Shown here: positions 1-64,000 of the stretch, piece by piece
How positions within the stretch are numbered: the stretch's first letter is position 1
Layout of the letters: each line of letters begins with the position of its first letter
From: Lachnospiraceae bacterium
GTDB lineage: Bacteria; Bacillota; Clostridia; Lachnospirales; Lachnospiraceae
Assembly: GCA_017434885.1 (NCBI GenBank)
Contig: JAFSGE010000030.1
Span: 186,001-250,000 of the forward strand
Reading direction: 5' to 3'
Length of the DNA: 64,000 bases
Translations under genes and position numbers: made by a program
Notes under the pieces: generated by a model
Database searches by the model: none
Told to the model about the DNA's origin: nothing
The model's input: the letters and a program-made list of their open reading frames with translations, nothing else

Positions 1-38
1 AATTTTCTCATATCTTATGGAAAACAATTAAGAAATGG

Positions 39-69
39 CGGTTAATTCTTATGAAAGAGGAATTAACCG
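39..69. terminator. Inverted repeat, possible terminator of an upstream gene
   Basis: A perfect 10-bp inverted repeat (39-48 with 60-69) with an 11-nt loop is followed by the moderately T-rich run atattttctt. It could end transcription of a gene lying before the window. The T tract is imperfect, so an operator or an incidental palindrome is also possible. Confidence 0.35.
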
Positions 70-139
70 ATATTTTCTTACAAAAAGTCAGACAATTCCA
101 TTTGTTGGGGAAAATAATGAAAAAATAATCAAAAACAGC

Positions 140-168
140 TTGCAAAGTTCTGACATATGTGGTATAGT
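140..168 (+). promoter_or_regulatory. Sigma-A-type promoter of the small peptide gene
   Basis: TTGCAA at 140-145 and TATAGT at 163-168 are separated by exactly 17 bp. Transcription would begin near 175, about 54 nt before the ATG at 229. No other gene lies between this promoter and the small ORF, so it probably drives that unit. Confidence 0.6.
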
Positions 169-228
169 AAATACATCAAATAACAAGTCCGACTAAAGTA
201 TATAATAAAAGATTGGAGGGCAGATATC

Positions 229-312
229 ATGAAATTATATAAGAATGGTAAAGAGACATATCTGTTGCACACAATCAAAGGTGGTTACAAGGGCGGTCCC
301 GGAGACAATTAA
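229..312 (+). CDS. 27-residue peptide of unknown function
   Basis: The ORF starts at ATG 229 behind a good ribosome binding site (ttggagg, 213-219) and ends with TAA at 310-312. The peptide is basic in its first half and ends in the glycine-rich tail GGYKGGPGDN. It contains no cysteine and has no hydrophobic signal segment. A promoter lies upstream and two hairpins follow, the second a strong terminator, so it forms its own short transcript. It precedes a cyclic-di-GMP signalling gene but is separated from it by the terminator. I do not recognise the family. It could be a signalling peptide, a modified-peptide precursor or an intracellular regulatory peptide, and no processing enzyme is adjacent. 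Translation is supported only by the ribosome binding site and the tidy unit. Confidence 0.5.
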   Translation: MKLYKNGKETYLLHTIKGGYKGGPGDN

Positions 313-314
313 TC

Positions 315-335
315 GGAGTACCGAAACGGTATTCC
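315..335 (+). other. Stable 9-bp hairpin just after the peptide stop codon
   Basis: Nine bases at 315-323 pair with 327-335 (one G-U) around an AAA loop, two bases after the peptide stop codon. There is no T tract, so it is not itself a terminator. It may protect the 3' end of the short mRNA or be part of a structured RNA. Confidence 0.45.
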
Positions 336-350
336 ACTAACAAGAAAGAT

Positions 351-387
351 AAACGGTAAAGGGAAGAGAAACCTTTACCGTTTTTTT
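351..387 (+). terminator. Rho-independent terminator of the peptide transcript
   Basis: Bases 351-362 (centred on acggtaaagg) pair with 372-383, with a 9-nt loop and seven consecutive T at 381-387. This is a textbook terminator. It isolates the 27-residue peptide gene from the response regulator gene that follows. Confidence 0.85.
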
Positions 388-455
388 GCAGCAAAAGCCA
401 CGCAGGCAAAATTGTGGTTACACAGAATTTTATTTTACTTGGTAAGGGGCAGTAT

Positions 456-2504
456 ATGGTAAAAGAAGAACGTAAAAAAATATTAATTGTTGATGATGAT
501 AAATTAAGTCTCAAGGTGGCAAAGGATATCTTGAAAGATGAATATGAGATAGACTGTGTTCTGTGTGGAGAAGAAGCATTAACCTATCTGAAAGAGAATA
601 TACCGGATTTAATCCTGATGGATTTGCATATGCCGGGGATGGGCGGAAAAGCAGCTATCAGTCGGATTACATCATCCAAAACATTATGTAAGATACCTAT
701 TATCTGTCTTACTGCGGATGCAAAGCCTGATACGGAAATTCAATGTCTTACGATGGGGGCGTTCGACTATATTACCAAGCCTTTTGTTCCACAGGTAACG
801 AAAAGCAGAATCAGTCGAGTGATTGAACTGAATGAATTGCGTAATCATTTGGAAGCACAATTAAGCAAAAAAACGGCTTTGCTTGAGCAGGTTACGGTGA
901 ACTTTATTATGGCCATTGCCCATACCATAGATGCCAAAGATGCCTATACATCAGGCCATTCCATGAGAGTTGCCAAATGTGCGGAGGAAATAGCCAAGGC
1001 ACTCGGATGGGACGAGGAGCAGGTGTTAAATATTCATTACATAGCACTTTTACATGATATCGGAAAAATCGGAATTCCCGATGCTATTTTAAATAAACCG
1101 TCTCATTTGACAGATGATGAGTTTGGTATTATCAAGAGACATCCTGCTATCGGATATGAAATCTTGAAGAATATCCGTATTATTGAGCAGGTTTCCGAGG
1201 GGGCATTATATCATCATGAGCGATATGACGGCACCGGATATCCTTATGGGCTGAAGGGAGAAGAAATTCCGCTTTGCGCCAGAATAGTGGGAATTGCGGA
1301 TGCTTATGATGCAATGACATCAAACCGTGTTTATCGTGCCAAATTAAGTGATGAGATGGTGATTGCAGAGTTTGAAAAGTTTAAGGGAAGACAGTTTGAC
1401 CCGGAGCTTACGGAATTGTTTTTAAATATGCTTCGAAAAGGATTCTCCATACCGCCTGTAGATTTGCTGAGTGAATACGAAGAGAAGGACAATGAATTAA
1501 ATGGTGAAAATCGGAAATCCCTTAATAAAACGTTGACGGAATATGCGTTGGAAGCAAGAATTGTTGCTATGCATGATTCGTTGACCGGGCTATATAACAG
1601 AAGCTATGCAGAGACAAAGATACCGCCTATGCTTGAGGCAGAAGACGGCGGAACCTTATTTGTAATAGATGTAGACAACTTTAAGACGATTAATGATACC
1701 TACGGCCATATAGCGGGAGATTATACTTTGAAACTGCTTGCAGAAGAGTTAGAGAAGTATGAGGATGAACAAAATATTGTGTGTAGGGTAGGCGGCGATG
1801 AGTTTATCCTGTATTGCAATGCATTGATTGAACGAAGCTTGATTTTGTTTAAGGTAAAAGAACTGATACAGAGGCTTTCTGCAAAAATCAGAGAGAATGA
1901 ATATAGCAGTATGGCATCTATTTCAGTCGGAATTGCTGTTTATCCGAAAGACGGTAATACCTATGAGATGTTGTTTGACAATGCGGACAAAGCATTGTTC
2001 CATGTAAAGAAAACAGGCAAAAATTCTTATTGCTTTTACAGTGATGAAGATGCAGAAACTACCCGCAGTACCACTACAACGGATATTGACAACATCAGAC
2101 AGATGATAGAAGGAAAAGCCGGTGATTTTAACGGTGTCTTTAATGTGCAATACGATGAGTTTAAGCAGATGTACAATTATGTAGAGCGGAGTGTTATCCG
2201 TAACAAGAAACAGGTACAAACGCTTTTATTTACTCTCAGTATTAATGAGGCTGCTTCGTACCGTAAGATGGTACCGGATGAAGCAATGAATATTTTGGAA
2301 GCGGCCGTGGCATCTTCCCTGCGAATGGTTGATATCGGAACCAGATACAGCAGTGTGCAGTATATTGCAATTTTACTGGATTCGGATGAAGCAGGTGGTA
2401 AGATTGTTGGTGAACGGGTTAAGAATAGATTTTTTAAGCTTTATGTAAGTGGTGATGTGAATCTTTCTTATGACATTCAGACTATGAATCCAAAGACGGT
2501 ATAG
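456..2504 (+). CDS. Response regulator with HD-GYP phosphodiesterase and GGDEF domains
   Basis: A 682-residue cytoplasmic signalling protein. Residues about 8-125 form a receiver domain with the acidic DDD cluster and phospho-acceptor D56. An HD-GYP domain follows (HDIGKIGIP at 200-208, then HHERYDGTGYP), a family that hydrolyses cyclic-di-GMP. A diguanylate cyclase domain follows with an intact GGDEF at 446-450. It has no RxxD inhibitory site at the usual place five residues before GGDEF. The last roughly 130 residues resemble a second cyclase fold without the signature. ATG 456 was chosen because AAGGGG lies 5-6 nt upstream; an upstream GTG at 414 has no such site. No histidine kinase lies alongside. 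Both opposing activities look possible; the net direction cannot be read from sequence. Confidence 0.88.
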   Translation: MVKEERKKILIVDDDKLSLKVAKDILKDEYEIDCVLCGEEALTYLKENIPDLILMDLHMPGMGGKAAISRITSSKTLCKIPIICLTADAKPDTEIQCLTMGAFDYITKPFVPQVTKSRISRVIELNELRNHLEAQLSKKTALLEQVTVNFIMAIAHTIDAKDAYTSGHSMRVAKCAEEIAKALGWDEEQVLNIHYIALLHDIGKIGIPDAILNKPSHLTDDEFGIIKRHPAIGYEILKNIRIIEQVSEGALYHHERYDGTGYPYGLKGEEIPLCARIVGIADAYDAMTSNRVYRAKLSDEMVIAEFEKFKGRQFDPELTELFLNMLRKGFSIPPVDLLSEYEEKDNELNGENRKSLNKTLTEYALEARIVAMHDSLTGLYNRSYAETKIPPMLEAEDGGTLFVIDVDNFKTINDTYGHIAGDYTLKLLAEELEKYEDEQNIVCRVGGDEFILYCNALIERSLILFKVKELIQRLSAKIRENEYSSMASISVGIAVYPKDGNTYEMLFDNADKALFHVKKTGKNSYCFYSDEDAETTRSTTTTDIDNIRQMIEGKAGDFNGVFNVQYDEFKQMYNYVERSVIRNKKQVQTLLFTLSINEAASYRKMVPDEAMNILEAAVASSLRMVDIGTRYSSVQYIAILLDSDEAGGKIVGERVKNRFFKLYVSGDVNLSYDIQTMNPKTV

Positions 2505-2565
2505 ACTTTTTTGATGCATTCATATAAAATAAGGATATTAAGTTTGTCAGAAAGAGGAGAGCATT

Positions 2566-3096
2566 ATGAAATTTTGTACAAATTGCGGGGCAGAAATTGC
2601 GGATGAATCAAAGTTTTGCAGTAACTGTGGTATGAAAATGGAGGAAACGGCAGATGCGGTAACTTCTTCAGGTGAGATTGATATTAAGTATGAAGATACA
2701 TTGGAAAATAGCTATTATGATACACCGTCTCAGGAACTTGATATTCACTATGAAGAGGAAGAAGTTTATGGGGGAAAGGAAATATTTGTGGTACCTCAGC
2801 CTCAGTTTTATCAGGAAAATATTGTAAATGAAGGCGGTGCGGGAAATGTAGGATTTGCTATTGCATCTATGGTCTGCGGTATTCTTTCTCTTGTATGCTG
2901 TTGTCTTACATGGCTTAGCCTGCTTCTGGGTATAGCGGGTATTGCATTAGGCGTGATATCACTGAAAGGAAAGTTTGATGGAAGAGGAATGGCAATTGCC
3001 GGAGTTGTTTGCGGCGGAATCGGCGTTGCAGTTTGGGTGATTTTACTTCTGTTAGGCGGCGCGGTCGGTTTGTTTGGCGACTTGCTTGAATTTTAA
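2566..3096 (+). CDS. Zinc-ribbon DUF4190 membrane protein
   Basis: A 176-residue protein opening with a zinc ribbon (C4, C7, C18, C21), followed by an acidic low-complexity linker. From about residue 95 it has two hydrophobic segments of the DUF4190 type, rich in glycine, alanine and cysteine. The family is of unknown function and common in Clostridia and Actinobacteria. The ATG follows GAGGAG closely. The ribbon should face the cytoplasm, perhaps binding a partner. Two more small membrane proteins follow (one only 5 nt downstream), which suggests a shared transcript. Confidence 0.75.
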   Translation: MKFCTNCGAEIADESKFCSNCGMKMEETADAVTSSGEIDIKYEDTLENSYYDTPSQELDIHYEEEEVYGGKEIFVVPQPQFYQENIVNEGGAGNVGFAIASMVCGILSLVCCCLTWLSLLLGIAGIALGVISLKGKFDGRGMAIAGVVCGGIGVAVWVILLLLGGAVGLFGDLLEF

Positions 3097-3101
3097 AGCT
3101 T

Positions 3102-3500
3102 ATGAATAAAAAATACAGAGTAGATGCTGTGTTATATCAAATTGGCAAAATAATCTGGCTTCCTGTTTTGATAGCAGGAAGCTGGTTTGCGAATAGAGGG
3201 TATGAACAGTATGGAAAACTCTTTGAATGTGACATTTATAATAGGACAGGGCTTTTTTGCCCGGGATGTGGTGGAACGAGAGCGGTTTATTTTCTGTTTT
3301 GCGGAGAACTGCTGAAAAGTGTCAGGTATCATCCGGCGGTTCTTGGCGTCGTATTTTTGTATTTGCATTTTATGCTGTTGTTTTTTTTCAGGAAACACAT
3401 AAAGAAAACGGATAAAGAAATTGCCATTGAGATTTATGTATATGTTCTTGCGGCAGTGATAATATTGCAGTGGATTATCAAAATATTTTTTTGTGTTTGA
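3102..3500 (+). CDS. DUF2752 family membrane protein
   Basis: A 132-residue protein with about three membrane segments. It carries the DUF2752 signature CPGCGGTRAVY near residue 47, here in the context LFCPGCGGTRA. Its function is unknown. The family often sits beside zinc-ribbon/DUF4190 proteins, as here, where the start codon lies 5 nt after the preceding stop. No strong ribosome binding site is visible, so translation is probably coupled to the upstream gene. Confidence 0.75.
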   Translation: MNKKYRVDAVLYQIGKIIWLPVLIAGSWFANRGYEQYGKLFECDIYNRTGLFCPGCGGTRAVYFLFCGELLKSVRYHPAVLGVVFLYLHFMLLFFFRKHIKKTDKEIAIEIYVYVLAAVIILQWIIKIFFCV

Positions 3501-3594
3501 TGAGCAAAATACGAATGTATCAGATATTACTTGATTTGTGTCTGGAATTACAGTATGATATAAGCATATTTGAATACATGAGGAGGAAAGTGTA

Positions 3595-3861
3595 ATGGAT
3601 AAAAAAACAACAGGTATCGTAGCATATCTTACATGGATTGGATTTTTAATTGCTGTGTGCGCAGGAGATAAGGACGGAGCAAAATTCCATGTGAATCAGG
3701 CACTTGTTATTATGTTGTTTGGTTTGCTCAGCATCATTCCCTGTCTTGGACAGATTTGGGGAATCTTCATTTTTGTATGCTGGATTATGGGACTGATTGC
3801 AGCAATTAATGAAGAAGAAAAAGAAGTACCCCTTATCGGGAAAATCAGATTACTGAAATAA
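3595..3861 (+). CDS. DUF4870/Tic20-like small membrane protein
   Basis: An 88-residue protein with two or three hydrophobic helices. The pattern fits the DUF4870/Tic20-like family: an opening TGIVAYLTWIGFL, then KFHVNQAL and a hydrophobic C-terminal hairpin. It has no catalytic motif and the family's role is not established in bacteria. AGGAGG lies 8 nt before the ATG. A bidirectional hairpin terminator follows, so it ends the series of three small membrane protein genes. Confidence 0.7.
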   Translation: MDKKTTGIVAYLTWIGFLIAVCAGDKDGAKFHVNQALVIMLFGLLSIIPCLGQIWGIFIFVCWIMGLIAAINEEEKEVPLIGKIRLLK

Positions 3862-3866
3862 TGAAG

Positions 3867-3899
3867 ATGACCGCTTGAGAATGATTCTTAAGCGGTCAT
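3867..3899. terminator. Bidirectional terminator between convergent genes
   Basis: Ten bases (3867-3876) pair with 3890-3899, and the inner bases extend the stem to about 15 bp with a 3-nt loop. The hairpin lies between the forward DUF4870-like gene and the reverse lipoprotein gene. Its T tract is only modest on the forward strand. Confidence 0.65.
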
Positions 3900-3940
3900 T
3901 GTTTATAAAAGAGTTGCTTGCTGTTAAAATAAATATTTGT

Positions 3941-4540
3941 TTATTGAGGTTGTTGCTGGATGAAACCTGTTGATTGGGTTTCTGTATCATCTGTTTCGGG
4001 CGATTCCCCGGATACTTCTTCCGGATTTTCATCTTCAGATGTTTCGGAGTCTTCATAAACATAAATCTCTTCAGGGATATCACCGTGAAGAATTGATATA
4101 ATATACTGAAGTCGTAAGTTGGCGCGGTCATAATTTTGCTTTGCAACATCTGCAAGTACGGTGTCAAAAGGCTCTGCTTCAAATGCCTGATGATAGTAGG
4201 AAACCGCTTCTGTCATATATTCACTGGCTTCATCTGCAAGCTCATCTACACCGGGAAAACCGTCAGGAACTTCGAGGGAGGCCATTTGTGCGAATCCGTT
4301 GTCCATGGCATCTAAAACGGACAGAAGGTCTGAAACTGCAGTTTCGGATTCGGGATTGATGGAGTTAATAGCTGCATCGTATGTCTTAACATTTTCAAAA
4401 AACTGTGTCATATTTGCTTTGTAAGCATCCAACTCTGCGGCATTACCGCAACCGGAAAACAGAAACATGCATATAAGCAACGTACCGGTCATTAATTTTT
4501 TGAGTGTTCCTGTTGGATTATGGTGTAATATATATTTCAA
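3941..4540 (-). CDS. Putative lipoprotein, function unknown
   Basis: A 199-residue protein with a basic N-terminus and hydrophobic stretch ending in FSGC, with the predicted lipidated Cys31. The mature part is helical and acidic. The last roughly 45 residues are a Glu/Ser/Thr-rich, probably disordered tail. The start is TTG at 4540-4538, chosen because AGGAGG lies 7 nt upstream on the reverse strand and no ATG is near it. An internal ATG at residue 17 would remove the basic N-region but leave a possible signal. It is transcribed alone and converges on the DUF4870-like gene. I do not recognise a family. Confidence 0.65.
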   Translation of the reverse strand: MKYILHHNPTGTLKKLMTGTLLICMFLFSGCGNAAELDAYKANMTQFFENVKTYDAAINSINPESETAVSDLLSVLDAMDNGFAQMASLEVPDGFPGVDELADEASEYMTEAVSYYHQAFEAEPFDTVLADVAKQNYDRANLRLQYIISILHGDIPEEIYVYEDSETSEDENPEEVSGESPETDDTETQSTGFIQQQPQ

Positions 4541-4719
4541 GGTAATTCCTCCTAAGAATATCTTTTGTCATATGTATATAAATTATCATAGTTGCGAAAT
4601 GAAATCAAGAAATAGATGCATGAAAAGATTATGAAAGATTATGATTGTTCAATTGTAGTTTTTTATAAATTATGTTACCATGAGAAAATAAGAAATTTGT
4701 AGTATGGGTGGAAATAGGT

Positions 4720-7221
4720 ATGAGGTTTATCGAATTTAAGAAATTAGCAGAAAAACAAATCATTTTTTTGGATGGTGCAACAGGCTCCAATTTGATAAGA
4801 AGAGGAATGCCTGCCGGGGTATGTCCCGAAAAATGGATTTTGGAACATAAAGATATTTTCATCGGTTTGCAAAAGGAATATGTGGAAGCAGGAAGTAATA
4901 TTATTTATGCACCTACTTTTACAGCAAATCGTATTAAATTAAAAGAGTATGGCTTGCAGGAGGATTTGGTCAGAATAAACACAGAACTTGTAAAACTGTC
5001 CAAGGAAGCTGCAGGGGATAAGGCGTATGTTGCCGCAGATATCACCATGACAGGGGAACAGCTTTCTCCTATGGGGAAAATGGATTTCGAGGAATTGATA
5101 TCTGTATATAAAGAGCAGATTTCAGTGTGTTGTAATGCAGGTGTGGATTTAATTGTGGTTGAAACCATGATGAGCCTGCAGGAGACCAGAGCGGCAGTGA
5201 TTGCTGCAAAAGAAGTTTGTGATTTACCTATAATGGTAACATTAACCTTTGAAAAAGACGGAAAGACGCTTTTTGGAACAGATGCGGTGACAGCAGCAAT
5301 TACCTTGGAAAAATTAGGTGTCTGTGCAATCGGTGCAAACTGCTCTACGGGACCGGATAAAATGACGTCACTGATTCAGAACATTTCTGAAGTGGTTTCC
5401 ATTCCGGTTATTGCCAAACCCAATGCAGGACTTCCGGCTATGAATGAGCAGGGTGAGACTGTTTATGATATGGATGAACAGACCTTTGCGACAGAAATGC
5501 AAAAACTGATAGAAGCAGGTGCAACGATTATCGGTGGTTGTTGCGGTACTTCGCCTTCTTATATTAAAGCTATTTCTGATGCATTTAAGGCAAAAGGTGA
5601 AAGTATTGTTAAGGCGAATACAGAGCGTAAGGCAAATTGTGTTACTAAGAAGATGCGTTATCTGACATCGGAGAGAAAAACGGTTGCATTTGGTATGAAT
5701 GATCCGTTTATGATTGTGGGCGAGAGAATTAATCCTACCGGCAAGAAAAAACTGCAGGAACAGTTACGTGCTGGAAATCTTGAGATGGTGGTTGATTTTG
5801 CAAGTGAGCAGGAAGAATGCGGCGCATCACTTCTCGATATTAACGTGGGAATGAGTGGTATTGACGAAAAAGAAATGATGCTCAAAGTATTGGAAGAAGT
5901 GACTCTTACAACATCATTGCCTCTTGTGCTTGATTCCAGTCATGTGGATGTGATGGAAGCGGCACTTCGAAGATATCCGGGACGTGCGCTGATTAATTCT
6001 GTTTCCGCAGAAAGTGAAAAGATAGAGAAGATGCTTCCTCTTGCCAAGAAATATGGTGCAATGGTAATTTTACTTCCATTGTCGGATAAAGGGTTACCGG
6101 AAAGTCTTGAAGAGAAGACAGAACTGATTCAGATGCTTACGGAAAAAGCATTTGAAATAGGCCTTGATAAAGAAGATATTGTGGTAGACGGATTGGTGGC
6201 TACCGTAGGAGCCAATCCGGAGGCAGCAAAAGAAGTTCTGTCCACTATCAGATATTGTAAACAAAACGGATATGCAACCATCTGCGGCTTGTCTAATATT
6301 TCTTTTGGATTGCCGGAGAGAAGCTTTATTAATACAGCATTTTTAACCATGGCTGTGTATGAAGGGCTTACCATGGCGATAGCGAATCCGTCCCAGGACT
6401 TACTTGTGAATACGGCATTTGCTTCTGACTTACTGATTCACAAAGAAGAGGCTGATATCCGGTATATAGAGCAAATTGAACGGTATAAAGAGCGCTGTCC
6501 GCAAGGGATGACTTCTGTGGCAAAGCCGCAAAACTATGAGAAAGCAGCTGAGCAAGGTACAGTTTCAAAAGAGGCGGCAGATGAAAAGAAACAAAATCAG
6601 ATTTATTATGATGTTTTAAAAGGAAACCGCAAGCTGATTGCAGAGCATACCAAGGCTGAGATGGAAAAAGGAACACAGGCGTCCGTCATTCTTGATGAAA
6701 TGCTTTTGCCGGCAATCAATGAAGTAGGGAGACTGTTTGACAGTGGTAAATATTTCCTGCCACAGCTGATTGCAAGCGCTGAGGCTATGAAGCTCTCCAT
6801 TGAATATTTAGAGCCTTATCTTGCTACGGGAGCAGAAAATAAGGAAATGCCTACCGTTGTGATTGCCACCGTTTCCGGTGATATTCATGATATCGGTAAA
6901 AATTTGGTTGCCATGATGTTAAAGAATTACGGATTTAAGGTGATAGACCTTGGAAAAGATGTTCCCAAAGAGATGATTATACAGAAGGCAAAAGAGTATA
7001 ATGCTTCCATAATTGCCCTTTCTGCATTAATGACAACTACTATGCAGGAAATGAAACATGTGATAAAATGTGCAAAGGAAAACGATGTTGATTCCAAGAT
7101 AATGATTGGCGGCGCGGTAATTACCGATGATTATGCTCAGGAAATCGGAGCAGACGGATATTCTAAAGATGCGGCGGATGCGGTAAAGGTTGCCATGAAG
7201 TTGAGCGGAGTGGTGAAATAA
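4720..7221 (+). CDS. metH: Cobalamin-dependent methionine synthase (homocysteine, folate and B12 modules)
   Basis: Transfers a methyl group from methyl-tetrahydrofolate to homocysteine via cobalamin. The 833 residues hold, in order, an S-methyltransferase domain with zinc ligands C208, C274 and C275; a pterin-binding domain from about residue 330; a B12 cap domain; and a B12-binding domain with DIHDIGK, His723 being the cobalt ligand. It ends there. The C-terminal AdoMet-binding reactivation domain of the ~1200-residue E. coli MetH is absent, which is usual in Clostridia, where a separate protein may do that job. ATG 4720 is preferred over GTG 4708 because GGTGG is spaced 8 nt before it. No SAM riboswitch is visible upstream. 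The next genes are a small membrane protein and ilvB. Confidence 0.92.
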   Translation: MRFIEFKKLAEKQIIFLDGATGSNLIRRGMPAGVCPEKWILEHKDIFIGLQKEYVEAGSNIIYAPTFTANRIKLKEYGLQEDLVRINTELVKLSKEAAGDKAYVAADITMTGEQLSPMGKMDFEELISVYKEQISVCCNAGVDLIVVETMMSLQETRAAVIAAKEVCDLPIMVTLTFEKDGKTLFGTDAVTAAITLEKLGVCAIGANCSTGPDKMTSLIQNISEVVSIPVIAKPNAGLPAMNEQGETVYDMDEQTFATEMQKLIEAGATIIGGCCGTSPSYIKAISDAFKAKGESIVKANTERKANCVTKKMRYLTSERKTVAFGMNDPFMIVGERINPTGKKKLQEQLRAGNLEMVVDFASEQEECGASLLDINVGMSGIDEKEMMLKVLEEVTLTTSLPLVLDSSHVDVMEAALRRYPGRALINSVSAESEKIEKMLPLAKKYGAMVILLPLSDKGLPESLEEKTELIQMLTEKAFEIGLDKEDIVVDGLVATVGANPEAAKEVLSTIRYCKQNGYATICGLSNISFGLPERSFINTAFLTMAVYEGLTMAIANPSQDLLVNTAFASDLLIHKEEADIRYIEQIERYKERCPQGMTSVAKPQNYEKAAEQGTVSKEAADEKKQNQIYYDVLKGNRKLIAEHTKAEMEKGTQASVILDEMLLPAINEVGRLFDSGKYFLPQLIASAEAMKLSIEYLEPYLATGAENKEMPTVVIATVSGDIHDIGKNLVAMMLKNYGFKVIDLGKDVPKEMIIQKAKEYNASIIALSALMTTTMQEMKHVIKCAKENDVDSKIMIGGAVITDDYAQEIGADGYSKDAADAVKVAMKLSGVVK

Positions 7222-7248
7222 CAGGCAACGGCAGAAAGGGAGGTTTTC

Positions 7249-7662
7249 ATGAACGATAGAGATGAACTTTTGGAGAAGCTGGTCAAAAATTCTGCGAAAC
7301 AGCTTTTTTACACCAGAGTAACAACACTTGCGGCACTGATTTTGGTAGCGGTAGTGATTGCCTGCCTGGCAGTGATAATGCCTAAGGTCACAGAAACGGT
7401 GGAAAATGCTAATGCCATATTGGCACAGGCGTCCGAAACCATTACATTGGTGGATACCACACTGGAAAGTGTAACGGAAATGAGCGAATCCATTACTACA
7501 ATGGGAACTAACATGGATACGTTTATTACCGATAATTCCGAATCTATAGAACAGATTATGACAAAACTGGACGGAATTGATTTTGAAGGATTAAATGATG
7601 CCATAGCAGATCTTGGGGATGTAGTGGAACCATTGGCGGATTTTTTTGGAAAGTTTAGATAA
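7249..7662 (+). CDS. Single-pass membrane protein with helical domain, unknown
   Basis: A 137-residue protein with a short charged N-terminus, one membrane helix at about residues 24-44, and an extracytoplasmic helical part with Glu/Thr/Ser-rich heptad-like stretches. The layout recalls the input region of chemoreceptors, but no HAMP or signalling domain is present. GGGAGG precedes the ATG. It lies 27 nt after metH and 18 nt before ilvB, so it is probably co-transcribed. No function can be assigned. Confidence 0.6.
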   Translation: MNDRDELLEKLVKNSAKQLFYTRVTTLAALILVAVVIACLAVIMPKVTETVENANAILAQASETITLVDTTLESVTEMSESITTMGTNMDTFITDNSESIEQIMTKLDGIDFEGLNDAIADLGDVVEPLADFFGKFR

Positions 7663-7680
7663 GAAAGGTAGGAAAGATAG

Positions 7681-9294
7681 ATGTTAGGAGCAGATGCAAT
7701 TGTAAGATGTCTGGAAGAAGAAGGGGTAGAATACGTATTCGGTTATCCCGGTGTAGCGATTTGTCCTTTTTATAACAGTATTTTGGATTCGTCTATTCAG
7801 ACAATTTTAATCAGAACAGAACAGAATGCGGCACATGCGGCAAGCGGGCTTGCAAGAGTATCCGGTAAAGTAGGGGTATGTGCAGTGACCTCGGGACCGG
7901 GAGCAACCAATGTGATTACCGGTATTGCCACCGCGTTTGCAGACAGTATTCCGCTGGTATGTATTACAGGACAGGTAAATTCTGCACTTCTCGGAAGTGA
8001 CGTATTCCAGGAAGCGGATATTACAGGGGCGGTGGAATCCTTTGTAAAATACAGTTATCTTGTGAAGAACGTAAATGATATTCCCCGTATTTTTAAAGAG
8101 GCATTTCATATCGCAAATACAGGAAGAAAAGGACCTGTTTTAATTGATGTCCCCATTGATATCCAAAATGCGGAACTGAAAAAATTTGTTTATCCCGAAA
8201 CGGTATCCATGCGTACTTATAAGCCTACTGTCAGAGGAAATATGGCGCAGATAAAGAAAGTAGTTGCTGAACTTGATAAGGCAAAGAAACCCATTATTTG
8301 TGCTGGTGGCGGTGTGCTTTTGTCAGATGCGGAAGAAGAACTCCGTGCTTTTTCCAAGAAACACAAAATTCCCGTAGTATCTACTATGATGGGAATCGGT
8401 GCGATGCCCACCAAAGACCCGCTTTACTTCGGTATGGTGGGAAATAACGGAAAGCCTTATGCAAACCGTGCCATGAATGAGTCTGATCTTTTGATTATGG
8501 TTGGGGCAAGAGTGGCAGACAGAGCCGTAAGCCAGCCTGACTTAATTACAGAAAATAAAGTATTGGTACATATTGACGTTGACCCTGCGGAAATCGGTAA
8601 GAATGTAGGACCGACCATTCCCCTTGTAGGCGATGCAAAGCATATTTTTGAGGATTTGACAGCTCAGGAGATGGTTTGTGACCATGAGGAATGGCTCGAA
8701 ACACTGGCAGGCTACCGCGAGAGCATGGCACCTAAGAGAAATCCTAATCCTGAGTATGTGGACCCTGCGGTATTTATTACCAAGTTATCCGAAAAGATGC
8801 AGGACGATGCCATTTACGTTGCCGACGTAGGACAGAATCAGATTTGGTCCTGTGGATATCACATTGTAAAGGATGGCAGATTCTTAACCAGTGGCGGTAT
8901 GGGAACTATGGGGTATTCCATTCCGGCGGCTATGGGAGCAAAATTGGCTGATAAGTCTAAACAGGCGGTTGCGGTTTGCGGTGATGGTTCTTTCCAGATG
9001 TCTATGATGGAGCTTGCTACCATGAATCAGCATGATATTCCGGTTAAGATTGTGGTACTTAAGAATAATTATCTTGGTATGGTGCGTCAGTATCAGCATT
9101 TTACTTACAAAGATAACTATTCTGTAGTTGATTTGTCCGGCAGTCCCGATTTAGAAAAACTGGCGGCAGCATATAACATGGATTTTCTTCGTCTTACCAA
9201 TATGGAAAATGTTGATGAGGCAATTGATAAGTTTCTTGCAGAGGACAAGTCCATGATTATGGAATGCATTATTAATCCAATGGATTTAGTATAG
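7681..9294 (+). CDS. ilvB: Acetolactate synthase large subunit
   Basis: Catalyses the first shared step of valine, leucine and isoleucine synthesis, condensing pyruvate with pyruvate or 2-oxobutyrate using thiamine diphosphate. The 537 residues cover the N-terminal TPP-binding domain (catalytic Glu in IRTEQNAAH), the central domain and the C-terminal TPP/Mg domain with GDGSFQMS and KNNYLGM. Slightly short for the family (550-590) but complete. The regulatory subunit follows 19 nt downstream, which marks it as the anabolic enzyme rather than the catabolic AlsS type. The ribosome binding site is GGTAGGAAAG just before the ATG. Confidence 0.93.
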   Translation: MLGADAIVRCLEEEGVEYVFGYPGVAICPFYNSILDSSIQTILIRTEQNAAHAASGLARVSGKVGVCAVTSGPGATNVITGIATAFADSIPLVCITGQVNSALLGSDVFQEADITGAVESFVKYSYLVKNVNDIPRIFKEAFHIANTGRKGPVLIDVPIDIQNAELKKFVYPETVSMRTYKPTVRGNMAQIKKVVAELDKAKKPIICAGGGVLLSDAEEELRAFSKKHKIPVVSTMMGIGAMPTKDPLYFGMVGNNGKPYANRAMNESDLLIMVGARVADRAVSQPDLITENKVLVHIDVDPAEIGKNVGPTIPLVGDAKHIFEDLTAQEMVCDHEEWLETLAGYRESMAPKRNPNPEYVDPAVFITKLSEKMQDDAIYVADVGQNQIWSCGYHIVKDGRFLTSGGMGTMGYSIPAAMGAKLADKSKQAVAVCGDGSFQMSMMELATMNQHDIPVKIVVLKNNYLGMVRQYQHFTYKDNYSVVDLSGSPDLEKLAAAYNMDFLRLTNMENVDEAIDKFLAEDKSMIMECIINPMDLV

Positions 9295-9313
9295 AGAAAG
9301 GAGCATTGACCCT

Positions 9314-9802
9314 ATGAAAAAAATATATTCCGTGTTAGTGGAAAACCGCTCCGGTGTTCTTTGTAAAGTAGCAGGATTGTTTTCTAGAAGATGCTTTAAT
9401 ATCGATTCCCTTGCGGTTGGTGAGACAGACGATAAGGACGTTTCCTGTATGACCATTGTCAGCAGCGGTGACCAGAAAATTTTTGAGCAGATTGAAAAGC
9501 AGTTAAATAAAAAGCTGGATGTTATTAAAGTAAAGACCTTCCATGAGACAAGCAGTATCAGCAGGGAGCTTATGCTGATAAAAGTAAAATACAACAAGAG
9601 TAACCGCCGTGACATCATGGAGATTTGTGAAATTATGAAAGCGCAAATCGTGGATATGTCCAAGAACATGATGCTCATTCAAATGTGTGATACACCGGAA
9701 AGAACGCAGCTTCTGATTGACATGTTTGCGTCTGTAAGCATTGTGGAAGTTGCCCGCACCGGAACCCTTGCCCTTCAGAAGTGTACGGAGACGGATGCGT
9801 AG
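9314..9802 (+). CDS. ilvN: Acetolactate synthase small (regulatory) subunit, copy 1
   Basis: A 162-residue regulatory subunit that activates the large subunit and confers feedback inhibition, typically by valine. It has an N-terminal ACT domain (YSVLVENRSGVLCKVAGLFS) and a C-terminal domain. It follows ilvB by 19 nt with AAAGGAG upstream. A second small-subunit gene lies 113 nt downstream. The two share the ACT core and overall length but differ clearly elsewhere, so this is an old duplication. This copy lacks some conserved residues of typical IlvN/IlvH and is the more divergent of the two. Confidence 0.85.
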   Translation: MKKIYSVLVENRSGVLCKVAGLFSRRCFNIDSLAVGETDDKDVSCMTIVSSGDQKIFEQIEKQLNKKLDVIKVKTFHETSSISRELMLIKVKYNKSNRRDIMEICEIMKAQIVDMSKNMMLIQMCDTPERTQLLIDMFASVSIVEVARTGTLALQKCTETDA

Positions 9803-9851
9803 GGTATTACTGCACGAATATTAAAAAACATCAAGAAAATAGATTAAAAAG

Positions 9852-9886
9852 GTGCAATTGACTTTTGCACATTAAGTTGTTAAAAT
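9852..9886 (+). promoter_or_regulatory. Internal promoter with palindrome over the -35 box, before the second ilvN
   Basis: TTGACT (9858-9863), 17 bp and TAAAAT (9881-9886) form a strong sigma-A promoter in the gap between the two small-subunit genes. The inverted repeat GTGCAA (9852-9857)/TTGCAC (9865-9870) brackets the -35 box, as expected for a repressor operator. This would allow the second ilvN and ilvC to be expressed apart from ilvB. The regulator is not identifiable from sequence. Confidence 0.65.
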
Positions 9887-9915
9887 TATGCTTAAATGTT
9901 AAGGAGGATTCTGAA

Positions 9916-10413
9916 ATGCAAAAGAAAGTATTTCAGCTTCTGGTAGACAATACCTCCGGTGTACTGAGCCGTATTTCCGGGTTGTTCTCCAGACGTGGCT
10001 ATAATATTGAAAGTATTACAGCGGGTACTACGGCTGACCCCAGATTTACCAGAATTACCATTGTGGCTTCCGGTGATGATGAGATTCTCGACCAGATTGA
10101 GAAGCAGGTGGCTAAGCTTGTGGATGTCCGTGATATCAAGGAGCTTCGTCCTGATAACAGTGTTTACAGGGAATTGGCACTTGTGAAAGTGAGAACAAAC
10201 GAAGTGCAGCGTCAGGGAGTAATTTCCATTGCAGATATTTTCAGAGCAAAGATTATTGATGTTTCTGCAGATTCCCTGATTGTAGAGCTTACCGGTAATC
10301 AGGAGAAGATTGAGGCATTCTTAAATCTGCTGGGCGGATATGAGATTCTTGAACTTGCAAGAACCGGTATTGCAGGTCTCGGAAGAGGTACAGAGAACGT
10401 TACCTATTTATAG
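9916..10413 (+). CDS. ilvN: Acetolactate synthase small (regulatory) subunit, copy 2
   Basis: A 165-residue small subunit of the IlvH/IlvN type, closer to the family consensus than the preceding copy: QLLVDNTSGVLSRISGLFSR, then the RRGYNIES turn, then a C-terminal domain with ELTG and IAGLGRG. ATG 9916 is chosen for AAGGAGG 8 nt upstream; the reading frame is open further upstream but without a ribosome binding site. It is followed by ilvC and has its own promoter. Two regulatory subunits could give differently inhibited holoenzymes, but that is inference. Confidence 0.9.
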   Translation: MQKKVFQLLVDNTSGVLSRISGLFSRRGYNIESITAGTTADPRFTRITIVASGDDEILDQIEKQVAKLVDVRDIKELRPDNSVYRELALVKVRTNEVQRQGVISIADIFRAKIIDVSADSLIVELTGNQEKIEAFLNLLGGYEILELARTGIAGLGRGTENVTYL

Positions 10414-10441
10414 GTTTTGTTATAATATTAATATTTATTAG

Positions 10442-11491
<1,050 letters not shown>

Positions 11492-11502
11492 TATGAATAG
11501 CA

Positions 11503-11536
11503 AAAAGGTCATCGGCAGATTTGTCGATGACCTTTT
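11503..11536. terminator. Bidirectional terminator after ilvC
   Basis: Twelve bases (11503-11514, AAAAGGTCATCG) pair perfectly with 11525-11536 around a 10-nt loop, with A and T tracts built into the stem ends. It lies between forward ilvC and the reverse XRE gene and can serve both. Confidence 0.85.
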
Positions 11537-11552
11537 AAAATTCGTAGGTAAA

Positions 11553-11882
11553 TTATGAATCGGATAGTAGTTTTGCTTCCAATTCCAAAATATCCATAAG
11601 ATATTTCTTTTTTGAATCAGGACATTTATTGTATATCTCTATAATTCTTGAAGGAATCGGATAGTCAATCGTAATTCCTTTCAAAAGATAATCAAGGCTG
11701 ATTCCCAATATTTCACTTACCTTTATTAAATTCTCAACGGAAAGACCGATAATACCGCGTTCTGCTTCGCTGTAATGTTTGATAGAAATATCCAGTCGTT
11801 CTGCAAGCTGTTCCTGAGTGAGGTTCATCAGCTTTCTTTGAGTTCTCAAACGTTCACCCATGGCTTTTTTGTAATTATTCAT
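11553..11882 (-). CDS. XRE-family helix-turn-helix regulator
   Basis: A 109-residue DNA-binding protein. Residues about 8-65 form a Cro/CI-type HTH (RLRTQRKLMNLTQEQLAERL and the SIKHYSEAERG recognition helix). A short C-terminal helix may serve dimerisation. There is no sensor or peptidase domain. AGGAG lies 7 nt before the ATG. It is transcribed away from the GTPase cassette, and the 133-bp gap between them holds a promoter and repeats, so it most likely regulates its neighbours. Related regulators control mobile elements, toxin-antitoxin pairs and defence genes. Confidence 0.8.
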   Translation of the reverse strand: MNNYKKAMGERLRTQRKLMNLTQEQLAERLDISIKHYSEAERGIIGLSVENLIKVSEILGISLDYLLKGITIDYPIPSRIIEIYNKCPDSKKKYLMDILELEAKLLSDS

Positions 11883-11928
11883 GAACTGACTCCTATGTTT
11901 TGATTTGCGCCTAGTAATAGTATATATG

Positions 11929-11990
11929 AAGGTGTTAATTATAAAAACAACCTACAAGGTGTTGTAAAAATATACTAAAAAGGTTATAAT
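11929..11990 (+). promoter_or_regulatory. Cassette promoter with repeated AAGGTGTT boxes
   Basis: TTGTAA (11962-11967), 17 bp and TATAAT (11985-11990) form a strong promoter for the forward genes. AAGGTGTT occurs twice in direct orientation (11929-11936 and 11956-11963), the second copy touching the -35 box. AACAACCT between them resembles an inverted half site. These are candidate XRE operators. Regulation is inferred from layout. Confidence 0.6.
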
Positions 11991-12015
11991 TTGTAAGAAG
12001 TAGGAGGTACATAAA

Positions 12016-12426
12016 ATGGGTACAATTAAGAGAAGAATCAGAAATGCCAGATTTGGTACAAAAATTATGACTGTATTATCAGAAAATGAATGTCTGATGT
12101 ATCAGGCGGTAATGAGTTGTAGCACCAATAGAGGAAAGTTGTGGTGCGGAGCGGTAGTTGGTCTTTCTGATAAAAGATTTTTTGTTGAGTGGCAAAGAAC
12201 AAAAGGAAAGAACATTGCCATTGCTTATGAGCAAATAATCAGTTGGCAGGTAGGGAATGAATTGGGTGGTATCAGTGGAATTGTTGCCAAAATTGTCCCC
12301 AATTCATCTGAGTGTGTGGATGTTTATGTGAATCCACAGATGATGGTACGCATTTACGGAGAAGCATCTGAAAACAAAATTTTAATAAACAATTTAAAGA
12401 AATACTGTCATGATAAGCAAAAATAA
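12016..12426 (+). CDS. Hypothetical protein, possible PH-like fold
   Basis: A 136-residue soluble protein, first gene of the cassette, with GTAGGAGG before the ATG. The N-terminal 20 residues are basic. Then comes alternating beta-type sequence ending in a helix (residues about 118-134). The strand pattern followed by one C-terminal helix, with phrases such as VGLSDKRFFVEW and IISWQVG, resembles bacterial PH/GRAM-like membrane-associated domains. This is a resemblance only. It lies 17 nt before the GTPase gene, which implies coupled expression and perhaps membrane or lipid targeting of the complex. Confidence 0.5.
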   Translation: MGTIKRRIRNARFGTKIMTVLSENECLMYQAVMSCSTNRGKLWCGAVVGLSDKRFFVEWQRTKGKNIAIAYEQIISWQVGNELGGISGIVAKIVPNSSECVDVYVNPQMMVRIYGEASENKILINNLKKYCHDKQK

Positions 12427-12443
12427 TAAGGAAGGATAAAAAA

Positions 12444-14312
12444 ATGCAAAAAAATGTTTTATGTGAAAGAGACGAAAGAGTTGCATTAACAACTTTATTT
12501 GAGGATTTCTCCGTAATATTACAGGATTGTGATGATAATAACGTAAAGGCAAGAATTAAAAATGCACTTCAAGAAATGAATGATACAACTATGTATATGG
12601 TCATAGGTGAAGAAAAGGTTGGAAAAACAAGCTTAATAAATGCTGTGTTTGAAAATGTTTTTAAAGCATCGGGTGAAATGATAGGAGATATCTGTGAATA
12701 TCGATGGGGGGAACAGGAATTTACTACACCAATAAAAGAAGGATTTCAAAAAAGATTTCTTGCATCAGAAGAATTAAAAGGCTTATCGATTGTTGATACG
12801 AGAGGTTTAGAGTGCATCAATAAGGAATCATTTCAAAAAATTAGTGAAATGGCCCAGAAGTGTGGTGCTATATTTGTAGTTCTTGATGTAAAACGTGTAA
12901 ATAGTCCGAAGGTGTGGGATGTAATTGAAAAATTCCCGGAGAAAAGGATGCTTTTCTTTTTAACAAAATGTGATCTGGTGACCAAGGATGATTTGGATAG
13001 AAGCATTGATAAAATAAAAGTATATATGAATGAAAGCAATATATCTGCGACTGTTTTTCCGATTAGTTTGTCAGAAACAGAAAAAATACCGGGAGTAGCT
13101 ACAATAGATAATGTGCGTTTACATATTAAAAATCAGCTGATAGGAGAAAATCCGATATTAAGTAAGCAAAGAGAAAATATAAAGGAAGTAAAATCATTAC
13201 TGGCAGAATTGCATAATTCGTTTGCTTTACGAAAGGAACAGTATCATTCAGATGCAGAAATTCTATTGGAAATAAATCGGTCAATGGATTCTTATATTGT
13301 AAATCATAAGACGACAATTACAGATTTTATTGATAATTTGGCAATTGAAATTAATAAAGATATCGACAGCTATGAAGAAGAAATTATTTCTAAATTAGAT
13401 CCATATAAAATTAAAGAGCGTTTTCAGAGGAAAGAAGATTTTGAAGACTATCTGAATATGGTAAATGAAAATTACAAGAACATGATGAACGAGTCTATAA
13501 ATCGAAAAACCATAGAGGCAATCAAAAGTTGCCTTCATGATTTGGAAATTGTTTTTCAAGAAGCTGTCGGATATTTTAATACAAGAGAAAATATTTTGGA
13601 ATTAAATGACCGATTTTACGGTTCTCTTTCAAACAGCAGAAAACAAATGGTCGTACAAACAAAAAATGCTGTCATGGAAACCGGTGAATTTTATAAAACC
13701 TTAAATGAAGCATCTGAAACTTTGTTTTTACAAATTTGGGAGGCAAGAAAAAAGTATGATGCACAAATTAGAAATAGAAAAGCTTTGTCTACAATAGTTG
13801 GTGGAGGTGCGGGCGGTACCTTAGGCGCACTTGGAGGATTAGCAATAGGAGCTTCTGCGAGTGGGGCAGCAACTGGTGCTGTAAGTGCAGCGGCTGGAGC
13901 AGTGGGGGTAACGACTGGAGCAGGTACGTTAGCCGGAATTGGGACGGTTGCCGGAACTTTGGTAGGAGGAGTTGCATTAATAGCCTTGGTAGGAATCGGT
14001 TTTATAGTGGGAACGGTTCTGATTAATTCTATTGCAAAAGCAATATTTGATCCAAGATCTGCGTCAAAATTGAATGAAGTGACAGCACGGTGTATTGAAC
14101 AATTTAAAGAAGAAGTGAATCATACCAGAGTAAAAATGATAGAACAAGTTTCAACACAGATATCATCAATTTTTGAAAATGAATTAACTTCTGTAGATAG
14201 TTGTTTTACTGAATTTCGTATGTCAATCAATATAGATGAAAAGAAATTGCCAATAATAGAGCAAAGATTGCTTGAAACTGAAAAATTAATAAACGCAATC
14301 GACCAGATGTAA
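12444..14312 (+). CDS. Dynamin-like GTPase with C-terminal membrane hairpin
   Basis: A 622-residue large GTPase. G1 is GEEKVGKT (55-62), G3 is DTRG (118-121), G4 is TKCD (174-177), and TT at 94-95 could be G2. A long helical region of about residues 230-450 follows the G domain, like a dynamin stalk. Residues 451-533 form a Gly/Ala-rich hydrophobic stretch that should insert in the membrane as a hairpin. A helical tail follows. This order (GTPase, helical middle, membrane paddle, helical tail) matches bacterial dynamin-like proteins such as LeoA in outline. It differs from Era/Der-type GTPases, which are shorter. It is AT-rich and Lys/Asn/Ile-rich compared with the flanking ilv/leu genes, which suggests transfer. 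Membrane remodelling, possibly in defence, is inference. Confidence 0.72.
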   Translation: MQKNVLCERDERVALTTLFEDFSVILQDCDDNNVKARIKNALQEMNDTTMYMVIGEEKVGKTSLINAVFENVFKASGEMIGDICEYRWGEQEFTTPIKEGFQKRFLASEELKGLSIVDTRGLECINKESFQKISEMAQKCGAIFVVLDVKRVNSPKVWDVIEKFPEKRMLFFLTKCDLVTKDDLDRSIDKIKVYMNESNISATVFPISLSETEKIPGVATIDNVRLHIKNQLIGENPILSKQRENIKEVKSLLAELHNSFALRKEQYHSDAEILLEINRSMDSYIVNHKTTITDFIDNLAIEINKDIDSYEEEIISKLDPYKIKERFQRKEDFEDYLNMVNENYKNMMNESINRKTIEAIKSCLHDLEIVFQEAVGYFNTRENILELNDRFYGSLSNSRKQMVVQTKNAVMETGEFYKTLNEASETLFLQIWEARKKYDAQIRNRKALSTIVGGGAGGTLGALGGLAIGASASGAATGAVSAAAGAVGVTTGAGTLAGIGTVAGTLVGGVALIALVGIGFIVGTVLINSIAKAIFDPRSASKLNEVTARCIEQFKEEVNHTRVKMIEQVSTQISSIFENELTSVDSCFTEFRMSINIDEKKLPIIEQRLLETEKLINAIDQM

Positions 14313-14328
14313 GGAGATGAACAATATT

Positions 14329-15642
14329 ATGGATAAAAAACAAACGAAATTGATGAAGTGGCTAAATGAATTGGAGCAATATGCCAAAGAAAAACAACTT
14401 TCAATAAGAATCATAGACGGAATAGAAGATTGTAAAAGGCAGGCTGCTGATAAAAATTTAGACTGGAATAAAATGAAAAGAACAGTAGATGAAGTTTTGG
14501 AGAGTGTTGAAAGTAAAGCGGTTCCGGCTGTAACACAGGAGTCTGAAAAAGAAAATGAGGTATCTATTCAGGTAATTCGAGAACAAGTAAAGAAAATGGC
14601 ATTAAGATGTCAAAACGAAAATAAGGATACACTAGATAATTTTTTAGAACCTGAAAGAATTGCTATTAAGAAAAGTCATGAACGATTGCGAGAAATTTCT
14701 TATACAAAAGCACATATAGCAGAATTAAAAGATGAAGAATTATTGTTGGGATTTTTCCGCAAATGTAAAAAAGAGCATGAAAATGATATGATTCATTTGT
14801 TTCAACAAATGCTTGATGATATCAGTAATAATTATAATTATATGCTAGAGCATATGAGAAGCATGTTACGAAGTGCAGGTGGTTATAAGATTGGTATCGG
14901 AAGTGAAAAAGTTTATCATGAATATGAAGAAAGAAAAGAAGGGATTAAGAAGAAACTGTTAAGCGAAGCACAATCCAGTGATGTGGGAGGAAAAGACATT
15001 GAGGATTTAGGGCAAAAATGTAAATCAGCAATAAAAAAGATTACAAAAAAGCATGAAAAGAAAAGGAAACTATTTGCTTGGATACCGCTTTTGATATTAC
15101 TGTGTTGTTTTATGGTAAGCGCAATCAGTACACAGGAACAAAATCAAGCTATTGTTGAAGAGGCTGAAAAGCAAAATGAGGAAGAAAATTCAGTAATTAC
15201 GGATATGTTGGTTGAAAAAGCCATAGATTATGTAAAAGATGCTAACACAAGTAGTATTGGTAATTTTTTGTCAGCAATAGTCAGTTTGATTGGGGCGCTT
15301 GCAGTTAGTTTAGGAGCGATGCTTATATTTATATTGTTAATGATTATTTTACTGTATACTGCATATGTAAAAATATTACGAAAATGTTGTGATAAGCAAA
15401 TCTGTAAACAATGCGAAAAATATTTAAATGTTGAATTTACACGTTTTGAGCAGCAAAATGTTTTGGTAACAAAAACTGAAATGGCTATGAAAAGTATAGT
15501 AGAAGGCTATGAACAACAATATTTAGTTATATTAAATAATATTTTTTGTGAAACAACAAATGAACAACATGAACGGTCAGAACCCATACAAGATAAGTAT
15601 GGACAATTAAAAGAAGCATGGAATCAGTTAAAATACGAATAA
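14329..15642 (+). CDS. Membrane protein with long helical cytoplasmic region, unknown
   Basis: A 437-residue protein. Residues 1 to about 240 are highly charged and helical, with coiled-coil potential. One hydrophobic segment lies at about 247-266 and a longer one (probably two passes or one long helix) at about 320-350. A helical tail follows. AAGGAG at 14311-14316 abuts an ATG at 14317, too close to serve it, so ATG 14329 is preferred although its spacing is long. The stop of the GTPase gene overlaps this ribosome binding site, showing tight coupling. I find no known domain. It is a plausible membrane partner of the GTPase. Confidence 0.55.
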   Translation: MDKKQTKLMKWLNELEQYAKEKQLSIRIIDGIEDCKRQAADKNLDWNKMKRTVDEVLESVESKAVPAVTQESEKENEVSIQVIREQVKKMALRCQNENKDTLDNFLEPERIAIKKSHERLREISYTKAHIAELKDEELLLGFFRKCKKEHENDMIHLFQQMLDDISNNYNYMLEHMRSMLRSAGGYKIGIGSEKVYHEYEERKEGIKKKLLSEAQSSDVGGKDIEDLGQKCKSAIKKITKKHEKKRKLFAWIPLLILLCCFMVSAISTQEQNQAIVEEAEKQNEEENSVITDMLVEKAIDYVKDANTSSIGNFLSAIVSLIGALAVSLGAMLIFILLMIILLYTAYVKILRKCCDKQICKQCEKYLNVEFTRFEQQNVLVTKTEMAMKSIVEGYEQQYLVILNNIFCETTNEQHERSEPIQDKYGQLKEAWNQLKYE

Positions 15643-15652
15643 GAGGTATGAG

Positions 15653-16225
15653 ATGGATAATTTAAAAGGAATTATGAAAATAGGAAAAAGAACGGGAACT
15701 ATGAACGGAGGAATGAAATCAGAAACCGAAAACGGGGTGAATCTAAAAGCCATGAAAAAAGAACTGGAAGCGAAGATGAACGAAAAAGCAAAGGTTTACG
15801 GTTTCATCGGCATGGAGATTTATGACCTTTCTAAGGAAAATAAAATAGAAGTACCTCAAATTCAAAGTTACCTTGAAAAAATGGACGAAATAAACCAAAC
15901 AATAGAAGAATTGGAAAATACAATTAAGGAACAGGAGACAAAGAATAAGGGCAAGAATGTCTGTGTCTGTGGTTGCAAATTAAAACCGCAAGACAGATTT
16001 TGTCCTAACTGTGGTGAAGTTGTTCCTAAAAATACTGTTTTGTGTATTTGCGGAACAGAGATTGAAAAAGATGCCAAGTTCTGCAGAACTTGTGGAAAAA
16101 GCATGGAAGATATTTTGAAAAAGCAGGAAGAAGAAAAACAACCGGCTATGAAGGAGTGTATCTGTGGAGCGAAAGTACCTGTAGGACAATTTATGTGTTT
16201 GGAATGCGGCAGAAAAATTGAATAA
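15653..16225 (+). CDS. Coiled-coil protein with three tandem zinc ribbons
   Basis: A 190-residue protein, last of the cassette. A helical region at about residues 30-97 is followed by three zinc ribbons. Their metal ligands are C104/C106 with C117/C120, C131/C133 with C144/C147, and C169/C171 with C182/C185. Each opens with an unusual CxCG knuckle in place of CxxC, and a further Cys108 lies in the first. Ribbons of this kind usually bind protein or nucleic acid. The start is 10 nt after the previous stop with GAGGT upstream. The family and partner are unknown. Confidence 0.6.
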   Translation: MDNLKGIMKIGKRTGTMNGGMKSETENGVNLKAMKKELEAKMNEKAKVYGFIGMEIYDLSKENKIEVPQIQSYLEKMDEINQTIEELENTIKEQETKNKGKNVCVCGCKLKPQDRFCPNCGEVVPKNTVLCICGTEIEKDAKFCRTCGKSMEDILKKQEEEKQPAMKECICGAKVPVGQFMCLECGRKIE

Positions 16226-16239
16226 GACATAAAAAAGAA

Positions 16240-16285
16240 AAATCCTGTGCGAATTTAATCTGAATTCACAGGATTTCTTCTTTTT
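16240..16285 (+). terminator. Terminator of the GTPase cassette
   Basis: AAATCCTGTG (16240-16249) pairs with 16267-16276. An inner AATT/AATT helix shortens the loop, and the T-rich cttcttttt follows. It closes the accessory cassette before the leuC promoter. Confidence 0.8.
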
Positions 16286-16303
16286 AGGTTAAAATATGAC
16301 ATG

Positions 16304-16332
16304 TTTTCAAAAACGGATACTTGTGGTAAAAT
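16304..16332 (+). promoter_or_regulatory. Probable leuC promoter
   Basis: TTTTCA (16304-16309), 17 bp and TAAAAT (16327-16332) lie between the cassette terminator and the leuC ribosome binding site. The -35 box matches only four of six consensus bases. No T-box or other leader fits in the roughly 25 nt left before the start. Confidence 0.45.
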
Positions 16333-16364
16333 CATAATAATTGGTTTTAAAGGAGGTAATAACC

Positions 16365-17627
16365 ATGGGAATGACAATGACGCAGAAAATTTTGGCTGCT
16401 GCCGCAGGTCTTGACTATGTAGAGGCAGGACAGCTCATTGAAGCAGATTTGGATTTGGTACTGGGAAATGATATTACCAGCCCGGTAGCAATCAAAGAAA
16501 TGGAAAAAATGAATGTGGACGGTGTGTTTAACAAGGATAAGATTGCCCTTGTACCTGACCACTTTGTACCCAATAAGGATATTAAATCAGCAGAGCATTG
16601 CAAATGTGTCAGAGAGTTTGCATACCGTAACGAAATCACCAACTATTTTGAGGTTGGCGAGATGGGCATTGAACATGCACTGTTACCGGAAAAAGGTCTT
16701 ACTGTTGCAGGTGACGTGATTATCGGTGCGGATTCACATACCTGTACATATGGTGCGCTCGGCGCATTCTCCACAGGTGTTGGCAGTACGGATATGGCTG
16801 CCGGTATGGCTACCGGTAAGGCGTGGTTTAAAGTGCCTGCTGCCATCAAATTTAATTTAATCGGCAAGCCTTCTAAGTGGGTTTCCGGTAAGGATGTTAT
16901 CTTGCATATTATCGGAATGATTGGTGTAGACGGTGCACTGTACAAATCCATGGAATTCGTAGGAGAGGGTATTCAGAACCTTACCATGGATGACCGCTTT
17001 ACCATTGCGAATATGGCAATCGAAGCAGGCGGAAAGAACGGCATTTTCCCTGTGGATGATTTGGCGATTGCTTACATGAAAGAACATTCCAAGAAAGAAT
17101 ATACTATTTATGAAGCAGACGAGGATGCTGTTTATGACGAAGAATATACCATTGATTTAAGTACACTTCGTCCTACCATTGCATTTCCTCATTTGCCCGA
17201 AAATACAAAGACAATCGATGAAATCACGGAAGACATTAAAATTGACCAGGTAGTAATCGGTTCCTGTACCAACGGACGTATCGATGATATGCGTATTGCT
17301 GCAGAGGTACTTAAGGGAAGACACGTTGCAAAAGGAATGCGTTGTATCGTGATTCCGGCTACACAGGCAATCTATATGCAGGCAATGGAAGAAGGACTTC
17401 TTAAAATCTTTATCGAAGCAGGTGCGGTTGTCAGCACACCTACCTGTGGACCTTGTCTTGGCGGTTATATGGGTATTCTTGCAGAAGGTGAAAGATGTGT
17501 ATCTACCACGAACCGTAACTTTGTAGGCCGTATGGGTCATGTGAAGAGTGAAATTTATCTGGCAAGCCCTGCTGTTGCGGCAGCAAGTGCAATTACAGGA
17601 AAGATTTCCTGTCCTTGTCAGTTGTAG
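16365..17627 (+). CDS. leuC: 3-isopropylmalate dehydratase large subunit
   Basis: With LeuD it isomerises 2-isopropylmalate to 3-isopropylmalate in leucine synthesis, using a [4Fe-4S] cluster. At 420 residues it is the shorter bacterial/archaeal type. The three cluster cysteines lie in VIGSCTNGR and [10 protein letters not shown], and [12 protein letters not shown] is intact. ATG 16365 follows AGGAGGT by 7 nt; a TTG at 16341 precedes that ribosome binding site and is rejected. The gene starts a new transcription unit after the accessory cassette. Confidence 0.94.
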
Positions 17628-17659
17628 AGGCATATTTAATGTTTTGACTTATGATTTTG

Positions 17660-17794
17660 TTTGTGCTTTTTCTTGTTCCTATGCACCAAACATTCCGGAA
17701 AGCCCGGTAAAGCAGAAAACAGTCGGAGTGAGGTCCTCCTGTTTTCTACGGTCTTTTCTCCATGGTGCAAAAGGAACTGCGCAGAAAGCACAAA
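17660..17794. repeat. Long imperfect fold-back (about 135 nt) between leuC and leuD
   Basis: Successive blocks pair across the whole element: 17660-17669/17785-17794, 17675-17680/17772-17777, 17682-17688/17763-17769, 17697-17702 with 17753-17760, 17704-17706/17749-17751 and 17714-17722/17739-17747. That gives roughly 45 base pairs with small bulges. No protein-coding gene is convincing here. It could be a MITE-like insertion, a processing or stability element, or a structured RNA controlling leuD. It is not a simple terminator because no clean T tract follows. Confidence 0.7.
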
Positions 17795-17801
17795 GTAAAT
17801 G

Positions 17802-17835
17802 TACAAAATGAAAGTGCAAAATGAAAGAACAAAAC
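17802..17835 (+). repeat. Short direct repeats upstream of leuD
   Basis: ACAAAATGAAAG and GCAAAATGAAAG follow each other in tandem at a 13-nt period, then a third, weaker copy (AACAAAACAAAAC). They lie between the fold-back and the leuD ribosome binding site. The run is unstructured and A-rich, so it may keep the leader open for ribosome loading. Confidence 0.4.
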
Positions 17836-17888
17836 AAAACCGAAAACTTTACAATATATTGAGAAAAAAGTTAGAAAGGATATTGAAA

Positions 17889-18377
17889 ATGAAAGCAGCA
17901 AAAGGTATTGTTTTTAAATATGGTGACAATGTAGATACCGATGTAATTATTCCTGCAAGATATCTGAACTCTTCAGATCCGGCGGAACTGGCTACTCACT
18001 GTATGGAAGATATTGATAAGGATTTTGTAAAGAAAGTAAATAAGGGAGATATTATTGTGGCTGATAAAAATTTCGGCTGCGGTTCCTCCAGAGAGCATGC
18101 ACCTATTGCCATTAAGGCGGCAGGAGTTAGCTGTGTTATCGCTGAAACCTTTGCAAGAATCTTTTACAGAAATGCGATTAACATCGGACTTCCGATTATC
18201 GAGTGCCCGGAAGCTTCCCGTGGAATTGAAGCAGGAGATGAGGTTGAAGTTGACTTTGACTCCGGTATGATTAAGAACCTGACTAAGGGAACAGAATTTA
18301 AGGGACAGGCATTTCCTGAGTTTATGCAGAAGATTATCGCAGCAGAAGGGCTTGTGAATTATATCAATCAGAAATAG
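17889..18377 (+). CDS. leuD: 3-isopropylmalate dehydratase small subunit
   Basis: A 162-residue swivel-domain subunit partnering LeuC. It has the family landmarks [11 protein letters not shown] (residues about 17-27) and [11 protein letters not shown] (about 61-71). ATG 17889 is preferred because AAAGGA lies 8 nt before it and the protein then has the usual length; an in-frame upstream extension would add 30 atypical basic residues. The 261-nt gap to leuC is unusually wide for this pair and is filled by a fold-back sequence and repeats. Confidence 0.93.
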
Positions 18378-18404
18378 GGAATAAGCAGACTTTAAGGAAA
18401 CGTT

Positions 18405-19412
18405 ATGGAAAAGATGAAACAGTTGCTTAGAAAAATAATCAGATTTGTTTATAAGAGAAAACAGGTATGTCTTATGATATTGGGAGGTATAGCTATTTTT
18501 ACTCTGATGATTTCTCTGATTTACAATTATTTAAAGGCAGATGTTTCATTATATAAAATTCCTGCTTTTGACATACCCGGTCATGATATAAAAGAAGTTG
18601 AATATAGTGATAACTATCCTGAAATATATGGAGAGCAGCTCTGTCTTATTTTTGGACCTACTTTGCAAATCAGTGAAAAAGAAACACAGGTGCAGGAAGG
18701 TGAGAACTGTAGCTGTGGCTATCATTCCGATACAGTGATTTGGGATGAATGGACTATTACATATGAAGATGAGTATGGGCAGATCTATATTCAGACAATG
18801 GACAACCGGAATGATTTTACAAGACAACAGTTTAAATGGCTGAATCGCCACTTGGAACAGTATGCCAATAAGAAATATATTCTAGACTATTATGAACCGG
18901 ATTTACTTATTGGGGTCATTGTAGAGGAAGAATATGGAGATAGTTATTCTTCGGTAAATATTATTACGGGAGTTGGAATGTATACCTCTGAAACCGAAAA
19001 AAGATATGAAAAAATCAATGAGAAGGGTGATAAATACTATCAGCAGATATGTGAAAAACTTCGCACGGAAGGGAACTACATTCCAGTATATCAGATGACA
19101 TTGCGAGATGCTTGTGTACAATATCCCATTGAAGTAGACTTCTATATGGACATCAATAATGAAGCACTGTCGGGAGCGGAAAAAGAAGCGTTTGAAAAGG
19201 AGATGCAGGAACAAATTCTGCAGATGATGAGGGATATCAATGAAGAAACAGAAAGCAAGTGCTGTATTCGGGTCAATATAGGCGGTGAGCAGGATATGTA
19301 TGACGGTTCCCATAGTTGGTGGAAATACTGTATTCAAGGAGAAGAATATTGTGGGGAACATCATGACTTTGAATATGAAGTGTTTGATTCTTATAACGGT
19401 ATTTATTGGTAA
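18405..19412 (+). CDS. Membrane-anchored extracytoplasmic protein, unknown
   Basis: A 335-residue protein with a basic start and one membrane helix at about residues 21-43. The remaining ~290 residues are acidic, Tyr-rich and probably outside the membrane. There is no lipobox and no catalytic motif that I recognise. AAGGA precedes the ATG. It lies 27 nt after leuD, so it may be read from the leu transcript, and is followed by a hairpin terminator. Confidence 0.6.
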   Translation: MEKMKQLLRKIIRFVYKRKQVCLMILGGIAIFTLMISLIYNYLKADVSLYKIPAFDIPGHDIKEVEYSDNYPEIYGEQLCLIFGPTLQISEKETQVQEGENCSCGYHSDTVIWDEWTITYEDEYGQIYIQTMDNRNDFTRQQFKWLNRHLEQYANKKYILDYYEPDLLIGVIVEEEYGDSYSSVNIITGVGMYTSETEKRYEKINEKGDKYYQQICEKLRTEGNYIPVYQMTLRDACVQYPIEVDFYMDINNEALSGAEKEAFEKEMQEQILQMMRDINEETESKCCIRVNIGGEQDMYDGSHSWWKYCIQGEEYCGEHHDFEYEVFDSYNGIYW

Positions 19413-19415
19413 AAA

Positions 19416-19459
19416 AAGGCTGTCGTTTGACGAATGAGATTTCGTAAAACGACAGCTTT
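19416..19459. terminator. Bidirectional terminator between convergent genes
   Basis: Bases 19416-19428 pair with 19447-19459 (core GCTGTCGTTT/AAACGACAGC), with an inner ACGAA/TTCGT helix. Seven A at 19411-19417 give a perfect T tract on the reverse strand, so it is strongest for the histidine phosphatase gene. Confidence 0.8.
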
Positions 19460-19496
19460 CATATTACATAATTGATTTTGTATATCGCTTAGCATT

Positions 19497-20282
19497 CTAG
19501 CCTTGAAAAGAATCTGTAAAAAATCCTGCGGAGGAAACCGGCTCACCGCCCACTAACAAATGATGTACATCACCCATAGCCTGTACACGGAAATAAGCTT
19601 CGTTACTCCAACGTTCTTCTGTGGCAACTACTGTAAGGGAAGTGGTTGGAAGAAAGAAACCGTGTACCAAAAGCGGGAACGGAATGTTTAATAAGTGTGA
19701 CAACATAATGCAAATGGCGCCCAGATGACAAAAAATAACAATGGTCGGTTCGTTATCCTGAGTACGGAAATCGCTGATATCATTTGTTTCTCCGGGGGCA
19801 ATGGTGTGTTTGACAAATATTTCTTCTTTGTCAGGCATACGATAAAAGTTGTTTTCTCTGATGTAACCATAGCCTGCAAGCAGCTTGTCGAGCCCTTCGC
19901 AGGCTTCCTTGTATTTTGGAGCGATGTCGGGGTTTTGTTTCATGACATCGGAATGAACCCAGTTTTCCTTGCTGTACATCAAAGGCTCATTACTCCAATA
20001 AGAAGGAACAAAATCCCAGGGAACCTTGTGCCGTCCGGTAATAGGGTCATTAACAAAATACGAAAACTCTCTGGTAAAATCCAAAGTAGTTGCAGTGCGG
20101 TTCATTTTCTTTAATGTGCAGGATGCGGTATCCTGTGCACGTCCCAAAGGCGAACAATAAAAATCGGTAACATCCCATTTGCTGATTCGATCAGCGAGAA
20201 GTCTAGCTTCGCGCCAGCCTTTTTCAGTAAGGCTGTCATTTACATAATCAGGGTCGCCATGGCGGACAAAAATAATACGCAT
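19497..20282 (-). CDS. Histidine phosphatase family protein
   Basis: A 261-residue phosphatase of the phosphoglycerate mutase-like superfamily. The catalytic motif is VRHGDPDY near the N-terminus (phosphorylated His8), with FYCSPLGRAQDTA and the second His in IFCHLGAI. The substrate cannot be read from sequence. ATG 20282 is preferred over the ATG at 20288 because AAGGAAG is spaced about 8 nt before it and only 1 nt before the other. It stands alone on the reverse strand. Confidence 0.82.
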   Translation of the reverse strand: MRIIFVRHGDPDYVNDSLTEKGWREARLLADRISKWDVTDFYCSPLGRAQDTASCTLKKMNRTATTLDFTREFSYFVNDPITGRHKVPWDFVPSYWSNEPLMYSKENWVHSDVMKQNPDIAPKYKEACEGLDKLLAGYGYIRENNFYRMPDKEEIFVKHTIAPGETNDISDFRTQDNEPTIVIFCHLGAICIMLSHLLNIPFPLLVHGFFLPTTSLTVVATEERWSNEAYFRVQAMGDVHHLLVGGEPVSSAGFFTDSFQG

Positions 20283-20389
20283 AATCATTCTTCCTTTATA
20301 GATGTTTTATAGGGAGAGTATACCACAATTTGTGATTTTATAATAGTGTTAAGAGGGTTATTAAAAATATAATAAATGAGCGGAAAGAC

Positions 20390-20418
20390 TTGAAACGTAT
20401 GTTCGATTGTGCTAATAT
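20390..20418 (+). promoter_or_regulatory. Promoter of the NusG-II/Gx/ruvAB unit
   Basis: TTGAAA (20390-20395), 17 bp and TAATAT (20413-20418), giving a start site near 20425. The next four genes (NusG-II protein, Gx transporter, ruvA, ruvB) are tightly spaced and could all be read from it. Confidence 0.6.
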
Positions 20419-20463
20419 ATATCATTATAAATTAATATTTTCTTATATTTGAGAAGGCATACA

Positions 20464-20844
20464 GTGGTTATGAGTAAAAAGTTAAAAGCAGATGTGGCAG
20501 TTATTGCCGCCATCGGCATAGTAGCAACATTGTTTTGGGCGATTCCGTATTTAAACGGAGATTTGTCGGAAACGGTAATTATCAATCAGGATGGGAAAAT
20601 ATACAGGGAATATCCTTTATACAACGATGCTGTTATTCCTGTTTATTATGAGCCTGGCGGGTATAATCTGATACTGGTAAGTGAGGGTGAAGTGTCGGTA
20701 ACAGATGCGGATTGTCCCGACAAATTATGTGTGAAACAGAGAGCTGTTTCAAAAAATGGTGAGAGTATTATATGTCTTCCGCACAAATTGGTTGTGCAGA
20801 TTTCGTCTAAGGAGGAAAGTGACCTTGATGCGGTCACGAATTAA
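20464..20844 (+). CDS. NusG domain II-containing membrane-anchored protein
   Basis: About 126 residues with one N-terminal membrane helix and a small beta domain of the NusG-II family (CPDKLCVKQ and ICLPHKLVVQI). In Clostridia this family is typically next to Gx transporter proteins, as here. Its role is not established. GTG 20464 lies 6 nt after GAGAAGG and is my choice; ATG 20470 in the same frame is the alternative and would lose two residues. Confidence 0.72.
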   Translation: MVMSKKLKADVAVIAAIGIVATLFWAIPYLNGDLSETVIINQDGKIYREYPLYNDAVIPVYYEPGGYNLILVSEGEVSVTDADCPDKLCVKQRAVSKNGESIICLPHKLVVQISSKEESDLDAVTN

Positions 20845-20847
20845 CCA

Positions 20848-21354
20848 ATGAAAGGTAAACCGGCGTATCTCGGACTGCTTTTGGCATTTGCCATGATGTT
20901 ATCATACATAGAGACATTGATTCCTTTTGCAGTGGGAATTCCCGGTGTGAAGCTGGGATTGGCAAATCTTGCGGTTGTGCTTTGTCTGTATTTGTTCCGG
21001 TTTCGGGAAGCGTTTCTGCTTACGGTAGTAAAAGCGGTTGTTTGCGGTTTTTTATTCGGGAATTTATCCATGATAATATATAGTCTTGCGGGAGCTGTTT
21101 TGAGTTGTCTTGTTATGGCGGCAATGGTGAAAAGCGATTCTTTTCATATCCCTGTTGTCAGTGCTGTGGGAGGTGTCATGCACAATGCGGGACAGCTTTT
21201 GGTGGCATATATTACAGTCAGGACATACGGCGTGGTTTATTACGTTCCGGTACTTATTATTTCCGGACTTTTGACGGGAATTGTAATCGGAACGGTTACT
21301 TCCCTGGTATTACCATATATTAAAACAGTAATGAAACGGAGCGGACAGTTATGA
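20848..21354 (+). CDS. Gx transporter family protein (heptaprenyl diphosphate synthase component I-like)
   Basis: A 168-residue integral membrane protein with about five helices, in the family called Gx transporter or heptaprenyl diphosphate synthase component I. The GIPGVKLGLANLAV stretch near residue 30 is typical. The fold resembles ECF substrate-binding components, so small-molecule uptake is likely but the substrate is unknown. It starts 3 nt after the NusG-II gene and its stop overlaps ruvA by 4 nt. Confidence 0.75.
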   Translation: MKGKPAYLGLLLAFAMMLSYIETLIPFAVGIPGVKLGLANLAVVLCLYLFRFREAFLLTVVKAVVCGFLFGNLSMIIYSLAGAVLSCLVMAAMVKSDSFHIPVVSAVGGVMHNAGQLLVAYITVRTYGVVYYVPVLIISGLLTGIVIGTVTSLVLPYIKTVMKRSGQL

Positions 21355-21959
21355 TAGCATTTGTCAGAGGAGAAATAGAAGATATCACCGAGGAAAATGT
21401 GGTTCTTGATGTAGGTGGTATCGGTTATAATATAAAAATATCTGCACAGACGGCCCAGCAGCTTCCGGGAATCGGCAGAGAGGTGAAGCTTTATACCTAT
21501 ACCTGTGTTAGGGAAGATGCGTTTTTGTTATTCGGCTTTTTACGGCGGGATGAACTGGATATTTTTAAGAAACTGATTACGGTTAACGGCATCGGACCGA
21601 AAGGCGGTCTGGCTATTTTGTCGGTTATGAGTGCAGATGACGTGCGTTTTGCCATTATTTCCGGCGATGCTAAAGCCATTGCCAAAGCTCCGGGTATCGG
21701 TGCGAAGACGGCAGGGCGTGTAATTCTGGATTTGAAGGATAAGGTTTCACTGGAAGAGACGCTGATTCAGAAGGAAATGAACGCCTATGCTTCCGAAAGT
21801 GCAGGAATGAATCATCAGGCGGCAGGAGAAGCGGTGGAAGCTCTGGTTGCATTAGGATACAGCCCGTCAGATGCTGTTAAAGCAGTGAAAAAAGCAGATG
21901 CACCGGAAGATGCCGATGTAGAGACTGTTTTGAAACTCGCGTTAAAAAATATGTTTTAA
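21351..21959 (+). CDS. ruvA: Holliday junction helicase subunit RuvA
   Basis: A 202-residue junction-binding subunit that loads RuvB for branch migration. The OB-fold is at residues 1-62, the helix-hairpin-helix pair includes NGIGPKGGLAIL and APGIGAKTAGRVI, and the C-terminal domain III (ALGYSPSDAVKAV) contacts RuvB. The ATG overlaps the preceding stop (ATGA), so translation is coupled. ruvB follows by 39 nt. The resolvase here is probably RecU, encoded at 49840. Confidence 0.95.
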   Translation: MIAFVRGEIEDITEENVVLDVGGIGYNIKISAQTAQQLPGIGREVKLYTYTCVREDAFLLFGFLRRDELDIFKKLITVNGIGPKGGLAILSVMSADDVRFAIISGDAKAIAKAPGIGAKTAGRVILDLKDKVSLEETLIQKEMNAYASESAGMNHQAAGEAVEALVALGYSPSDAVKAVKKADAPEDADVETVLKLALKNMF

Positions 21960-21998
21960 GTGATAGAATAAAGAATCATAGAAAGAGAAAATGTTGCT

Positions 21999-22997
21999 AT
22001 GGCAAAACGTTTAATCGAAACCAATTTGATAGAGGAAGATACCCGCATCGAGGGGTCGCTTCGTCCGAAATCCTTAGATGATTATATCGGACAGGCCAAA
22101 ATTAAAGAAAGTCTTCGGATTTATATAGAAGCTGCCAAACAAAGACAGGACAGCCTTGACCATGTGCTGTTTTACGGACCTCCCGGTCTCGGAAAAACGA
22201 CTCTTGCAAGTATCATAGCTAATGAAATGGGTGTTAATATGAAGGTTACCAGTGGGCCTGCGATTGAGAAACCCGGTGAGATGGCTGCAATACTGAATAA
22301 TCTTCAGGAAGGCGATATTTTGTTTGTGGATGAAATCCACAGATTAAACAGACAGGTAGAGGAAGTACTTTATCCTGCCATGGAAGATTATGCCATTGAT
22401 ATTATGATTGGTAAGGGGCAAAGTGCAAGGTCTATCCGTCTTGATTTGCCTAAGTTTACTTTGGTTGGTGCAACTACCAGGGCCGGAATGCTGACAGCGC
22501 CTCTTCGCGACAGATTTGGAATTATACACAGGCTGGAGTTTTATTCAAAAGAGGAATTGCAGTTAATTATTATTCATTCAGCAAAAGTGTTAAATGCGCC
22601 TATTGAACCGGAGGGTGCGCTTGAAATGGCGAGAAGAAGCAGAGGAACGCCAAGACTTGCCAACCGTATTTTGAAAAGGGTGAGAGACTTTGCACAGGTA
22701 AAATATGATGGCATTATTACGGAAGAGATTGCAGTGACTGCGCTTGATCTTATGGATGTGGACCCTATGGGACTTGATCATATTGACCGGAATATGTTGC
22801 TTACCATGATTCATAAATTTTCAGGAGGTCCTGTAGGACTGGATACGTTGGCAGCTGCTATCGGGGAAGATTCAGGAACCATTGAGGATGTGTATGAGCC
22901 GTATCTGATTAAAAACGGATTTATCAACAGAACTCCAAGAGGAAGAGTTGTGACGGATTTTGCATATCGTCATTTAGGACTTGAAATTCCACAGTAA
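21999..22997 (+). CDS. ruvB: Holliday junction branch migration ATPase RuvB
   Basis: A 332-residue AAA+ motor. Walker A is GPPGLGKTT (residues about 61-69), Walker B is FVDEIHR, sensor 1 is GATTRAG, and the arginine finger lies in RSRGTPR. A winged-helix domain ends the protein ([11 protein letters not shown]). GAAAGAGAAAATG gives a weak ribosome binding site; the start matches the usual family length. Confidence 0.96.
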
Positions 22998-23068
22998 TCT
23001 GCTTATAATATATCTAGTATATGTATTTTCGCAGAAACAATACATTTAGTAGATAAGGGGTGAGTCTG

Positions 23069-23467
23069 ATGTCGGTAAAGACAGATACAGAAGTAATTAT
23101 CGGTGGCAAAGTATTTACGTTGAGCGGGTATGAAAGTGAAGAGTATCTGCAAAGGGTAGCTTCCTATATTAATAATAAGATGACTGAATACAATAAGGTA
23201 GACTCATTCCGCAGACAACCTGTTGATACACAGAATGTATTGTTACAGCTTAATATTGCCGATGACTATTTTAAAGCCAAAAAGCAGATTGACCTTTTGG
23301 AAGAAGAAATAGAAGGAAAAGAAAAGGAATTATACAATTTAAAACATGAGCTGATTGCGGCACAGATAAAACTGGAAAACACCGAAAAAAGTGTGAAAAA
23401 ACTGCAGGGTGAAGTGAATGACAGTGCCAAAAAGATTATCAGACTGGAAACCGAATTAAAGAAATAA
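23069..23467 (+). CDS. zapA: Cell division protein ZapA
   Basis: A 132-residue FtsZ-associated protein that bundles Z-ring filaments. The ZapA domain occupies residues 1-90 (EVIIGGKVFTLSGYESEEYL), followed by a coiled coil to the end. ATG 23069 is chosen because AAGGGGTG lies about 7 nt upstream; a GTG at 23060 overlaps that site. A terminator follows. Its coiled coil is longer than in the ~100-residue enterobacterial form. Confidence 0.85.
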   Translation: MSVKTDTEVIIGGKVFTLSGYESEEYLQRVASYINNKMTEYNKVDSFRRQPVDTQNVLLQLNIADDYFKAKKQIDLLEEEIEGKEKELYNLKHELIAAQIKLENTEKSVKKLQGEVNDSAKKIIRLETELKK

Positions 23468-23469
23468 TG

Positions 23470-23496
23470 AAAAGCTGTCTTTCTTAGACAGCTTTT
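23470..23496 (+). terminator. Terminator after zapA
   Basis: AAAAGCTGTCT (23470-23480) pairs perfectly with AGACAGCTTTT (23486-23496) around a 5-nt loop. The stem ends in its own T run. It separates zapA from the U32 gene. Confidence 0.8.
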
Positions 23497-23522
23497 GTAA
23501 TATGGAAAGGCCTGTGTTTTTT

Positions 23523-25784
23523 ATGAAAAAAGTAGAGTTACTGGCGCCTGCCGGCAATTATGAAGCCCTTATGGGAGCATTTGCAGCAGGAGCGGATGCC
23601 GTATATTTGGGTGGAAATGCATTTGGTGCGAGAGCTTATGCCGATAATTTTTCCAAAGAAGAAATTATTGACGGAATTCATTTTGCACATATGCTGGACA
23701 AGAGAATTTATCTGACGGTTAATACATTGGTGAAGGAAAAAGAACTTCCCGAATTGTATGATTTTTTGTTGCCCTTTTATGAGAATGGGCTGGATGGTGC
23801 GATTATTCAGGACTTAGGAGTACTTTCTTTTATCAAAAAGAATTTTCCGAGAATGGAGCGTCATGTCAGTACTCAGATGACCGTTACGGGAAAATATGGT
23901 GCAAAGTTGTTAAAAGAAGAAGGGGCTGCGCGAATTGTTCCGGCCAGAGAATTGTCACTGGAGGAAATTCGCGCTATCAAGGAGGCGGTAGATATTGAAA
24001 TCGAATCATTTGTTCACGGCGCAATGTGTTACTGTTATTCGGGACAGTGTCTTTTTAGCAGTATTTTAGGAGGAAGAAGTGGAAATCGAGGACGATGTGC
24101 CCAGCCTTGCCGTCTTCCTTACCGGATTGAAAACGGAAAGGAACAATATCCGCTTAGTATGAAGGATATGTGTACGATTACCATTTTGCCGGAATTGATA
24201 GAAGCCGGAATTGATTCCTTCAAAATAGAAGGACGTATGAAGAAGCCGGAGTATGCTGCCGGAGTAACTGCGATTTACCGCAAATATATTGATATGTATT
24301 ATGAGAACCCGGCGGGCTATCGGGTAAGTGATGAAGATTTAGAGTTTTTAAGAAAGCTATATATTCGAAGTGATATTCAGGAAGGCTATTATCATATGCA
24401 CAACGGCAGGGAAATGATTACTCTGCATTCCCCTGCCTATGCGGGAAGTGATGATGCACTTCTTGCAGGAATCAGAGAAACTTACATTGACAAAAAAATA
24501 CAGATTCCGGTATCGGCACATGCTGTGCTTAAAGAAGATGAACCGGCAACTTATACACTCAGCTGGGATGGGATTGTGGCAACGGCAAAAGGTGATGATG
24601 TGCAGAAAGCGAAAAGGCAACCATTGTCCGGTGATAAAATAAAAGAACAGCTGTGTAAGAGCGGAAATACATTTTTTTCTATAACAAGTTTTAGCCTGGA
24701 TGCGGATGATGATATTTTTATGCCTGTTGCTGCATTAAATCAGCTTCGGAGAACTGCACTTGAGAAGCTGAAAATAATGATTCATATGCGTAATATGGAT
24801 AATTTTTGTAAAAGGACAGATTTTGCCAAAAAACAAAATGATTATTACGGGGTAGACAGCTGTGCGGCAAGAAGACGTAAAAACGGATTGGCAGAGGCTG
24901 CTTATATACCGGTTTCCGAAAGCGAAAGATTAAAAAGAAAAAGAGATGTACAGCTGCATGTCCTTGTTGGAAGCGAAGAACAGGCGGAGGCTGCGGTTTC
25001 GTGTGGTGTTTCACGTATTTTCGTAGATAAGGTAACATTGTCAAAGCAATTTATTACACGCATTCTGCAATGGAAAAAAGAAAGCGGATGTGAATTTTAT
25101 TTAGCGTTCCCTCAAATAGTGAGAAAGAAAGATGAGAAAAATCTGACAGAATTATATGAAGCGTTGGAAAGTCAGGCTTTTGACGGGGCATTGATTCGAA
25201 ATTTGGAAACACTTTCGTTTTTAAAAGATAAAATGACGAACAAACCGTTAGTGTATGACAATTGTATGTATACTTTTAACAGGGAAGCTTATCATTTCTT
25301 TAGTAAAAATGCATCGGAAATATATTTACCGTTAGAATTAAATAAATTTGAATGTCAGGATATCTTCTATGGGATTGGTTGCAGAAGGGAAGATTTTGTG
25401 ATGAAGAGTGGTTTGTCAGCGGTGGTATACGGACGGATTCCGATGATGATTTCAGCGAATTGTCTGAAAAAGACTTCAGGTACCTGCAACGGAAAATGCG
25501 GTTATGTTGCGATGAAAGACAGGTATCAAAAAGAATTTCCTGTTTATTCAGATTGCAGGTATTGCTATAATATAATTTACAACAGCGTTCCCCTTTCTCT
25601 TCACAAAGTGTATTGCGAACAAATCAAAAAAGGAAATTTGTGGTCATGCCGTCTTGACTTTACGGTTGAAACGAAAGAAGAAACCACAGCGGTAATTGAA
25701 TATTTTAAGAAATTGAAAAAAGGATATAGTGAACCCTTTTATAAAGAATTTACAACCGGACATGTCAAAAGGGGAGTAGAATAA
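23523..25784 (+). CDS. Peptidase U32 family protein, RlhA-like
   Basis: A 753-residue protein. The N-terminal U32 domain (VELLAPAGNYEAL, ADAVYLGG) contains a cysteine group, CYCYSGQC and RGRCAQPCR, typical of iron-sulfur U32 enzymes such as RlhA, which hydroxylates C2501 of 23S rRNA. A DUF3656-like middle and a second U32-like half follow. It is annotated by tradition as a protease, but a tRNA/rRNA modifying role fits better. The start is uncertain: ATG 23502, GTG 23514 and ATG 23523 share a frame. I use 23523 because MKKVELLAPAGN is the family's usual beginning. The stop directly abuts the FtsW/RodA start. Confidence 0.82.
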   Translation: MKKVELLAPAGNYEALMGAFAAGADAVYLGGNAFGARAYADNFSKEEIIDGIHFAHMLDKRIYLTVNTLVKEKELPELYDFLLPFYENGLDGAIIQDLGVLSFIKKNFPRMERHVSTQMTVTGKYGAKLLKEEGAARIVPARELSLEEIRAIKEAVDIEIESFVHGAMCYCYSGQCLFSSILGGRSGNRGRCAQPCRLPYRIENGKEQYPLSMKDMCTITILPELIEAGIDSFKIEGRMKKPEYAAGVTAIYRKYIDMYYENPAGYRVSDEDLEFLRKLYIRSDIQEGYYHMHNGREMITLHSPAYAGSDDALLAGIRETYIDKKIQIPVSAHAVLKEDEPATYTLSWDGIVATAKGDDVQKAKRQPLSGDKIKEQLCKSGNTFFSITSFSLDADDDIFMPVAALNQLRRTALEKLKIMIHMRNMDNFCKRTDFAKKQNDYYGVDSCAARRRKNGLAEAAYIPVSESERLKRKRDVQLHVLVGSEEQAEAAVSCGVSRIFVDKVTLSKQFITRILQWKKESGCEFYLAFPQIVRKKDEKNLTELYEALESQAFDGALIRNLETLSFLKDKMTNKPLVYDNCMYTFNREAYHFFSKNASEIYLPLELNKFECQDIFYGIGCRREDFVMKSGLSAVVYGRIPMMISANCLKKTSGTCNGKCGYVAMKDRYQKEFPVYSDCRYCYNIIYNSVPLSLHKVYCEQIKKGNLWSCRLDFTVETKEETTAVIEYFKKLKKGYSEPFYKEFTTGHVKRGVE

Positions 25785-27221
25785 ATGGAGTTATACATCA
25801 GCGAATTTTCAAAATATGTGATTGCGCTATTAATTGCATTATATACGTTTGAGAGCTTTCTGGTTTTTCGCTTTAAGGACGAAAAGAAGCGCTCTGCCGG
25901 TTACATGCGGCAAACCATTTTTATGTTTGCTTTGCATTTCAGCTGTTTTATAGTGATATGCTTTGAAACAGGAGATATTGCTTTTTTGTTTTTCTATGCC
26001 TTTCAGCAAATTGTTCTGTATGCAACGGCGATGCTGTTCCGGCTGCTTTATCCGGCAAGTAACCGATTGCTTGTAAATAATTTTTGTACTTTGTTAAGCA
26101 TCGGATTTGTGATGCTGACCAGACTTTCTTACAAGATGGCTGTCAAGCAGTTTATTATTGCGACGGGGTCTTTGGTGATAGCCCTGATTATACCGTTTTT
26201 TGTTCATAAATTTAAATTTTTAAAGAATTTACAATGGATTTATGCCCTTGTGGGAATGGCGGCGCTTGGAATTGTACTGATTTTAGGACAGACGACACAT
26301 GGAAGTAAGCTTTCTTATTCCATAGCGGGAATTACGTTTCAGCCTTCGGAATTTGTAAAAATTATATTTGTTTTTTATATAGCCAGCGCTTTATATAAGG
26401 CTTCCGGGTTCTTTGAAATTTTTACTACGGCGGTGGTTGCCGGTGTGCACGTTGTAATTCTTGTGTGTTCCAAGGATTTGGGAAGTGCCCTTATTTTCTT
26501 TGTAGTATATGTACTTATGGTTTATATTGCATCCGGAAAGATACGGTATTTGTTTGCCGGATTACTGGGAGGAAGTACAGCGGCTTATATTGCGTTTACC
26601 GTTTTTTCCCATGTACAGGTGCGCGTGCAGGCGTGGAAAGACCCTTGGAGTGTAATTGATTCCGCGGGCTATCAGATTACCCAGTCACTATTTGCCATTT
26701 CAAGCGGCGGCTGGTTTGGACTTGGTCTGTATAAAGGAACACCGGATTCCATTCCCTTTGTGGAAGCAGATTTTATCTTTTCGGCGATTGCAGAGGAACT
26801 TGGAATTATTTTTGCGGTATGTTTGATTTTGATTTGCGTCAGCAGCTTTATTATGATGATGAACATATCGGCACATTTGAAGGATAAGTTTTATCAGCTT
26901 ACGGCGTTTGGGCTTGGAGTTACTTATATTTTTCAAATTTTTCTTACTATTGGCGGAGGGACAAAATTTATTCCGCTTACGGGGGTGACATTGCCCCTTG
27001 TCAGTTATGGAGGAAGCTCTGTTCTGACTACGCTCATTTTGTTTTCCGTTACAGAAGGTCTGTTTATGATACGGGGAGAAGAAGAGACTATTGAGCGACA
27101 GAAACGGAAAGAAAAAAAGAGAAAAATGCGAAAAAAACAAAAGGCATTACAAAAGCTTGCGGAAGCTGAGAGGATGATTCGAGATGAAGAAGGAGAAGAA
27201 TTTGAATCCGAAGAAGACTAA
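25785..27221 (+). CDS. FtsW/RodA/SpoVE family glycosyltransferase
   Basis: A 478-residue SEDS peptidoglycan polymerase with about eleven membrane helices. Conserved pieces include FQPSEFVKI, KDLGSALIFF (with the catalytic-type Asp) and VSYGGSS near the end. The first 100 residues carry extra membrane helices and the tail is a long basic/acidic cytoplasmic stretch. The start directly follows the U32 stop. The 3' end overlaps the PBP gene by 38 nt, so the pair forms a SEDS-PBP polymerase/transpeptidase unit. Whether it serves elongation or division cannot be settled. Confidence 0.88.
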   Translation: MELYISEFSKYVIALLIALYTFESFLVFRFKDEKKRSAGYMRQTIFMFALHFSCFIVICFETGDIAFLFFYAFQQIVLYATAMLFRLLYPASNRLLVNNFCTLLSIGFVMLTRLSYKMAVKQFIIATGSLVIALIIPFFVHKFKFLKNLQWIYALVGMAALGIVLILGQTTHGSKLSYSIAGITFQPSEFVKIIFVFYIASALYKASGFFEIFTTAVVAGVHVVILVCSKDLGSALIFFVVYVLMVYIASGKIRYLFAGLLGGSTAAYIAFTVFSHVQVRVQAWKDPWSVIDSAGYQITQSLFAISSGGWFGLGLYKGTPDSIPFVEADFIFSAIAEELGIIFAVCLILICVSSFIMMMNISAHLKDKFYQLTAFGLGVTYIFQIFLTIGGGTKFIPLTGVTLPLVSYGGSSVLTTLILFSVTEGLFMIRGEEETIERQKRKEKKRKMRKKQKALQKLAEAERMIRDEEGEEFESEED

Positions 27222-28632
27222 AAAGAATAAGACCGGTCGACAGATTATGTCTGTTACGGTTTTCTTTACCTGCTTGTTTTTGGCATTGGCAGGATATATT
27301 ACCCATTATTCGGTGACGCATCAGCAGGAGCTGATTAACAATAGTTATAACGGAAGACAACAGATGCTTCTTGCACAAAACAGAAGAGGTTCGATTTTGT
27401 CTGCGGATGGTGAGATATTGGCAAAAACCGTAGAAAATGAAGACGGAGAAGAAGTAAGAGAGTATCCTTACGGTAATTTATTTTCCCATGTTGTGGGGTA
27501 TTCGGTAAACGGAAGGCTAGGGGTGGAAGCACAGGCAAATTATTATCTTATTAATTCCAATGCACCGCTTTCCCAAAAGGCTTCTCTTGATGTGAACAAC
27601 GAAAAATATCCCGGTGATAATGTATTTACCACCTTGGATGTAGAGTTACAACAGGTCGCATCTACAGCTCTCGGTGTTTACAAGGGGGCAATTATTGTTA
27701 CGGAGCCTTCTACGGGGAAAATACTAGCCATGGTTTCCAAACCGGATTTTAATCCGGAAGAAATTGAAGCTATTTGGGATGAACTGATAGCGGATGATGA
27801 CAGCAGTATTCTTTTGAATCGTGCAACTCAAGGGCTGTATCCGCCGGGTTCTACGTTTAAAATTGTTACAGCGCTTGAATATGTCCGTCAGAATCCTGAT
27901 ACGTTTGGTAATTATAATTATCAGTGTAACGGAGCGATTACCAGAGGAGAAGACAGAATTCAATGTTACCATGGCTCGGTGCATAATTCGGTGGGATTTA
28001 CGCGGTCCTTTGCTAAGTCCTGTAATACATCCTTTGCGAATATTGGTCTGTCACTCAACAGGGAAAACTTTGCGTCTACGTTGGACCAGCTATTGTTCAA
28101 CAGAGAGCTGTCATTAAGTATGCCGTATAGTCAGAGTAATGTGGATGTTAGTGAAGATACAAGCGAATCTGATATGATGCAGGTGTCCATCGGACAGGGA
28201 ACCACATCTATTACGCCGATGCATTTAAATATGATAACCTGTGCCATTGCTAATAACGGTACGCTGATGAAGCCCTATGTGGTAGAACATGTAGAAAATT
28301 GCGCCGGAAGTACGATAAAAAGCTTTGAGCCTTCTGTATACAAGACAATGCTTTCCGAAGAAGAGGCGGCGATAATGCGGGATTTGATGACAAATGTTGT
28401 CACAGGCGGAACGGCATCCAGACTGGATGGCTTATCTTATACAGCTGCCGGAAAAACCGGTTCAGCAGAATACGGAACTGTAAAGGGAGACAGTCATGCG
28501 TGGTTTACGGGATTTGCTCCGGCAGAGAATCCTGAGGTGTGTGTGACTATTATTATTGAAGGCGCAGGTGCAGGCGGTGACTATGCAGTACCCATAGCAA
28601 AACGGATTTTTGATGCTTATTTTGGTGTGTAA
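27184..28632 (+). CDS. Class B penicillin-binding protein (PbpA-type)
   Basis: A 482-residue peptidoglycan transpeptidase. It has one N-terminal membrane helix (about 20-40), a short pedestal, then the transpeptidase domain with SxxK at Ser223 (GSTFK), SxN at Ser279-Cys-Asn281 and KTG at 424-426. All catalytic motifs are present. It is small for the class and resembles the PbpA group that pairs with RodA/FtsW, consistent with the overlap with the upstream gene. GAGAGG inside the ftsW/rodA gene supplies the ribosome binding site. Confidence 0.9.
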   Translation: MKKEKNLNPKKTKKNKTGRQIMSVTVFFTCLFLALAGYITHYSVTHQQELINNSYNGRQQMLLAQNRRGSILSADGEILAKTVENEDGEEVREYPYGNLFSHVVGYSVNGRLGVEAQANYYLINSNAPLSQKASLDVNNEKYPGDNVFTTLDVELQQVASTALGVYKGAIIVTEPSTGKILAMVSKPDFNPEEIEAIWDELIADDDSSILLNRATQGLYPPGSTFKIVTALEYVRQNPDTFGNYNYQCNGAITRGEDRIQCYHGSVHNSVGFTRSFAKSCNTSFANIGLSLNRENFASTLDQLLFNRELSLSMPYSQSNVDVSEDTSESDMMQVSIGQGTTSITPMHLNMITCAIANNGTLMKPYVVEHVENCAGSTIKSFEPSVYKTMLSEEEAAIMRDLMTNVVTGGTASRLDGLSYTAAGKTGSAEYGTVKGDSHAWFTGFAPAENPEVCVTIIIEGAGAGGDYAVPIAKRIFDAYFGV

Positions 28633-28657
28633 TGTTTGGTAGTTGAAGGATGGAGAT

Positions 28658-28978
28658 ATGAAGTTTTATAAATATCTGTATATCGGCGATACTGTAAAAG
28701 AGCCGCAAAAAATAAAACGGAAATTAAAAACTCATGCAGGGGTATTTGTCTATGTAATATGCATTGCGCCCGGTGATGATTATCTGGAGATTTTTCACAG
28801 TTCTTATTTGAAACAGAAATATTACCGGTATCATCCGCCAGTGGTGGTGGGAATTGCCTCCGATTACGATGAGGCAGTAGAAATTGTGGTACAGATTACC
28901 AGAGAATGCCTTAATGCTACCGGAGAATGCAATTTAAAAGAGTATCTGAAAGGAAAAGCAAAAGGAATTCTGAAATGA
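28658..28978 (+). CDS. Small conserved-looking hypothetical protein
   Basis: A 106-residue soluble protein with alternating strand and helix and no recognised motif. ATG 28658 is preferred with AAGGA about 7 nt upstream; the frame is open to a TTG at 28643. It lies 25 nt after the PBP gene, and its stop overlaps the next start, so it is co-transcribed with wall-synthesis and sporulation genes. Function unknown. Confidence 0.55.
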   Translation: MKFYKYLYIGDTVKEPQKIKRKLKTHAGVFVYVICIAPGDDYLEIFHSSYLKQKYYRYHPPVVVGIASDYDEAVEIVVQITRECLNATGECNLKEYLKGKAKGILK

Positions 28979-29949
28979 TGATTGTGTTAAATATATTAAA
29001 AATCATTGGAATTATTTTACTGTGCATTTTAGGAATAGCACTTCTTTTGTTGTGTCTTGTTTTGTTTGTTCCTATCAGATACAGGTTAAAAGCAAAAAGA
29101 GTAGTGGGGGATGAAGTGCCTGTCCGGGCAGAGGTAAAGGTGACATGGCTCTTACATTTTATCAGTGCTTCTTTTCGGTATCCGGAACAAACATATTTAA
29201 AGGTGAAACTTTTTGGTATTCCGGTCTTTTCCACAAAGCCAAAGGAGGATGGATCGGAAGAAAGTGGAGAAAAAACAAAACAAAAGGATGAAAATGAGCC
29301 GGAGCAATCGTTAACTAAAGAAATTGCCATAAAAGAAGCTGAGGCAGTGACACAAACAGAAAAATCGGCATGGCAGGAAGAAAAACAGCAGACAAAGGAT
29401 ATGACAGAACAAACTGTAGAAACAGGTAAAAAAGATGCTGTTGACGAGGAAGTGCTGGAAGAAAAACTGAAAAAAGAAGAGGAAGAACCTAAGATAATTA
29501 CGTTTTTTGTGAAACTGTGGGAGAAACTCAAAAATATTCAGTACACAATCCGGCAAATATATGATAAGATAAAGCATGTAATAAACAATATACGGTATTA
29601 TGTGGCGGTGATTCAGAGCAATTGCTTTAAACGAACATTTGCTTTGTGCAAAACAGAAGTATTTTCATTGCTTGCAAGCATTATGCCGCGTAAGATTAAA
29701 GGTAATTTTACGATAGGAACCGGGGATCCGGCAAGTACAGCGCAGGTTTTGGCAATTCACGGTATGTTATATCCGCTTATTGGCAATGATATCAATATCA
29801 TCCCGGATTTTGAAAATTCCGTAATAGAAGGAGATTTCTTCCTGAAAGGGAAGATTACGGTATTTAAAGTGCTGAAAACAGCTATAAAGGTATATTTTAA
29901 CAGAGATATGCGAAAAGTAATCAGATTATTAAAAAGGGAGGCTGCATAA
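28975..29949 (+). CDS. DUF2953 family protein (YtfI-like)
   Basis: A 324-residue protein with an N-terminal membrane helix (about 5-27), a beta-type region, a long Glu/Lys/Gln-rich charged segment at about 85-180, and a conserved C-terminal DUF2953 part (PRKIKGNFTIGTGDPASTAQ). In Bacillus the corresponding gene ytfI precedes ytfJ (gerW), and the same order is seen here with no gap. The start overlaps the previous stop (ATGATG at 28975). Function unknown, linked by context to sporulation or germination. Confidence 0.75.
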   Translation: MMIVLNILKIIGIILLCILGIALLLLCLVLFVPIRYRLKAKRVVGDEVPVRAEVKVTWLLHFISASFRYPEQTYLKVKLFGIPVFSTKPKEDGSEESGEKTKQKDENEPEQSLTKEIAIKEAEAVTQTEKSAWQEEKQQTKDMTEQTVETGKKDAVDEEVLEEKLKKEEEEPKIITFFVKLWEKLKNIQYTIRQIYDKIKHVINNIRYYVAVIQSNCFKRTFALCKTEVFSLLASIMPRKIKGNFTIGTGDPASTAQVLAIHGMLYPLIGNDINIIPDFENSVIEGDFFLKGKITVFKVLKTAIKVYFNRDMRKVIRLLKREAA

Positions 29950-30354
29950 ATGGCAGAGAATAATTTTTCCGGAGTAATTGATTCGTTGATGAAGGGTATG
30001 AATACGGTTTTATCTACCAAAACAGTTGTCGGAGAAGCAACGAAAATTGATGACACCATTATTTTACCCCTTGTGGATGTAAGTTTTGGCGTTGGTGCAG
30101 GTGCCAGTGCAGGAGATAAGAAGAATGGTGGAGGTGGTGGTTTCAGCGGTAAACTGACCCCAAGTGCGGTGCTTGTGATTAAAAACGGTTCCACCAAGCT
30201 TGTAAACATTAAAAATCAGGATACAATGACCAAGTTGCTTGATATGATTCCTGACATTGTAGACAAAATTACAACGCCCAAAGAGGAAATGATAAAGGAT
30301 GAAGAGGCTGTTGATATTGCTTTCCCTGCAGAAAATAATGAGGACGTGCAATAA
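29950..30354 (+). CDS. gerW: GerW (YtfJ) family sporulation protein
   Basis: A 134-residue protein. Residues 8-105 carry the GerW/YtfJ domain: LMKGMNTVLSTKTVVGEA, a Gly-rich turn (residues about 48-66) and LTPSAVLVI. In B. subtilis YtfJ is needed for normal germination of spores. Start directly after the DUF2953 stop with AAAGGGAGG upstream. Its presence suggests the organism forms spores, although the family also occurs in non-sporulating Clostridia. Confidence 0.85.
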   Translation: MAENNFSGVIDSLMKGMNTVLSTKTVVGEATKIDDTIILPLVDVSFGVGAGASAGDKKNGGGGGFSGKLTPSAVLVIKNGSTKLVNIKNQDTMTKLLDMIPDIVDKITTPKEEMIKDEEAVDIAFPAENNEDVQ

Positions 30355-30405
30355 ACTGCCCTGGAATGCATAAGATAAACAAAGAAGCATAAGTAGGTTG
30401 CGTGC

Positions 30406-30549
30406 ATGAAAAAGTTAATTGGATTTATTGCCTTTTGGATTGCTGTCGGAATGTTACTTATGCTTTTTCTGGCACATCATTATTTAGTCGGACTGATTAT
30501 GATAGCCCTTCTTTTGCTGATAGGATATAATTTTTATTTTTGTGATTGA
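30406..30549 (+). CDS. 47-residue membrane protein
   Basis: A short ORF from ATG 30406 to TGA 30549. It encodes two hydrophobic helices (about residues 4-23 and 26-45) joined by a HHYLVG turn. The stop is 17 nt before the next start, and the unit fits the operon direction and spacing. No strong ribosome binding site is present (a GTAGG lies about 9 nt upstream). Function unknown; a small membrane hairpin of this kind may stabilise or regulate a larger membrane protein. Confidence 0.5.
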   Translation: MKKLIGFIAFWIAVGMLLMLFLAHHYLVGLIMIALLLLIGYNFYFCD

Positions 30550-30566
30550 AACAGGAGAGAGACCTG

Positions 30567-31136
30567 ATGGGAAATTTTGATGATACAAAAATGGGACAAG
30601 AATTTGAACGGACATTGGTAGAAGGCGACAGGGAAGAACTGGATGCTTTAAAAGCGTGGCTGTTCAAAGAAAACATCCGTCTTGAGATGGAGAAAAATGA
30701 AGTGAAACGTATGGAAGAAAAATTTATCAAGGAAAGAGCTCAGTTTCAATCGGAAATGGATGAAGTGAACAGACGACTGGTAATTGAACGGAAGCGATTA
30801 AAGCAGGACGAGCTTTTCTTTGATAAAAAGATGGACATCCTTAAGAACGGATTCGCACAGTTGGAGGCGGAACGCAAAAAATTTGAAAAAGAAAAAACTA
30901 CGTTTGAAGCAAGAAAAGATGTACATGAGAGTTATCAGAGGCAGGAAAAAAATCAGGATATGGCACAGCTCTTATTCCAGGGCGTAAAAAGTCAGCTTGC
31001 ACTGAAAAAGCGTTACAAGGATTTAATTAAAATGTTTCATCCGGACAATATTGCGGGAGACCATGAAATGGTACTGACAATTAACGCAGTATATGAAAAA
31101 ATGAAGAGAGAGTATGAGTTTGAAAGACAGGCATAA
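30567..31136 (+). CDS. Coiled-coil protein with a C-terminal J-like domain
   Basis: A 189-residue protein. Residues about 20-120 are a continuous charged coiled coil. The last roughly 50 residues read like a DnaJ domain: a basic helix (LKKRYKDLIKMF), the HPD tripeptide, and a following helix (INAVYEKMKREYE). J domains stimulate DnaK-type chaperones. A stand-alone coiled-coil/J protein would be a client-specific partner. The N-terminal part of a J domain is short, so this is a partial or degenerate example. AGGAG lies 9 nt before ATG 30567, and a strong terminator follows. Confidence 0.65.
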   Translation: MGNFDDTKMGQEFERTLVEGDREELDALKAWLFKENIRLEMEKNEVKRMEEKFIKERAQFQSEMDEVNRRLVIERKRLKQDELFFDKKMDILKNGFAQLEAERKKFEKEKTTFEARKDVHESYQRQEKNQDMAQLLFQGVKSQLALKKRYKDLIKMFHPDNIAGDHEMVLTINAVYEKMKREYEFERQA

Positions 31137-31170
31137 AAAAACTGCTGTTCCAATGAACAGCAGTTTTTTA
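31134..31170. terminator. Bidirectional terminator
   Basis: Bases 31135-31150 (ending CTGCTGTTC) pair with 31155-31170 around a CAAT loop, with A and T tracts at the stem ends. It serves the forward J-like gene and the reverse rpmB gene. Confidence 0.85.
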
Positions 31171-31178
31171 TGTTTTCA

Positions 31179-31364
31179 TTAAGCTCTTTCAACTTTTCCG
31201 GATTTTAAGCAATTTGTGCAAACGTGCAATCTTTTAGAAGCTCCGTTTACTGTACATTTAACTCTCTTAATGTTAGAGTTCCAGATTCTGTTAGACTTTC
31301 TATTGGAATGGCTTACGTTATTTCCGAAATGAACGCCTTTACCACAAATATCACATTTAGCCAT
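31179..31364 (-). CDS. rpmB: 50S ribosomal protein L28
   Basis: A 61-residue ribosomal protein with zinc-type cysteine pairs (CDICG near the start and CTNC near the end), the CDIC-containing variant of L28. AGGAGG lies upstream on the reverse strand. It stands alone on the reverse strand, facing away from the Asp23 gene, the usual arrangement of rpmB next to Asp23/YloV in Firmicutes. Confidence 0.95.
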   Translation of the reverse strand: MAKCDICGKGVHFGNNVSHSNRKSNRIWNSNIKRVKCTVNGASKRLHVCTNCLKSGKVERA

Positions 31365-31570
31365 GAGTGCACCTCCTAACCATCATAAATATTATCTTAG
31401 AACTGTATACCTTATTTTCGTGAAAAAATTCAGGCGAAAATATTCGCAACAGTTGTATAATAGCAGAAAACACATAATAATGCAAGCAAAAAATTAAAAT
31501 GATAAAAAAACATTTGCAAATTCCTTTACAAATATGAAAATTTGTGGTTTCATTTTTAGAGGATTGCGGT

Positions 31571-31576
31571 TATAAT
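31571..31576 (+). promoter_or_regulatory. -10 box before the Asp23/Gls24 gene
   Basis: A perfect TATAAT at 31571-31576 lies about 43 nt before the start at 31614. No convincing -35 box is present at 16-18 bp, so the promoter may be activator-dependent. The rest of the 249-nt gap to rpmB is AT-rich and shows no further clear element. Confidence 0.4.
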
Positions 31577-31613
31577 CTAAATATATATGCACAAAATATT
31601 AAGGAGGCAGTCT

Positions 31614-31973
31614 ATGAAATCTTCATCAATGAATACCCATATGGGAAATATTACAATAGACAATGAAGTAATTGCCCAATATGCAGGAAGCGTTGCAATG
31701 GAATGTTTCGGTATTGTGGGCATGGCCGGTATCAATGTAAAAGACGGTCTGGTTAAGCTTCTCAAGAAAGACAGCATGACCAGAGGCATTAATGTGTCTA
31801 TTAACAATAATAAACTGACACTGAATTTTCATGTGATTGTGGCATACGGTGTAAGTATCCTTGCCGTATCCGACAATTTAATCAGTAATGTAAAATACAA
31901 GGTAGAGGAATTTACCGGTATTGAAATAGAAAAAATAAACATCTTTGTTGAAGGTGTTAGAGTGATTGATTAA
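31614..31973 (+). CDS. Asp23/Gls24 family envelope-stress protein
   Basis: A 119-residue DUF322 protein (YloU-like). The family binds the membrane periphery and is induced by alkaline or envelope stress. The core is GNITIDNEVIAQYAG and GVNVSINN-type strands near the middle. In Bacillus and Clostridia it is encoded directly before YloV (FakA), as here, 14 nt upstream. AAGGAGG lies 6 nt before ATG 31614, which decides the start. Confidence 0.88.
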   Translation: MKSSSMNTHMGNITIDNEVIAQYAGSVAMECFGIVGMAGINVKDGLVKLLKKDSMTRGINVSINNNKLTLNFHVIVAYGVSILAVSDNLISNVKYKVEEFTGIEIEKINIFVEGVRVID

Positions 31974-31987
31974 GAGGAGGATTTGTT

Positions 31988-33652
31988 GTGACTAATACAA
32001 TCGACGCTAAGTTACTTGCAAAGATGTTCTTAGCCGGTGCCAAAAACTTAGAATCCAAGAAAGAATGGATTAACGATTTAAACGTGTTCCCTGTACCGGA
32101 CGGTGATACCGGTACAAACATGACACTTACAATTATGGCGGCTGCTAAGGATGTATCCGGTATGGATAATCCTGATATGGCTTTTCTCTGTAAAGCGATT
32201 TCTTCCGGTTCCCTTCGCGGTGCCAGAGGAAACTCCGGTGTTATTTTGTCTCAGCTGTTCAGAGGTTTTACCAAGAGCATCAGAGAAAAGGATGCACTTA
32301 CTGTTCCTGACCTTGCAGATGCCATGGAAAAAGCAGTGGAAACGGCATATAAAGCAGTTATGAAACCCAAAGAGGGTACTATTTTAACTGTTGCAAAGGG
32401 CGCAAGTGTACGAGCAAGAGAACTCGCGGAAGAAGGCTGTGAAGATTTATCCTTTTTCCTGGATGAAGTGATTAAATATGCGGATGAAGTACTGGAACAG
32501 ACCCCGGAGATGTTACCTGTATTAAAACAGGCAGGTGTAGTAGACTCCGGCGGACAGGGACTTATGCAGGTGCTTAAGGGAGCATATGATTGTTTCCTCG
32601 GAAAAGAGATTGATTTATCTCTTCCCGAAGTAACTCATGTGAAACCTGCCATGAATATTGATGCACAGGCAGATGCAGATATCAAATTCGGATATTGTAC
32701 AGAGTTTATTATTCTTTTGTCCAAAACGTTTAATATTAAGCACGAAATAGATTTTAAAGAATACCTGGAATCTATCGGTGATTCTATCGTAGTGGTTGCG
32801 GATGATGACGTGGTGAAAGTACACGTACATACCAATGATCCCGGACTTGCTATTCAGAGAGCATTGAAGTATGGCGCACTTTCCAACATGAAGATTGACA
32901 ACATGCGTTTAGAGCATCAGGAAAAGCTGTTCAAGATGGAAGAAGCGGCAAAAGAAGAATCTGCGGCGGCACAGGACACACAGATGCCTCATAAGGATAC
33001 CGGTTTTATTGCGGTTTCTGTTGGGGAAGGATTAAGTGAAATCTTTAAAGGTCTGGGTGTAGATTACATTATCGAAGGCGGACAGACTATGAATCCCAGT
33101 ACAGAGGATATGTTAAATGCCATTGATAAAGTGAATGCGGATACTGTATACATTCTGCCTAACAACAAAAATATTATTTTGGCGGCAAATCAGGCACAGA
33201 CTCTGGTTGAGGACAAAAAGGTGGTGGTAATTCCTACCAAAACGGTTCCTCAGGGAATAACAGCCGTAATCAATTATGTGCCGGATTTAAGTGCAGAAGA
33301 GAACGCAGAGACTATGTCAGAAGAAATTAAAAATGTAAAGACCGGTCAGGTTACTTATGCAGTCAGAGATACCATGATTGATGATAAGGAAATCAAAGAA
33401 GGCGATTACATGGGTATCGGTGATGCGGGAATTCTTTCCGTAGGTAAAGATGTTTCCGAGGTTGCCTATGAAATGGTTGCGGATATGATGGATGATTCTC
33501 TTGAATTAATCAGTATTTATTATGGCGAAGATGTTTCGGAAGAGGATGCTGAAGCATTAAAGGATCGTATCGAGGGAGCTTACCCTTCCTGTGACGTAGA
33601 ATTGCAGTTTGGCGGTCAGCCTATTTATTATTATATTATTTCCGCAGAGTAA
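31988..33652 (+). CDS. fakA: Fatty acid kinase catalytic subunit FakA (YloV, DAK2 domain)
   Basis: A 554-residue kinase that phosphorylates fatty acids held by a FakB (DegV-family) partner. The N-terminal DhaL domain has VPDGDTGTNM (the ATP/Mg site) and SLRGARGNSGVI. The C-terminal domain has GFIAVSVGEG. The start is GTG 31988, supported by GAGGAGG upstream. The Asp23 gene precedes it and recG follows. A DegV/FakB candidate lies at 35862, giving a plausible complete pair in one region. Confidence 0.88.
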   Translation: MTNTIDAKLLAKMFLAGAKNLESKKEWINDLNVFPVPDGDTGTNMTLTIMAAAKDVSGMDNPDMAFLCKAISSGSLRGARGNSGVILSQLFRGFTKSIREKDALTVPDLADAMEKAVETAYKAVMKPKEGTILTVAKGASVRARELAEEGCEDLSFFLDEVIKYADEVLEQTPEMLPVLKQAGVVDSGGQGLMQVLKGAYDCFLGKEIDLSLPEVTHVKPAMNIDAQADADIKFGYCTEFIILLSKTFNIKHEIDFKEYLESIGDSIVVVADDDVVKVHVHTNDPGLAIQRALKYGALSNMKIDNMRLEHQEKLFKMEEAAKEESAAAQDTQMPHKDTGFIAVSVGEGLSEIFKGLGVDYIIEGGQTMNPSTEDMLNAIDKVNADTVYILPNNKNIILAANQAQTLVEDKKVVVIPTKTVPQGITAVINYVPDLSAEENAETMSEEIKNVKTGQVTYAVRDTMIDDKEIKEGDYMGIGDAGILSVGKDVSEVAYEMVADMMDDSLELISIYYGEDVSEEDAEALKDRIEGAYPSCDVELQFGGQPIYYYIISAE

Positions 33653-33675
33653 ACAGCGGAAAGACATGTTGCTAA

Positions 33676-33703
33676 AAAAGGGCGGATGGATATCCGTCCT
33701 TTT
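33676..33703 (+). terminator. Terminator between fakA and recG
   Basis: Bases 33676-33687 pair with 33692-33703 around a 4-nt loop (GGAT), with flanking A and T runs. It lies after fakA and before the recG ribosome binding site. The following T run is short, so read-through is possible. Confidence 0.6.
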
Positions 33704-33728
33704 ATGTCATTATAAGAGAGGTAATACG

Positions 33729-35786
33729 ATGAACGGTTCGGATGAAATTATCAGTTTAAAAGGAATTGGTGAAAAGACTGCAAAATTGTTTCAAAAGCTT
33801 GGAATTGAGACGGTCTCTGATTTGTTGAATCATTTTCCCCGTGACTATGAAAGCTTTGATAAGCCTGTTAAGGTTATAGAAGCCAGGGTGGGAGAAATCG
33901 TGACACTGGAACTGACCATACTTGGCAATTTTAAATGGAAAAAAATCCGTCAGCTTACCATCGGAACCGGCATGGCATCGGATAATACCGGGAAAGTATC
34001 AATTACTTATTTTAATATGCCTTATTTGAAAAATGTGATACGAAGCGGCAATACGTATTTGATGAGAGGAAAATTAAAGCAGGAACGGGGTGTTCTTTGC
34101 ATGGAGCAGCCTAAATTGTATACCTATGAAGAATATGCAAAGAAGCAGGGAACATTGCAACCATGTTACGGACTTACGGCGGGACTTACCAACAATGCTG
34201 TCACTAAGGCGGTAAAACAGGCTATGGCGGCACTTACAGAAGAAGAGTATCTGCCGGATGAATTACTTTCACAATATTGTCTTGTGTCCGGGAAAAAGGC
34301 TTATGAGGGGATTCATTTTCCACAGAATTACGAAGAAATGATGTCAGCGCGCAGAAGACTTGTATTTGATGAGTTTTTTTTGTTTTTAATTGCGCTTCGT
34401 AAATTAAAAGAAAAAAATGAGGAAAGTATTTCTGACTATCCCATGATAGAAACGGCGGAAGTTGTACGTTTTATGGAACAGCTTCCGTATAAACTGACAA
34501 ATGCACAGATGCGGGTATTTGGCGAAATAAAGGCTGACTTGTTAAGTGGCAGATGTATGAACCGTTTGATTCAGGGAGATGTGGGCTCCGGTAAAACAAT
34601 ATTGGCGTTTCTTGCGCTTTTGATGACTGTTTCTAACGGTTATCAGGGAGCGCTTATGGCACCTACGGAAATTCTGGCAACTCAGCATTATGAGCAGATG
34701 ACAGAGATGGTAAAAAAATATCATCTTCCGTTTAAACCGGTATTACTTACCGGTAGTATCAGTGCTGCAGGAAAAAGAAATATTTACGAAGAAATTGAGT
34801 CAGGTGTTGTGAATGTGGTAATCGGAACACATGCATTGATACAGGAAAAAGTACATTACCGGAATCTTGCTTTGGTAATAACGGATGAACAGCATCGGTT
34901 TGGTGTAAAGCAGAGAGAAACTTTAAGTGAGAAAGGCGGACATGCTCATGTACTTGTTATGAGTGCCACGCCGATTCCCAGAACCCTTGCTATTATTCTT
35001 TACGGAGATTTGCATATTTCTGCGGTAGATGAATTGCCTGCAAACAGACTTCCTGTCAAAAACTGTGTAGTGGGAACAAGCTATCGGAAGAAAGCATATG
35101 AGTTTATTGAAACAGAAGTAAAAAAAGGACGCCAGGTTTATGTAATCTGTCCTATGGTGGAGGAGAGTGAAAATACCGACAATGTTGAAAATGTGACGGA
35201 TTATACGGAAAAATTAAAGGCTGTATTTCCGGAGACTATTCGCATCTGTGCGCTTCACGGCAAGATGCGTCCTGCCGACAAAAATAGAATTATGACGGCG
35301 TTTGCAAACAGAGATATTGATGTACTTGTTTCAACTACAGTAATTGAAGTTGGAATCAATGTTCCCAATGCCACAGTAATGATGGTAGAAAATGCAGAGC
35401 GCTTCGGTCTTGCCCAGCTTCATCAGCTCAGGGGAAGAATCGGAAGAGGAAAGGAACAATCTTACTGTATTTTTGTAAGCGGAACGGACAATGATAAATC
35501 TATGGAACGTTTAAAGATTTTAAATTGTTCCAATGACGGATTCTATATTGCCCAGGAAGATCTGAAATTGCGTGGACCCGGTGACTTGTTCGGAATCCGC
35601 CAAAGCGGGGATATGGTATTTCAAATTGCAGATATTTATCAGGATAGTGATTTGCTTCGCGATATCAGTATCAGTGTGGATGCTATTCTGAGAGAGGACT
35701 GTGAACTGATATCTACAAAATATAGTGGTATCAGAGAATATCTGGAACAAAATGCGGTAAATTTTGTTGACTTTAGGTCAATCTGA
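33729..35786 (+). CDS. recG: ATP-dependent DNA helicase RecG
   Basis: A 685-residue superfamily 2 helicase that regresses stalled forks and migrates branched DNA. The N-terminal wedge domain begins ISLKGIGEKTAKLF, Walker A is GDVGSGKT, the DExH-type box is ITDEQHRFGV, and helicase motifs HGKMRPADK and QLRGRIGRG follow. Length matches the family. ATG 33729 with AGAGAGG upstream is the start; the open frame before it overlaps fakA and is not coding. Confidence 0.95.
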   Translation: MNGSDEIISLKGIGEKTAKLFQKLGIETVSDLLNHFPRDYESFDKPVKVIEARVGEIVTLELTILGNFKWKKIRQLTIGTGMASDNTGKVSITYFNMPYLKNVIRSGNTYLMRGKLKQERGVLCMEQPKLYTYEEYAKKQGTLQPCYGLTAGLTNNAVTKAVKQAMAALTEEEYLPDELLSQYCLVSGKKAYEGIHFPQNYEEMMSARRRLVFDEFFLFLIALRKLKEKNEESISDYPMIETAEVVRFMEQLPYKLTNAQMRVFGEIKADLLSGRCMNRLIQGDVGSGKTILAFLALLMTVSNGYQGALMAPTEILATQHYEQMTEMVKKYHLPFKPVLLTGSISAAGKRNIYEEIESGVVNVVIGTHALIQEKVHYRNLALVITDEQHRFGVKQRETLSEKGGHAHVLVMSATPIPRTLAIILYGDLHISAVDELPANRLPVKNCVVGTSYRKKAYEFIETEVKKGRQVYVICPMVEESENTDNVENVTDYTEKLKAVFPETIRICALHGKMRPADKNRIMTAFANRDIDVLVSTTVIEVGINVPNATVMMVENAERFGLAQLHQLRGRIGRGKEQSYCIFVSGTDNDKSMERLKILNCSNDGFYIAQEDLKLRGPGDLFGIRQSGDMVFQIADIYQDSDLLRDISISVDAILREDCELISTKYSGIREYLEQNAVNFVDFRSI

Positions 35787-35861
35787 AAGTAAGATATAAT
35801 TGTGTGCTTTGTAACCTCAAGGCACAATGGTTTGTAAGGGAAAGTTTAGGAGGAATGAAAA

Positions 35862-36728
35862 TTGGCTAGTGTTGCGATAGTAACGGACAGTAACAGCGGT
35901 ATTACGCAAATGCAGGCGAACGAATTGGGGATTCATGTAATTCCTATGCCGTTTATGATTGATGAAAAAAATTATTTTGAAGATATCAGTCTCACACAAA
36001 AAGAGTTTTATGAAAGACTGGAAGCAGGAGCGGACGTAATTACCAGTCAGCCATCGCCGGAACAGGTTATGGATATGTGGGACAGATTATTAGATGAATA
36101 TGATGAAATTGTGCATATTCCCATGAGCAGCGGACTATCCGGTTCCTGCCAAAGTGCAATGATGCTTTCGGGAGATTATGACAATAAAGTGCAGGTAGTT
36201 AATAATCAAAGAATTTCTGTTACACAGAGGCAGTCAGCATTGGATGCAAAGATGCTTGCAGAGCGCGGAAAGAGCGCGGCGGAAATCAAAAGAATACTGG
36301 AAGAGGATAAGTTTAATTCCAGTATTTATATTATGCTTGACACCCTGTATTATCTGAAAAAGGGCGGAAGAATTACGCCGGCGGCTGCAGCAATCGGTAC
36401 TCTTCTGAAACTGAAGCCTGTGCTTCAGATTCAGGGAGACAAGCTGGATGCTTTCTCCAAGGCAAGAACTACAGCTCAAGGGAAAAATACCATGATATCC
36501 GCTATCAGGAATGATATGGAATCGCGTTTCGGCGGTGCAGACAAAGATAATATTTGGTTACAGATTGCTTATACCAAGGATTTGGAAGCGGCAGAGCAGT
36601 TTAAAGAAGAACTTTTAAAGGAGTTTCCCGGATTTGATGTTCATATGGATCCGTTGTCGCTTAGTGTGGCCTGCCATATCGGACCGGGCGCACTTGCAGT
36701 TGCATGCTGTAAAAAGATGCATATTTAA
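35862..36728 (+). CDS. DegV family fatty-acid-binding protein (FakB-like)
   Basis: A 288-residue protein of the DegV family, which carries fatty acids for FakA. The motifs are TDSNSGI near the start, TSQPSPEQ and MSSGLSGSCQSA, plus GPGALAVAC at the end. The start is TTG 35862, supported by GGAGGA 7 nt upstream; the nearer ATG at 35855 is out of frame. Lying two genes from fakA, it is a likely partner. It is followed by a topoisomerase pair 23 nt later. Confidence 0.87.
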   Translation: MASVAIVTDSNSGITQMQANELGIHVIPMPFMIDEKNYFEDISLTQKEFYERLEAGADVITSQPSPEQVMDMWDRLLDEYDEIVHIPMSSGLSGSCQSAMMLSGDYDNKVQVVNNQRISVTQRQSALDAKMLAERGKSAAEIKRILEEDKFNSSIYIMLDTLYYLKKGGRITPAAAAIGTLLKLKPVLQIQGDKLDAFSKARTTAQGKNTMISAIRNDMESRFGGADKDNIWLQIAYTKDLEAAEQFKEELLKEFPGFDVHMDPLSLSVACHIGPGALAVACCKKMHI

Positions 36729-36751
36729 TTTCAGAAAGAGGTTTATGTTAC

Positions 36752-38671
36752 ATGGCAAAGGCAGTTTATGATGCTTCCAGTATTACAGTGCTTGAAGGAC
36801 TTGAAGCGGTAAGAAAAAGACCGGGAATGTATATCGGAAGTGTTTCTACCAAGGGATTAAATCATTTGGTATATGAAATCGTGGACAATGCGGTAGATGA
36901 GCATCTGGCAGGATACTGCGATAAGATTATGGTAACGCTTGAGGCTGACGGTTCCGCAACTGTAGAGGATAACGGACGCGGTATTCCGGTCGGTATGCAT
37001 GAAAAGGGAATCAGTGCTGAGCGTTTGGTTTTTACCACCTTGCATGCGGGCGGTAAATTTGACAATGCCGCATATAAGACCAGTGGTGGTCTTCATGGTG
37101 TGGGTTCTTCTGTTGTGAATGCGCTTTCTACTTATTTGACTGTGCAAGTCAAAAACGGAGGGAGCATATATGAAGATAAATACGAGAGAGGTATTCCTGT
37201 TGTTGAGTTAAAAAACGGATTGCTTCCGGTTATAGGTAAAGCAAAGGGAACCGGTACCAAGATTAATTTCCTCCCTGACGATACCATTTTTGATAAAACA
37301 CGTTTTAAGGAAGAAGATATTAAGAGCAGACTGCACGAGACTGCTTACTTAAATCCGGGGCTTACCATTGTTTTTGAAGACATGCGTAAGGAGGAGCCTG
37401 AGCATGTGGAATTCCATGAGCCGGACGGTATTATCGGCTTTATAAAGGACATGAACAAGTCCAAAGAAACTGTTCATGATGTGATTTATTTTACCGGTGA
37501 ATTGGAGGGAATAACTGTTGAGGGAGCCCTTCAGTATGTGAATGAATTTCATGAAAACGTACTTGGTTTTTGCAATAATATTTATAATGCAGAGGGTGGT
37601 ACCCATTTAACCGGTTTTAAGACTGCTTTTACAAATATTATCAATACATATGCAAGAGAATTAAATATCCTGAAAGAAAAGGATTTAAACTTTACGGGTG
37701 CGGATGTGCGTAACGGCATGACTGCGGTGATTACCATTAAACATCCGGATCCCAGATTTGAAGGTCAGACCAAAACCAAATTGGATAATCAGGATGCGGC
37801 CAAGGTAGTCAGCAAGATTACTTCGGACGAATTGGTTCGTTATTTTGACAGAAATTTAGAAAACTTAAAAAATATTATTGCCTGTGCGGAAAAGGCAGCC
37901 AAAATCCGTAAAACGGAAGAGAGAGCAAAGACCAACATGCTTACCAAGCAGAAGTTTTCCTTTGACTCTAACGGAAAGCTTGCCAATTGTGAATCCAAGG
38001 ATGCCTCTAAATGTGAAATATTTATCGTAGAAGGTGATTCCGCGGGCGGAAGTGCAAAAATGGCAAGAAACCGTGCTTATCAGGCAATTTTGCCTATCAG
38101 AGGTAAAATTTTAAATGTAGAGAAGGCGAGTATCGACAAAGTGCTTGCCAATGCAGAAATCAAAACCATGATTAATGCGTTTGGCTGCGGATTTTCCGAG
38201 GGCTACGGCAATGACTTTGATATTACTAAGCTTAGGTATGACAAAATCGTGATTATGACCGATGCGGACGTGGATGGTTCCCATATTTCAAATTTGCTCC
38301 TTACTTTGTTCTACCGTTTTATGCCGGAGCTGATTTTTGAAGGACATGTGTACCTTGCCATGCCGCCTCTTTATAAGGCAATGCCATCCAAGGGAGAAGA
38401 GGAATATCTTTATGACGATAAGGCTCTTGAGAAATACCGTAAAAAACACAAAGGACCTTTTACCCTGCAAAGATACAAAGGTCTCGGTGAAATGGATGCT
38501 GACCAGCTTTGGGAGACAACCTTGAATCCTGAAAGCAGAATTTTGAAGCAGGTAGAAATTGAAGATGCCCGTATGGCATCGGAAATTACGGAGTTGCTGA
38601 TGGGAACCGACGTACCTCCCAGAAAAGCATTTATTTATGAGCATGCCCAGGATGCAGAGCTTGATGTTTAA
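36752..38671 (+). CDS. parE: Type IIA topoisomerase subunit B (ParE-like)
   Basis: A 639-residue ATPase and TOPRIM subunit. The GHKL ATPase shows EIVDNAVDE, GGLHGVGSSVVNALS and QTKTKLDN. The TOPRIM domain shows EGDSAGG and DADVDGSHI. It pairs with the A-type subunit 19 nt downstream. The set could be gyrase or topoisomerase IV. The partner lacks a GyrA box, and the pair is not next to dnaA/recF genes, so topoisomerase IV (decatenation) is favoured. Many databases label such pairs gyrB/gyrA. Confidence 0.82.
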   Translation: MAKAVYDASSITVLEGLEAVRKRPGMYIGSVSTKGLNHLVYEIVDNAVDEHLAGYCDKIMVTLEADGSATVEDNGRGIPVGMHEKGISAERLVFTTLHAGGKFDNAAYKTSGGLHGVGSSVVNALSTYLTVQVKNGGSIYEDKYERGIPVVELKNGLLPVIGKAKGTGTKINFLPDDTIFDKTRFKEEDIKSRLHETAYLNPGLTIVFEDMRKEEPEHVEFHEPDGIIGFIKDMNKSKETVHDVIYFTGELEGITVEGALQYVNEFHENVLGFCNNIYNAEGGTHLTGFKTAFTNIINTYARELNILKEKDLNFTGADVRNGMTAVITIKHPDPRFEGQTKTKLDNQDAAKVVSKITSDELVRYFDRNLENLKNIIACAEKAAKIRKTEERAKTNMLTKQKFSFDSNGKLANCESKDASKCEIFIVEGDSAGGSAKMARNRAYQAILPIRGKILNVEKASIDKVLANAEIKTMINAFGCGFSEGYGNDFDITKLRYDKIVIMTDADVDGSHISNLLLTLFYRFMPELIFEGHVYLAMPPLYKAMPSKGEEEYLYDDKALEKYRKKHKGPFTLQRYKGLGEMDADQLWETTLNPESRILKQVEIEDARMASEITELLMGTDVPPRKAFIYEHAQDAELDV

Positions 38672-38690
38672 GAAAGGTACGGTTTGACAA

Positions 38691-40928
38691 ATGGAAGAGA
38701 AAATTATTAAAACAGAATACTCTGAGGTCATGCAGAAGTCCTTTATTGACTATGCCATGAGCGTTATTATTGCCCGTGCACTTCCGGACGCCAGAGACGG
38801 ACTTAAGCCTGTTCAGCGTCGTACCTTGTATGATATGCATGAGCTTGGAATCAAATATGACAAGCCTTACCGTAAAAGTGCCCGTATCGTAGGTGATACC
38901 ATGGGTAAATATCATCCCCACGGTGACAGCTCGATTTATGAAGCACTTGTTGTGCTGACACAGGACTTTAAAAAAGGCCTTCCCCTTGTAGACGGACACG
39001 GTAACTTTGGTAATATTGAGGGTGACGGTGCCGCTGCCATGCGTTATACCGAGGCAAGGCTTGAGAGGGTAACACAGGAAGCGTTTCTTGCGGATTTGGA
39101 TAAAGATGTTGTAGACTTTATTCCCAATTTTGATGAAACAGAGAAAGAGCCTTCCGTACTCCCTGCAAAGTTTCCCAACCTTCTTGTTAACGGCTCTGAG
39201 GGTATCGCTGTTGGTATGGCAACCAGTATTCCGCCACACAATCTTGCGGAAGTTATTGATGCTACCAAGGCTTATATGAAGGATGAGAGCATAACCAATG
39301 AAGGGCTGATGAAATATGTCAAAGGTCCCGATTTTCCTACTGGCGGTATTGTAATTAACAAAGATGATTTAGCTGAGATTTATGCTACGGGAACCGGCAA
39401 AATTAAGGTTCGTGGAAAAGTAGATATTGAGAAGGGAAAAGGCGGAAGAACTAATGTGGTTATCAGTGAAATTCCTTATCCCATGATTGGTGCCAACATT
39501 TCCAAATTTTTGATGGATGTAGCTGCTCTTTCAGAGACAAAGAAGACTATGGATATCGTAGATATTTCCAATCAGTCTTCTAAGGAAGGTATCAGGATTG
39601 TTATTGAGTTAAAGAAAGATGCGGATGTGGACAATTTTGTCAACATGCTGTATAAAAAGACCAGATTGGAAGATACCTTCGGGGTTAATATGCTTGCCAT
39701 TGCAAACGGCAGACCGGAAACCATGAGTTTGAAGCAGGTTATCAAATGCAATGTGGATTTCCAATTTGAAGTAACTACCCGTAAATATCAGACCATGTTG
39801 GAAAAAGAACTTGCCAGAAAAGAGATTCAGGAAGGTCTCATTAAGGCCTGCAATGTTATTGACCTGATTATTGAAATCCTTCGCGGTTCAAAAGACAGAG
39901 CAATGGCAAAAGCGTGTCTTGTGGAAGGCAAAACAGATGGTATTCATTTTAAATACAAAGAGTCCAAGGTGATGGCGGCGCAGCTTTGTTTTACTGAAAA
40001 CCAGGCAAATGCCATTTTGGATATGCGACTCTATAAATTAATCGGTTTGGAGATTCAGGCACTGATTAAAGAGCATGAAGAGACTACTGCCAATATTTAC
40101 CGTTATGAAGATATTTTGGAACGGCGTGATTCTATGGCACAGGTCATTATGAACGATTTGGATGAAATTAAAAAGTCATTTTCACGTCCAAGGAGAACTG
40201 TCATTGAAAACGCGGCAGAAGCGGTATATGAAGAGAAAAAAGTAGAGGAGATGGATGTTGTCTTCTTGATGGACCGTTTTGGTTATGCTAAATGTGTGGA
40301 TACAGCAACATATGAGCGTAATAAGGAAGCGGCCGATGCGGAGAATAAATATATCTTCACCTGTAAAAATACGGGTAAGGTATGTATTTTTACCAATACA
40401 GGACAGCTTCATACCGTGAAAGTAATGGATATTCCATATGGTAAATTCCGCGATAAGGGAATTCCCATTGATAATATCAGTAACTATAACTCCGAGAAGG
40501 AATTGATGGTGCAGGTAACCAGCCAGACGAGCCTAAATTTGTACCGAGTGATTTTTGTGACAAAACAGTCCATGATGAAGGTGGTGGACGGTGGTGAGTT
40601 TGATGTGGCAAAACGGACCGTTGCTGCTACCAAGTTGCAGGATGATGATGAAGTGGTTAGTGTAGAAATTCTGGATGGACAGAAAAATATCGTGTTGCAG
40701 ACGATGGAGGGCTTTTTTTCCAAGTTCCCTATAGAAGAAATTCCGGAAAAGAAAAAAGGCGCAGTGGGTGTCAGAGGTATGAAGCTTGGTGCAAAAGACG
40801 GTGTTGAAGCGGTACATTATACCGGAGCAGGATATGAACAGACGATTATGTATAAAGACAAACCTTTAGAGCTTGGCAGATTAAAGCTTGGTAAACGCGA
40901 CTCTAAGGGAACCAAAGTCAGAGGTTAG
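38691..40928 (+). CDS. parC: Type IIA topoisomerase subunit A (ParC-like)
   Basis: A 745-residue DNA cleavage subunit. It has the quinolone-resistance region [12 protein letters not shown], catalytic Tyr119 in MRYTEARL, a coiled-coil gate, and a C-terminal beta-pinwheel. The GyrA box (QRRGGKG-type) needed for wrapping and supercoiling is not found, and the closest piece is [10 protein letters not shown]. This and the reduced length favour topoisomerase IV. The start is ATG 38691 with AAAGG spaced unusually far (13 nt). Confidence 0.82.
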
Positions 40929-40936
40929 GAGAAGAT

Positions 40937-41491
40937 ATGCGTGTAATAGCAGGAACTGCAAGAAGTTTACCTTTAAAAACCCCAACAGGACCGGACACCA
41001 GACCGACTACGGACCGTATTAAAGAGACTCTTTTTAATATGCTGCAGGCGGATGTACCGGGCAGTGTGTTTGTAGATTTGTTTGCCGGAAGCGGAGGTAT
41101 CGGAATCGAAGCTTTAAGCCGTGGGGCAAAGCATGCTTATTTTATAGAGAATGCCAAGGAAGCGGTAGCATGTATTCAGAAAAATCTTGTATTTACAAAA
41201 TTTGCAGATAGAGCTACACTGATTAAGCAGGATGTGCTTGGCGGTTTATCACTGATTAATGAAAAACAGGTAGACATTATTTTTATGGATCCGCCCTATA
41301 AAGCAGAATTGGAAGAAAGTGTTTTTTCTGTTTTGCAGGGAATGCGTTATGTGACGGAAGACACATTAATTATCACGGAAGCAGAGCTAAAAAAAGATTT
41401 TTCGTTTTTGGAAGAATATGGTTTTTGGGTTGTGAAGGAAAAGAACTATAAAACCAATAAGCATGTCTTTATCAGACGAATTGCGGAATAA
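40937..41491 (+). CDS. rsmD: 16S rRNA (guanine966-N2)-methyltransferase RsmD
   Basis: A 184-residue SAM-dependent methyltransferase. The SAM site is DLFAGSGGIGIEALSRG and the catalytic motif is FMDPPY. N-terminal RVIAGTARSLPLKTP is typical. The start lies 8 nt after the topoisomerase stop with TTAGGAG overlapping it. coaD follows, the standard rsmD-coaD pair. Confidence 0.94.
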   Translation: MRVIAGTARSLPLKTPTGPDTRPTTDRIKETLFNMLQADVPGSVFVDLFAGSGGIGIEALSRGAKHAYFIENAKEAVACIQKNLVFTKFADRATLIKQDVLGGLSLINEKQVDIIFMDPPYKAELEESVFSVLQGMRYVTEDTLIITEAELKKDFSFLEEYGFWVVKEKNYKTNKHVFIRRIAE

Positions 41492-41528
41492 GAAATGACA
41501 GCCTAAAGCAGGCGGAATGTGAGGAACT

Positions 41529-42020
41529 ATGAAAAAAGCGTTTTATCCGGGAAGTTTTGACCCGATGACTTACGGACATCTGGATATCATCAGACGTGCT
41601 GCCAGTATTTTTGATGAATTAACGGTAAGTGTTTTGAATAATAAACTAAAGACTCCATTGTTTTCTGTGGAAGAACGTGTTAATATATTAAAGGAAGCAA
41701 CCAAAGACTTACCCAATGTGAAGGTAGAAGCTTTCAGCGGGCTTTTGGTTGATTATGCGCGTGAGAAGGATATGCATGTGGTAATCAGGGGGCTTCGCGC
41801 GATTACCGATTTTGAATACGAATTGCAGAATGCACAGACCAATGCGTTACTTTCCCATGGAGCAGTAGATACCGTATTTTTGACGACCAGTTTGGAATAT
41901 GCTTATCTCAGTTCCTCCAGTGTGAAAGAGATTGCAAGTTTTCATGGTGATATTTCCATGTGTGTTCCTGAGTTTGTTGCCAAGATGGTATATGAAAAAT
42001 ATGGCTACGAAATGAAATAA
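41529..42020 (+). CDS. coaD: Phosphopantetheine adenylyltransferase
   Basis: A 163-residue nucleotidyltransferase making dephospho-CoA in coenzyme A synthesis. It has the TxGH-type signature in [13 protein letters not shown] and the later [11 protein letters not shown] motif. GTGAGGAA lies just upstream. It follows rsmD closely and is followed by a coiled-coil gene 12 nt later. Confidence 0.95.
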
Positions 42021-42032
42021 CGGGGGTTCTAA

Positions 42033-42644
42033 ATGAGCAGCAGAATTGAACAGTTGATTGATGAAATTGAAGAGTATATTGACAGTTGCAAATATCAGCC
42101 TTTGTCCAATACCAAAATTATTGTTAACAAAGAAGAGATTGACGAGCTTCTTCGTGAACTTCGTATGAAGACGCCGGATGAGATTAAGCGTTATCAGAAG
42201 ATTATCAGTAACAAAGAAGCTATTTTAAATGATGCAAGAGCAAAGGCAGAGGCACTTATTAATGAAGCAACCATTCATACCAATGAGCTGATTAATGAAC
42301 ATGAAATTATGCAACAGGCATATGCCCAGGCAAATGAAGTTGTGACCATGGCAACTCATCAGGCACAGGAAATTCTTGATAATGCCACTATTGAAGCAAA
42401 TAATATGCGTATGGCTGCCATGCAGTATACAGACGGCATTTTGGCAAATGTAGAGAATCTGATGAATCAGACCATGAAAACCACCAGAGATCATTATGAG
42501 AGCTTTATGAATTCTATGAATCAGTATAGTGATATTGTCAATGCCAATCGTGTTGAATTAAATCCTCCGGAGCCTGATACTTTTACCGGAGAACTTCCGG
42601 ATCTTGACGAAGAAGATGAAGGAGTTAGTGTAGATATGATATAA
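42033..42644 (+). CDS. Coiled-coil protein, ATP synthase subunit H-like
   Basis: A 203-residue, mostly helical protein with long coiled-coil stretches (residues about 50-170) and an acidic tail. Clostridial homologues are labelled ATPase or V-type ATPase subunit H-like by similarity of the coiled coil only, and a DivIVA-like role is equally possible. Ribosome binding site GGGGG precedes the ATG. A strong terminator follows, so the rsmD-coaD unit ends here. Confidence 0.6.
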   Translation: MSSRIEQLIDEIEEYIDSCKYQPLSNTKIIVNKEEIDELLRELRMKTPDEIKRYQKIISNKEAILNDARAKAEALINEATIHTNELINEHEIMQQAYAQANEVVTMATHQAQEILDNATIEANNMRMAAMQYTDGILANVENLMNQTMKTTRDHYESFMNSMNQYSDIVNANRVELNPPEPDTFTGELPDLDEEDEGVSVDMI

Positions 42645-42650
42645 AATGCG

Positions 42651-42682
42651 CCGGCTTACGCTAAGGGTAAGCCGGTTTTTTT
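42651..42682 (+). terminator. Rho-independent terminator
   Basis: CCGGCTTAC (42651-42659) pairs with GTAAGCCGG (42667-42675) around a 7-nt loop and is followed by seven T. It ends the rsmD-coaD-coiled-coil unit. Confidence 0.9.
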
Positions 42683-42734
42683 ACTTTATAAAAAGGTTTG
42701 AAGCAAAATAGTTCGTTATATATGGGAGAGTTTT

Positions 42735-44015
42735 ATGCAAAAACGAAAGAGATTTCAGATAACTTTATTACTGCTTTCTGCCTGTTTTGGAATCTGGTTT
42801 GCATGTGATTGTAAAGCTTATGCAGACAATGAAGTTGTTGTGGTAATAGATCCCGGACATGGCGGTGAGAATCTGGGCGCGCAGTACGATGGTTATACGG
42901 AAAAGGATATGACCATGGTGGTGGCAAAAGCGATGCAGGAGGAGTTGCAGAAGTTTGAAAATATCACTGTTTATCTGACCCACGATACCGATGTGGATAT
43001 GAGTCTGAAAGAGCGGGCGAAATTTGCACAGGAAAAAAATGCGGATTTTCTGTTCAGTATTCATTTTAATGCTTCGGTAAATCACAATTTGTTCGGTGCG
43101 GAAGTTTGGATTCCGGCGTATGCTGATTTTTATGTAAAAGGATATCAGTTTGCAGAAATTCAAATGGCAGAATTTGAAAGCATGGGGCTTTATTCCCGTG
43201 GAATTAAAACAAAACTTAATGATATCGGAGAGGATTATTACGGCATTTTGCGTCACTGCTCGTCAATGGGGATACCGTCTGCGCTTTTAGAGCATTGTCA
43301 CCTTGACCAGGAAAATGATAAGCTTTTTTATCAGCATAGTGAGGAACAGTGGAAAGAATTTGGAAAAAGAGATGCAGAAGCTGTAGCAAAATATTTTGGT
43401 TTAAAATCGGAGAGTAAAGGGGTGGATTACAGCAATTATGAAAAAGTTTCCGTAAGCATGCCAAAAGGCGCTGTAAAACCGGACAAATCTGCGCCGGAGG
43501 TATCCGAAATTGAAGTACTTTCCGTAGATGAGGAAACAGCGGAAATTACTGTTAAAATGACGGCAACCGATAGTGATGGTTATATCCAATACTATAAGTA
43601 CAGCTTTGACGGTGGATTGACTTATTCTGATTTGCAAAAGTGGCCAAGAACCGTATGGAATCATTCTGAACCGGAACATACTTTTAAAGTAACAGCACCT
43701 TTTGATCGTGAAATTGATTTGCGGTTATGTGCATATAACGGATTTGATGTATGGACGGAAAGTAACTGTATTACCTTAGAGGCAATTGCAGCGCCGGTTA
43801 TAGAAGAAGTACCTGCTCCCCAAAAGCAGGAATACCGCGAAATCAGCTATGAGCCTTATGCGGAAACAGAAGAAATCAGTATGCCAATGGGAGAGACGGT
43901 TAAGCTGATTGTGTTGATTGTCTTAATCAGTTTGCTGATAGCAGTAATTCTGTTTGCCATGATTGCCATGCTGCTTAAAGCAAGACCGCGTAATAAACGA
44001 CGGAGAGCAGAGTAA
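42735..44015 (+). CDS. N-acetylmuramoyl-L-alanine amidase with C-terminal membrane anchor
   Basis: A 426-residue cell-wall hydrolase cutting the glycan-peptide amide bond. A signal peptide occupies residues 1-31, then an Amidase_3 domain (IDPGHGGENLGA, the SIHFNA zinc-ligand motif and the catalytic Glu in LLEHCH). A beta-type domain follows and a C-terminal membrane helix (about residues 390-415) ends in a basic tail. Sorting would therefore leave it anchored by that helix. GGGAGAG precedes the ATG. Its 3' end overlaps the reverse YlbJ-like gene by 41 nt. Confidence 0.87.
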   Translation: MQKRKRFQITLLLLSACFGIWFACDCKAYADNEVVVVIDPGHGGENLGAQYDGYTEKDMTMVVAKAMQEELQKFENITVYLTHDTDVDMSLKERAKFAQEKNADFLFSIHFNASVNHNLFGAEVWIPAYADFYVKGYQFAEIQMAEFESMGLYSRGIKTKLNDIGEDYYGILRHCSSMGIPSALLEHCHLDQENDKLFYQHSEEQWKEFGKRDAEAVAKYFGLKSESKGVDYSNYEKVSVSMPKGAVKPDKSAPEVSEIEVLSVDEETAEITVKMTATDSDGYIQYYKYSFDGGLTYSDLQKWPRTVWNHSEPEHTFKVTAPFDREIDLRLCAYNGFDVWTESNCITLEAIAAPVIEEVPAPQKQEYREISYEPYAETEEISMPMGETVKLIVLIVLISLLIAVILFAMIAMLLKARPRNKRRRAE

Positions 44016-44877
44016 GTGCCAGTTTATGATAACAGTATTTTTTTAAGGACAGATTTGTATTTTTAATCATACTGTAAGTCTGGGCAAGACAGGAAAGTCC
44101 GCCGAAGGGAAGCAGACATAACGTGAAATAAGGAGCTTTATCTCCCAACAGCTGCAGACCGCCTGTGATTTCTAAAAAGCAGGAGCAATACGGGCGCAGC
44201 ATAACAGGAAGAAAGAGATAAGCGAAAATATTCAGTAAATTAAAAAAAATCATATAGCCGCCAAGGCGGGTGATGGCAGATAGAGAAGACATAACGGAAT
44301 CGTCCAGCGCCTCTAAAAAACCGGAGCCGGAAGCTTCGAATCCTGTAGGTGACTCTTTAACAGGTAAATCGGAATAAACCGTATATCGCAGAATCAGTCC
44401 GTATAAGACAGGCAGACCGTACATGCCTATCAGAAGAGCCGGATGCGCTGAAAGACCTGCTACAGGCAGTGCAAAGCTGACAAAATAGACGGGACCGATA
44501 TTATTACAAAAAGCAAGCAGAAATTCAGCTTCCCGTTTGCTTAACTGCTTTCTTTCGTAGAGAGTGGCACTGACATTTGCACCCATGGGAAAACCGCATA
44601 AGAAACCCATGAAAATCACATAGATACAGGAACTTCTTACACGGAACAAAGGCTTCAAAAAAACAGAAAGTAATTTGACGAAGGTATCAGTCAGGTTCAT
44701 GCGAATCATGATACCGGATAATACCATAAAGGGAAATAATGCCGGAATCATTTTCTGAAACCACAGGTTCAGCCCGTTTAGCGCAAATATAAGGCATTTG
44801 GAAGGATAGAGCAAAATAATGACCGTCAGGATAAAAATTCCGGCGGCAGCAAGAATCATGACAGGATTTTTTTTCAA
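43975..44877 (-). CDS. YlbJ-like sporulation integral membrane protein
   Basis: About 300 residues with seven or eight hydrophobic helices of the nucleoside-recognition (Gate) type: FMGFLCGFPMGANVSATLYER, then AEFLLAFCNN, as in YlbJ of spore-formers. YlbJ is required for sporulation in B. subtilis. The start is uncertain: TTG 44877 (my choice, giving MKKNPVMIL) or ATG 44859. The longer open frame upstream runs into the divergent pseudouridine synthase gene and is rejected. It is shorter than B. subtilis YlbJ (about 400 residues). Confidence 0.65.
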   Translation of the reverse strand: MKKNPVMILAAAGIFILTVIILLYPSKCLIFALNGLNLWFQKMIPALFPFMVLSGIMIRMNLTDTFVKLLSVFLKPLFRVRSSCIYVIFMGFLCGFPMGANVSATLYERKQLSKREAEFLLAFCNNIGPVYFVSFALPVAGLSAHPALLIGMYGLPVLYGLILRYTVYSDLPVKESPTGFEASGSGFLEALDDSVMSSLSAITRLGGYMIFFNLLNIFAYLFLPVMLRPYCSCFLEITGGLQLLGDKAPYFTLCLLPFGGLSCLAQTYSMIKNTNLSLKKYCYHKLALTLLSVVYYAVLL

Positions 44878-44904
44878 AACAGTGGTTCTTTTCTTATTTT
44901 GTGT

Positions 44905-44918
44905 TATGATAATATTTA
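44905..44918 (+). promoter_or_regulatory. -10 box immediately before the rsuA-type start; possible leaderless mRNA
   Basis: TATGAT (44905-44910) lies 7 nt before the ATG at 44918 and no Shine-Dalgarno sequence is present, so transcription could start at or next to the ATG. No good -35 box is found at 16-18 bp. The divergent gene starts only 41 bp away (44877). Confidence 0.3.
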
Positions 44919-45643
44919 TGAGAATAGACAAATTATTATGCGAAATGAATATCGGGAGCAGAAGCGAAGTAAAGGCCTTCTTGAAAAAAGGACAAATTCT
45001 TGTGAATAACGTTGCCGTCAACAAACCGGATACCAAGGTGGATGAGAAAACAGCGGTTATCACATTTAAGGGGAAAGAGTATCGCTATGCTCCGTTTGCT
45101 TATTATATGATGAATAAACCAGCGGGGGTTGTCAGTGCAACAACCGACGATAAGGACAGAACGGTACTGGATTTATTAAAAGAAAATCTTTTGCAAAACA
45201 GAGGGGAACTGACAGGGATTCCCTTATCCGATATATTTCCGGTAGGCAGGCTGGATAAAGATACCGTGGGGCTTTTATTGCTTACCAATGACGGGGAACT
45301 GGCACACAGACTGTTATCTCCCAAGAAACATGTGCCGAAGACTTATTATGTTGAGACAGATGGTGTTTTAACTCAGGAGGCAGCTATGTGTCTGGAACAG
45401 GGAGTGGATATCGGTGAAAAGGAACTGACCAAAGAAGCAGAGGTTGAAATTCTTTCGGAAAAAAGCTGTACCATTACCATTACTGAGGGAAAGTTTCATC
45501 AGGTAAAACGAATGTTTCAGGCGGTTGATTTGAAAGTAATGTATCTGAAACGACTTTCCATGGGGACTCTGAAATTGGATGAACAGCTTGCAGAGGGAGA
45601 AGTACGTAAACTGACGCAGGAAGAGGTTGAAAAGTTATGTTAA
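44918..45643 (+). CDS. RsuA/RluB family rRNA pseudouridine synthase
   Basis: A 241-residue enzyme that converts uridine to pseudouridine in rRNA. The N-terminal S4 RNA-binding domain (RIDKLLCEMNIGSRSEVKAF) is followed by the catalytic domain with GRLDKDTVGLLLLTNDG, the Asp being the nucleophile, and EGKFHQVKRMF. The exact target site cannot be fixed. ATG 44918 matches the usual N-terminus. A further open stretch upstream would encode a hydrophobic segment foreign to the family. The stop overlaps the HAD gene by 7 nt. Confidence 0.88.
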   Translation: MRIDKLLCEMNIGSRSEVKAFLKKGQILVNNVAVNKPDTKVDEKTAVITFKGKEYRYAPFAYYMMNKPAGVVSATTDDKDRTVLDLLKENLLQNRGELTGIPLSDIFPVGRLDKDTVGLLLLTNDGELAHRLLSPKKHVPKTYYVETDGVLTQEAAMCLEQGVDIGEKELTKEAEVEILSEKSCTITITEGKFHQVKRMFQAVDLKVMYLKRLSMGTLKLDEQLAEGEVRKLTQEEVEKLC

Positions 45644-46293
45644 AAGATATCAAAGCGGTATTATTTGATTTGGATGGCTCCCTGGTGGATTCCATGTGGC
45701 TTTGGAGAGATATCGATATTGAATATCTGGCCAGATTTGGTGTTGAATTACCGGAGGATTTACAAAGCTGTATTGAAGGAATGAGTTTTTCGGAAACGGC
45801 TGCCTATATAAAAGAACGGTTTCAGATTCCGGTTTCCGTGGAAGATATGAAGCAGGACTGGAATACCATGGCACTTGATAAATATAGTCATGAAGTACCG
45901 TTAAAGGGCGGAGCTGAACAATTTTTGAATTACTGCAAAGAACGGAATATCAAGTTGGGAATTGCAACCAGTAATTCCGTTGAATTGGTAACGGCAGTTT
46001 TGAATGCCTTGAAAATTAAAGATTATTTTACTGCAGTTGTGACCGGATGCGAGGTGGCAAAAGGAAAGCCGGCACCGGATGTCTATCTGGAAGCGGCAAA
46101 GCGCTGTGATACCATGCCGGAGCATTGTCTTGTGTTTGAAGATATTGTCGCAGGGATTACTGCTGGAAAAGCGGCAGGTATGCGTGTTTGTGCAGTGGAT
46201 GATATTTATTCCCGTCATCAATTAGCGCAAAAGAAACAATTGGCAGATTATTTTATTCATGATTATTATGATATTTTTGGAGAAGCCAAATAG
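45637..46293 (+). CDS. HAD family phosphatase (beta-phosphoglucomutase-like)
   Basis: A 218-residue haloacid-dehalogenase hydrolase. Motif I is [11 protein letters not shown] (nucleophile Asp), motif II is TSNS, motif III Lys lies in GKPAPD and motif IV is [11 protein letters not shown]. An alpha-helical cap sits between. The substrate is not predictable. It overlaps the pseudouridine synthase by 7 nt, so translation is coupled. Confidence 0.85.
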
Positions 46294-46304
46294 GGAGGTA
46301 CTCT

Positions 46305-48236
46305 TTGACACAAGGATTTTTAACTGTCTGCAGACAGGATATGATAGACAGAAATATAGAGCAGTTTGATTTTGTGTATGTCATTGGGGATGCTTATGTA
46401 GACCATCCCTCTTTTGGACATGCCATTATCAGCCGTGTGCTGGAATCTCACGGGTACAGCGTTGGGATTATTTCCCAGCCGGACTGGAAGGATGAGGAGA
46501 GCATTGCCATATACGGAAGACCAAGACTTGGTTTTTTGATTTCCGGCGGAAATATGGATTCTATGGTAAACCATTACTATGTATCGCAAAAGCGGCGGCA
46601 GACGGATGCCTATACACCGGGCGGTGTGATGGGGAAACGTCCCGATTATGCAACGGTTGTTTACGGAAATTTAATCAGGCGCAAATACAAGGATGTTCCG
46701 GTGATTATCGGTGGAATTGAAGCCAGTCTCAGAAGACTTGCCCATTATGATTACTGGAGTAATTCCTTTAAACGTTCCATTCTTTTGGACAGTCAGGCAG
46801 ATTTGATTTCCTATGGAATGGGAGAAAAATCCATTGTTGAAATTGCAGAGGCCCTTGATGGCGGGATTGATGTAAAGGATATCACTTATATTGCGGGAAC
46901 AGTCTACAAAACAAAGGATATTACGGGAATAACGGGAAATGAAGATGTCAGGTATAATGCAGTGGTGTTGCCTTCCTATACGGAAATGAAGGAAAACAGC
47001 AGATTCTATGCAGACAGTTTTAAAATTCAATACGAAAATACGGATGCATTTTCGGGAAAAACACTGGCAGAACCTTATCCTAACGGAATTTATGTGGTTC
47101 AAAATCCCCCTGCAAAGCCTCTTACCACGCAGGAAATGGATGATGTATATGCTTTGCCCTATCAAAGAACGTATCATCCTTCTTATGAAGAAGCGGGCGG
47201 TGTTCCTGCCATTGCAGAGATTAAGTTCTCATTAATCAGTAACAGAGGATGTTTCGGCGGTTGCAGTTTTTGTGCATTAACCTTTCATCAGGGAAGAATT
47301 ATTCAGGTACGAAGCCACGAATCTCTGATTGCAGAAGCTAAAGAAATTATAAATGACCCCGATTTCAAGGGATACATTCATGATGTGGGAGGTCCCACAG
47401 CCAATTTCAGACATCCTGCCTGTCAAAAACAGCTTACGGCGGGAGCCTGTAAAAACAGGCAATGTCTGTTTCCGTCTCCCTGTCCGAATATGGATGCGGA
47501 CCATAGCGATTATCTTGCTCTGCTTCGTAAATTGAGGGAACTTCCGGGAGTGAAAAAGGTGTTTGTACGTTCGGGAATCCGTTTTGACTATCTGCTTGCA
47601 GAAAAGGATGATACCTTTTTTAAAGAATTGGTAGAACATCACGTGAGTGGGCAGCTGAAAGTAGCACCGGAGCATATTTCCGATACGGTGCTTTCCAAAA
47701 TGGGAAAACCGGAAAATAAAGTATATGAGCGTTTTGTCAAGAAATATTATCAGATAAATGATTCATTGGGTAAAAAGCAGTTTTTGGTGCCGTATTTGAT
47801 GTCGTCCCATCCGGGGTCCACATTAAAAGAGGCAATTGAGCTTGCAGAGTACCTAAGAGACCTTGGTTATATGCCGGAGCAGGTGCAGGATTTTTATCCC
47901 ACACCATCCACTATATCTGCGGTGATGTATTATACCGGAATCGACCCAAGAAGCGGCGAAAAAGTGTATGTATGCAAAAATCCTCACGAAAAAGCAATGC
48001 AGAGGGCTCTGATTCAGTATCGCAATCCCAAGAATTACGAGTTGGTATTTGAAGCGTTGCAAAAAGCAGGACGTCAGGATTTAATCGGTTTTGACAAAAA
48101 GTGTCTGATAAAACCCAGAAGAGCGGAACATACACAGCAGCAAAGCAAAGCTTACGGAGGACAAAAAAAGAAAGAAGTTAAGCCGCATAAAGTAGTCAAA
48201 AAGAAAACCATCCGTAACGTACACAAGAAAAAATAA
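46305..48236 (+). CDS. YgiQ family radical SAM protein
   Basis: A 643-residue protein of the YgiQ/UPF0313 group. An N-terminal cobalamin-binding-like domain precedes the radical SAM core with CFGGCSFC (Cx3Cx2C cluster). The last 40 residues are a basic Lys-rich tail. Its substrate is unknown. The start is TTG 46305 behind GGGAGG; an ATG further in (46340) has no such site. Confidence 0.85.
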
Positions 48237-48254
48237 CCCATAGGAGGCATTGAC

Positions 48255-48833
48255 TTGAAACAGTTTTTTAAGCCTGCCGTAAAAGGCACATACGGCTATA
48301 TAACCAAAAAAAGAACACAGGTGCTTATCATGACCCTTATCATGTTTGCAGTATCTGCCGCGTTATTTATTGCGGGATATGTAACTACAGGTTCTAATCA
48401 AAATTTATTAACGATTGTGGCGGTGCTTGGCTGTCTGCCTGCAAGCAAAAGTCTGGTCAGCTTTATTATGTATTTCAAAGCAAGCGGTTGCAGCGAGAAT
48501 GCAAAGAAACGCATTTTTCCGGCGGAAGGGGAACTGATTGGCATGTATGACATGTATTTTACATCTTATAAGATGAATTTTCCAATCAGCCATATGGTGG
48601 TAGAAGGAAAAAATATTTGCGGTGTGACTGAGAAAAGCTGTGATACAAAAGCTTGTGAAGTTCATTTGGAAACATTACTGAAGCAAAGCGGATACAAAGA
48701 TTTAACCGTAAAAATATTTACAGACATAAATAAATATATCGACCGACTTGGTCAGCTTAATAATATTGACAGAGAAAAGACTACAAGACGCGATGATGAA
48801 ATCAGAACCGTTTTATATGACATTTCATTGTAA
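48255..48833 (+). CDS. Two-helix membrane protein, unknown
   Basis: A 192-residue protein. Two hydrophobic helices occupy about residues 20-65. The following ~125 residues are soluble and mixed alpha/beta, with cysteines (CGVTEKSCDTKAC) in the middle. The start is TTG 48255 with AGGAGG 7 nt upstream. It lies 18 nt after the YgiQ gene and 10 nt before the RluA-type gene, so it is part of that operon. Function unknown. Confidence 0.6.
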   Translation: MKQFFKPAVKGTYGYITKKRTQVLIMTLIMFAVSAALFIAGYVTTGSNQNLLTIVAVLGCLPASKSLVSFIMYFKASGCSENAKKRIFPAEGELIGMYDMYFTSYKMNFPISHMVVEGKNICGVTEKSCDTKACEVHLETLLKQSGYKDLTVKIFTDINKYIDRLGQLNNIDREKTTRRDDEIRTVLYDISL

Positions 48834-48843
48834 AGGATGACCT

Positions 48844-49818
48844 ATGTATCAATTTGAAATTTCTTCCAATGAAGCAGGACAACGCTTTGATAAGTATCTT
48901 CATAAGCTGCTTCCTAAAGCGCCGACCTCTTTTTTTTACAAAATGCTTCGAAAAAAGAATATCGTTCTCAACGGGAAAAAAGCAGAAGGCAGGGAAAAAC
49001 TTGCTGTAGGGGATTTGGTTGCCCTTTATCTTTCGCAGGATACTTTTGAAAGCTTTTGTGAAGATACCAAAAATGAAGAATATCTGAAGGCTTATGAAAC
49101 ATTAAAAGGAATTCGCGTTATATTTGAGAATGAGCATATGGTATTGCTTCAAAAACCCACAGGTGTTTTAACCCAAAAGGCAACAGAAAAAGATTGTTCG
49201 TTGAATGAGTGGCTGATTGGTTATCTTTTGAAAAAGCAGGAAGTTACATCGCAGAGCCTCAGTACGTACAAACCTTCTGTATGTAACAGACTTGACCGTA
49301 ATACAAGCGGACTTGTCATTTGCGCAAAGTCTCTTGCGGGAAGCCAGGAATTGAACCGTCTGATAGCAACAAGAGAAGTGAGAAAGTTTTACAGGCTTTT
49401 TGTGAAGGGGAGTGTTTCTGAGGAGGTTGTTTTGGAGGGATATCTTGAAAAGGACTCTGAGCGCAATCAGGTAAAAATTTCAAGTATCCGTACATCGGAT
49501 AAAGATTCGTATGTTCAGACACGATATTATCCGATTCGAACCCTTCCTGATATGACTTATGCAGAGGTGGAGCTGATAACGGGAAAAACTCATCAGATTC
49601 GTGCCCATATGGCATCGTCAGGGCATCCTCTTCTTGGTGATTACAAATACGGTGATAAGGCATTTAATGATAAATATCAAAAGAAGCTGGGAATAAAAAG
49701 CCAGCTGTTACACGCTTACCGGTTGGAATTTCCGCAAAATGAACTTCTTTTTCCGGATGGAGAGGCAACGTTTATCGCCAAGGAGCCGCCGGTTTATGAT
49801 AAACTTTTAAAAGGATAA
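48844..49818 (+). CDS. RluA family pseudouridine synthase
   Basis: A 324-residue enzyme with an N-terminal S4-like RNA-binding region and the RluA-type catalytic domain: VCNRLDRNTSGLVICAKS with the nucleophile Asp, and later ELITGKTHQIRAHMAS. The target uridine (rRNA or tRNA) is not determined. AAAGGATG precedes the ATG and recU follows. Confidence 0.9.
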   Translation: MYQFEISSNEAGQRFDKYLHKLLPKAPTSFFYKMLRKKNIVLNGKKAEGREKLAVGDLVALYLSQDTFESFCEDTKNEEYLKAYETLKGIRVIFENEHMVLLQKPTGVLTQKATEKDCSLNEWLIGYLLKKQEVTSQSLSTYKPSVCNRLDRNTSGLVICAKSLAGSQELNRLIATREVRKFYRLFVKGSVSEEVVLEGYLEKDSERNQVKISSIRTSDKDSYVQTRYYPIRTLPDMTYAEVELITGKTHQIRAHMASSGHPLLGDYKYGDKAFNDKYQKKLGIKSQLLHAYRLEFPQNELLFPDGEATFIAKEPPVYDKLLKG

Positions 49819-49839
49819 TACAAGTTAAAGGAAAATGAC

Positions 49840-50376
49840 ATGGCAACATGGAAGTCAAGGGGCCTTCGTGGTTCCGGCCTCGAAGAACTGATTAATCGTA
49901 CAAATGAAAAATATCTGGAAAACGGATTGGCACTGATTCAGAAGATTCCTACCCCTATTACACCGATTAATATCGATAAACAAAGCAGACATATTACACT
50001 TGCTTACTTTGAAAAAAAGAGTACGGTAGATTATATCGGCGTGGTGCAGGGGATTCCTGTTTGCTTTGATGCAAAGGAGTGCGCTGTTGATACGTTTTCC
50101 CTTCAGAATATTCATGAACATCAGGTGGTGTTTATGGAGCAGTTTGAAAAGCAGGGCGGCATAGCGTTTTTTCTGATTTACTATACCCACAAGGATTTGT
50201 TTTATTACTTACCCTATGAAATGCTCAGATTCTTTTGGGACAGGGCAAAAGAAGGCGGCCGAAAGAGCTTTCGTATTGAGGAATTAAATCCGGAGTATAT
50301 TCTCCCTAAGAAACAGGGAGTATTTGTTCCGTATCTTGATATTTTGAGCAAAGATTTGGAAGACAGAGATTTTTGA
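49840..50376 (+). CDS. recU: Holliday junction resolvase RecU
   Basis: A 178-residue PD-(D/E)xK nuclease that cuts Holliday junctions in Firmicutes in place of RuvC. The VDYIGVVQGIPVCFDAKE stretch holds the Asp, Glu and Lys of the active site. N-terminal GLRGSGLEELIN is typical. It completes the RuvAB/RecG junction set in this window. The start is ATG 49840 with AAAGGAAAA upstream. Confidence 0.9.
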   Translation: MATWKSRGLRGSGLEELINRTNEKYLENGLALIQKIPTPITPINIDKQSRHITLAYFEKKSTVDYIGVVQGIPVCFDAKECAVDTFSLQNIHEHQVVFMEQFEKQGGIAFFLIYYTHKDLFYYLPYEMLRFFWDRAKEGGRKSFRIEELNPEYILPKKQGVFVPYLDILSKDLEDRDF

Positions 50377-50386
50377 AAGAAAGTGT

Positions 50387-50415
50387 TTGACAATCCGGTT
50401 TGTTTTATATATACT
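50387..50415 (+). promoter_or_regulatory. Strong promoter of the his unit
   Basis: TTGACA (50387-50392), exactly 17 bp and TATACT (50410-50415). Both boxes are close to consensus and transcription should start near 50422. Confidence 0.85.
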
Positions 50416-50424
50416 GACTATAGT

Positions 50425-50461
50425 TTCGCGTGCTACTATGGTAGCGAATTAGCACTGTGAT
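50425..50461 (+). promoter_or_regulatory. His leader with competing hairpins
   Basis: Two mutually exclusive helices overlap: TTCGC (50425-50429) with GCGAA (50444-50448) plus an inner TAC/GTA, against GTGCTA (50430-50435) with TAGCAC (50450-50455). No T-box or His-rich leader peptide is present. The layout suggests an RNA switch or protein-bound leader, but regulation is inference. Confidence 0.4.
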
Positions 50462-50491
50462 GCGCTAAAGCAAAAGAAAGGTGTGATTAAT

Positions 50492-51619
50492 ATGGATAAA
50501 AAATTACTGCATACACCGGAAGGCGTGAGAGATATTTACGGAAGAGAGTATGCCGGAAAACTGCAGGTACAGGAAAAGATACATAAACAGCTTAATTTAT
50601 ATGGATATGAAGATATTCAGACTCCGACATTTGAATTTTTTGATGTGTTTTCCAAAGAAATCGGAACAACACCTTCCAGAGAATTGTATAAATTTTTTGA
50701 TAAGGAAGGAAATACATTGGTGCTTCGTCCTGATTTTACACCGTCTATGGCAAGATGTGCGGCAAAGTATTTTATGGATATGGATGTTCCCATTCGTTTT
50801 TGTTATCAGGGAAATACTTTTACCAATACGGGAAATTTGCAGGGAAAATTAAAAGAAGTGACCCAAATGGGGGCAGAGCTTATGGGGGATGGCAGCATTG
50901 AAGCCGACGGTGAAATGATTGCGATGATGATAGAGTCCCTTTTGGCTGCGGGTCTTTGTGAATTTCAGGTTAGTATCGGTGAGGTGGAATATTTCCGCGG
51001 ACTGTGCAGACAGGCAGGACTTACCGAGGAAACAGAATATGAACTCAGAGATTTCATTTCGGGCAAGAATATTTTCGGTGCACAGGAGCTTCTTTTAGAA
51101 AAGGGAATTGACCAAAAGACTTGTGATATGTTTATGCAGATTACGGAATGCTTCGGCGCTATGGATGCTCTTGAAAAAGCAGAAAGCCTTGTGAATAATG
51201 ACCGTTCTTTACAGGCAGTTGCCAGATTAAAGAAGTTATATCATGTTCTTTGCAGTTATGGAGTTGAAAAATATGTTTCTTTTGATCTTGGCATGCTCAG
51301 TAAATACAATTATTACACCGGCGTTATTTTTAAAGTATTTACTTACGGTGTAGGTGACGCCGTTGCAAAAGGCGGAAGATATGATAACCTGCTTGGATAT
51401 TTCGGGAAAAAGGCACCGGCAATCGGTTTTGCGGTTGTAGTTGATGATTTATGGCTTGCTTTAAGCAGACAGAAGGTGGCGGATGCAATCATTGAGTGCA
51501 AGGTACAGACACTTACCTACACGCAGGAGAATTATGAGGACCAGTTGCAAAAAGCAAAACAGCTTCGAGAAGAAGGAATTCGCACGGTACTTACTCCGGC
51601 TTGTGATTCTGAAGTATAG
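50492..51619 (+). CDS. hisZ: ATP phosphoribosyltransferase regulatory subunit HisZ
   Basis: A 375-residue paralogue of histidyl-tRNA synthetase that activates short-form HisG. Class II synthetase-like motifs are seen in LHTPEGVRDIYG, LVLRPDFTPSMAR and VAKGGRYDNLLGYFG. The anticodon-binding domain is largely absent. ATG 50492 with AAAGG about 10 nt upstream is chosen; a GTG at 50483 is the alternative. HisG follows at once, and they work as a complex. Confidence 0.9.
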   Translation: MDKKLLHTPEGVRDIYGREYAGKLQVQEKIHKQLNLYGYEDIQTPTFEFFDVFSKEIGTTPSRELYKFFDKEGNTLVLRPDFTPSMARCAAKYFMDMDVPIRFCYQGNTFTNTGNLQGKLKEVTQMGAELMGDGSIEADGEMIAMMIESLLAAGLCEFQVSIGEVEYFRGLCRQAGLTEETEYELRDFISGKNIFGAQELLLEKGIDQKTCDMFMQITECFGAMDALEKAESLVNNDRSLQAVARLKKLYHVLCSYGVEKYVSFDLGMLSKYNYYTGVIFKVFTYGVGDAVAKGGRYDNLLGYFGKKAPAIGFAVVVDDLWLALSRQKVADAIIECKVQTLTYTQENYEDQLQKAKQLREEGIRTVLTPACDSEV

Positions 51620-51631
51620 GAGAAAATGAAC

Positions 51632-52291
51632 ATGAGTAATGACAGATATTTAACCTTTGCGTTGGGTAAAGGACGCCTTGCAAGTCAGACACTTGCATTG
51701 TTGGAACAGATGGGAATCACCTGTGAAGAAATGAAGGATAAAAGCTCCCGCAAACTGATTTTTGTAAATGAAGAGTTAAAGCTGAAATTTTTCCTTGCAA
51801 AAGGCTCTGATGTTCCCACTTATGTAGAGTATGGTGCTGCGGACATCGGCGTTATCGGTAAGGATACTATTTTAGAAGAAAACAGAAAAGTATATGAAGT
51901 GCTTGATTTAGGATTCGGAAAATGCAGAATGTGTGTGTGCGGACCGGAAGAAGCAAAGGAATTATTGCAACATCATGAGATGATTCGCGTTGCAAGCAAA
52001 TATCCTAATATTGCAAAGGATTACTTTTATAACAAGAAGCATCAGACTGTTGATATTATTAAGTTAAACGGTTCTGTAGAGCTTGGTCCCATTGTAGGAC
52101 TTTCCGATGTGATTGTAGATATTGTGGAGACCGGCTCGACCCTGAAAGAAAACGGATTGATGGTTTTGGAAGAAATTTGTCCATTATCCGCCAGAATGAT
52201 TGTGAATCAGGTAAGTATGCAGATGGAGACGGAACGTATCAAGCATCTGATTAACAGCCTGAAAGAATTAACAGAAAGAAAAGAGGCGTAA
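51632..52291 (+). CDS. hisG: ATP phosphoribosyltransferase, short form
   Basis: A 219-residue catalytic subunit of the first histidine step, lacking the C-terminal regulatory domain of the long form (about 290-300 residues). It has FALGKGRL at the start and DVIVDIVETGSTLKENGL near the end, with the PRPP-binding site. The short form depends on HisZ, encoded just upstream. ATG 51632 is preferred over 51626 because AGGAG is spaced 9 nt before it. Confidence 0.93.
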   Translation: MSNDRYLTFALGKGRLASQTLALLEQMGITCEEMKDKSSRKLIFVNEELKLKFFLAKGSDVPTYVEYGAADIGVIGKDTILEENRKVYEVLDLGFGKCRMCVCGPEEAKELLQHHEMIRVASKYPNIAKDYFYNKKHQTVDIIKLNGSVELGPIVGLSDVIVDIVETGSTLKENGLMVLEEICPLSARMIVNQVSMQMETERIKHLINSLKELTERKEA

Positions 52292-52293
52292 TT

Positions 52294-53592
52294 ATGCGTA
52301 TTGTAACATTAAATGAATCTACCAAAAGCAATTTGCTGGAACAGCTTTTGAAGCGTTCTCCCGCAAGCTACGGTACATATGAGCAGACAGTAAATGAAAT
52401 CATTGAAAAGGTGCGAAAAGAAAAAGACGATGCACTGTTTGAATACACGGCAAAATTTGACGGTTGTGAAATTACAGCAGATAGTATCCGTGTGACAGAA
52501 GAGGAAATCAAAGAAGCGTATACGTTGATTGACAGTGAACTTATAGAAGTGATGAAAAAATCTGCGGCAAATATCGCTAAATTCCACCAAAAACAGGTGC
52601 GTAACAGCTGGTTTTCTCCGGAAGAGGACGGCAGTATTTTAGGAATGAAAATGCTCCCTATTGAAATTTCAGGCGTGTATGTTCCCGGCGGAAAAGCAGC
52701 CTATCCTTCCAGCGTACTTATGAATGTAATTCCTGCAAAAGTAGCGGGAGTGTCCCGCATTATTATGACCACACCTCCCGGAAAGGACGGCAAGGTAAAT
52801 CCGGGCACACTGGTAGCGGCAGATATTGCCGGAGTGGATGAAATTTATAAAGTGGGCGGAGCTCAGGCAATCGCCGCTATGGCATTTGGAACACAGAGCA
52901 TTCCCAAGGTAGATAAGATTACGGGCCCCGGAAATATTTTTGTTGCTCTTGCAAAAAAGGCATGCTTCGGTTTTGTCAGTATTGATTCCATTGCAGGACC
53001 CAGTGAAATTCTGGTGCTTGCAGATGAAACGGCAAATCCCAGATATGTTGCGGCTGATTTGTTATCTCAGGCAGAACATGACGAACTGGCAAGCGCTATT
53101 TTGATTACCACAAACAAGGAACTTGCAGAAAAGGTATCTGAGGAAGTGGAAGTGTTTACTAAAGAACTTTCCAGAGAGAAAATTATTCGTGCTTCCCTTG
53201 ATAATTACGGATACATTTTTGTGGCAGAAAGCATGGAAGATGCTATTGATGCGGCAAATGAGATTGCTTCCGAACATTTGGAAATTTTAACAGCTAATCC
53301 ATTTGAGGTAATGACAAAGATTAAAAATGCAGGAGCAATTTTCCTTGGTGAATATTCTTCCGAACCGTTAGGTGACTATTTTGCCGGTCCTAATCATATT
53401 CTTCCCACCAATGGGACAGCGAGATTTTTCTCTCCCTTAAACGTGGATGATTTTATGAAGAAAACCAGTATTATCTCTTACTCAAAAGCTGCCCTTGCAA
53501 AGGTTCACAAAGATATTGAGCTGTTTGCTGAAAAAGAAGGACTTACCGCTCATGCAAATTCCGTGAGAGTTCGATTTGAAAGTGAGGAATAG
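52294..53592 (+). CDS. hisD: Histidinol dehydrogenase
   Basis: A 432-residue zinc enzyme performing the last two oxidations of histidine synthesis. Conserved pieces include VPGGKAAYPSSVLMN, GPGNIFVALAKK, LSQAEHDE (with the zinc-type His) and SEHLEIL with the catalytic Glu-His pair. It starts 2 nt after the hisG stop. Confidence 0.94.
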   Translation: MRIVTLNESTKSNLLEQLLKRSPASYGTYEQTVNEIIEKVRKEKDDALFEYTAKFDGCEITADSIRVTEEEIKEAYTLIDSELIEVMKKSAANIAKFHQKQVRNSWFSPEEDGSILGMKMLPIEISGVYVPGGKAAYPSSVLMNVIPAKVAGVSRIIMTTPPGKDGKVNPGTLVAADIAGVDEIYKVGGAQAIAAMAFGTQSIPKVDKITGPGNIFVALAKKACFGFVSIDSIAGPSEILVLADETANPRYVAADLLSQAEHDELASAILITTNKELAEKVSEEVEVFTKELSREKIIRASLDNYGYIFVAESMEDAIDAANEIASEHLEILTANPFEVMTKIKNAGAIFLGEYSSEPLGDYFAGPNHILPTNGTARFFSPLNVDDFMKKTSIISYSKAALAKVHKDIELFAEKEGLTAHANSVRVRFESEE

Positions 53593-53596
53593 GAAT

Positions 53597-54187
53597 ATGA
53601 ATCGTGTTACATCCGTAAACAGAAAAACAAAAGAAACAGATATTCAGGTTACTTTGGACATTGACGGCACCGGTAAAAGCCAAATTGAAACAGGAATCGG
53701 TTTTTTTGACCATATGCTGGAAGGCTTTTCCAAACACGGCTTCTTTGACCTTGTCATGAGTGTAAAAGGTGATTTGCAGGTGGATGGACATCACACGGTT
53801 GAAGATGCGGGAATTGTGCTTGGAACAGCCATTAAAGAGGCTGTCGGCGGTAAAGAAGGCATCCGCCGTTACGGTTACTTTATTTTGCCTATGGATGATG
53901 CTCTTGCATTATGTGCCGTTGATTTGTGCGGAAGACCGTATTTTTCTTTTGAATGTAATTTTCCAGTGGAAAGAGTTGGCGAACTTGATACAGAGTTGGT
54001 TCGTGAATTTTTCTATGCGGTGTCTTATTCCGCCGGAATGAACCTTCACATCAAAATGCTTTCCGGTATGAATGCACATCACATGATTGAGGCGATGTTT
54101 AAGGCCTTCGGTAAAGCACTTGATCAGGCAACCGGTAAGGATGAAAGAATTACAGATGTACTGAGCACGAAAGGAAGTTTGTCATGA
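53597..54187 (+). CDS. hisB: Imidazoleglycerol-phosphate dehydratase
   Basis: A 196-residue single-domain HisB, without the phosphatase half found in enterobacteria. Metal-binding motifs are FFDHMLEGFSKHG, DGHHTVEDAGI and HHMIEAMFKAFGKAL. ATG 53597, preceded by AATAGGA just after the hisD stop, is chosen. The reading frame open inside hisD has no ribosome binding site. It overlaps hisI by 4 nt. Confidence 0.94.
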   Translation: MNRVTSVNRKTKETDIQVTLDIDGTGKSQIETGIGFFDHMLEGFSKHGFFDLVMSVKGDLQVDGHHTVEDAGIVLGTAIKEAVGGKEGIRRYGYFILPMDDALALCAVDLCGRPYFSFECNFPVERVGELDTELVREFFYAVSYSAGMNLHIKMLSGMNAHHMIEAMFKAFGKALDQATGKDERITDVLSTKGSLS

Positions 54188-54555
54188 GTGATATGCCCAA
54201 AATACTTCCCCCTGCATCTTTGGGAGAACCGAAGATTTCATGGGAGGAACTTAAGAAAAATTCAGACGGTCATGTAACGGTTGTTGCACAGGACTATCAG
54301 TCAGGTGAAGTGCTGATGGTAGCTTATATGAATGAAGAAGCCTATTATACAACATTCCGAACAGGGCGTATGACTTATTACAGCAGAAGCAGACAACAGC
54401 TTTGGATAAAAGGTGATACCAGCGGACATTACCAATATGTCAAAGAACTTTATGCTGACTGTGATAAAGATACGATTTTGGCAAAGGTGGAACAGGTGGG
54501 AGCCGCCTGTCATACAGGAAGCTATAGTTGTTTCTTTCAAAATTTGATTCATTAA
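54184..54555 (+). CDS. hisI: Phosphoribosyl-AMP cyclohydrolase
   Basis: A 123-residue single-domain enzyme opening the adenine ring of PR-AMP, without the HisE half of the fused enzyme. The DCDKD and CHTGSYSCF zinc/magnesium motifs are present. It overlaps hisB by 4 nt and is followed by a terminator. hisE, hisH, hisA and hisF are not in this window. Confidence 0.93.
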   Translation: MSDMPKILPPASLGEPKISWEELKKNSDGHVTVVAQDYQSGEVLMVAYMNEEAYYTTFRTGRMTYYSRSRQQLWIKGDTSGHYQYVKELYADCDKDTILAKVEQVGAACHTGSYSCFFQNLIH

Positions 54556-54563
54556 GTCTTGTG

Positions 54564-54601
54564 ATGCACTGCATATTGCATATATGCGGTGCATATTTTT
54601 T
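54564..54601 (+). terminator. Terminator of the his unit
   Basis: Thirteen base pairs (54564-54576 with 54582-54594, one G-U) around a 5-nt loop, followed by six T. It isolates the his genes from the membrane protein gene downstream. Confidence 0.85.
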
Positions 54602-54624
54602 ACAAAAAAGAAAAAGGAATGTGT

Positions 54625-55008
54625 ATGAGCGGAAAAGTAAATACCAATCAAAAACTGGAACTGATTCGATCCATCAGAATGCAGAATCAGTATAACCGAA
54701 ATCAGTGTCGTGAGAGGGAGCGTTTTTTGTACGGTTATGAGCCTGACAGAGAAAAGCGGCAGGAATTACATAGTGCAGAGATAAGTGCCGGTATCAGTCT
54801 GGATGGTAAGGGGTCTTTGCCTGCAACAGAGTCGGGGAGCCTCGGAGGCTTTCGGATTCGTTTTGTGATTGCAGTCTTACTTTTGGCAATATTTATATTC
54901 ATGGACCTAAACGAAATAGATTTTTTGGGAAACAGTATGCGTGAAATTGCGGCACATCTTTCAGAAAGTGTTCCCGTAAAGGAAGTGCTAAATTCATTTG
55001 ATTTATAG
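54625..55008 (+). CDS. Small membrane protein with C-terminal helix, unknown
   Basis: A 127-residue protein. The first ~80 residues are charged and probably helical (IRMQNQYNRNQCRERERF), with one hydrophobic helix at about residues 80-100 and a short tail outside. ATG 54625 is preferred with AAGGA 6 nt upstream. It precedes the radical SAM/DUF2344 genes but shares no visible domain with them. Function unknown. Confidence 0.55.
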   Translation: MSGKVNTNQKLELIRSIRMQNQYNRNQCRERERFLYGYEPDREKRQELHSAEISAGISLDGKGSLPATESGSLGGFRIRFVIAVLLLAIFIFMDLNEIDFLGNSMREIAAHLSESVPVKEVLNSFDL

Positions 55009-55090
55009 CCTCATTTCGGCTATACTGAAAAGGCAGTGTGAATGTTGTACACTGCAAAAATACAAGATATATACAAAAGGATTACTTTTT

Positions 55091-56962
55091 ATGAGAAAAC
55101 TGGCTTTGAGTGATGAAATATTAATGCAGGTGGAGAAGCCTGCCCGTTATATCGGAGGCGAAGTGAATGCCGTAATGAAACGGAAAGAACAGGTAAAGGT
55201 CCGCTTTGCCATGTGCTTTCCTGATGTATATGAAATTGGTATGTCGCATTTGGGAATACAGATTATTTATGATATGTTAAATCAGTTTGAGGATGTATGG
55301 TGTGAGAGAGTGTATTCACCCTGGGTAGACCTTGATGCCATCATGCGAAAAGAAAATATTCCTTTATTTGCACTGGAGTCTCAGGATCCTGTGAAAGAGT
55401 TTGATTTTCTCGGCATTACGCTCCAATATGAAATGTGCTACACCAACATTCTGCAAGTTCTTGATTTGGCAGGTATTCCGCTGCTTGCAAAAGATCGAAG
55501 CGAAAAAGACCCCATTGTAATCGGCGGTGGACCGTGTACTTACAATCCGGAGCCTATTTGTGACTTCTTTGATCTGTTTTATATCGGTGAAGGGGAAACA
55601 CAGTACAGAACATTGATAGATTTATATGAGGAATACAAAGAAAAAGGGATGGGACGTGCATGGTTTCTTGAGCATGCAGCGCAGATTCCGGGGATTTATG
55701 TACCGTCTTTGTATGAAGAACTTTATAACGAAGACGGTACCGTGAAAGAGAGAAAGAAGCTGTCTGAAAAAGCACCGGATATCATCATGAAAGAAATGGT
55801 AAAAGATGTTTCTGATACCTATTATCCCATGAAGCCGGTAGTTCCTTTTATCAAGGTGACTCAGGACAGAGTGGTTTTGGAAATTCAGCGTGGCTGTATC
55901 AGAGGCTGCCGTTTTTGTCAGGCAGGGCAGCTTTATCGTCCGGTGAGAGAGCGCAATTTAGAATTTTTGAAGAAATATGCCATTGCCATGTTGGAAAATA
56001 CGGGACATGAAGAAATTTCACTCAGTTCGTTAAGCTCCAGTGATTATTCGCAGCTACCGGAATTAATTGATTTTCTGATAGAAGAATGCAGCAGGCGTAA
56101 GATTAATATTTCTCTTCCGTCCCTTCGCATTGATGCATTCTCACTGGATGTTATGAATAAAGTCCAGGATGTAAAGAAGAGCAGTCTGACTTTTGCACCG
56201 GAAGCGGGCAGTCAGAGACTTCGTGATGTGATAAATAAAGGACTTACGGAAGAAGTAATTTTAAACGGTGCAAAACTTGCATTTGAAGGTGGATGGACAA
56301 GGGTAAAATTATATTTTATGTTGGGACTTCCCTTTGAAACAGAAGAAGATATCAAGGGAATTGCGGAGCTGAGTAACAAAATTGCAGCTACCTTTTACGA
56401 AACCGTTCCTAAGGAAAAGCGTAACGGGAAAGTACAGATTGTGGCAAGTACTTCTTTCTTTATTCCGAAGCCCTTTACGCCTTTTCAGTGGGCATCTCAG
56501 TGTCGTAAGGAGGAATTCCTTGATAAAGCTTATCTGACCCGTAAATCAATTACGGAGCAGTTAAACCAAAAGAGTATCAAATATAATTGGCATGAGGCAG
56601 ATGTCAGTGTATTGGAAGGCATTATGGCACGCGGTGACCGCAAGATAAATCAGGTTATTTTAAAAGCATATGAAATGGGCTGTGTTTATGATGCATGGAG
56701 CGAGTATTACAAAAATGATGTCTGGATGCAGGCCTTTGAAGACTGTGGCGTAGATCCTGATTTTTATACGGTAAGAGAGCGCAGAGAGGATGAAATTTTC
56801 CCTTGGGACTTTATCGATTGCGGCGTAAGCAAGAACTTCCTGCTACGTGAATGGCACAGAGCACAGGAAGAAACCGTAACCCCTAATTGTCGCAAACAGT
56901 GTCAGGGATGCGGTGCAGCACGATTTGGAACCGGCGTATGCTTGGAAGAGAAGGAGGCATAA
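55091..56962 (+). CDS. TIGR03960 family B12-binding radical SAM protein
   Basis: A 623-residue protein. An N-terminal B12-binding-like region (CFPDVYEIGMSHLG) precedes the radical SAM core with CIRGCRFC (Cx3Cx2C), and a C-terminal cysteine cluster CRKQCQGCG follows. The TIGR03960 family is regularly followed by TIGR03936/DUF2344 and RNase G genes, as here. Its reaction is not established. ATG 55091 gives the family's usual N-terminus. Confidence 0.85.
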   Translation: MRKLALSDEILMQVEKPARYIGGEVNAVMKRKEQVKVRFAMCFPDVYEIGMSHLGIQIIYDMLNQFEDVWCERVYSPWVDLDAIMRKENIPLFALESQDPVKEFDFLGITLQYEMCYTNILQVLDLAGIPLLAKDRSEKDPIVIGGGPCTYNPEPICDFFDLFYIGEGETQYRTLIDLYEEYKEKGMGRAWFLEHAAQIPGIYVPSLYEELYNEDGTVKERKKLSEKAPDIIMKEMVKDVSDTYYPMKPVVPFIKVTQDRVVLEIQRGCIRGCRFCQAGQLYRPVRERNLEFLKKYAIAMLENTGHEEISLSSLSSSDYSQLPELIDFLIEECSRRKINISLPSLRIDAFSLDVMNKVQDVKKSSLTFAPEAGSQRLRDVINKGLTEEVILNGAKLAFEGGWTRVKLYFMLGLPFETEEDIKGIAELSNKIAATFYETVPKEKRNGKVQIVASTSFFIPKPFTPFQWASQCRKEEFLDKAYLTRKSITEQLNQKSIKYNWHEADVSVLEGIMARGDRKINQVILKAYEMGCVYDAWSEYYKNDVWMQAFEDCGVDPDFYTVRERREDEIFPWDFIDCGVSKNFLLREWHRAQEETVTPNCRKQCQGCGAARFGTGVCLEEKEA

Positions 56963-56964
56963 GG

Positions 56965-57642
56965 ATGAAAGTAAGAATAAAATTTTCAAAAGAAGGTCCG
57001 GTGAAGTTTATCGGACACCTTGATATTATGCGATACTTTCAAAAGGCTATCAGAAGGGCTGATATTGATATTGCTTATTCCATGGGATTTAATCCCCATC
57101 AGATTATGTCTTTTGCATCACCATTATCTGTCGGGCATGAAAGCAGCGGAGAGTATTTCGATATTGAATTAAATTCCATCACAGATGTAGAGGATATTAA
57201 GAATCGTTTGAATGCGGTGATGACGGAAGGAATTAAAATATTGAAAGTTGCGATTCTTGATGACGGAGAGGGCAATGCCATGGCGAGTGTTGCTGCTGCA
57301 GACTATCTGGTTCGTTTTTCGGACAAGCTGATGCTTCCTGCTGACTGGAAGGAGAAACTGATTGCTTATTATGAGCAGGAGCACATTTTTGTTACCAAAC
57401 AGACTAAAAAGAGCGAAAAAGAAATTGATTTAAAAGAAGGTATTTATAAATTACAGATTCGTGATGACGGTATTTTTATGCAACTCGATGCGGGAAGCGG
57501 CAGCAATGTAAAACCGGGATTTGTGTTAGAGCATTTCTTTGGGACGATAGGAGTAGAATTGCCTGAATTTCCGCTTAGGGTACGCAGGCTGGAAACTTAC
57601 CGCAGAACCAAGAAAGGTAAGCTGATGCCGCTTATATCTTAG
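56965..57642 (+). CDS. TIGR03936/DUF2344 family protein
   Basis: A 225-residue protein (KFSKEGPVKFIGHLDIMRYF) of DUF2344, which in other genomes is fused to or adjacent to TIGR03960 radical SAM proteins, so the two probably act together in an RNA or translation-related modification. The start is ATG 56965, 2 nt after the radical SAM stop with AGGAGG inside its end. Confidence 0.85.
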   Translation: MKVRIKFSKEGPVKFIGHLDIMRYFQKAIRRADIDIAYSMGFNPHQIMSFASPLSVGHESSGEYFDIELNSITDVEDIKNRLNAVMTEGIKILKVAILDDGEGNAMASVAAADYLVRFSDKLMLPADWKEKLIAYYEQEHIFVTKQTKKSEKEIDLKEGIYKLQIRDDGIFMQLDAGSGSNVKPGFVLEHFFGTIGVELPEFPLRVRRLETYRRTKKGKLMPLIS

Positions 57643-57660
57643 AAAACTGAGGATGTAAAA

Positions 57661-58878
57661 ATGGGGAAAATAATTATTACAGAACAAAATAGCAGGCTTT
57701 TGTTATCTTTATTTGAGAACAATAAACCGGAATTGCTTACGGTAGTCCCGCCCTTGAAAGAAAAAGGGATAATAGGAAATATTTATCTGGCAAGGGTTAA
57801 AGATGTGGTTCCTGCCATTAAAGGAGTTTTTTTGAATCTGTCAGCGCAGCAAACGGTATATTTGCCGTTTGGGGAATGTCAAAATCTGCTTCTGGCAAAC
57901 AGGGAACTTCCTATGAATACAGAAACCGGCAGAGTGTTTCTGAAACAGGGAGACGAAGTGGTAGTTCAGGTGTCAGGTGAAGCGGTAAAAACAAAGCCGC
58001 CGTCAGCAACCGGTAATCTGACTTTGACAGGCCAATATTGTGTTTGTGAGTATTTCGGACATGGTCTCAAATATTCCCACAAAATGAATAGCGAAAATAA
58101 AAAGTTGATTGACAGCTTCATCCGTAAGCAGGAAATTCCCGGAAGAAAAAATTATGGTTTTGTCATTCGCACCAATGCGGAAGAACTCACCGATTATGAA
58201 GCATTGTGCGAAGAAATGAGAAAATTTATTTCTGTATTTAACACCATTACCGATACTTATCGTCACAGGACCTGTTATTCCTGCTTATATCAAAAAGAGG
58301 CGGAAATTATCGGTGCTGTTAAAAATATTCCCATGGGAAGTTATGAAGAAATCGTCACAGACAGGGAAGAGGTATATACCTTGTTAGAAGAGAACCTTAT
58401 GATGGATGACGGAACAAGTAAAGAACTGCGACTTTACCGGGATGAAATGCTTTCCCTTGCAAAACTCTACAGTATTGAGACTCATTTAAGAGAAGTTCTC
58501 GGAAAGCGTGTATGGCTTCCGGGAGGCGGTTATCTGGTGATAGAGCCTACTGAGGCAATGATTGTGATTGATGTGAATTCCGGCAAGACACAGGGGCGCG
58601 GAAGAAAGTATGAACAATATATTCTCTCCGTGAATTTAGAGGCAGCAAAGGAAGTGGCAAGACAGTTACGGCTTCGCAATTATTCCGGAATGATTATGGT
58701 TGATTTTATCAATATGGAGTGTGAAGAGGATAAGCAGTTGCTTTTGAAAAAACTTGACGGTTATTTAAAGGAAGACAAGGTGAGAACAAGACTGATTGAC
58801 ATGACTGCTCTTGGAATTGTAGAGATTACACGTAAAAAAACAAATAAACCGCTTGCAGATTTATTGTGCGTGAAATGA
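57661..58878 (+). CDS. rng: Ribonuclease E/G family endoribonuclease
   Basis: A 405-residue endoribonuclease. The N-terminal S1-containing part (GNIYLARVKDVVPAIKGVFL), the 5'-sensor region and the DNase I-like domain with the catalytic Asp residues in VIDVNSGK and MVDFINM are present. The protein ends shortly after the catalytic domain at LLCVK. The zinc-link CPxC motif of E. coli RNase G is missing, as in some Clostridia; whether it still forms dimers is unknown. A three-copy repeat begins inside the stop region. Confidence 0.85.
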   Translation: MGKIIITEQNSRLLLSLFENNKPELLTVVPPLKEKGIIGNIYLARVKDVVPAIKGVFLNLSAQQTVYLPFGECQNLLLANRELPMNTETGRVFLKQGDEVVVQVSGEAVKTKPPSATGNLTLTGQYCVCEYFGHGLKYSHKMNSENKKLIDSFIRKQEIPGRKNYGFVIRTNAEELTDYEALCEEMRKFISVFNTITDTYRHRTCYSCLYQKEAEIIGAVKNIPMGSYEEIVTDREEVYTLLEENLMMDDGTSKELRLYRDEMLSLAKLYSIETHLREVLGKRVWLPGGGYLVIEPTEAMIVIDVNSGKTQGRGRKYEQYILSVNLEAAKEVARQLRLRNYSGMIMVDFINMECEEDKQLLLKKLDGYLKEDKVRTRLIDMTALGIVEITRKKTNKPLADLLCVK

Positions 58879-58907
58879 TGCAAAAATGATGCATTTATGA
58901 TGCAGAT
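58875..58907 (+). repeat. Three-copy 11-bp tandem repeat at the end of rng
   Basis: ATGATGCA occurs at 58875, 58886 and 58897, with an 11-bp period and variable last three bases. The first copy contains the rng stop codon (58876-58878). The repeat leads into the ribosome binding site of the next gene. Confidence 0.6.
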
Positions 58908-58958
58908 TTGATGTGTTTCCCTGTTATCGTATGTATAAAGGGAAAGAGGGGGACAATC

Positions 58959-60557
58959 ATGAAACAAAAAGTTGTTATTATTCCGGCAGTTCTTCTTGCA
59001 ATTATATTAGTTGTGTGGGTTCAAGTCACTTTAAACGGAAACTGTTTGGAGAGAAAAAACAATTCCGGTAAGGAAACGGATGTCCGGTTATATGAAGAGT
59101 TTTTGGATAATGAACTGGAACTGTATATTGACAAAGAAATGAATGAGATTTTGGCAGACCTTTCTTACGGAGAAAAGTTATCCGGTGAGGATGCATATAC
59201 CTGTGTAAATCTGTCAGAATTAATACAAAAAGTAAATGCAGCATATTTAGATGAGGATGACCCAAGAATGGAATATATGGAATATGCTTATCTGGACTGC
59301 TGTAATGACAATAAACCGGAACTGGCATTAAGATTCAGCGGTCTTATGTCAGCGGATGACATGAAACTGACAATGATTATTGTTCAGGAAGAAGACAGAC
59401 TGTTTTTAAGACATGCTTTTGAAGAATGGTCAAGGAACAGTGTTGTTATGACATATTTCGGTTATGTATATACTGAAGGGAGTGGCGGCGCTTTTACAGG
59501 CAGTTGTGAAGAATATCTGATTGGGACAGACGGCAAGGCTCATTCTGTTTATGAATCAGTATACACTTATGAAGAGCTTACATTGGATGATGTTACATTA
59601 GAGATTTTTCATCAGACTTATGTTATTAATGATAAAACATATCATGTCATGGATGAATATGTGAAAGAAATCGAAAACGGCGAAGCGTTTTGCGCTGCTT
59701 ATGAAGAAAAGTATGGGAAACTTACTACGCCGGATGAAATGGATAAACTGATTTTGAAACGGCAAAACAGTCTTGGCGTGCAGGAAAAATGGATGCAAAC
59801 AGATAATCCTGAATGGAGTATTGTAGAAAATAAGTGTTATCGGGATGATATTAAGTATAATGATTTACAATCTGAGCGTGATCGGGAGCAAAAGCAGAAA
59901 AAGGCGTTAAATGACAGTTGGACACTCTGTTCACAGATAAAAGGCGGTTACTTTATCCAGTCGTCAATGGCATTGCATTATAATTGGAATTATGCACTAA
60001 ATGCTGTTGTTGCCGATTATTGTAATAAGCAGCAAATAGAAGACAAAACGTTTAACATTATTCATGCTGAGCCTTTGGATGAATATTTGTACAGTATTAC
60101 CTTAGAGGCGTGTAGCTTTGATGAACGAGATATTTGTTTTATTGTACACCGGGATTCTGTTTTGCTTGGATTGGAAGAGAATACACGTTATGTGATGGCT
60201 GCCGACATCAGGGAAGGCGATCAGGCAACTTATCCGTTGGTTCAGAATTCCTATGATACGCATCTTAGGATGATTTCTTATAAAGAGCAGGCAAAGATTA
60301 ATATAGCACAGCCATATCAGGTGAATGAACATGGTTTATATTCATTTGAAACTGATGTAGTTTATGCGATGAATCATTATCTGTTGAGGGAACATGCAGA
60401 GAATGATATAGAATGGAATATTGATATGAATTCTGTCAGCATGCTTGCAGGAGGGGAATTAAATATCATTCGATGCAGCAGTGGGGAGCAGAAAGTAGTG
60501 ATGTTGCTGGATACTGTTAATGAGCAATATGCGATTATCAGAGGAATAGATGAATAA
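58959..60557 (+). CDS. Membrane-anchored extracytoplasmic protein, unknown
   Basis: A 532-residue protein with an N-terminal signal anchor (about 5-22) and a large acidic, Tyr-rich outside region. No catalytic motif is recognised. GAGGGGG lies just before ATG 58959, which decides the start. It resembles the anchored protein at 18405 only in general layout and composition. Confidence 0.6.
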   Translation: MKQKVVIIPAVLLAIILVVWVQVTLNGNCLERKNNSGKETDVRLYEEFLDNELELYIDKEMNEILADLSYGEKLSGEDAYTCVNLSELIQKVNAAYLDEDDPRMEYMEYAYLDCCNDNKPELALRFSGLMSADDMKLTMIIVQEEDRLFLRHAFEEWSRNSVVMTYFGYVYTEGSGGAFTGSCEEYLIGTDGKAHSVYESVYTYEELTLDDVTLEIFHQTYVINDKTYHVMDEYVKEIENGEAFCAAYEEKYGKLTTPDEMDKLILKRQNSLGVQEKWMQTDNPEWSIVENKCYRDDIKYNDLQSERDREQKQKKALNDSWTLCSQIKGGYFIQSSMALHYNWNYALNAVVADYCNKQQIEDKTFNIIHAEPLDEYLYSITLEACSFDERDICFIVHRDSVLLGLEENTRYVMAADIREGDQATYPLVQNSYDTHLRMISYKEQAKINIAQPYQVNEHGLYSFETDVVYAMNHYLLREHAENDIEWNIDMNSVSMLAGGELNIIRCSSGEQKVVMLLDTVNEQYAIIRGIDE

Positions 60558-60594
60558 TAGTATGTTTTTATCATATGTTTCTTCAAAAAAGTGC

Positions 60595-60623
60595 TTGACA
60601 TAACATGGTCTAAATGTTATATT
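60595..60623 (+). promoter_or_regulatory. Promoter of the rplU-rpmA unit
   Basis: TTGACA (60595-60600), 17 bp and TATATT (60618-60623) are close to consensus. Transcription should start near 60630 and read the L21 leader. Confidence 0.85.
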
Positions 60624-60628
60624 TTATG

Positions 60629-60718
60629 AGTATGCCGCATAACGAGGTCTAAGTGCGTTTAAAACGCCACCGTAATTAGCGAGAAACATCGGTTCAGGAC
60701 CGGTGAGAAGGAGGTATC
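60629..60718 (+). ncRNA. Ribosomal protein L21 leader
   Basis: The roughly 90-nt leader contains a GCGTTT/AAACGC hairpin (60656-60668) and a CATCGGTTC/GACCGGTG hairpin (60687-60705), then GAAGGAGGT. The position and the two-hairpin layout match the L21 leader of Firmicutes (Rfam L21_leader), where L21 represses its own operon. I matched it by shape and context, not by alignment. Confidence 0.6.
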
Positions 60719-60722
60719 CCAT

Positions 60723-61028
60723 ATGTACGCAATCATTGCAACAGGTGGAAAGCAGTATAAGGTTTCCGAAGGTGATGTAATCAAAGTTGAAAAGCTTAAC
60801 GCAGAACCCGGAGCTACTGTGACATTTGATCAGGTTGTCGCTATCAGCGATAAAGAACTGAAGGTTGCCGGAGATGTAGCTAACTCTACTGTAACTGCAA
60901 CAGTTATGGAGCAGGGTAAGTATCGTAAAGTTATTGTTTACAAATACAAGAGAAAAACCGGTTACCACAAGAAAAATGGTCATAGACAAGCATACACACA
61001 GGTTAAAATTGAAAAGATTAACGCTTAG
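60723..61028 (+). CDS. rplU: 50S ribosomal protein L21
   Basis: A 101-residue ribosomal protein (MYAIIATGGKQYKVSEGD, then KRKTGYHKKNGHRQAYTQVK), of normal length. AAGGAGGT precedes the ATG. First of the rplU-prp-rpmA block, with a leader and strong promoter upstream. Confidence 0.97.
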   Translation: MYAIIATGGKQYKVSEGDVIKVEKLNAEPGATVTFDQVVAISDKELKVAGDVANSTVTATVMEQGKYRKVIVYKYKRKTGYHKKNGHRQAYTQVKIEKINA

Positions 61029-61044
61029 TATGTAGGAAAAGGTT

Positions 61045-61374
61045 ATGACAACCATTACAATTTATAAATCCGAAAACGGAACCTATAAGAGGTTTACTTG
61101 CGACGGGCATGCAGGCTATGCCGATTACGGCAAAGACATTGTATGTGCATCCGTTTCCTGCTTGGTAATTAATACCATTAATTCCATGGATGAATTGGTT
61201 CATGAAAAGATGGAGATTACTACCAATGAAAAGAAAGGTTTGATTGATTGCAGGTTTTGCGGTGAGATTTCCTCACAGAGCAGACTTCTTATGGATTCTC
61301 TGATATTAGGATTGAAAGGTATCGTAAGTGATTACGGTAAGAAGTATTTGGAACTTAAATTCAAGGAGGTGTAA
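61045..61374 (+). CDS. prp: Ribosomal-processing cysteine protease Prp
   Basis: A 109-residue protease that removes the N-terminal extension of L27 in Firmicutes. The catalytic His lies in DGHAGYA and the Cys in CASVSCLV. It sits between rplU and rpmA. Its expected substrate, L27 with the LQFFA cleavage site, is encoded 3 nt downstream. Confidence 0.93.
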   Translation: MTTITIYKSENGTYKRFTCDGHAGYADYGKDIVCASVSCLVINTINSMDELVHEKMEITTNEKKGLIDCRFCGEISSQSRLLMDSLILGLKGIVSDYGKKYLELKFKEV

Positions 61375-61377
61375 ACC

Positions 61378-61662
61378 ATGTTAAAGATGAACCTTCAATT
61401 TTTCGCTCATAAAAAGGGTGTTGGTTCTACTAAGAACGGTAGAGATTCCGAGTCCAAGAGATTAGGTGCGAAAAGAGCTGACGGACAATTCGTAAAAGCA
61501 GGAAATATTTTATACAGACAGCGTGGAACAAAGATTCATCCCGGCGTAAACGTAGGTCGTGGTGGTGATGACACTTTGTTTGCATTAGTTGACGGTGTAC
61601 TTAAATTCGAAAGAAAAGGAAGAGACAAAAAGCAAGCTTCCGTATATCCTGTAGAAAAATAG
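61378..61662 (+). CDS. rpmA: 50S ribosomal protein L27 with cleavable N-terminus
   Basis: A 94-residue ribosomal protein. It opens with [14 protein letters not shown]; Prp cuts after the LQFFA block, exposing the HKKG end that reaches the peptidyl transferase centre. AAGGAGGTG precedes the ATG and overlaps the end of prp. A hairpin follows. Confidence 0.97.
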
Positions 61663-63027
<1,365 letters not shown>

Positions 63028-63068
63028 GCCTGTTTGAAACAGGGATGAGAAAGGCGTGGTAAACACTT

Positions 63069-63359
63069 ATGACAAGCAAACAGCGTGCCTATTTAAAAGG
63101 ACTTGCGATGAATATCGACCCTATTTTCCAAATTGGTAAATCGGGACTGACACCGGAAGTTACAGAGGCGGTAAACGAAGCCTTTAATACAAGAGAATTG
63201 ATTAAACTGGCAGTTTTGAAAAATTGCATGGAAGATGCAAGGGAAATCGCAGCTGTACTTGGTGACAGAACTCATTCTCAGGTGGTTCAGGTTATTGGGA
63301 AAAAAATAGTTCTCTATAAAGAAAATAAGGATCATAAAAAGATAAATCTTCCGTTATAA
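63069..63359 (+). CDS. yhbY: YhbY family ribosome-assembly RNA-binding protein
   Basis: A 96-residue CRM-domain protein (LTSKQRAYLKGLA-type start, IFQIGKSGLT, then GKKIVLYK near the end) that binds 23S rRNA precursors. It follows obgE by 41 nt and precedes nadD, the standard order in Firmicutes. The ribosome binding site is weak. Confidence 0.9.
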   Translation: MTSKQRAYLKGLAMNIDPIFQIGKSGLTPEVTEAVNEAFNTRELIKLAVLKNCMEDAREIAAVLGDRTHSQVVQVIGKKIVLYKENKDHKKINLPL

Positions 63360-63374
63360 GGGCATACTAAAATT

Positions 63375-63989
63375 ATGAAAAAAGAAAAGAAAATCGGTAT
63401 TATGGGCGGTACTTTTAATCCGATTCATTACGGGCATTTGTTGCTTGCAGAAGCAGCAAGAGAGTTTGCCGGACTTGATGAAGTGATTTTTATTCCAAGC
63501 GGTAATCCCTATATGAAGGATTCGGAGGAAATTGAAGACGGAGTACACAGACTTGCCATGGCAAGTCTTGCCATATTGTCTAATCCTTATTTTTCTGTTT
63601 CTGATATTGAGATTAAACGTAACGGAAACACATATACCTATGAAACGCTGGAAGAATTAAAAGAAAAAAATCCTAATGCAGTATTTTATTTTATGATAGG
63701 TGCTGATAATCTTTTTTCCATAGAAAATTGGAAATATTCCGATAAAATTTTTTCGGGATGTACTTTAATTGCAGCGGCAAGAGGGAAAAAAACAGAAGAT
63801 GAAATTATAAGACAGGTCGAAAGGCTTCGTGAGCGATATCATGCAAAAATTCTGCTATTGCCCGAAAAAAAGATTGATCTTTCATCTACGGAAATCAGAG
63901 AACATTTACAGGCAGGTAAATCTGTCCGTTATATGACACCGGAAGATGTGTGTTCCTATATTCGGGAACACCGGTTATACCAAAAGTAG
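63375..63989 (+). CDS. nadD: Nicotinate-nucleotide adenylyltransferase
   Basis: A 204-residue enzyme of NAD synthesis that adenylates nicotinate mononucleotide. The nucleotidyltransferase signature is GGTFNPIHYGHL and the C-terminal ISSTEIR-type motif appears as DLSSTEIREHL. It is complete, ending at 63989, 11 nt before the window edge. Confidence 0.95.
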   Translation: MKKEKKIGIMGGTFNPIHYGHLLLAEAAREFAGLDEVIFIPSGNPYMKDSEEIEDGVHRLAMASLAILSNPYFSVSDIEIKRNGNTYTYETLEELKEKNPNAVFYFMIGADNLFSIENWKYSDKIFSGCTLIAAARGKKTEDEIIRQVERLRERYHAKILLLPEKKIDLSSTEIREHLQAGKSVRYMTPEDVCSYIREHRLYQK

Positions 63990-64000
63990 ATTCTGCAAAA

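Follow-up and report, generated by a model that had tools for sequence, protein, structure and literature searches.

What are bacterial dynamin-like proteins for: defence, repair or secretion? This question is raised by a locus in the window (the whole stretch of 64,000 nucleotides that was analysed), in which a 622-aa GTPase (12444-14312, + strand; Pfam MMR_HSR1, 6.7e-5) is followed by a 441-aa coiled-coil membrane protein (14317-15642, +) and by a 190-aa triple zinc-ribbon protein (15653-16225, +). Most bacterial dynamin-like protein genes are reported to be paired (excerpts of PMC6104087), and one GTPase accompanied by a zinc-ribbon protein and by a partner in which no GTPase is recognised would separate the enzyme from its partner, so that the question of pairing becomes testable. 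The unit lies between ilvC (which ends at 11491) and leuC (which starts at 16341 or 16365), with the open reading frames where the first-pass annotation had put them. A 109-aa XRE-family regulator (11553-11882, -; Pfam HTH_3, 2.5e-15) is divergent from the operon, as had been claimed, and the first operon gene encodes a 136-aa protein (12016-12426, +).

The description of the locus as an AT-rich, self-contained unit agrees with its composition and layout, given a GC content of 0.334 over 12016-16225 compared with 0.414 in the flanks, four operon genes separated by 17, 4 and 10 bp, the divergent XRE gene and a terminator hairpin. The left edge is a hairpin 3' of ilvC (11503-11536, +) that is common to the end of the convergent XRE gene (fold of 11495-11545, -23.7 kcal/mol, z -8.0), and the right edge is a hairpin of the terminator type (about 16232-16285, +; -20 kcal/mol, z -5.1), 3' of which leuC has a promoter-like site of its own (16304-16332). 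The control region between the XRE gene and the operon (11919-11990) holds a promoter-like site for the operon, TTGTAA-17-TATAAT at 11962-11990, and a candidate operator region, which is supported because the blocks AGTATATATGAAGG and AAGGTGTTG are unchanged at all four loci with this type of XRE gene, one of them at another site. The annotation had credited the unit with its own promoter, its own terminator and a candidate operator, and this stands in part: the promoter-like site exists, the right hairpin folds and the operator blocks are invariant, but promoter-like sites in the region show no excess over shuffles (15 against a shuffle mean of 21.1) and the consensus terminator scan of the region contained no operon terminator, the hairpin being known from folding.

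At all seven distinct loci of the GTPase (7 of 7), the GTPase, coiled-coil and zinc-ribbon genes keep one order, and they stay together at different genomic sites. Orthologues of the XRE gene (81-97% identity) adjoin this core at three other loci, so that this XRE type is found at 4 of the 7; two core loci have no adjacent XRE gene, and in genome G020 an XRE orthologue (77% identity) stands without the core. The four-gene set that had been proposed was kept for three genes but not for the 136-aa gene, which we rejected as a core member since it was present only in its own genome, both among 60 genomes (no match in the 59 others) and among the 99 loci compared. Its product, annotated as possibly PH-like, had a best Pfam value of 0.029, a best PHROG value of 0.06 and no match in PADLOC or NCBIfam, and a BLASTP comparison with a candidate PH-like part of a protein from genome G110 was not significant (E 2.7). 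A 136-aa gene that follows the zinc ribbon at locus L031 was considered as its counterpart and was rejected as unrelated (E 1.2).

The unit is rare, and the genes at its site vary from genome to genome. The GTPase was found in 4 of 60 relatives, all four within the 36 of these that belong to the genus, which is a patchy distribution and not the constancy across the family that would have refuted the annotation's proposal. With up to three candidates scored per genome, the family search (1e-6) found the GTPase in 2 of 397 genomes, its own and G312, and the class search (1e-8) found it in its own genome only, of 391. A looser family search (E 1e-3) gave matches in 14 of the 397, full length in its own genome and G312 and weak and partial in the other 12, of which the one inspected (G232, locus L029) shows no such cassette. 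Three of the four GTPase loci in the genus lie between ilvC and leuC. The unit had been described as splitting a branched-chain amino acid block, a description that we had to abandon, since the content of this junction varies across the genus, with a gap of at most 302 bp in 17 of 34 readable junctions and assorted cargo in the remainder. A leuC identity of 37.8% in G034 was discarded because it arose from base masking and reading frame, its two pieces being 92-96% identical. Carriage of the unit by phages or plasmids was likewise considered and found no support, the GTPase having no match in viral contigs, plasmids or phages. No known defence gene was found within the ilvC-leuC junction itself, and the cargo of the other junctions appears mostly metabolic or regulatory (named by eye, except for one asparaginase identified by search). 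Such cargo would suit a secretion, vesicle or spore-envelope device that serves a niche function and travels as an accessory to a permissive site next to metabolic genes, and so would the copy in G027, which adjoins a peptidoglycan-binding, LysM-like gene (by eye), and the influence of LeoABC on vesicle release (excerpts of PMC4159319). However, no shared secretion or spore gene was evident by eye at the seven loci, and we regard this explanation as very doubtful.

Comparison of the window with its closest relative, G016, revealed that the middle of the unit differs far more than its ends. Identity is 99.1% for ilvC, 97.2% for the XRE protein, 49.6% for the GTPase, 27.6% for the coiled-coil protein and 92.1% for the zinc-ribbon protein, which reaches 100% in its final three 40-residue bins, and the DNA of the flanks, the XRE gene and the zinc-ribbon end matches at 85-100%. 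The diverged core (12010-15727) has sharp edges, since the blastn pieces stop at 12009 and restart at 15728, with identity falling right after the XRE control region and, close to where the zinc-ribbon gene begins, jumping from about 55% up to 92-100%. In the trees, the zinc-ribbon proteins of the window and G016 are joined (99/98), whereas the coiled-coil tree rejects this pair, narrowly (p-AU 0.042), and the GTPase tree does not (p-AU 0.148, or 0.173 with G312). From these sequence comparisons it looks as if the GTPase and coiled-coil genes were exchanged as a block, with only one of the two trees in support. Fast divergence of the two genes in place, which would compete with this single step of our interpretation, is compatible with the GTPase tree, yet it sits poorly with the abrupt changes in identity at both edges of the core and with the narrow rejection in the coiled-coil tree, and we consider it improbable. 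A block exchange that leaves the regulator and the zinc-ribbon end in place would be in keeping with a conflict system that is pressed to vary. The two cores, standing on near-identical ends, form natural matched and mismatched pairs.

The GTPase consists of a G domain, a helical part, a Gly/Ala-rich stretch from about residue 450 and a C-terminal part of about 85 aa. The hydrophobic stretch, already noted in the annotation, has a hydropathy above 1.6 at residues 495-536 and is present in 7 of 7 GTPases. The motifs in the window are GEEKVGKTS (G1), DTRG (G3) and TKCD (G4), and all three are complete in six of the seven members; in the alignment, GKT is replaced by GRT in G312, which also has DVGG. 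Dynamins usually have a proline in G3, whereas six of the seven GTPases read DTRG or DTKG, without it. TIGR00231 matched all seven members and Pfam Dynamin_N two (best 1.4e-4). An alternative would see in the GTPase an Era-like enzyme that carries a membrane tail, not a dynamin-like remodeller, and in the operon a combination of a GTPase switch, a membrane receptor and a zinc-ribbon effector. Besides the G3 motif, it draws on the G domain, which matched two Era proteins at 2e-9 and 6.7e-10 (and Der at 9.9e-8), better than nine of ten dynamin-like proteins (1.1e-5 to 3.2e-8; the tenth 1.1e-11), and on the PDB matches, which, among the best 60 of 70, are by name GTPases outside the dynamin group. 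By sequence comparison, then, most dynamin-like proteins are no nearer to the G domain than Era is, and the GTPase is at most a candidate member of the dynamin superfamily. Nevertheless, profiles of the G domain also align to dynamin-like sets (1.7e-10 and 1.4e-9), and in 7 of 7 members the roughly 390 residues after it match the PADLOC LeoBC model, in its trunk region only (1.5e-5 to 8.2e-12), so that we hold an Era-like identity to be unlikely. The weaker of these trunk matches may reflect composition, because this helical region is also hit, at 1e-5, by a family of phage tape-measure proteins. Direct comparison of the trunk with the ten dynamin-like proteins yielded nothing beyond short or non-significant alignments (the best over 25 columns, 1.6e-4, 50%). 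LeoA matched one of the seven GTPases (3.9e-6) and mad8 four (best 1.1e-4). The LeoBC model was rejected as a means of counting the family, as it matches all 200 relatives and all 14 control genomes that were searched; the matches listed, among which that of the window GTPase does not appear, fall mostly on the G domain of the model and in open frames some 440-450 aa long. Presence counts with this model are useless, and therefore only trunk matches were used.

The two other core proteins also have the character first ascribed to them. The coiled-coil protein has two hydrophobic segments (residues 249-274 and 312-357), consistent with a membrane protein, and is the fastest-diverging of the three. 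Across its seven members we found no GTPase family in Pfam, where the best match was DUF3671 (1.8e-4), and no PADLOC match at E 0.1 (0/7); nor did the protein have a PDB match at 1. The lengths of its segments resemble the trunk, hydrophobic stretch and tail of the GTPase, from which the idea of a headless dynamin arose; kept as an idea only, it was rejected as a candidate identity when profile comparison revealed no link either to the GTPase (0.8%) or to the dynamin-like sets (0.1%). The zinc-ribbon protein carries three ribbons (Pfam Zn_Ribbon_1, 1.2e-10, and DZR, 1.5e-8), whose 12 cysteines are invariant in 7 of 7 aligned members, and its best PADLOC value is 0.0031.

No profile search placed the unit in a housekeeping system, and PADLOC 2.0 matched no defence system as a system, the GTPase reaching LeoBC only and the 136-aa protein having no match. 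The annotation knew of no described system with this set, and among the papers listed by searches of open-licence PMC (at most 25 per listing) no title or abstract opening described it. Like Eleos (LeoA-LeoBC; PADLOC LeoBC PDLC03841; excerpts of PMC4159319), the unit has a large GTPase with a hydrophobic, glycine-rich stretch, and its LeoBC matches lie in the helical trunk, outside the G domain. However, Eleos consists of two adjacent dynamin-like GTPases, whereas here a single GTPase stands with a partner without a GTPase match and with an extra zinc-ribbon gene, and the lack of a second GTPase rules the unit out as an Eleos system. Elsewhere in the family, G193 and G062 do have LeoBC/LeoA-like genes in tandem pairs. 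DynA of Bacillus subtilis, according to excerpts of PMC8844932 and PMC6104087, is likewise a large GTPase of a Firmicute proposed to act on membranes, but it is a fusion of two dynamin-like units and not a single GTPase with separate coiled-coil and zinc-ribbon proteins. The dynamin-like operons of two family members, G110 and G124, also encode large GTPases that match the LeoBC model, and in G110 a zinc-ribbon protein, whose ribbons align to our zinc-ribbon alignment (97.2%, 4.1e-11), lies between two GTPase genes. In contrast to the present unit, these operons have two or more GTPases and what looks by eye like the gene of an M48-type peptidase, and no such coiled-coil membrane protein was recognised in them. 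The DO-GTPase/GAP1 conflict systems also combine GTPases, zinc ribbons and membrane proteins; in them, as stated in the excerpts of PMC7159879, many of the GTPases carry fused zinc ribbons and a GAP1 protein is present, neither of which was recognised here, where the ribbons are on a separate protein.

What, then, could such a unit do? We read it as a small membrane system that can probably be repressed, and a rare gene set of gut bacteria whose middle differs greatly between two close relatives hints at a membrane-acting system of conflict or stress. Judging from sequence, we tentatively favour, with somewhat less than even confidence, a system of novel make-up that would remodel membranes, in conflict or upon envelope damage. 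We hypothesise that the XRE protein would hold the operon low via the conserved control region and that, upon damage or infection, the GTPase would use GTP to oligomerise at the inner surface of the membrane by way of its hairpin. The coiled-coil protein may be the partner of the GTPase, taking the role that a second dynamin has in other bacterial pairs, and the zinc-ribbon protein may act in the cytosol as a sensor or adaptor. The membrane could then be remodelled locally, either to close a lesion or to restrict what an infected cell releases during phage attack; DynA is reported to delay phage lysis (excerpts of PMC8844932). An envelope-stress or membrane-repair operon without a role against phages, in which the XRE protein would relay damage and the GTPase and coiled-coil protein would seal the membrane as proposed for DynA, could potentially explain the hydrophobic segments of both proteins and agrees with the roles in repair and drug tolerance discussed for DynA and IniA (excerpts of PMC6104087). 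The patchiness (4 of 36 genus genomes) and the sharply bounded difference in the core would be unusual for general repair, and we rate this explanation as possible, on the doubtful side. Returning to a conflict or envelope-damage system, a bolder version would make the unit a new dynamin-type conflict class, with the second dynamin replaced by a coiled-coil partner without a GTPase and by a zinc-ribbon adaptor, a single XRE repressor, and a GTPase and partner swapped between strains as an allele block, like the specificity modules of other immune systems; we regard this as rather less probable, a possibility on the unlikely side.

Among the neighbours of the core at other loci, two speak circumstantially for the reading that we favour: an ATPase gene resembling PD-T4-4_A (1e-37) ends 5.9 kb upstream at locus L034, and at L031 a gene for a PHD-like antitoxin (2.6e-29) lies just past the divergent HTH gene.

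We found evidence of a conserved three-gene core in the cassette, whose five reading frames were confirmed at their positions: an XRE regulator (11553-11882, minus strand) and, divergent from it, an operon of a 136-aa gene (12016-12426), a GTPase (12444-14312), a coiled-coil membrane protein (14317-15642) and a triple zinc-ribbon protein (15653-16225), spaced by 17, 4 and 10 bp. Relatives were sought by GTPase searches, a membrane-protein search and one collection scan, and the last three genes recur in the same order at seven distinct GTPase loci: the window, the related genomes G016, G027, G034 and G312, and the extracted loci L031 and L034. The core GTPase occurs in 4 of the 36 genus genomes searched. 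The first-pass annotation had described a four-gene set; the GTPase, coiled-coil and zinc-ribbon genes hold together in the seven loci, but the 136-aa gene, which it considered possibly PH-like, was absent outside the window's own genome among the genomes and loci compared. The same XRE type adjoins the core at four of the seven loci (window, G016, G034 and G027), and two blocks of the control region are invariant in all four; the G027 cassette lies at a different genomic site, yet keeps both blocks. In L031 a different HTH_3 gene takes the same divergent position, and no XRE gene is adjacent to the core in L034 or G312. Searching 37 genus genomes for the XRE gene (cut-off 1e-15) gave matches in six, namely these four, G020 (77%) and G019 (54%). 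The G020 orthologue sits at the ilvC-leuC site (L098, 4247-6697), where core and control blocks are both missing; beside it are a VTC-like gene and fragments of a CotH-like gene that seems to have decayed (both named by eye), and from its sequence the locus looks like a relic of the cassette. In G019 (L099, 6702-8235) the XRE relative points away from the genes of two proteins that carry zinc-ribbon-like motifs and hydrophobic stretches, and nearby genes resemble, by eye, those of integrative elements.

In the window the cassette lies between ilvC (ending at 11491) and leuC (from 16341 or 16365), each of which was recovered in 36 of 37 genus genomes. Both were on one contig in 33 genomes by those hits, and in a 34th, G020, through a second ilvC piece; of these 34 readable gaps (G020 counted), 17 are at most 302 bp, nine measure 1.1-1.35 kb and the other eight exceed that. 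The comparison of junctions proposed by the first-pass annotation revealed that cassette presence varies, with 3 of the 34 carrying it (window, G016 and G034). A further twenty junctions (loci L035-L054), of which 7 are short, were read: judged by eye, their cargo resembles LysR genes, asparaginases, a chemoreceptor and a sugar-transport set, the G005 asparaginase being identified by Pfam. At the G005 junction (L036, 1272-3952) PADLOC CorA-like models match a 526-aa protein (5.5e-9); the 361-aa protein encoded after it matched nothing in Pfam or PADLOC at 0.001. Since gap sizes and cargo differ, and G027, with its cassette elsewhere, has a gap of 144 bp, the junction varies in gene content across the genus, and the cassette is one tenant among several. 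As previously noted, the cassette is richer in A+T than ilv/leu (operon GC 0.334, flanks 0.414), third-position GC being 0.24 in the GTPase and 0.23 in the coiled-coil gene versus 0.36 in ilvC and 0.39 in leuC. Its proposed signals fared less evenly: the promoter-like site is a good match but its region is unenriched (15 such sites versus 21.1 in shuffles), and folding gives a hairpin at the operon end, the claimed terminator, and another at the ilvC side, but a consensus terminator scan listed neither. A promoter-like site of leuC's own lies 3' of the operon-end hairpin.

The difference between the window and G016 is sharply confined to the core. Outside it protein identity is 99.1% for ilvC and 97.2% for XRE, versus 49.6% for the GTPase and 27.6% for the membrane protein, and the last three 40-residue bins of the zinc-ribbon protein are 100% identical. 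Up to about 12010 the DNA is 85-97% identical; identity falls to 43-78% across the core, from 12422 on, and rises to 92-100% from 15722. Next to nothing in G016 corresponds to the stretch of the 136-aa gene, and blastn pieces end at 12009 and restart at 15728. The simpler reading is that the core was exchanged as a block between shared ends. Alternatively, the GTPase and membrane-protein genes could have diverged fast in place without exchange, which we consider less likely. The zinc-ribbon tree groups the window with G016 (support 99/98). The membrane-protein tree narrowly rejects that pair (p-AU 0.042), the pair for this test having been chosen after the identities were seen; the GTPase tree does not reject it (p-AU 0.148; 0.173 with G312 included). 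A recent exchange may have touched the zinc-ribbon/leuC end as well, because identity at 15722-16621 (92-100% to the G016 locus, L013) exceeds that of the remaining leuC (86-93%).

The G1, G3 and G4 motifs are present in six of seven aligned GTPases; in the G312 member the P-loop lysine has been lost and DVGG is present. LeoBC, the PADLOC model of the Eleos dynamin-like GTPase, matches the helical and hydrophobic part of all seven (1.5e-5 to 8.2e-12), but the same region of the window GTPase matches a phage tape-measure family at 1e-5, and the weaker LeoBC values are therefore of little weight. Of ten dynamin-like proteins of the same bacterial family (chosen via LeoBC), nine align less well to the G domain than two Era proteins do, and PDB sequence matches are mostly other GTPases, so we call the protein dynamin-like by its predicted architecture alone. 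Bacterial dynamin-like proteins are said to act mostly in pairs (PMC6104087). Here the partner position belongs to the coiled-coil membrane protein, for which searches of Pfam, PADLOC and PDB found neither a GTPase match nor, by sequence, a relative of solved structure. Its two hydrophobic segments appear in six of seven (G312 has one above threshold), and its weak Pfam matches, to DUF3671 (1.8e-4, two of seven) and Reticulon (9.1e-4, one of seven), look like chance. Of these findings, the occupation of the partner's place by a protein in which no GTPase is recognisable is the most interesting.

Defence is one candidate reading of the cassette's role. It would be compatible with the patchy presence and the sharply bounded core difference, with an antitoxin-type gene near the core in L031, and with an AAA_15 ATPase in L034 (strong PD-T4-4_A match, 1e-37) ending 5.9 kb before the core relative at 8001; DynA has also been reported to have a role in phage resistance (PMC8844932). 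Against it, no known defence gene was found within the ilvC-leuC junction, and a search for a phage or plasmid carrier of the GTPase found none. The main rival is that the cassette serves repair or stress relief. In L034, a 205-aa protein of no recognised family adjoins the PD-T4-4_A-like ATPase, the two together occupying 726-2682.

Twelve cysteines of the zinc-ribbon protein are conserved in all seven members. In G110 (L081, G110:C190:4500-11000) a 166-aa double zinc-ribbon protein lies between two dynamin-like GTPase genes and, judged from sequence, is an independent pairing of such a protein with a GTPase. It has a PH-like tail by eye, and an apparent M48-type peptidase gene lies 3' of the set; BLASTP gave no match between it and the window's 136-aa protein. 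G124 (L080) has a dynamin-like pair and a peptidase resembling those of G110, but the zinc-ribbon gene is absent in the stretch examined. LeoBC/LeoA-like tandem GTPase pairs were also seen in G193 (L078, 3120-6930) and G062 (L079, 2881-6685), with LeoBC values of 9.7e-99 and 6.9e-96, respectively; a short distance upstream of each pair lies a 154-aa gene, closely similar between the two.
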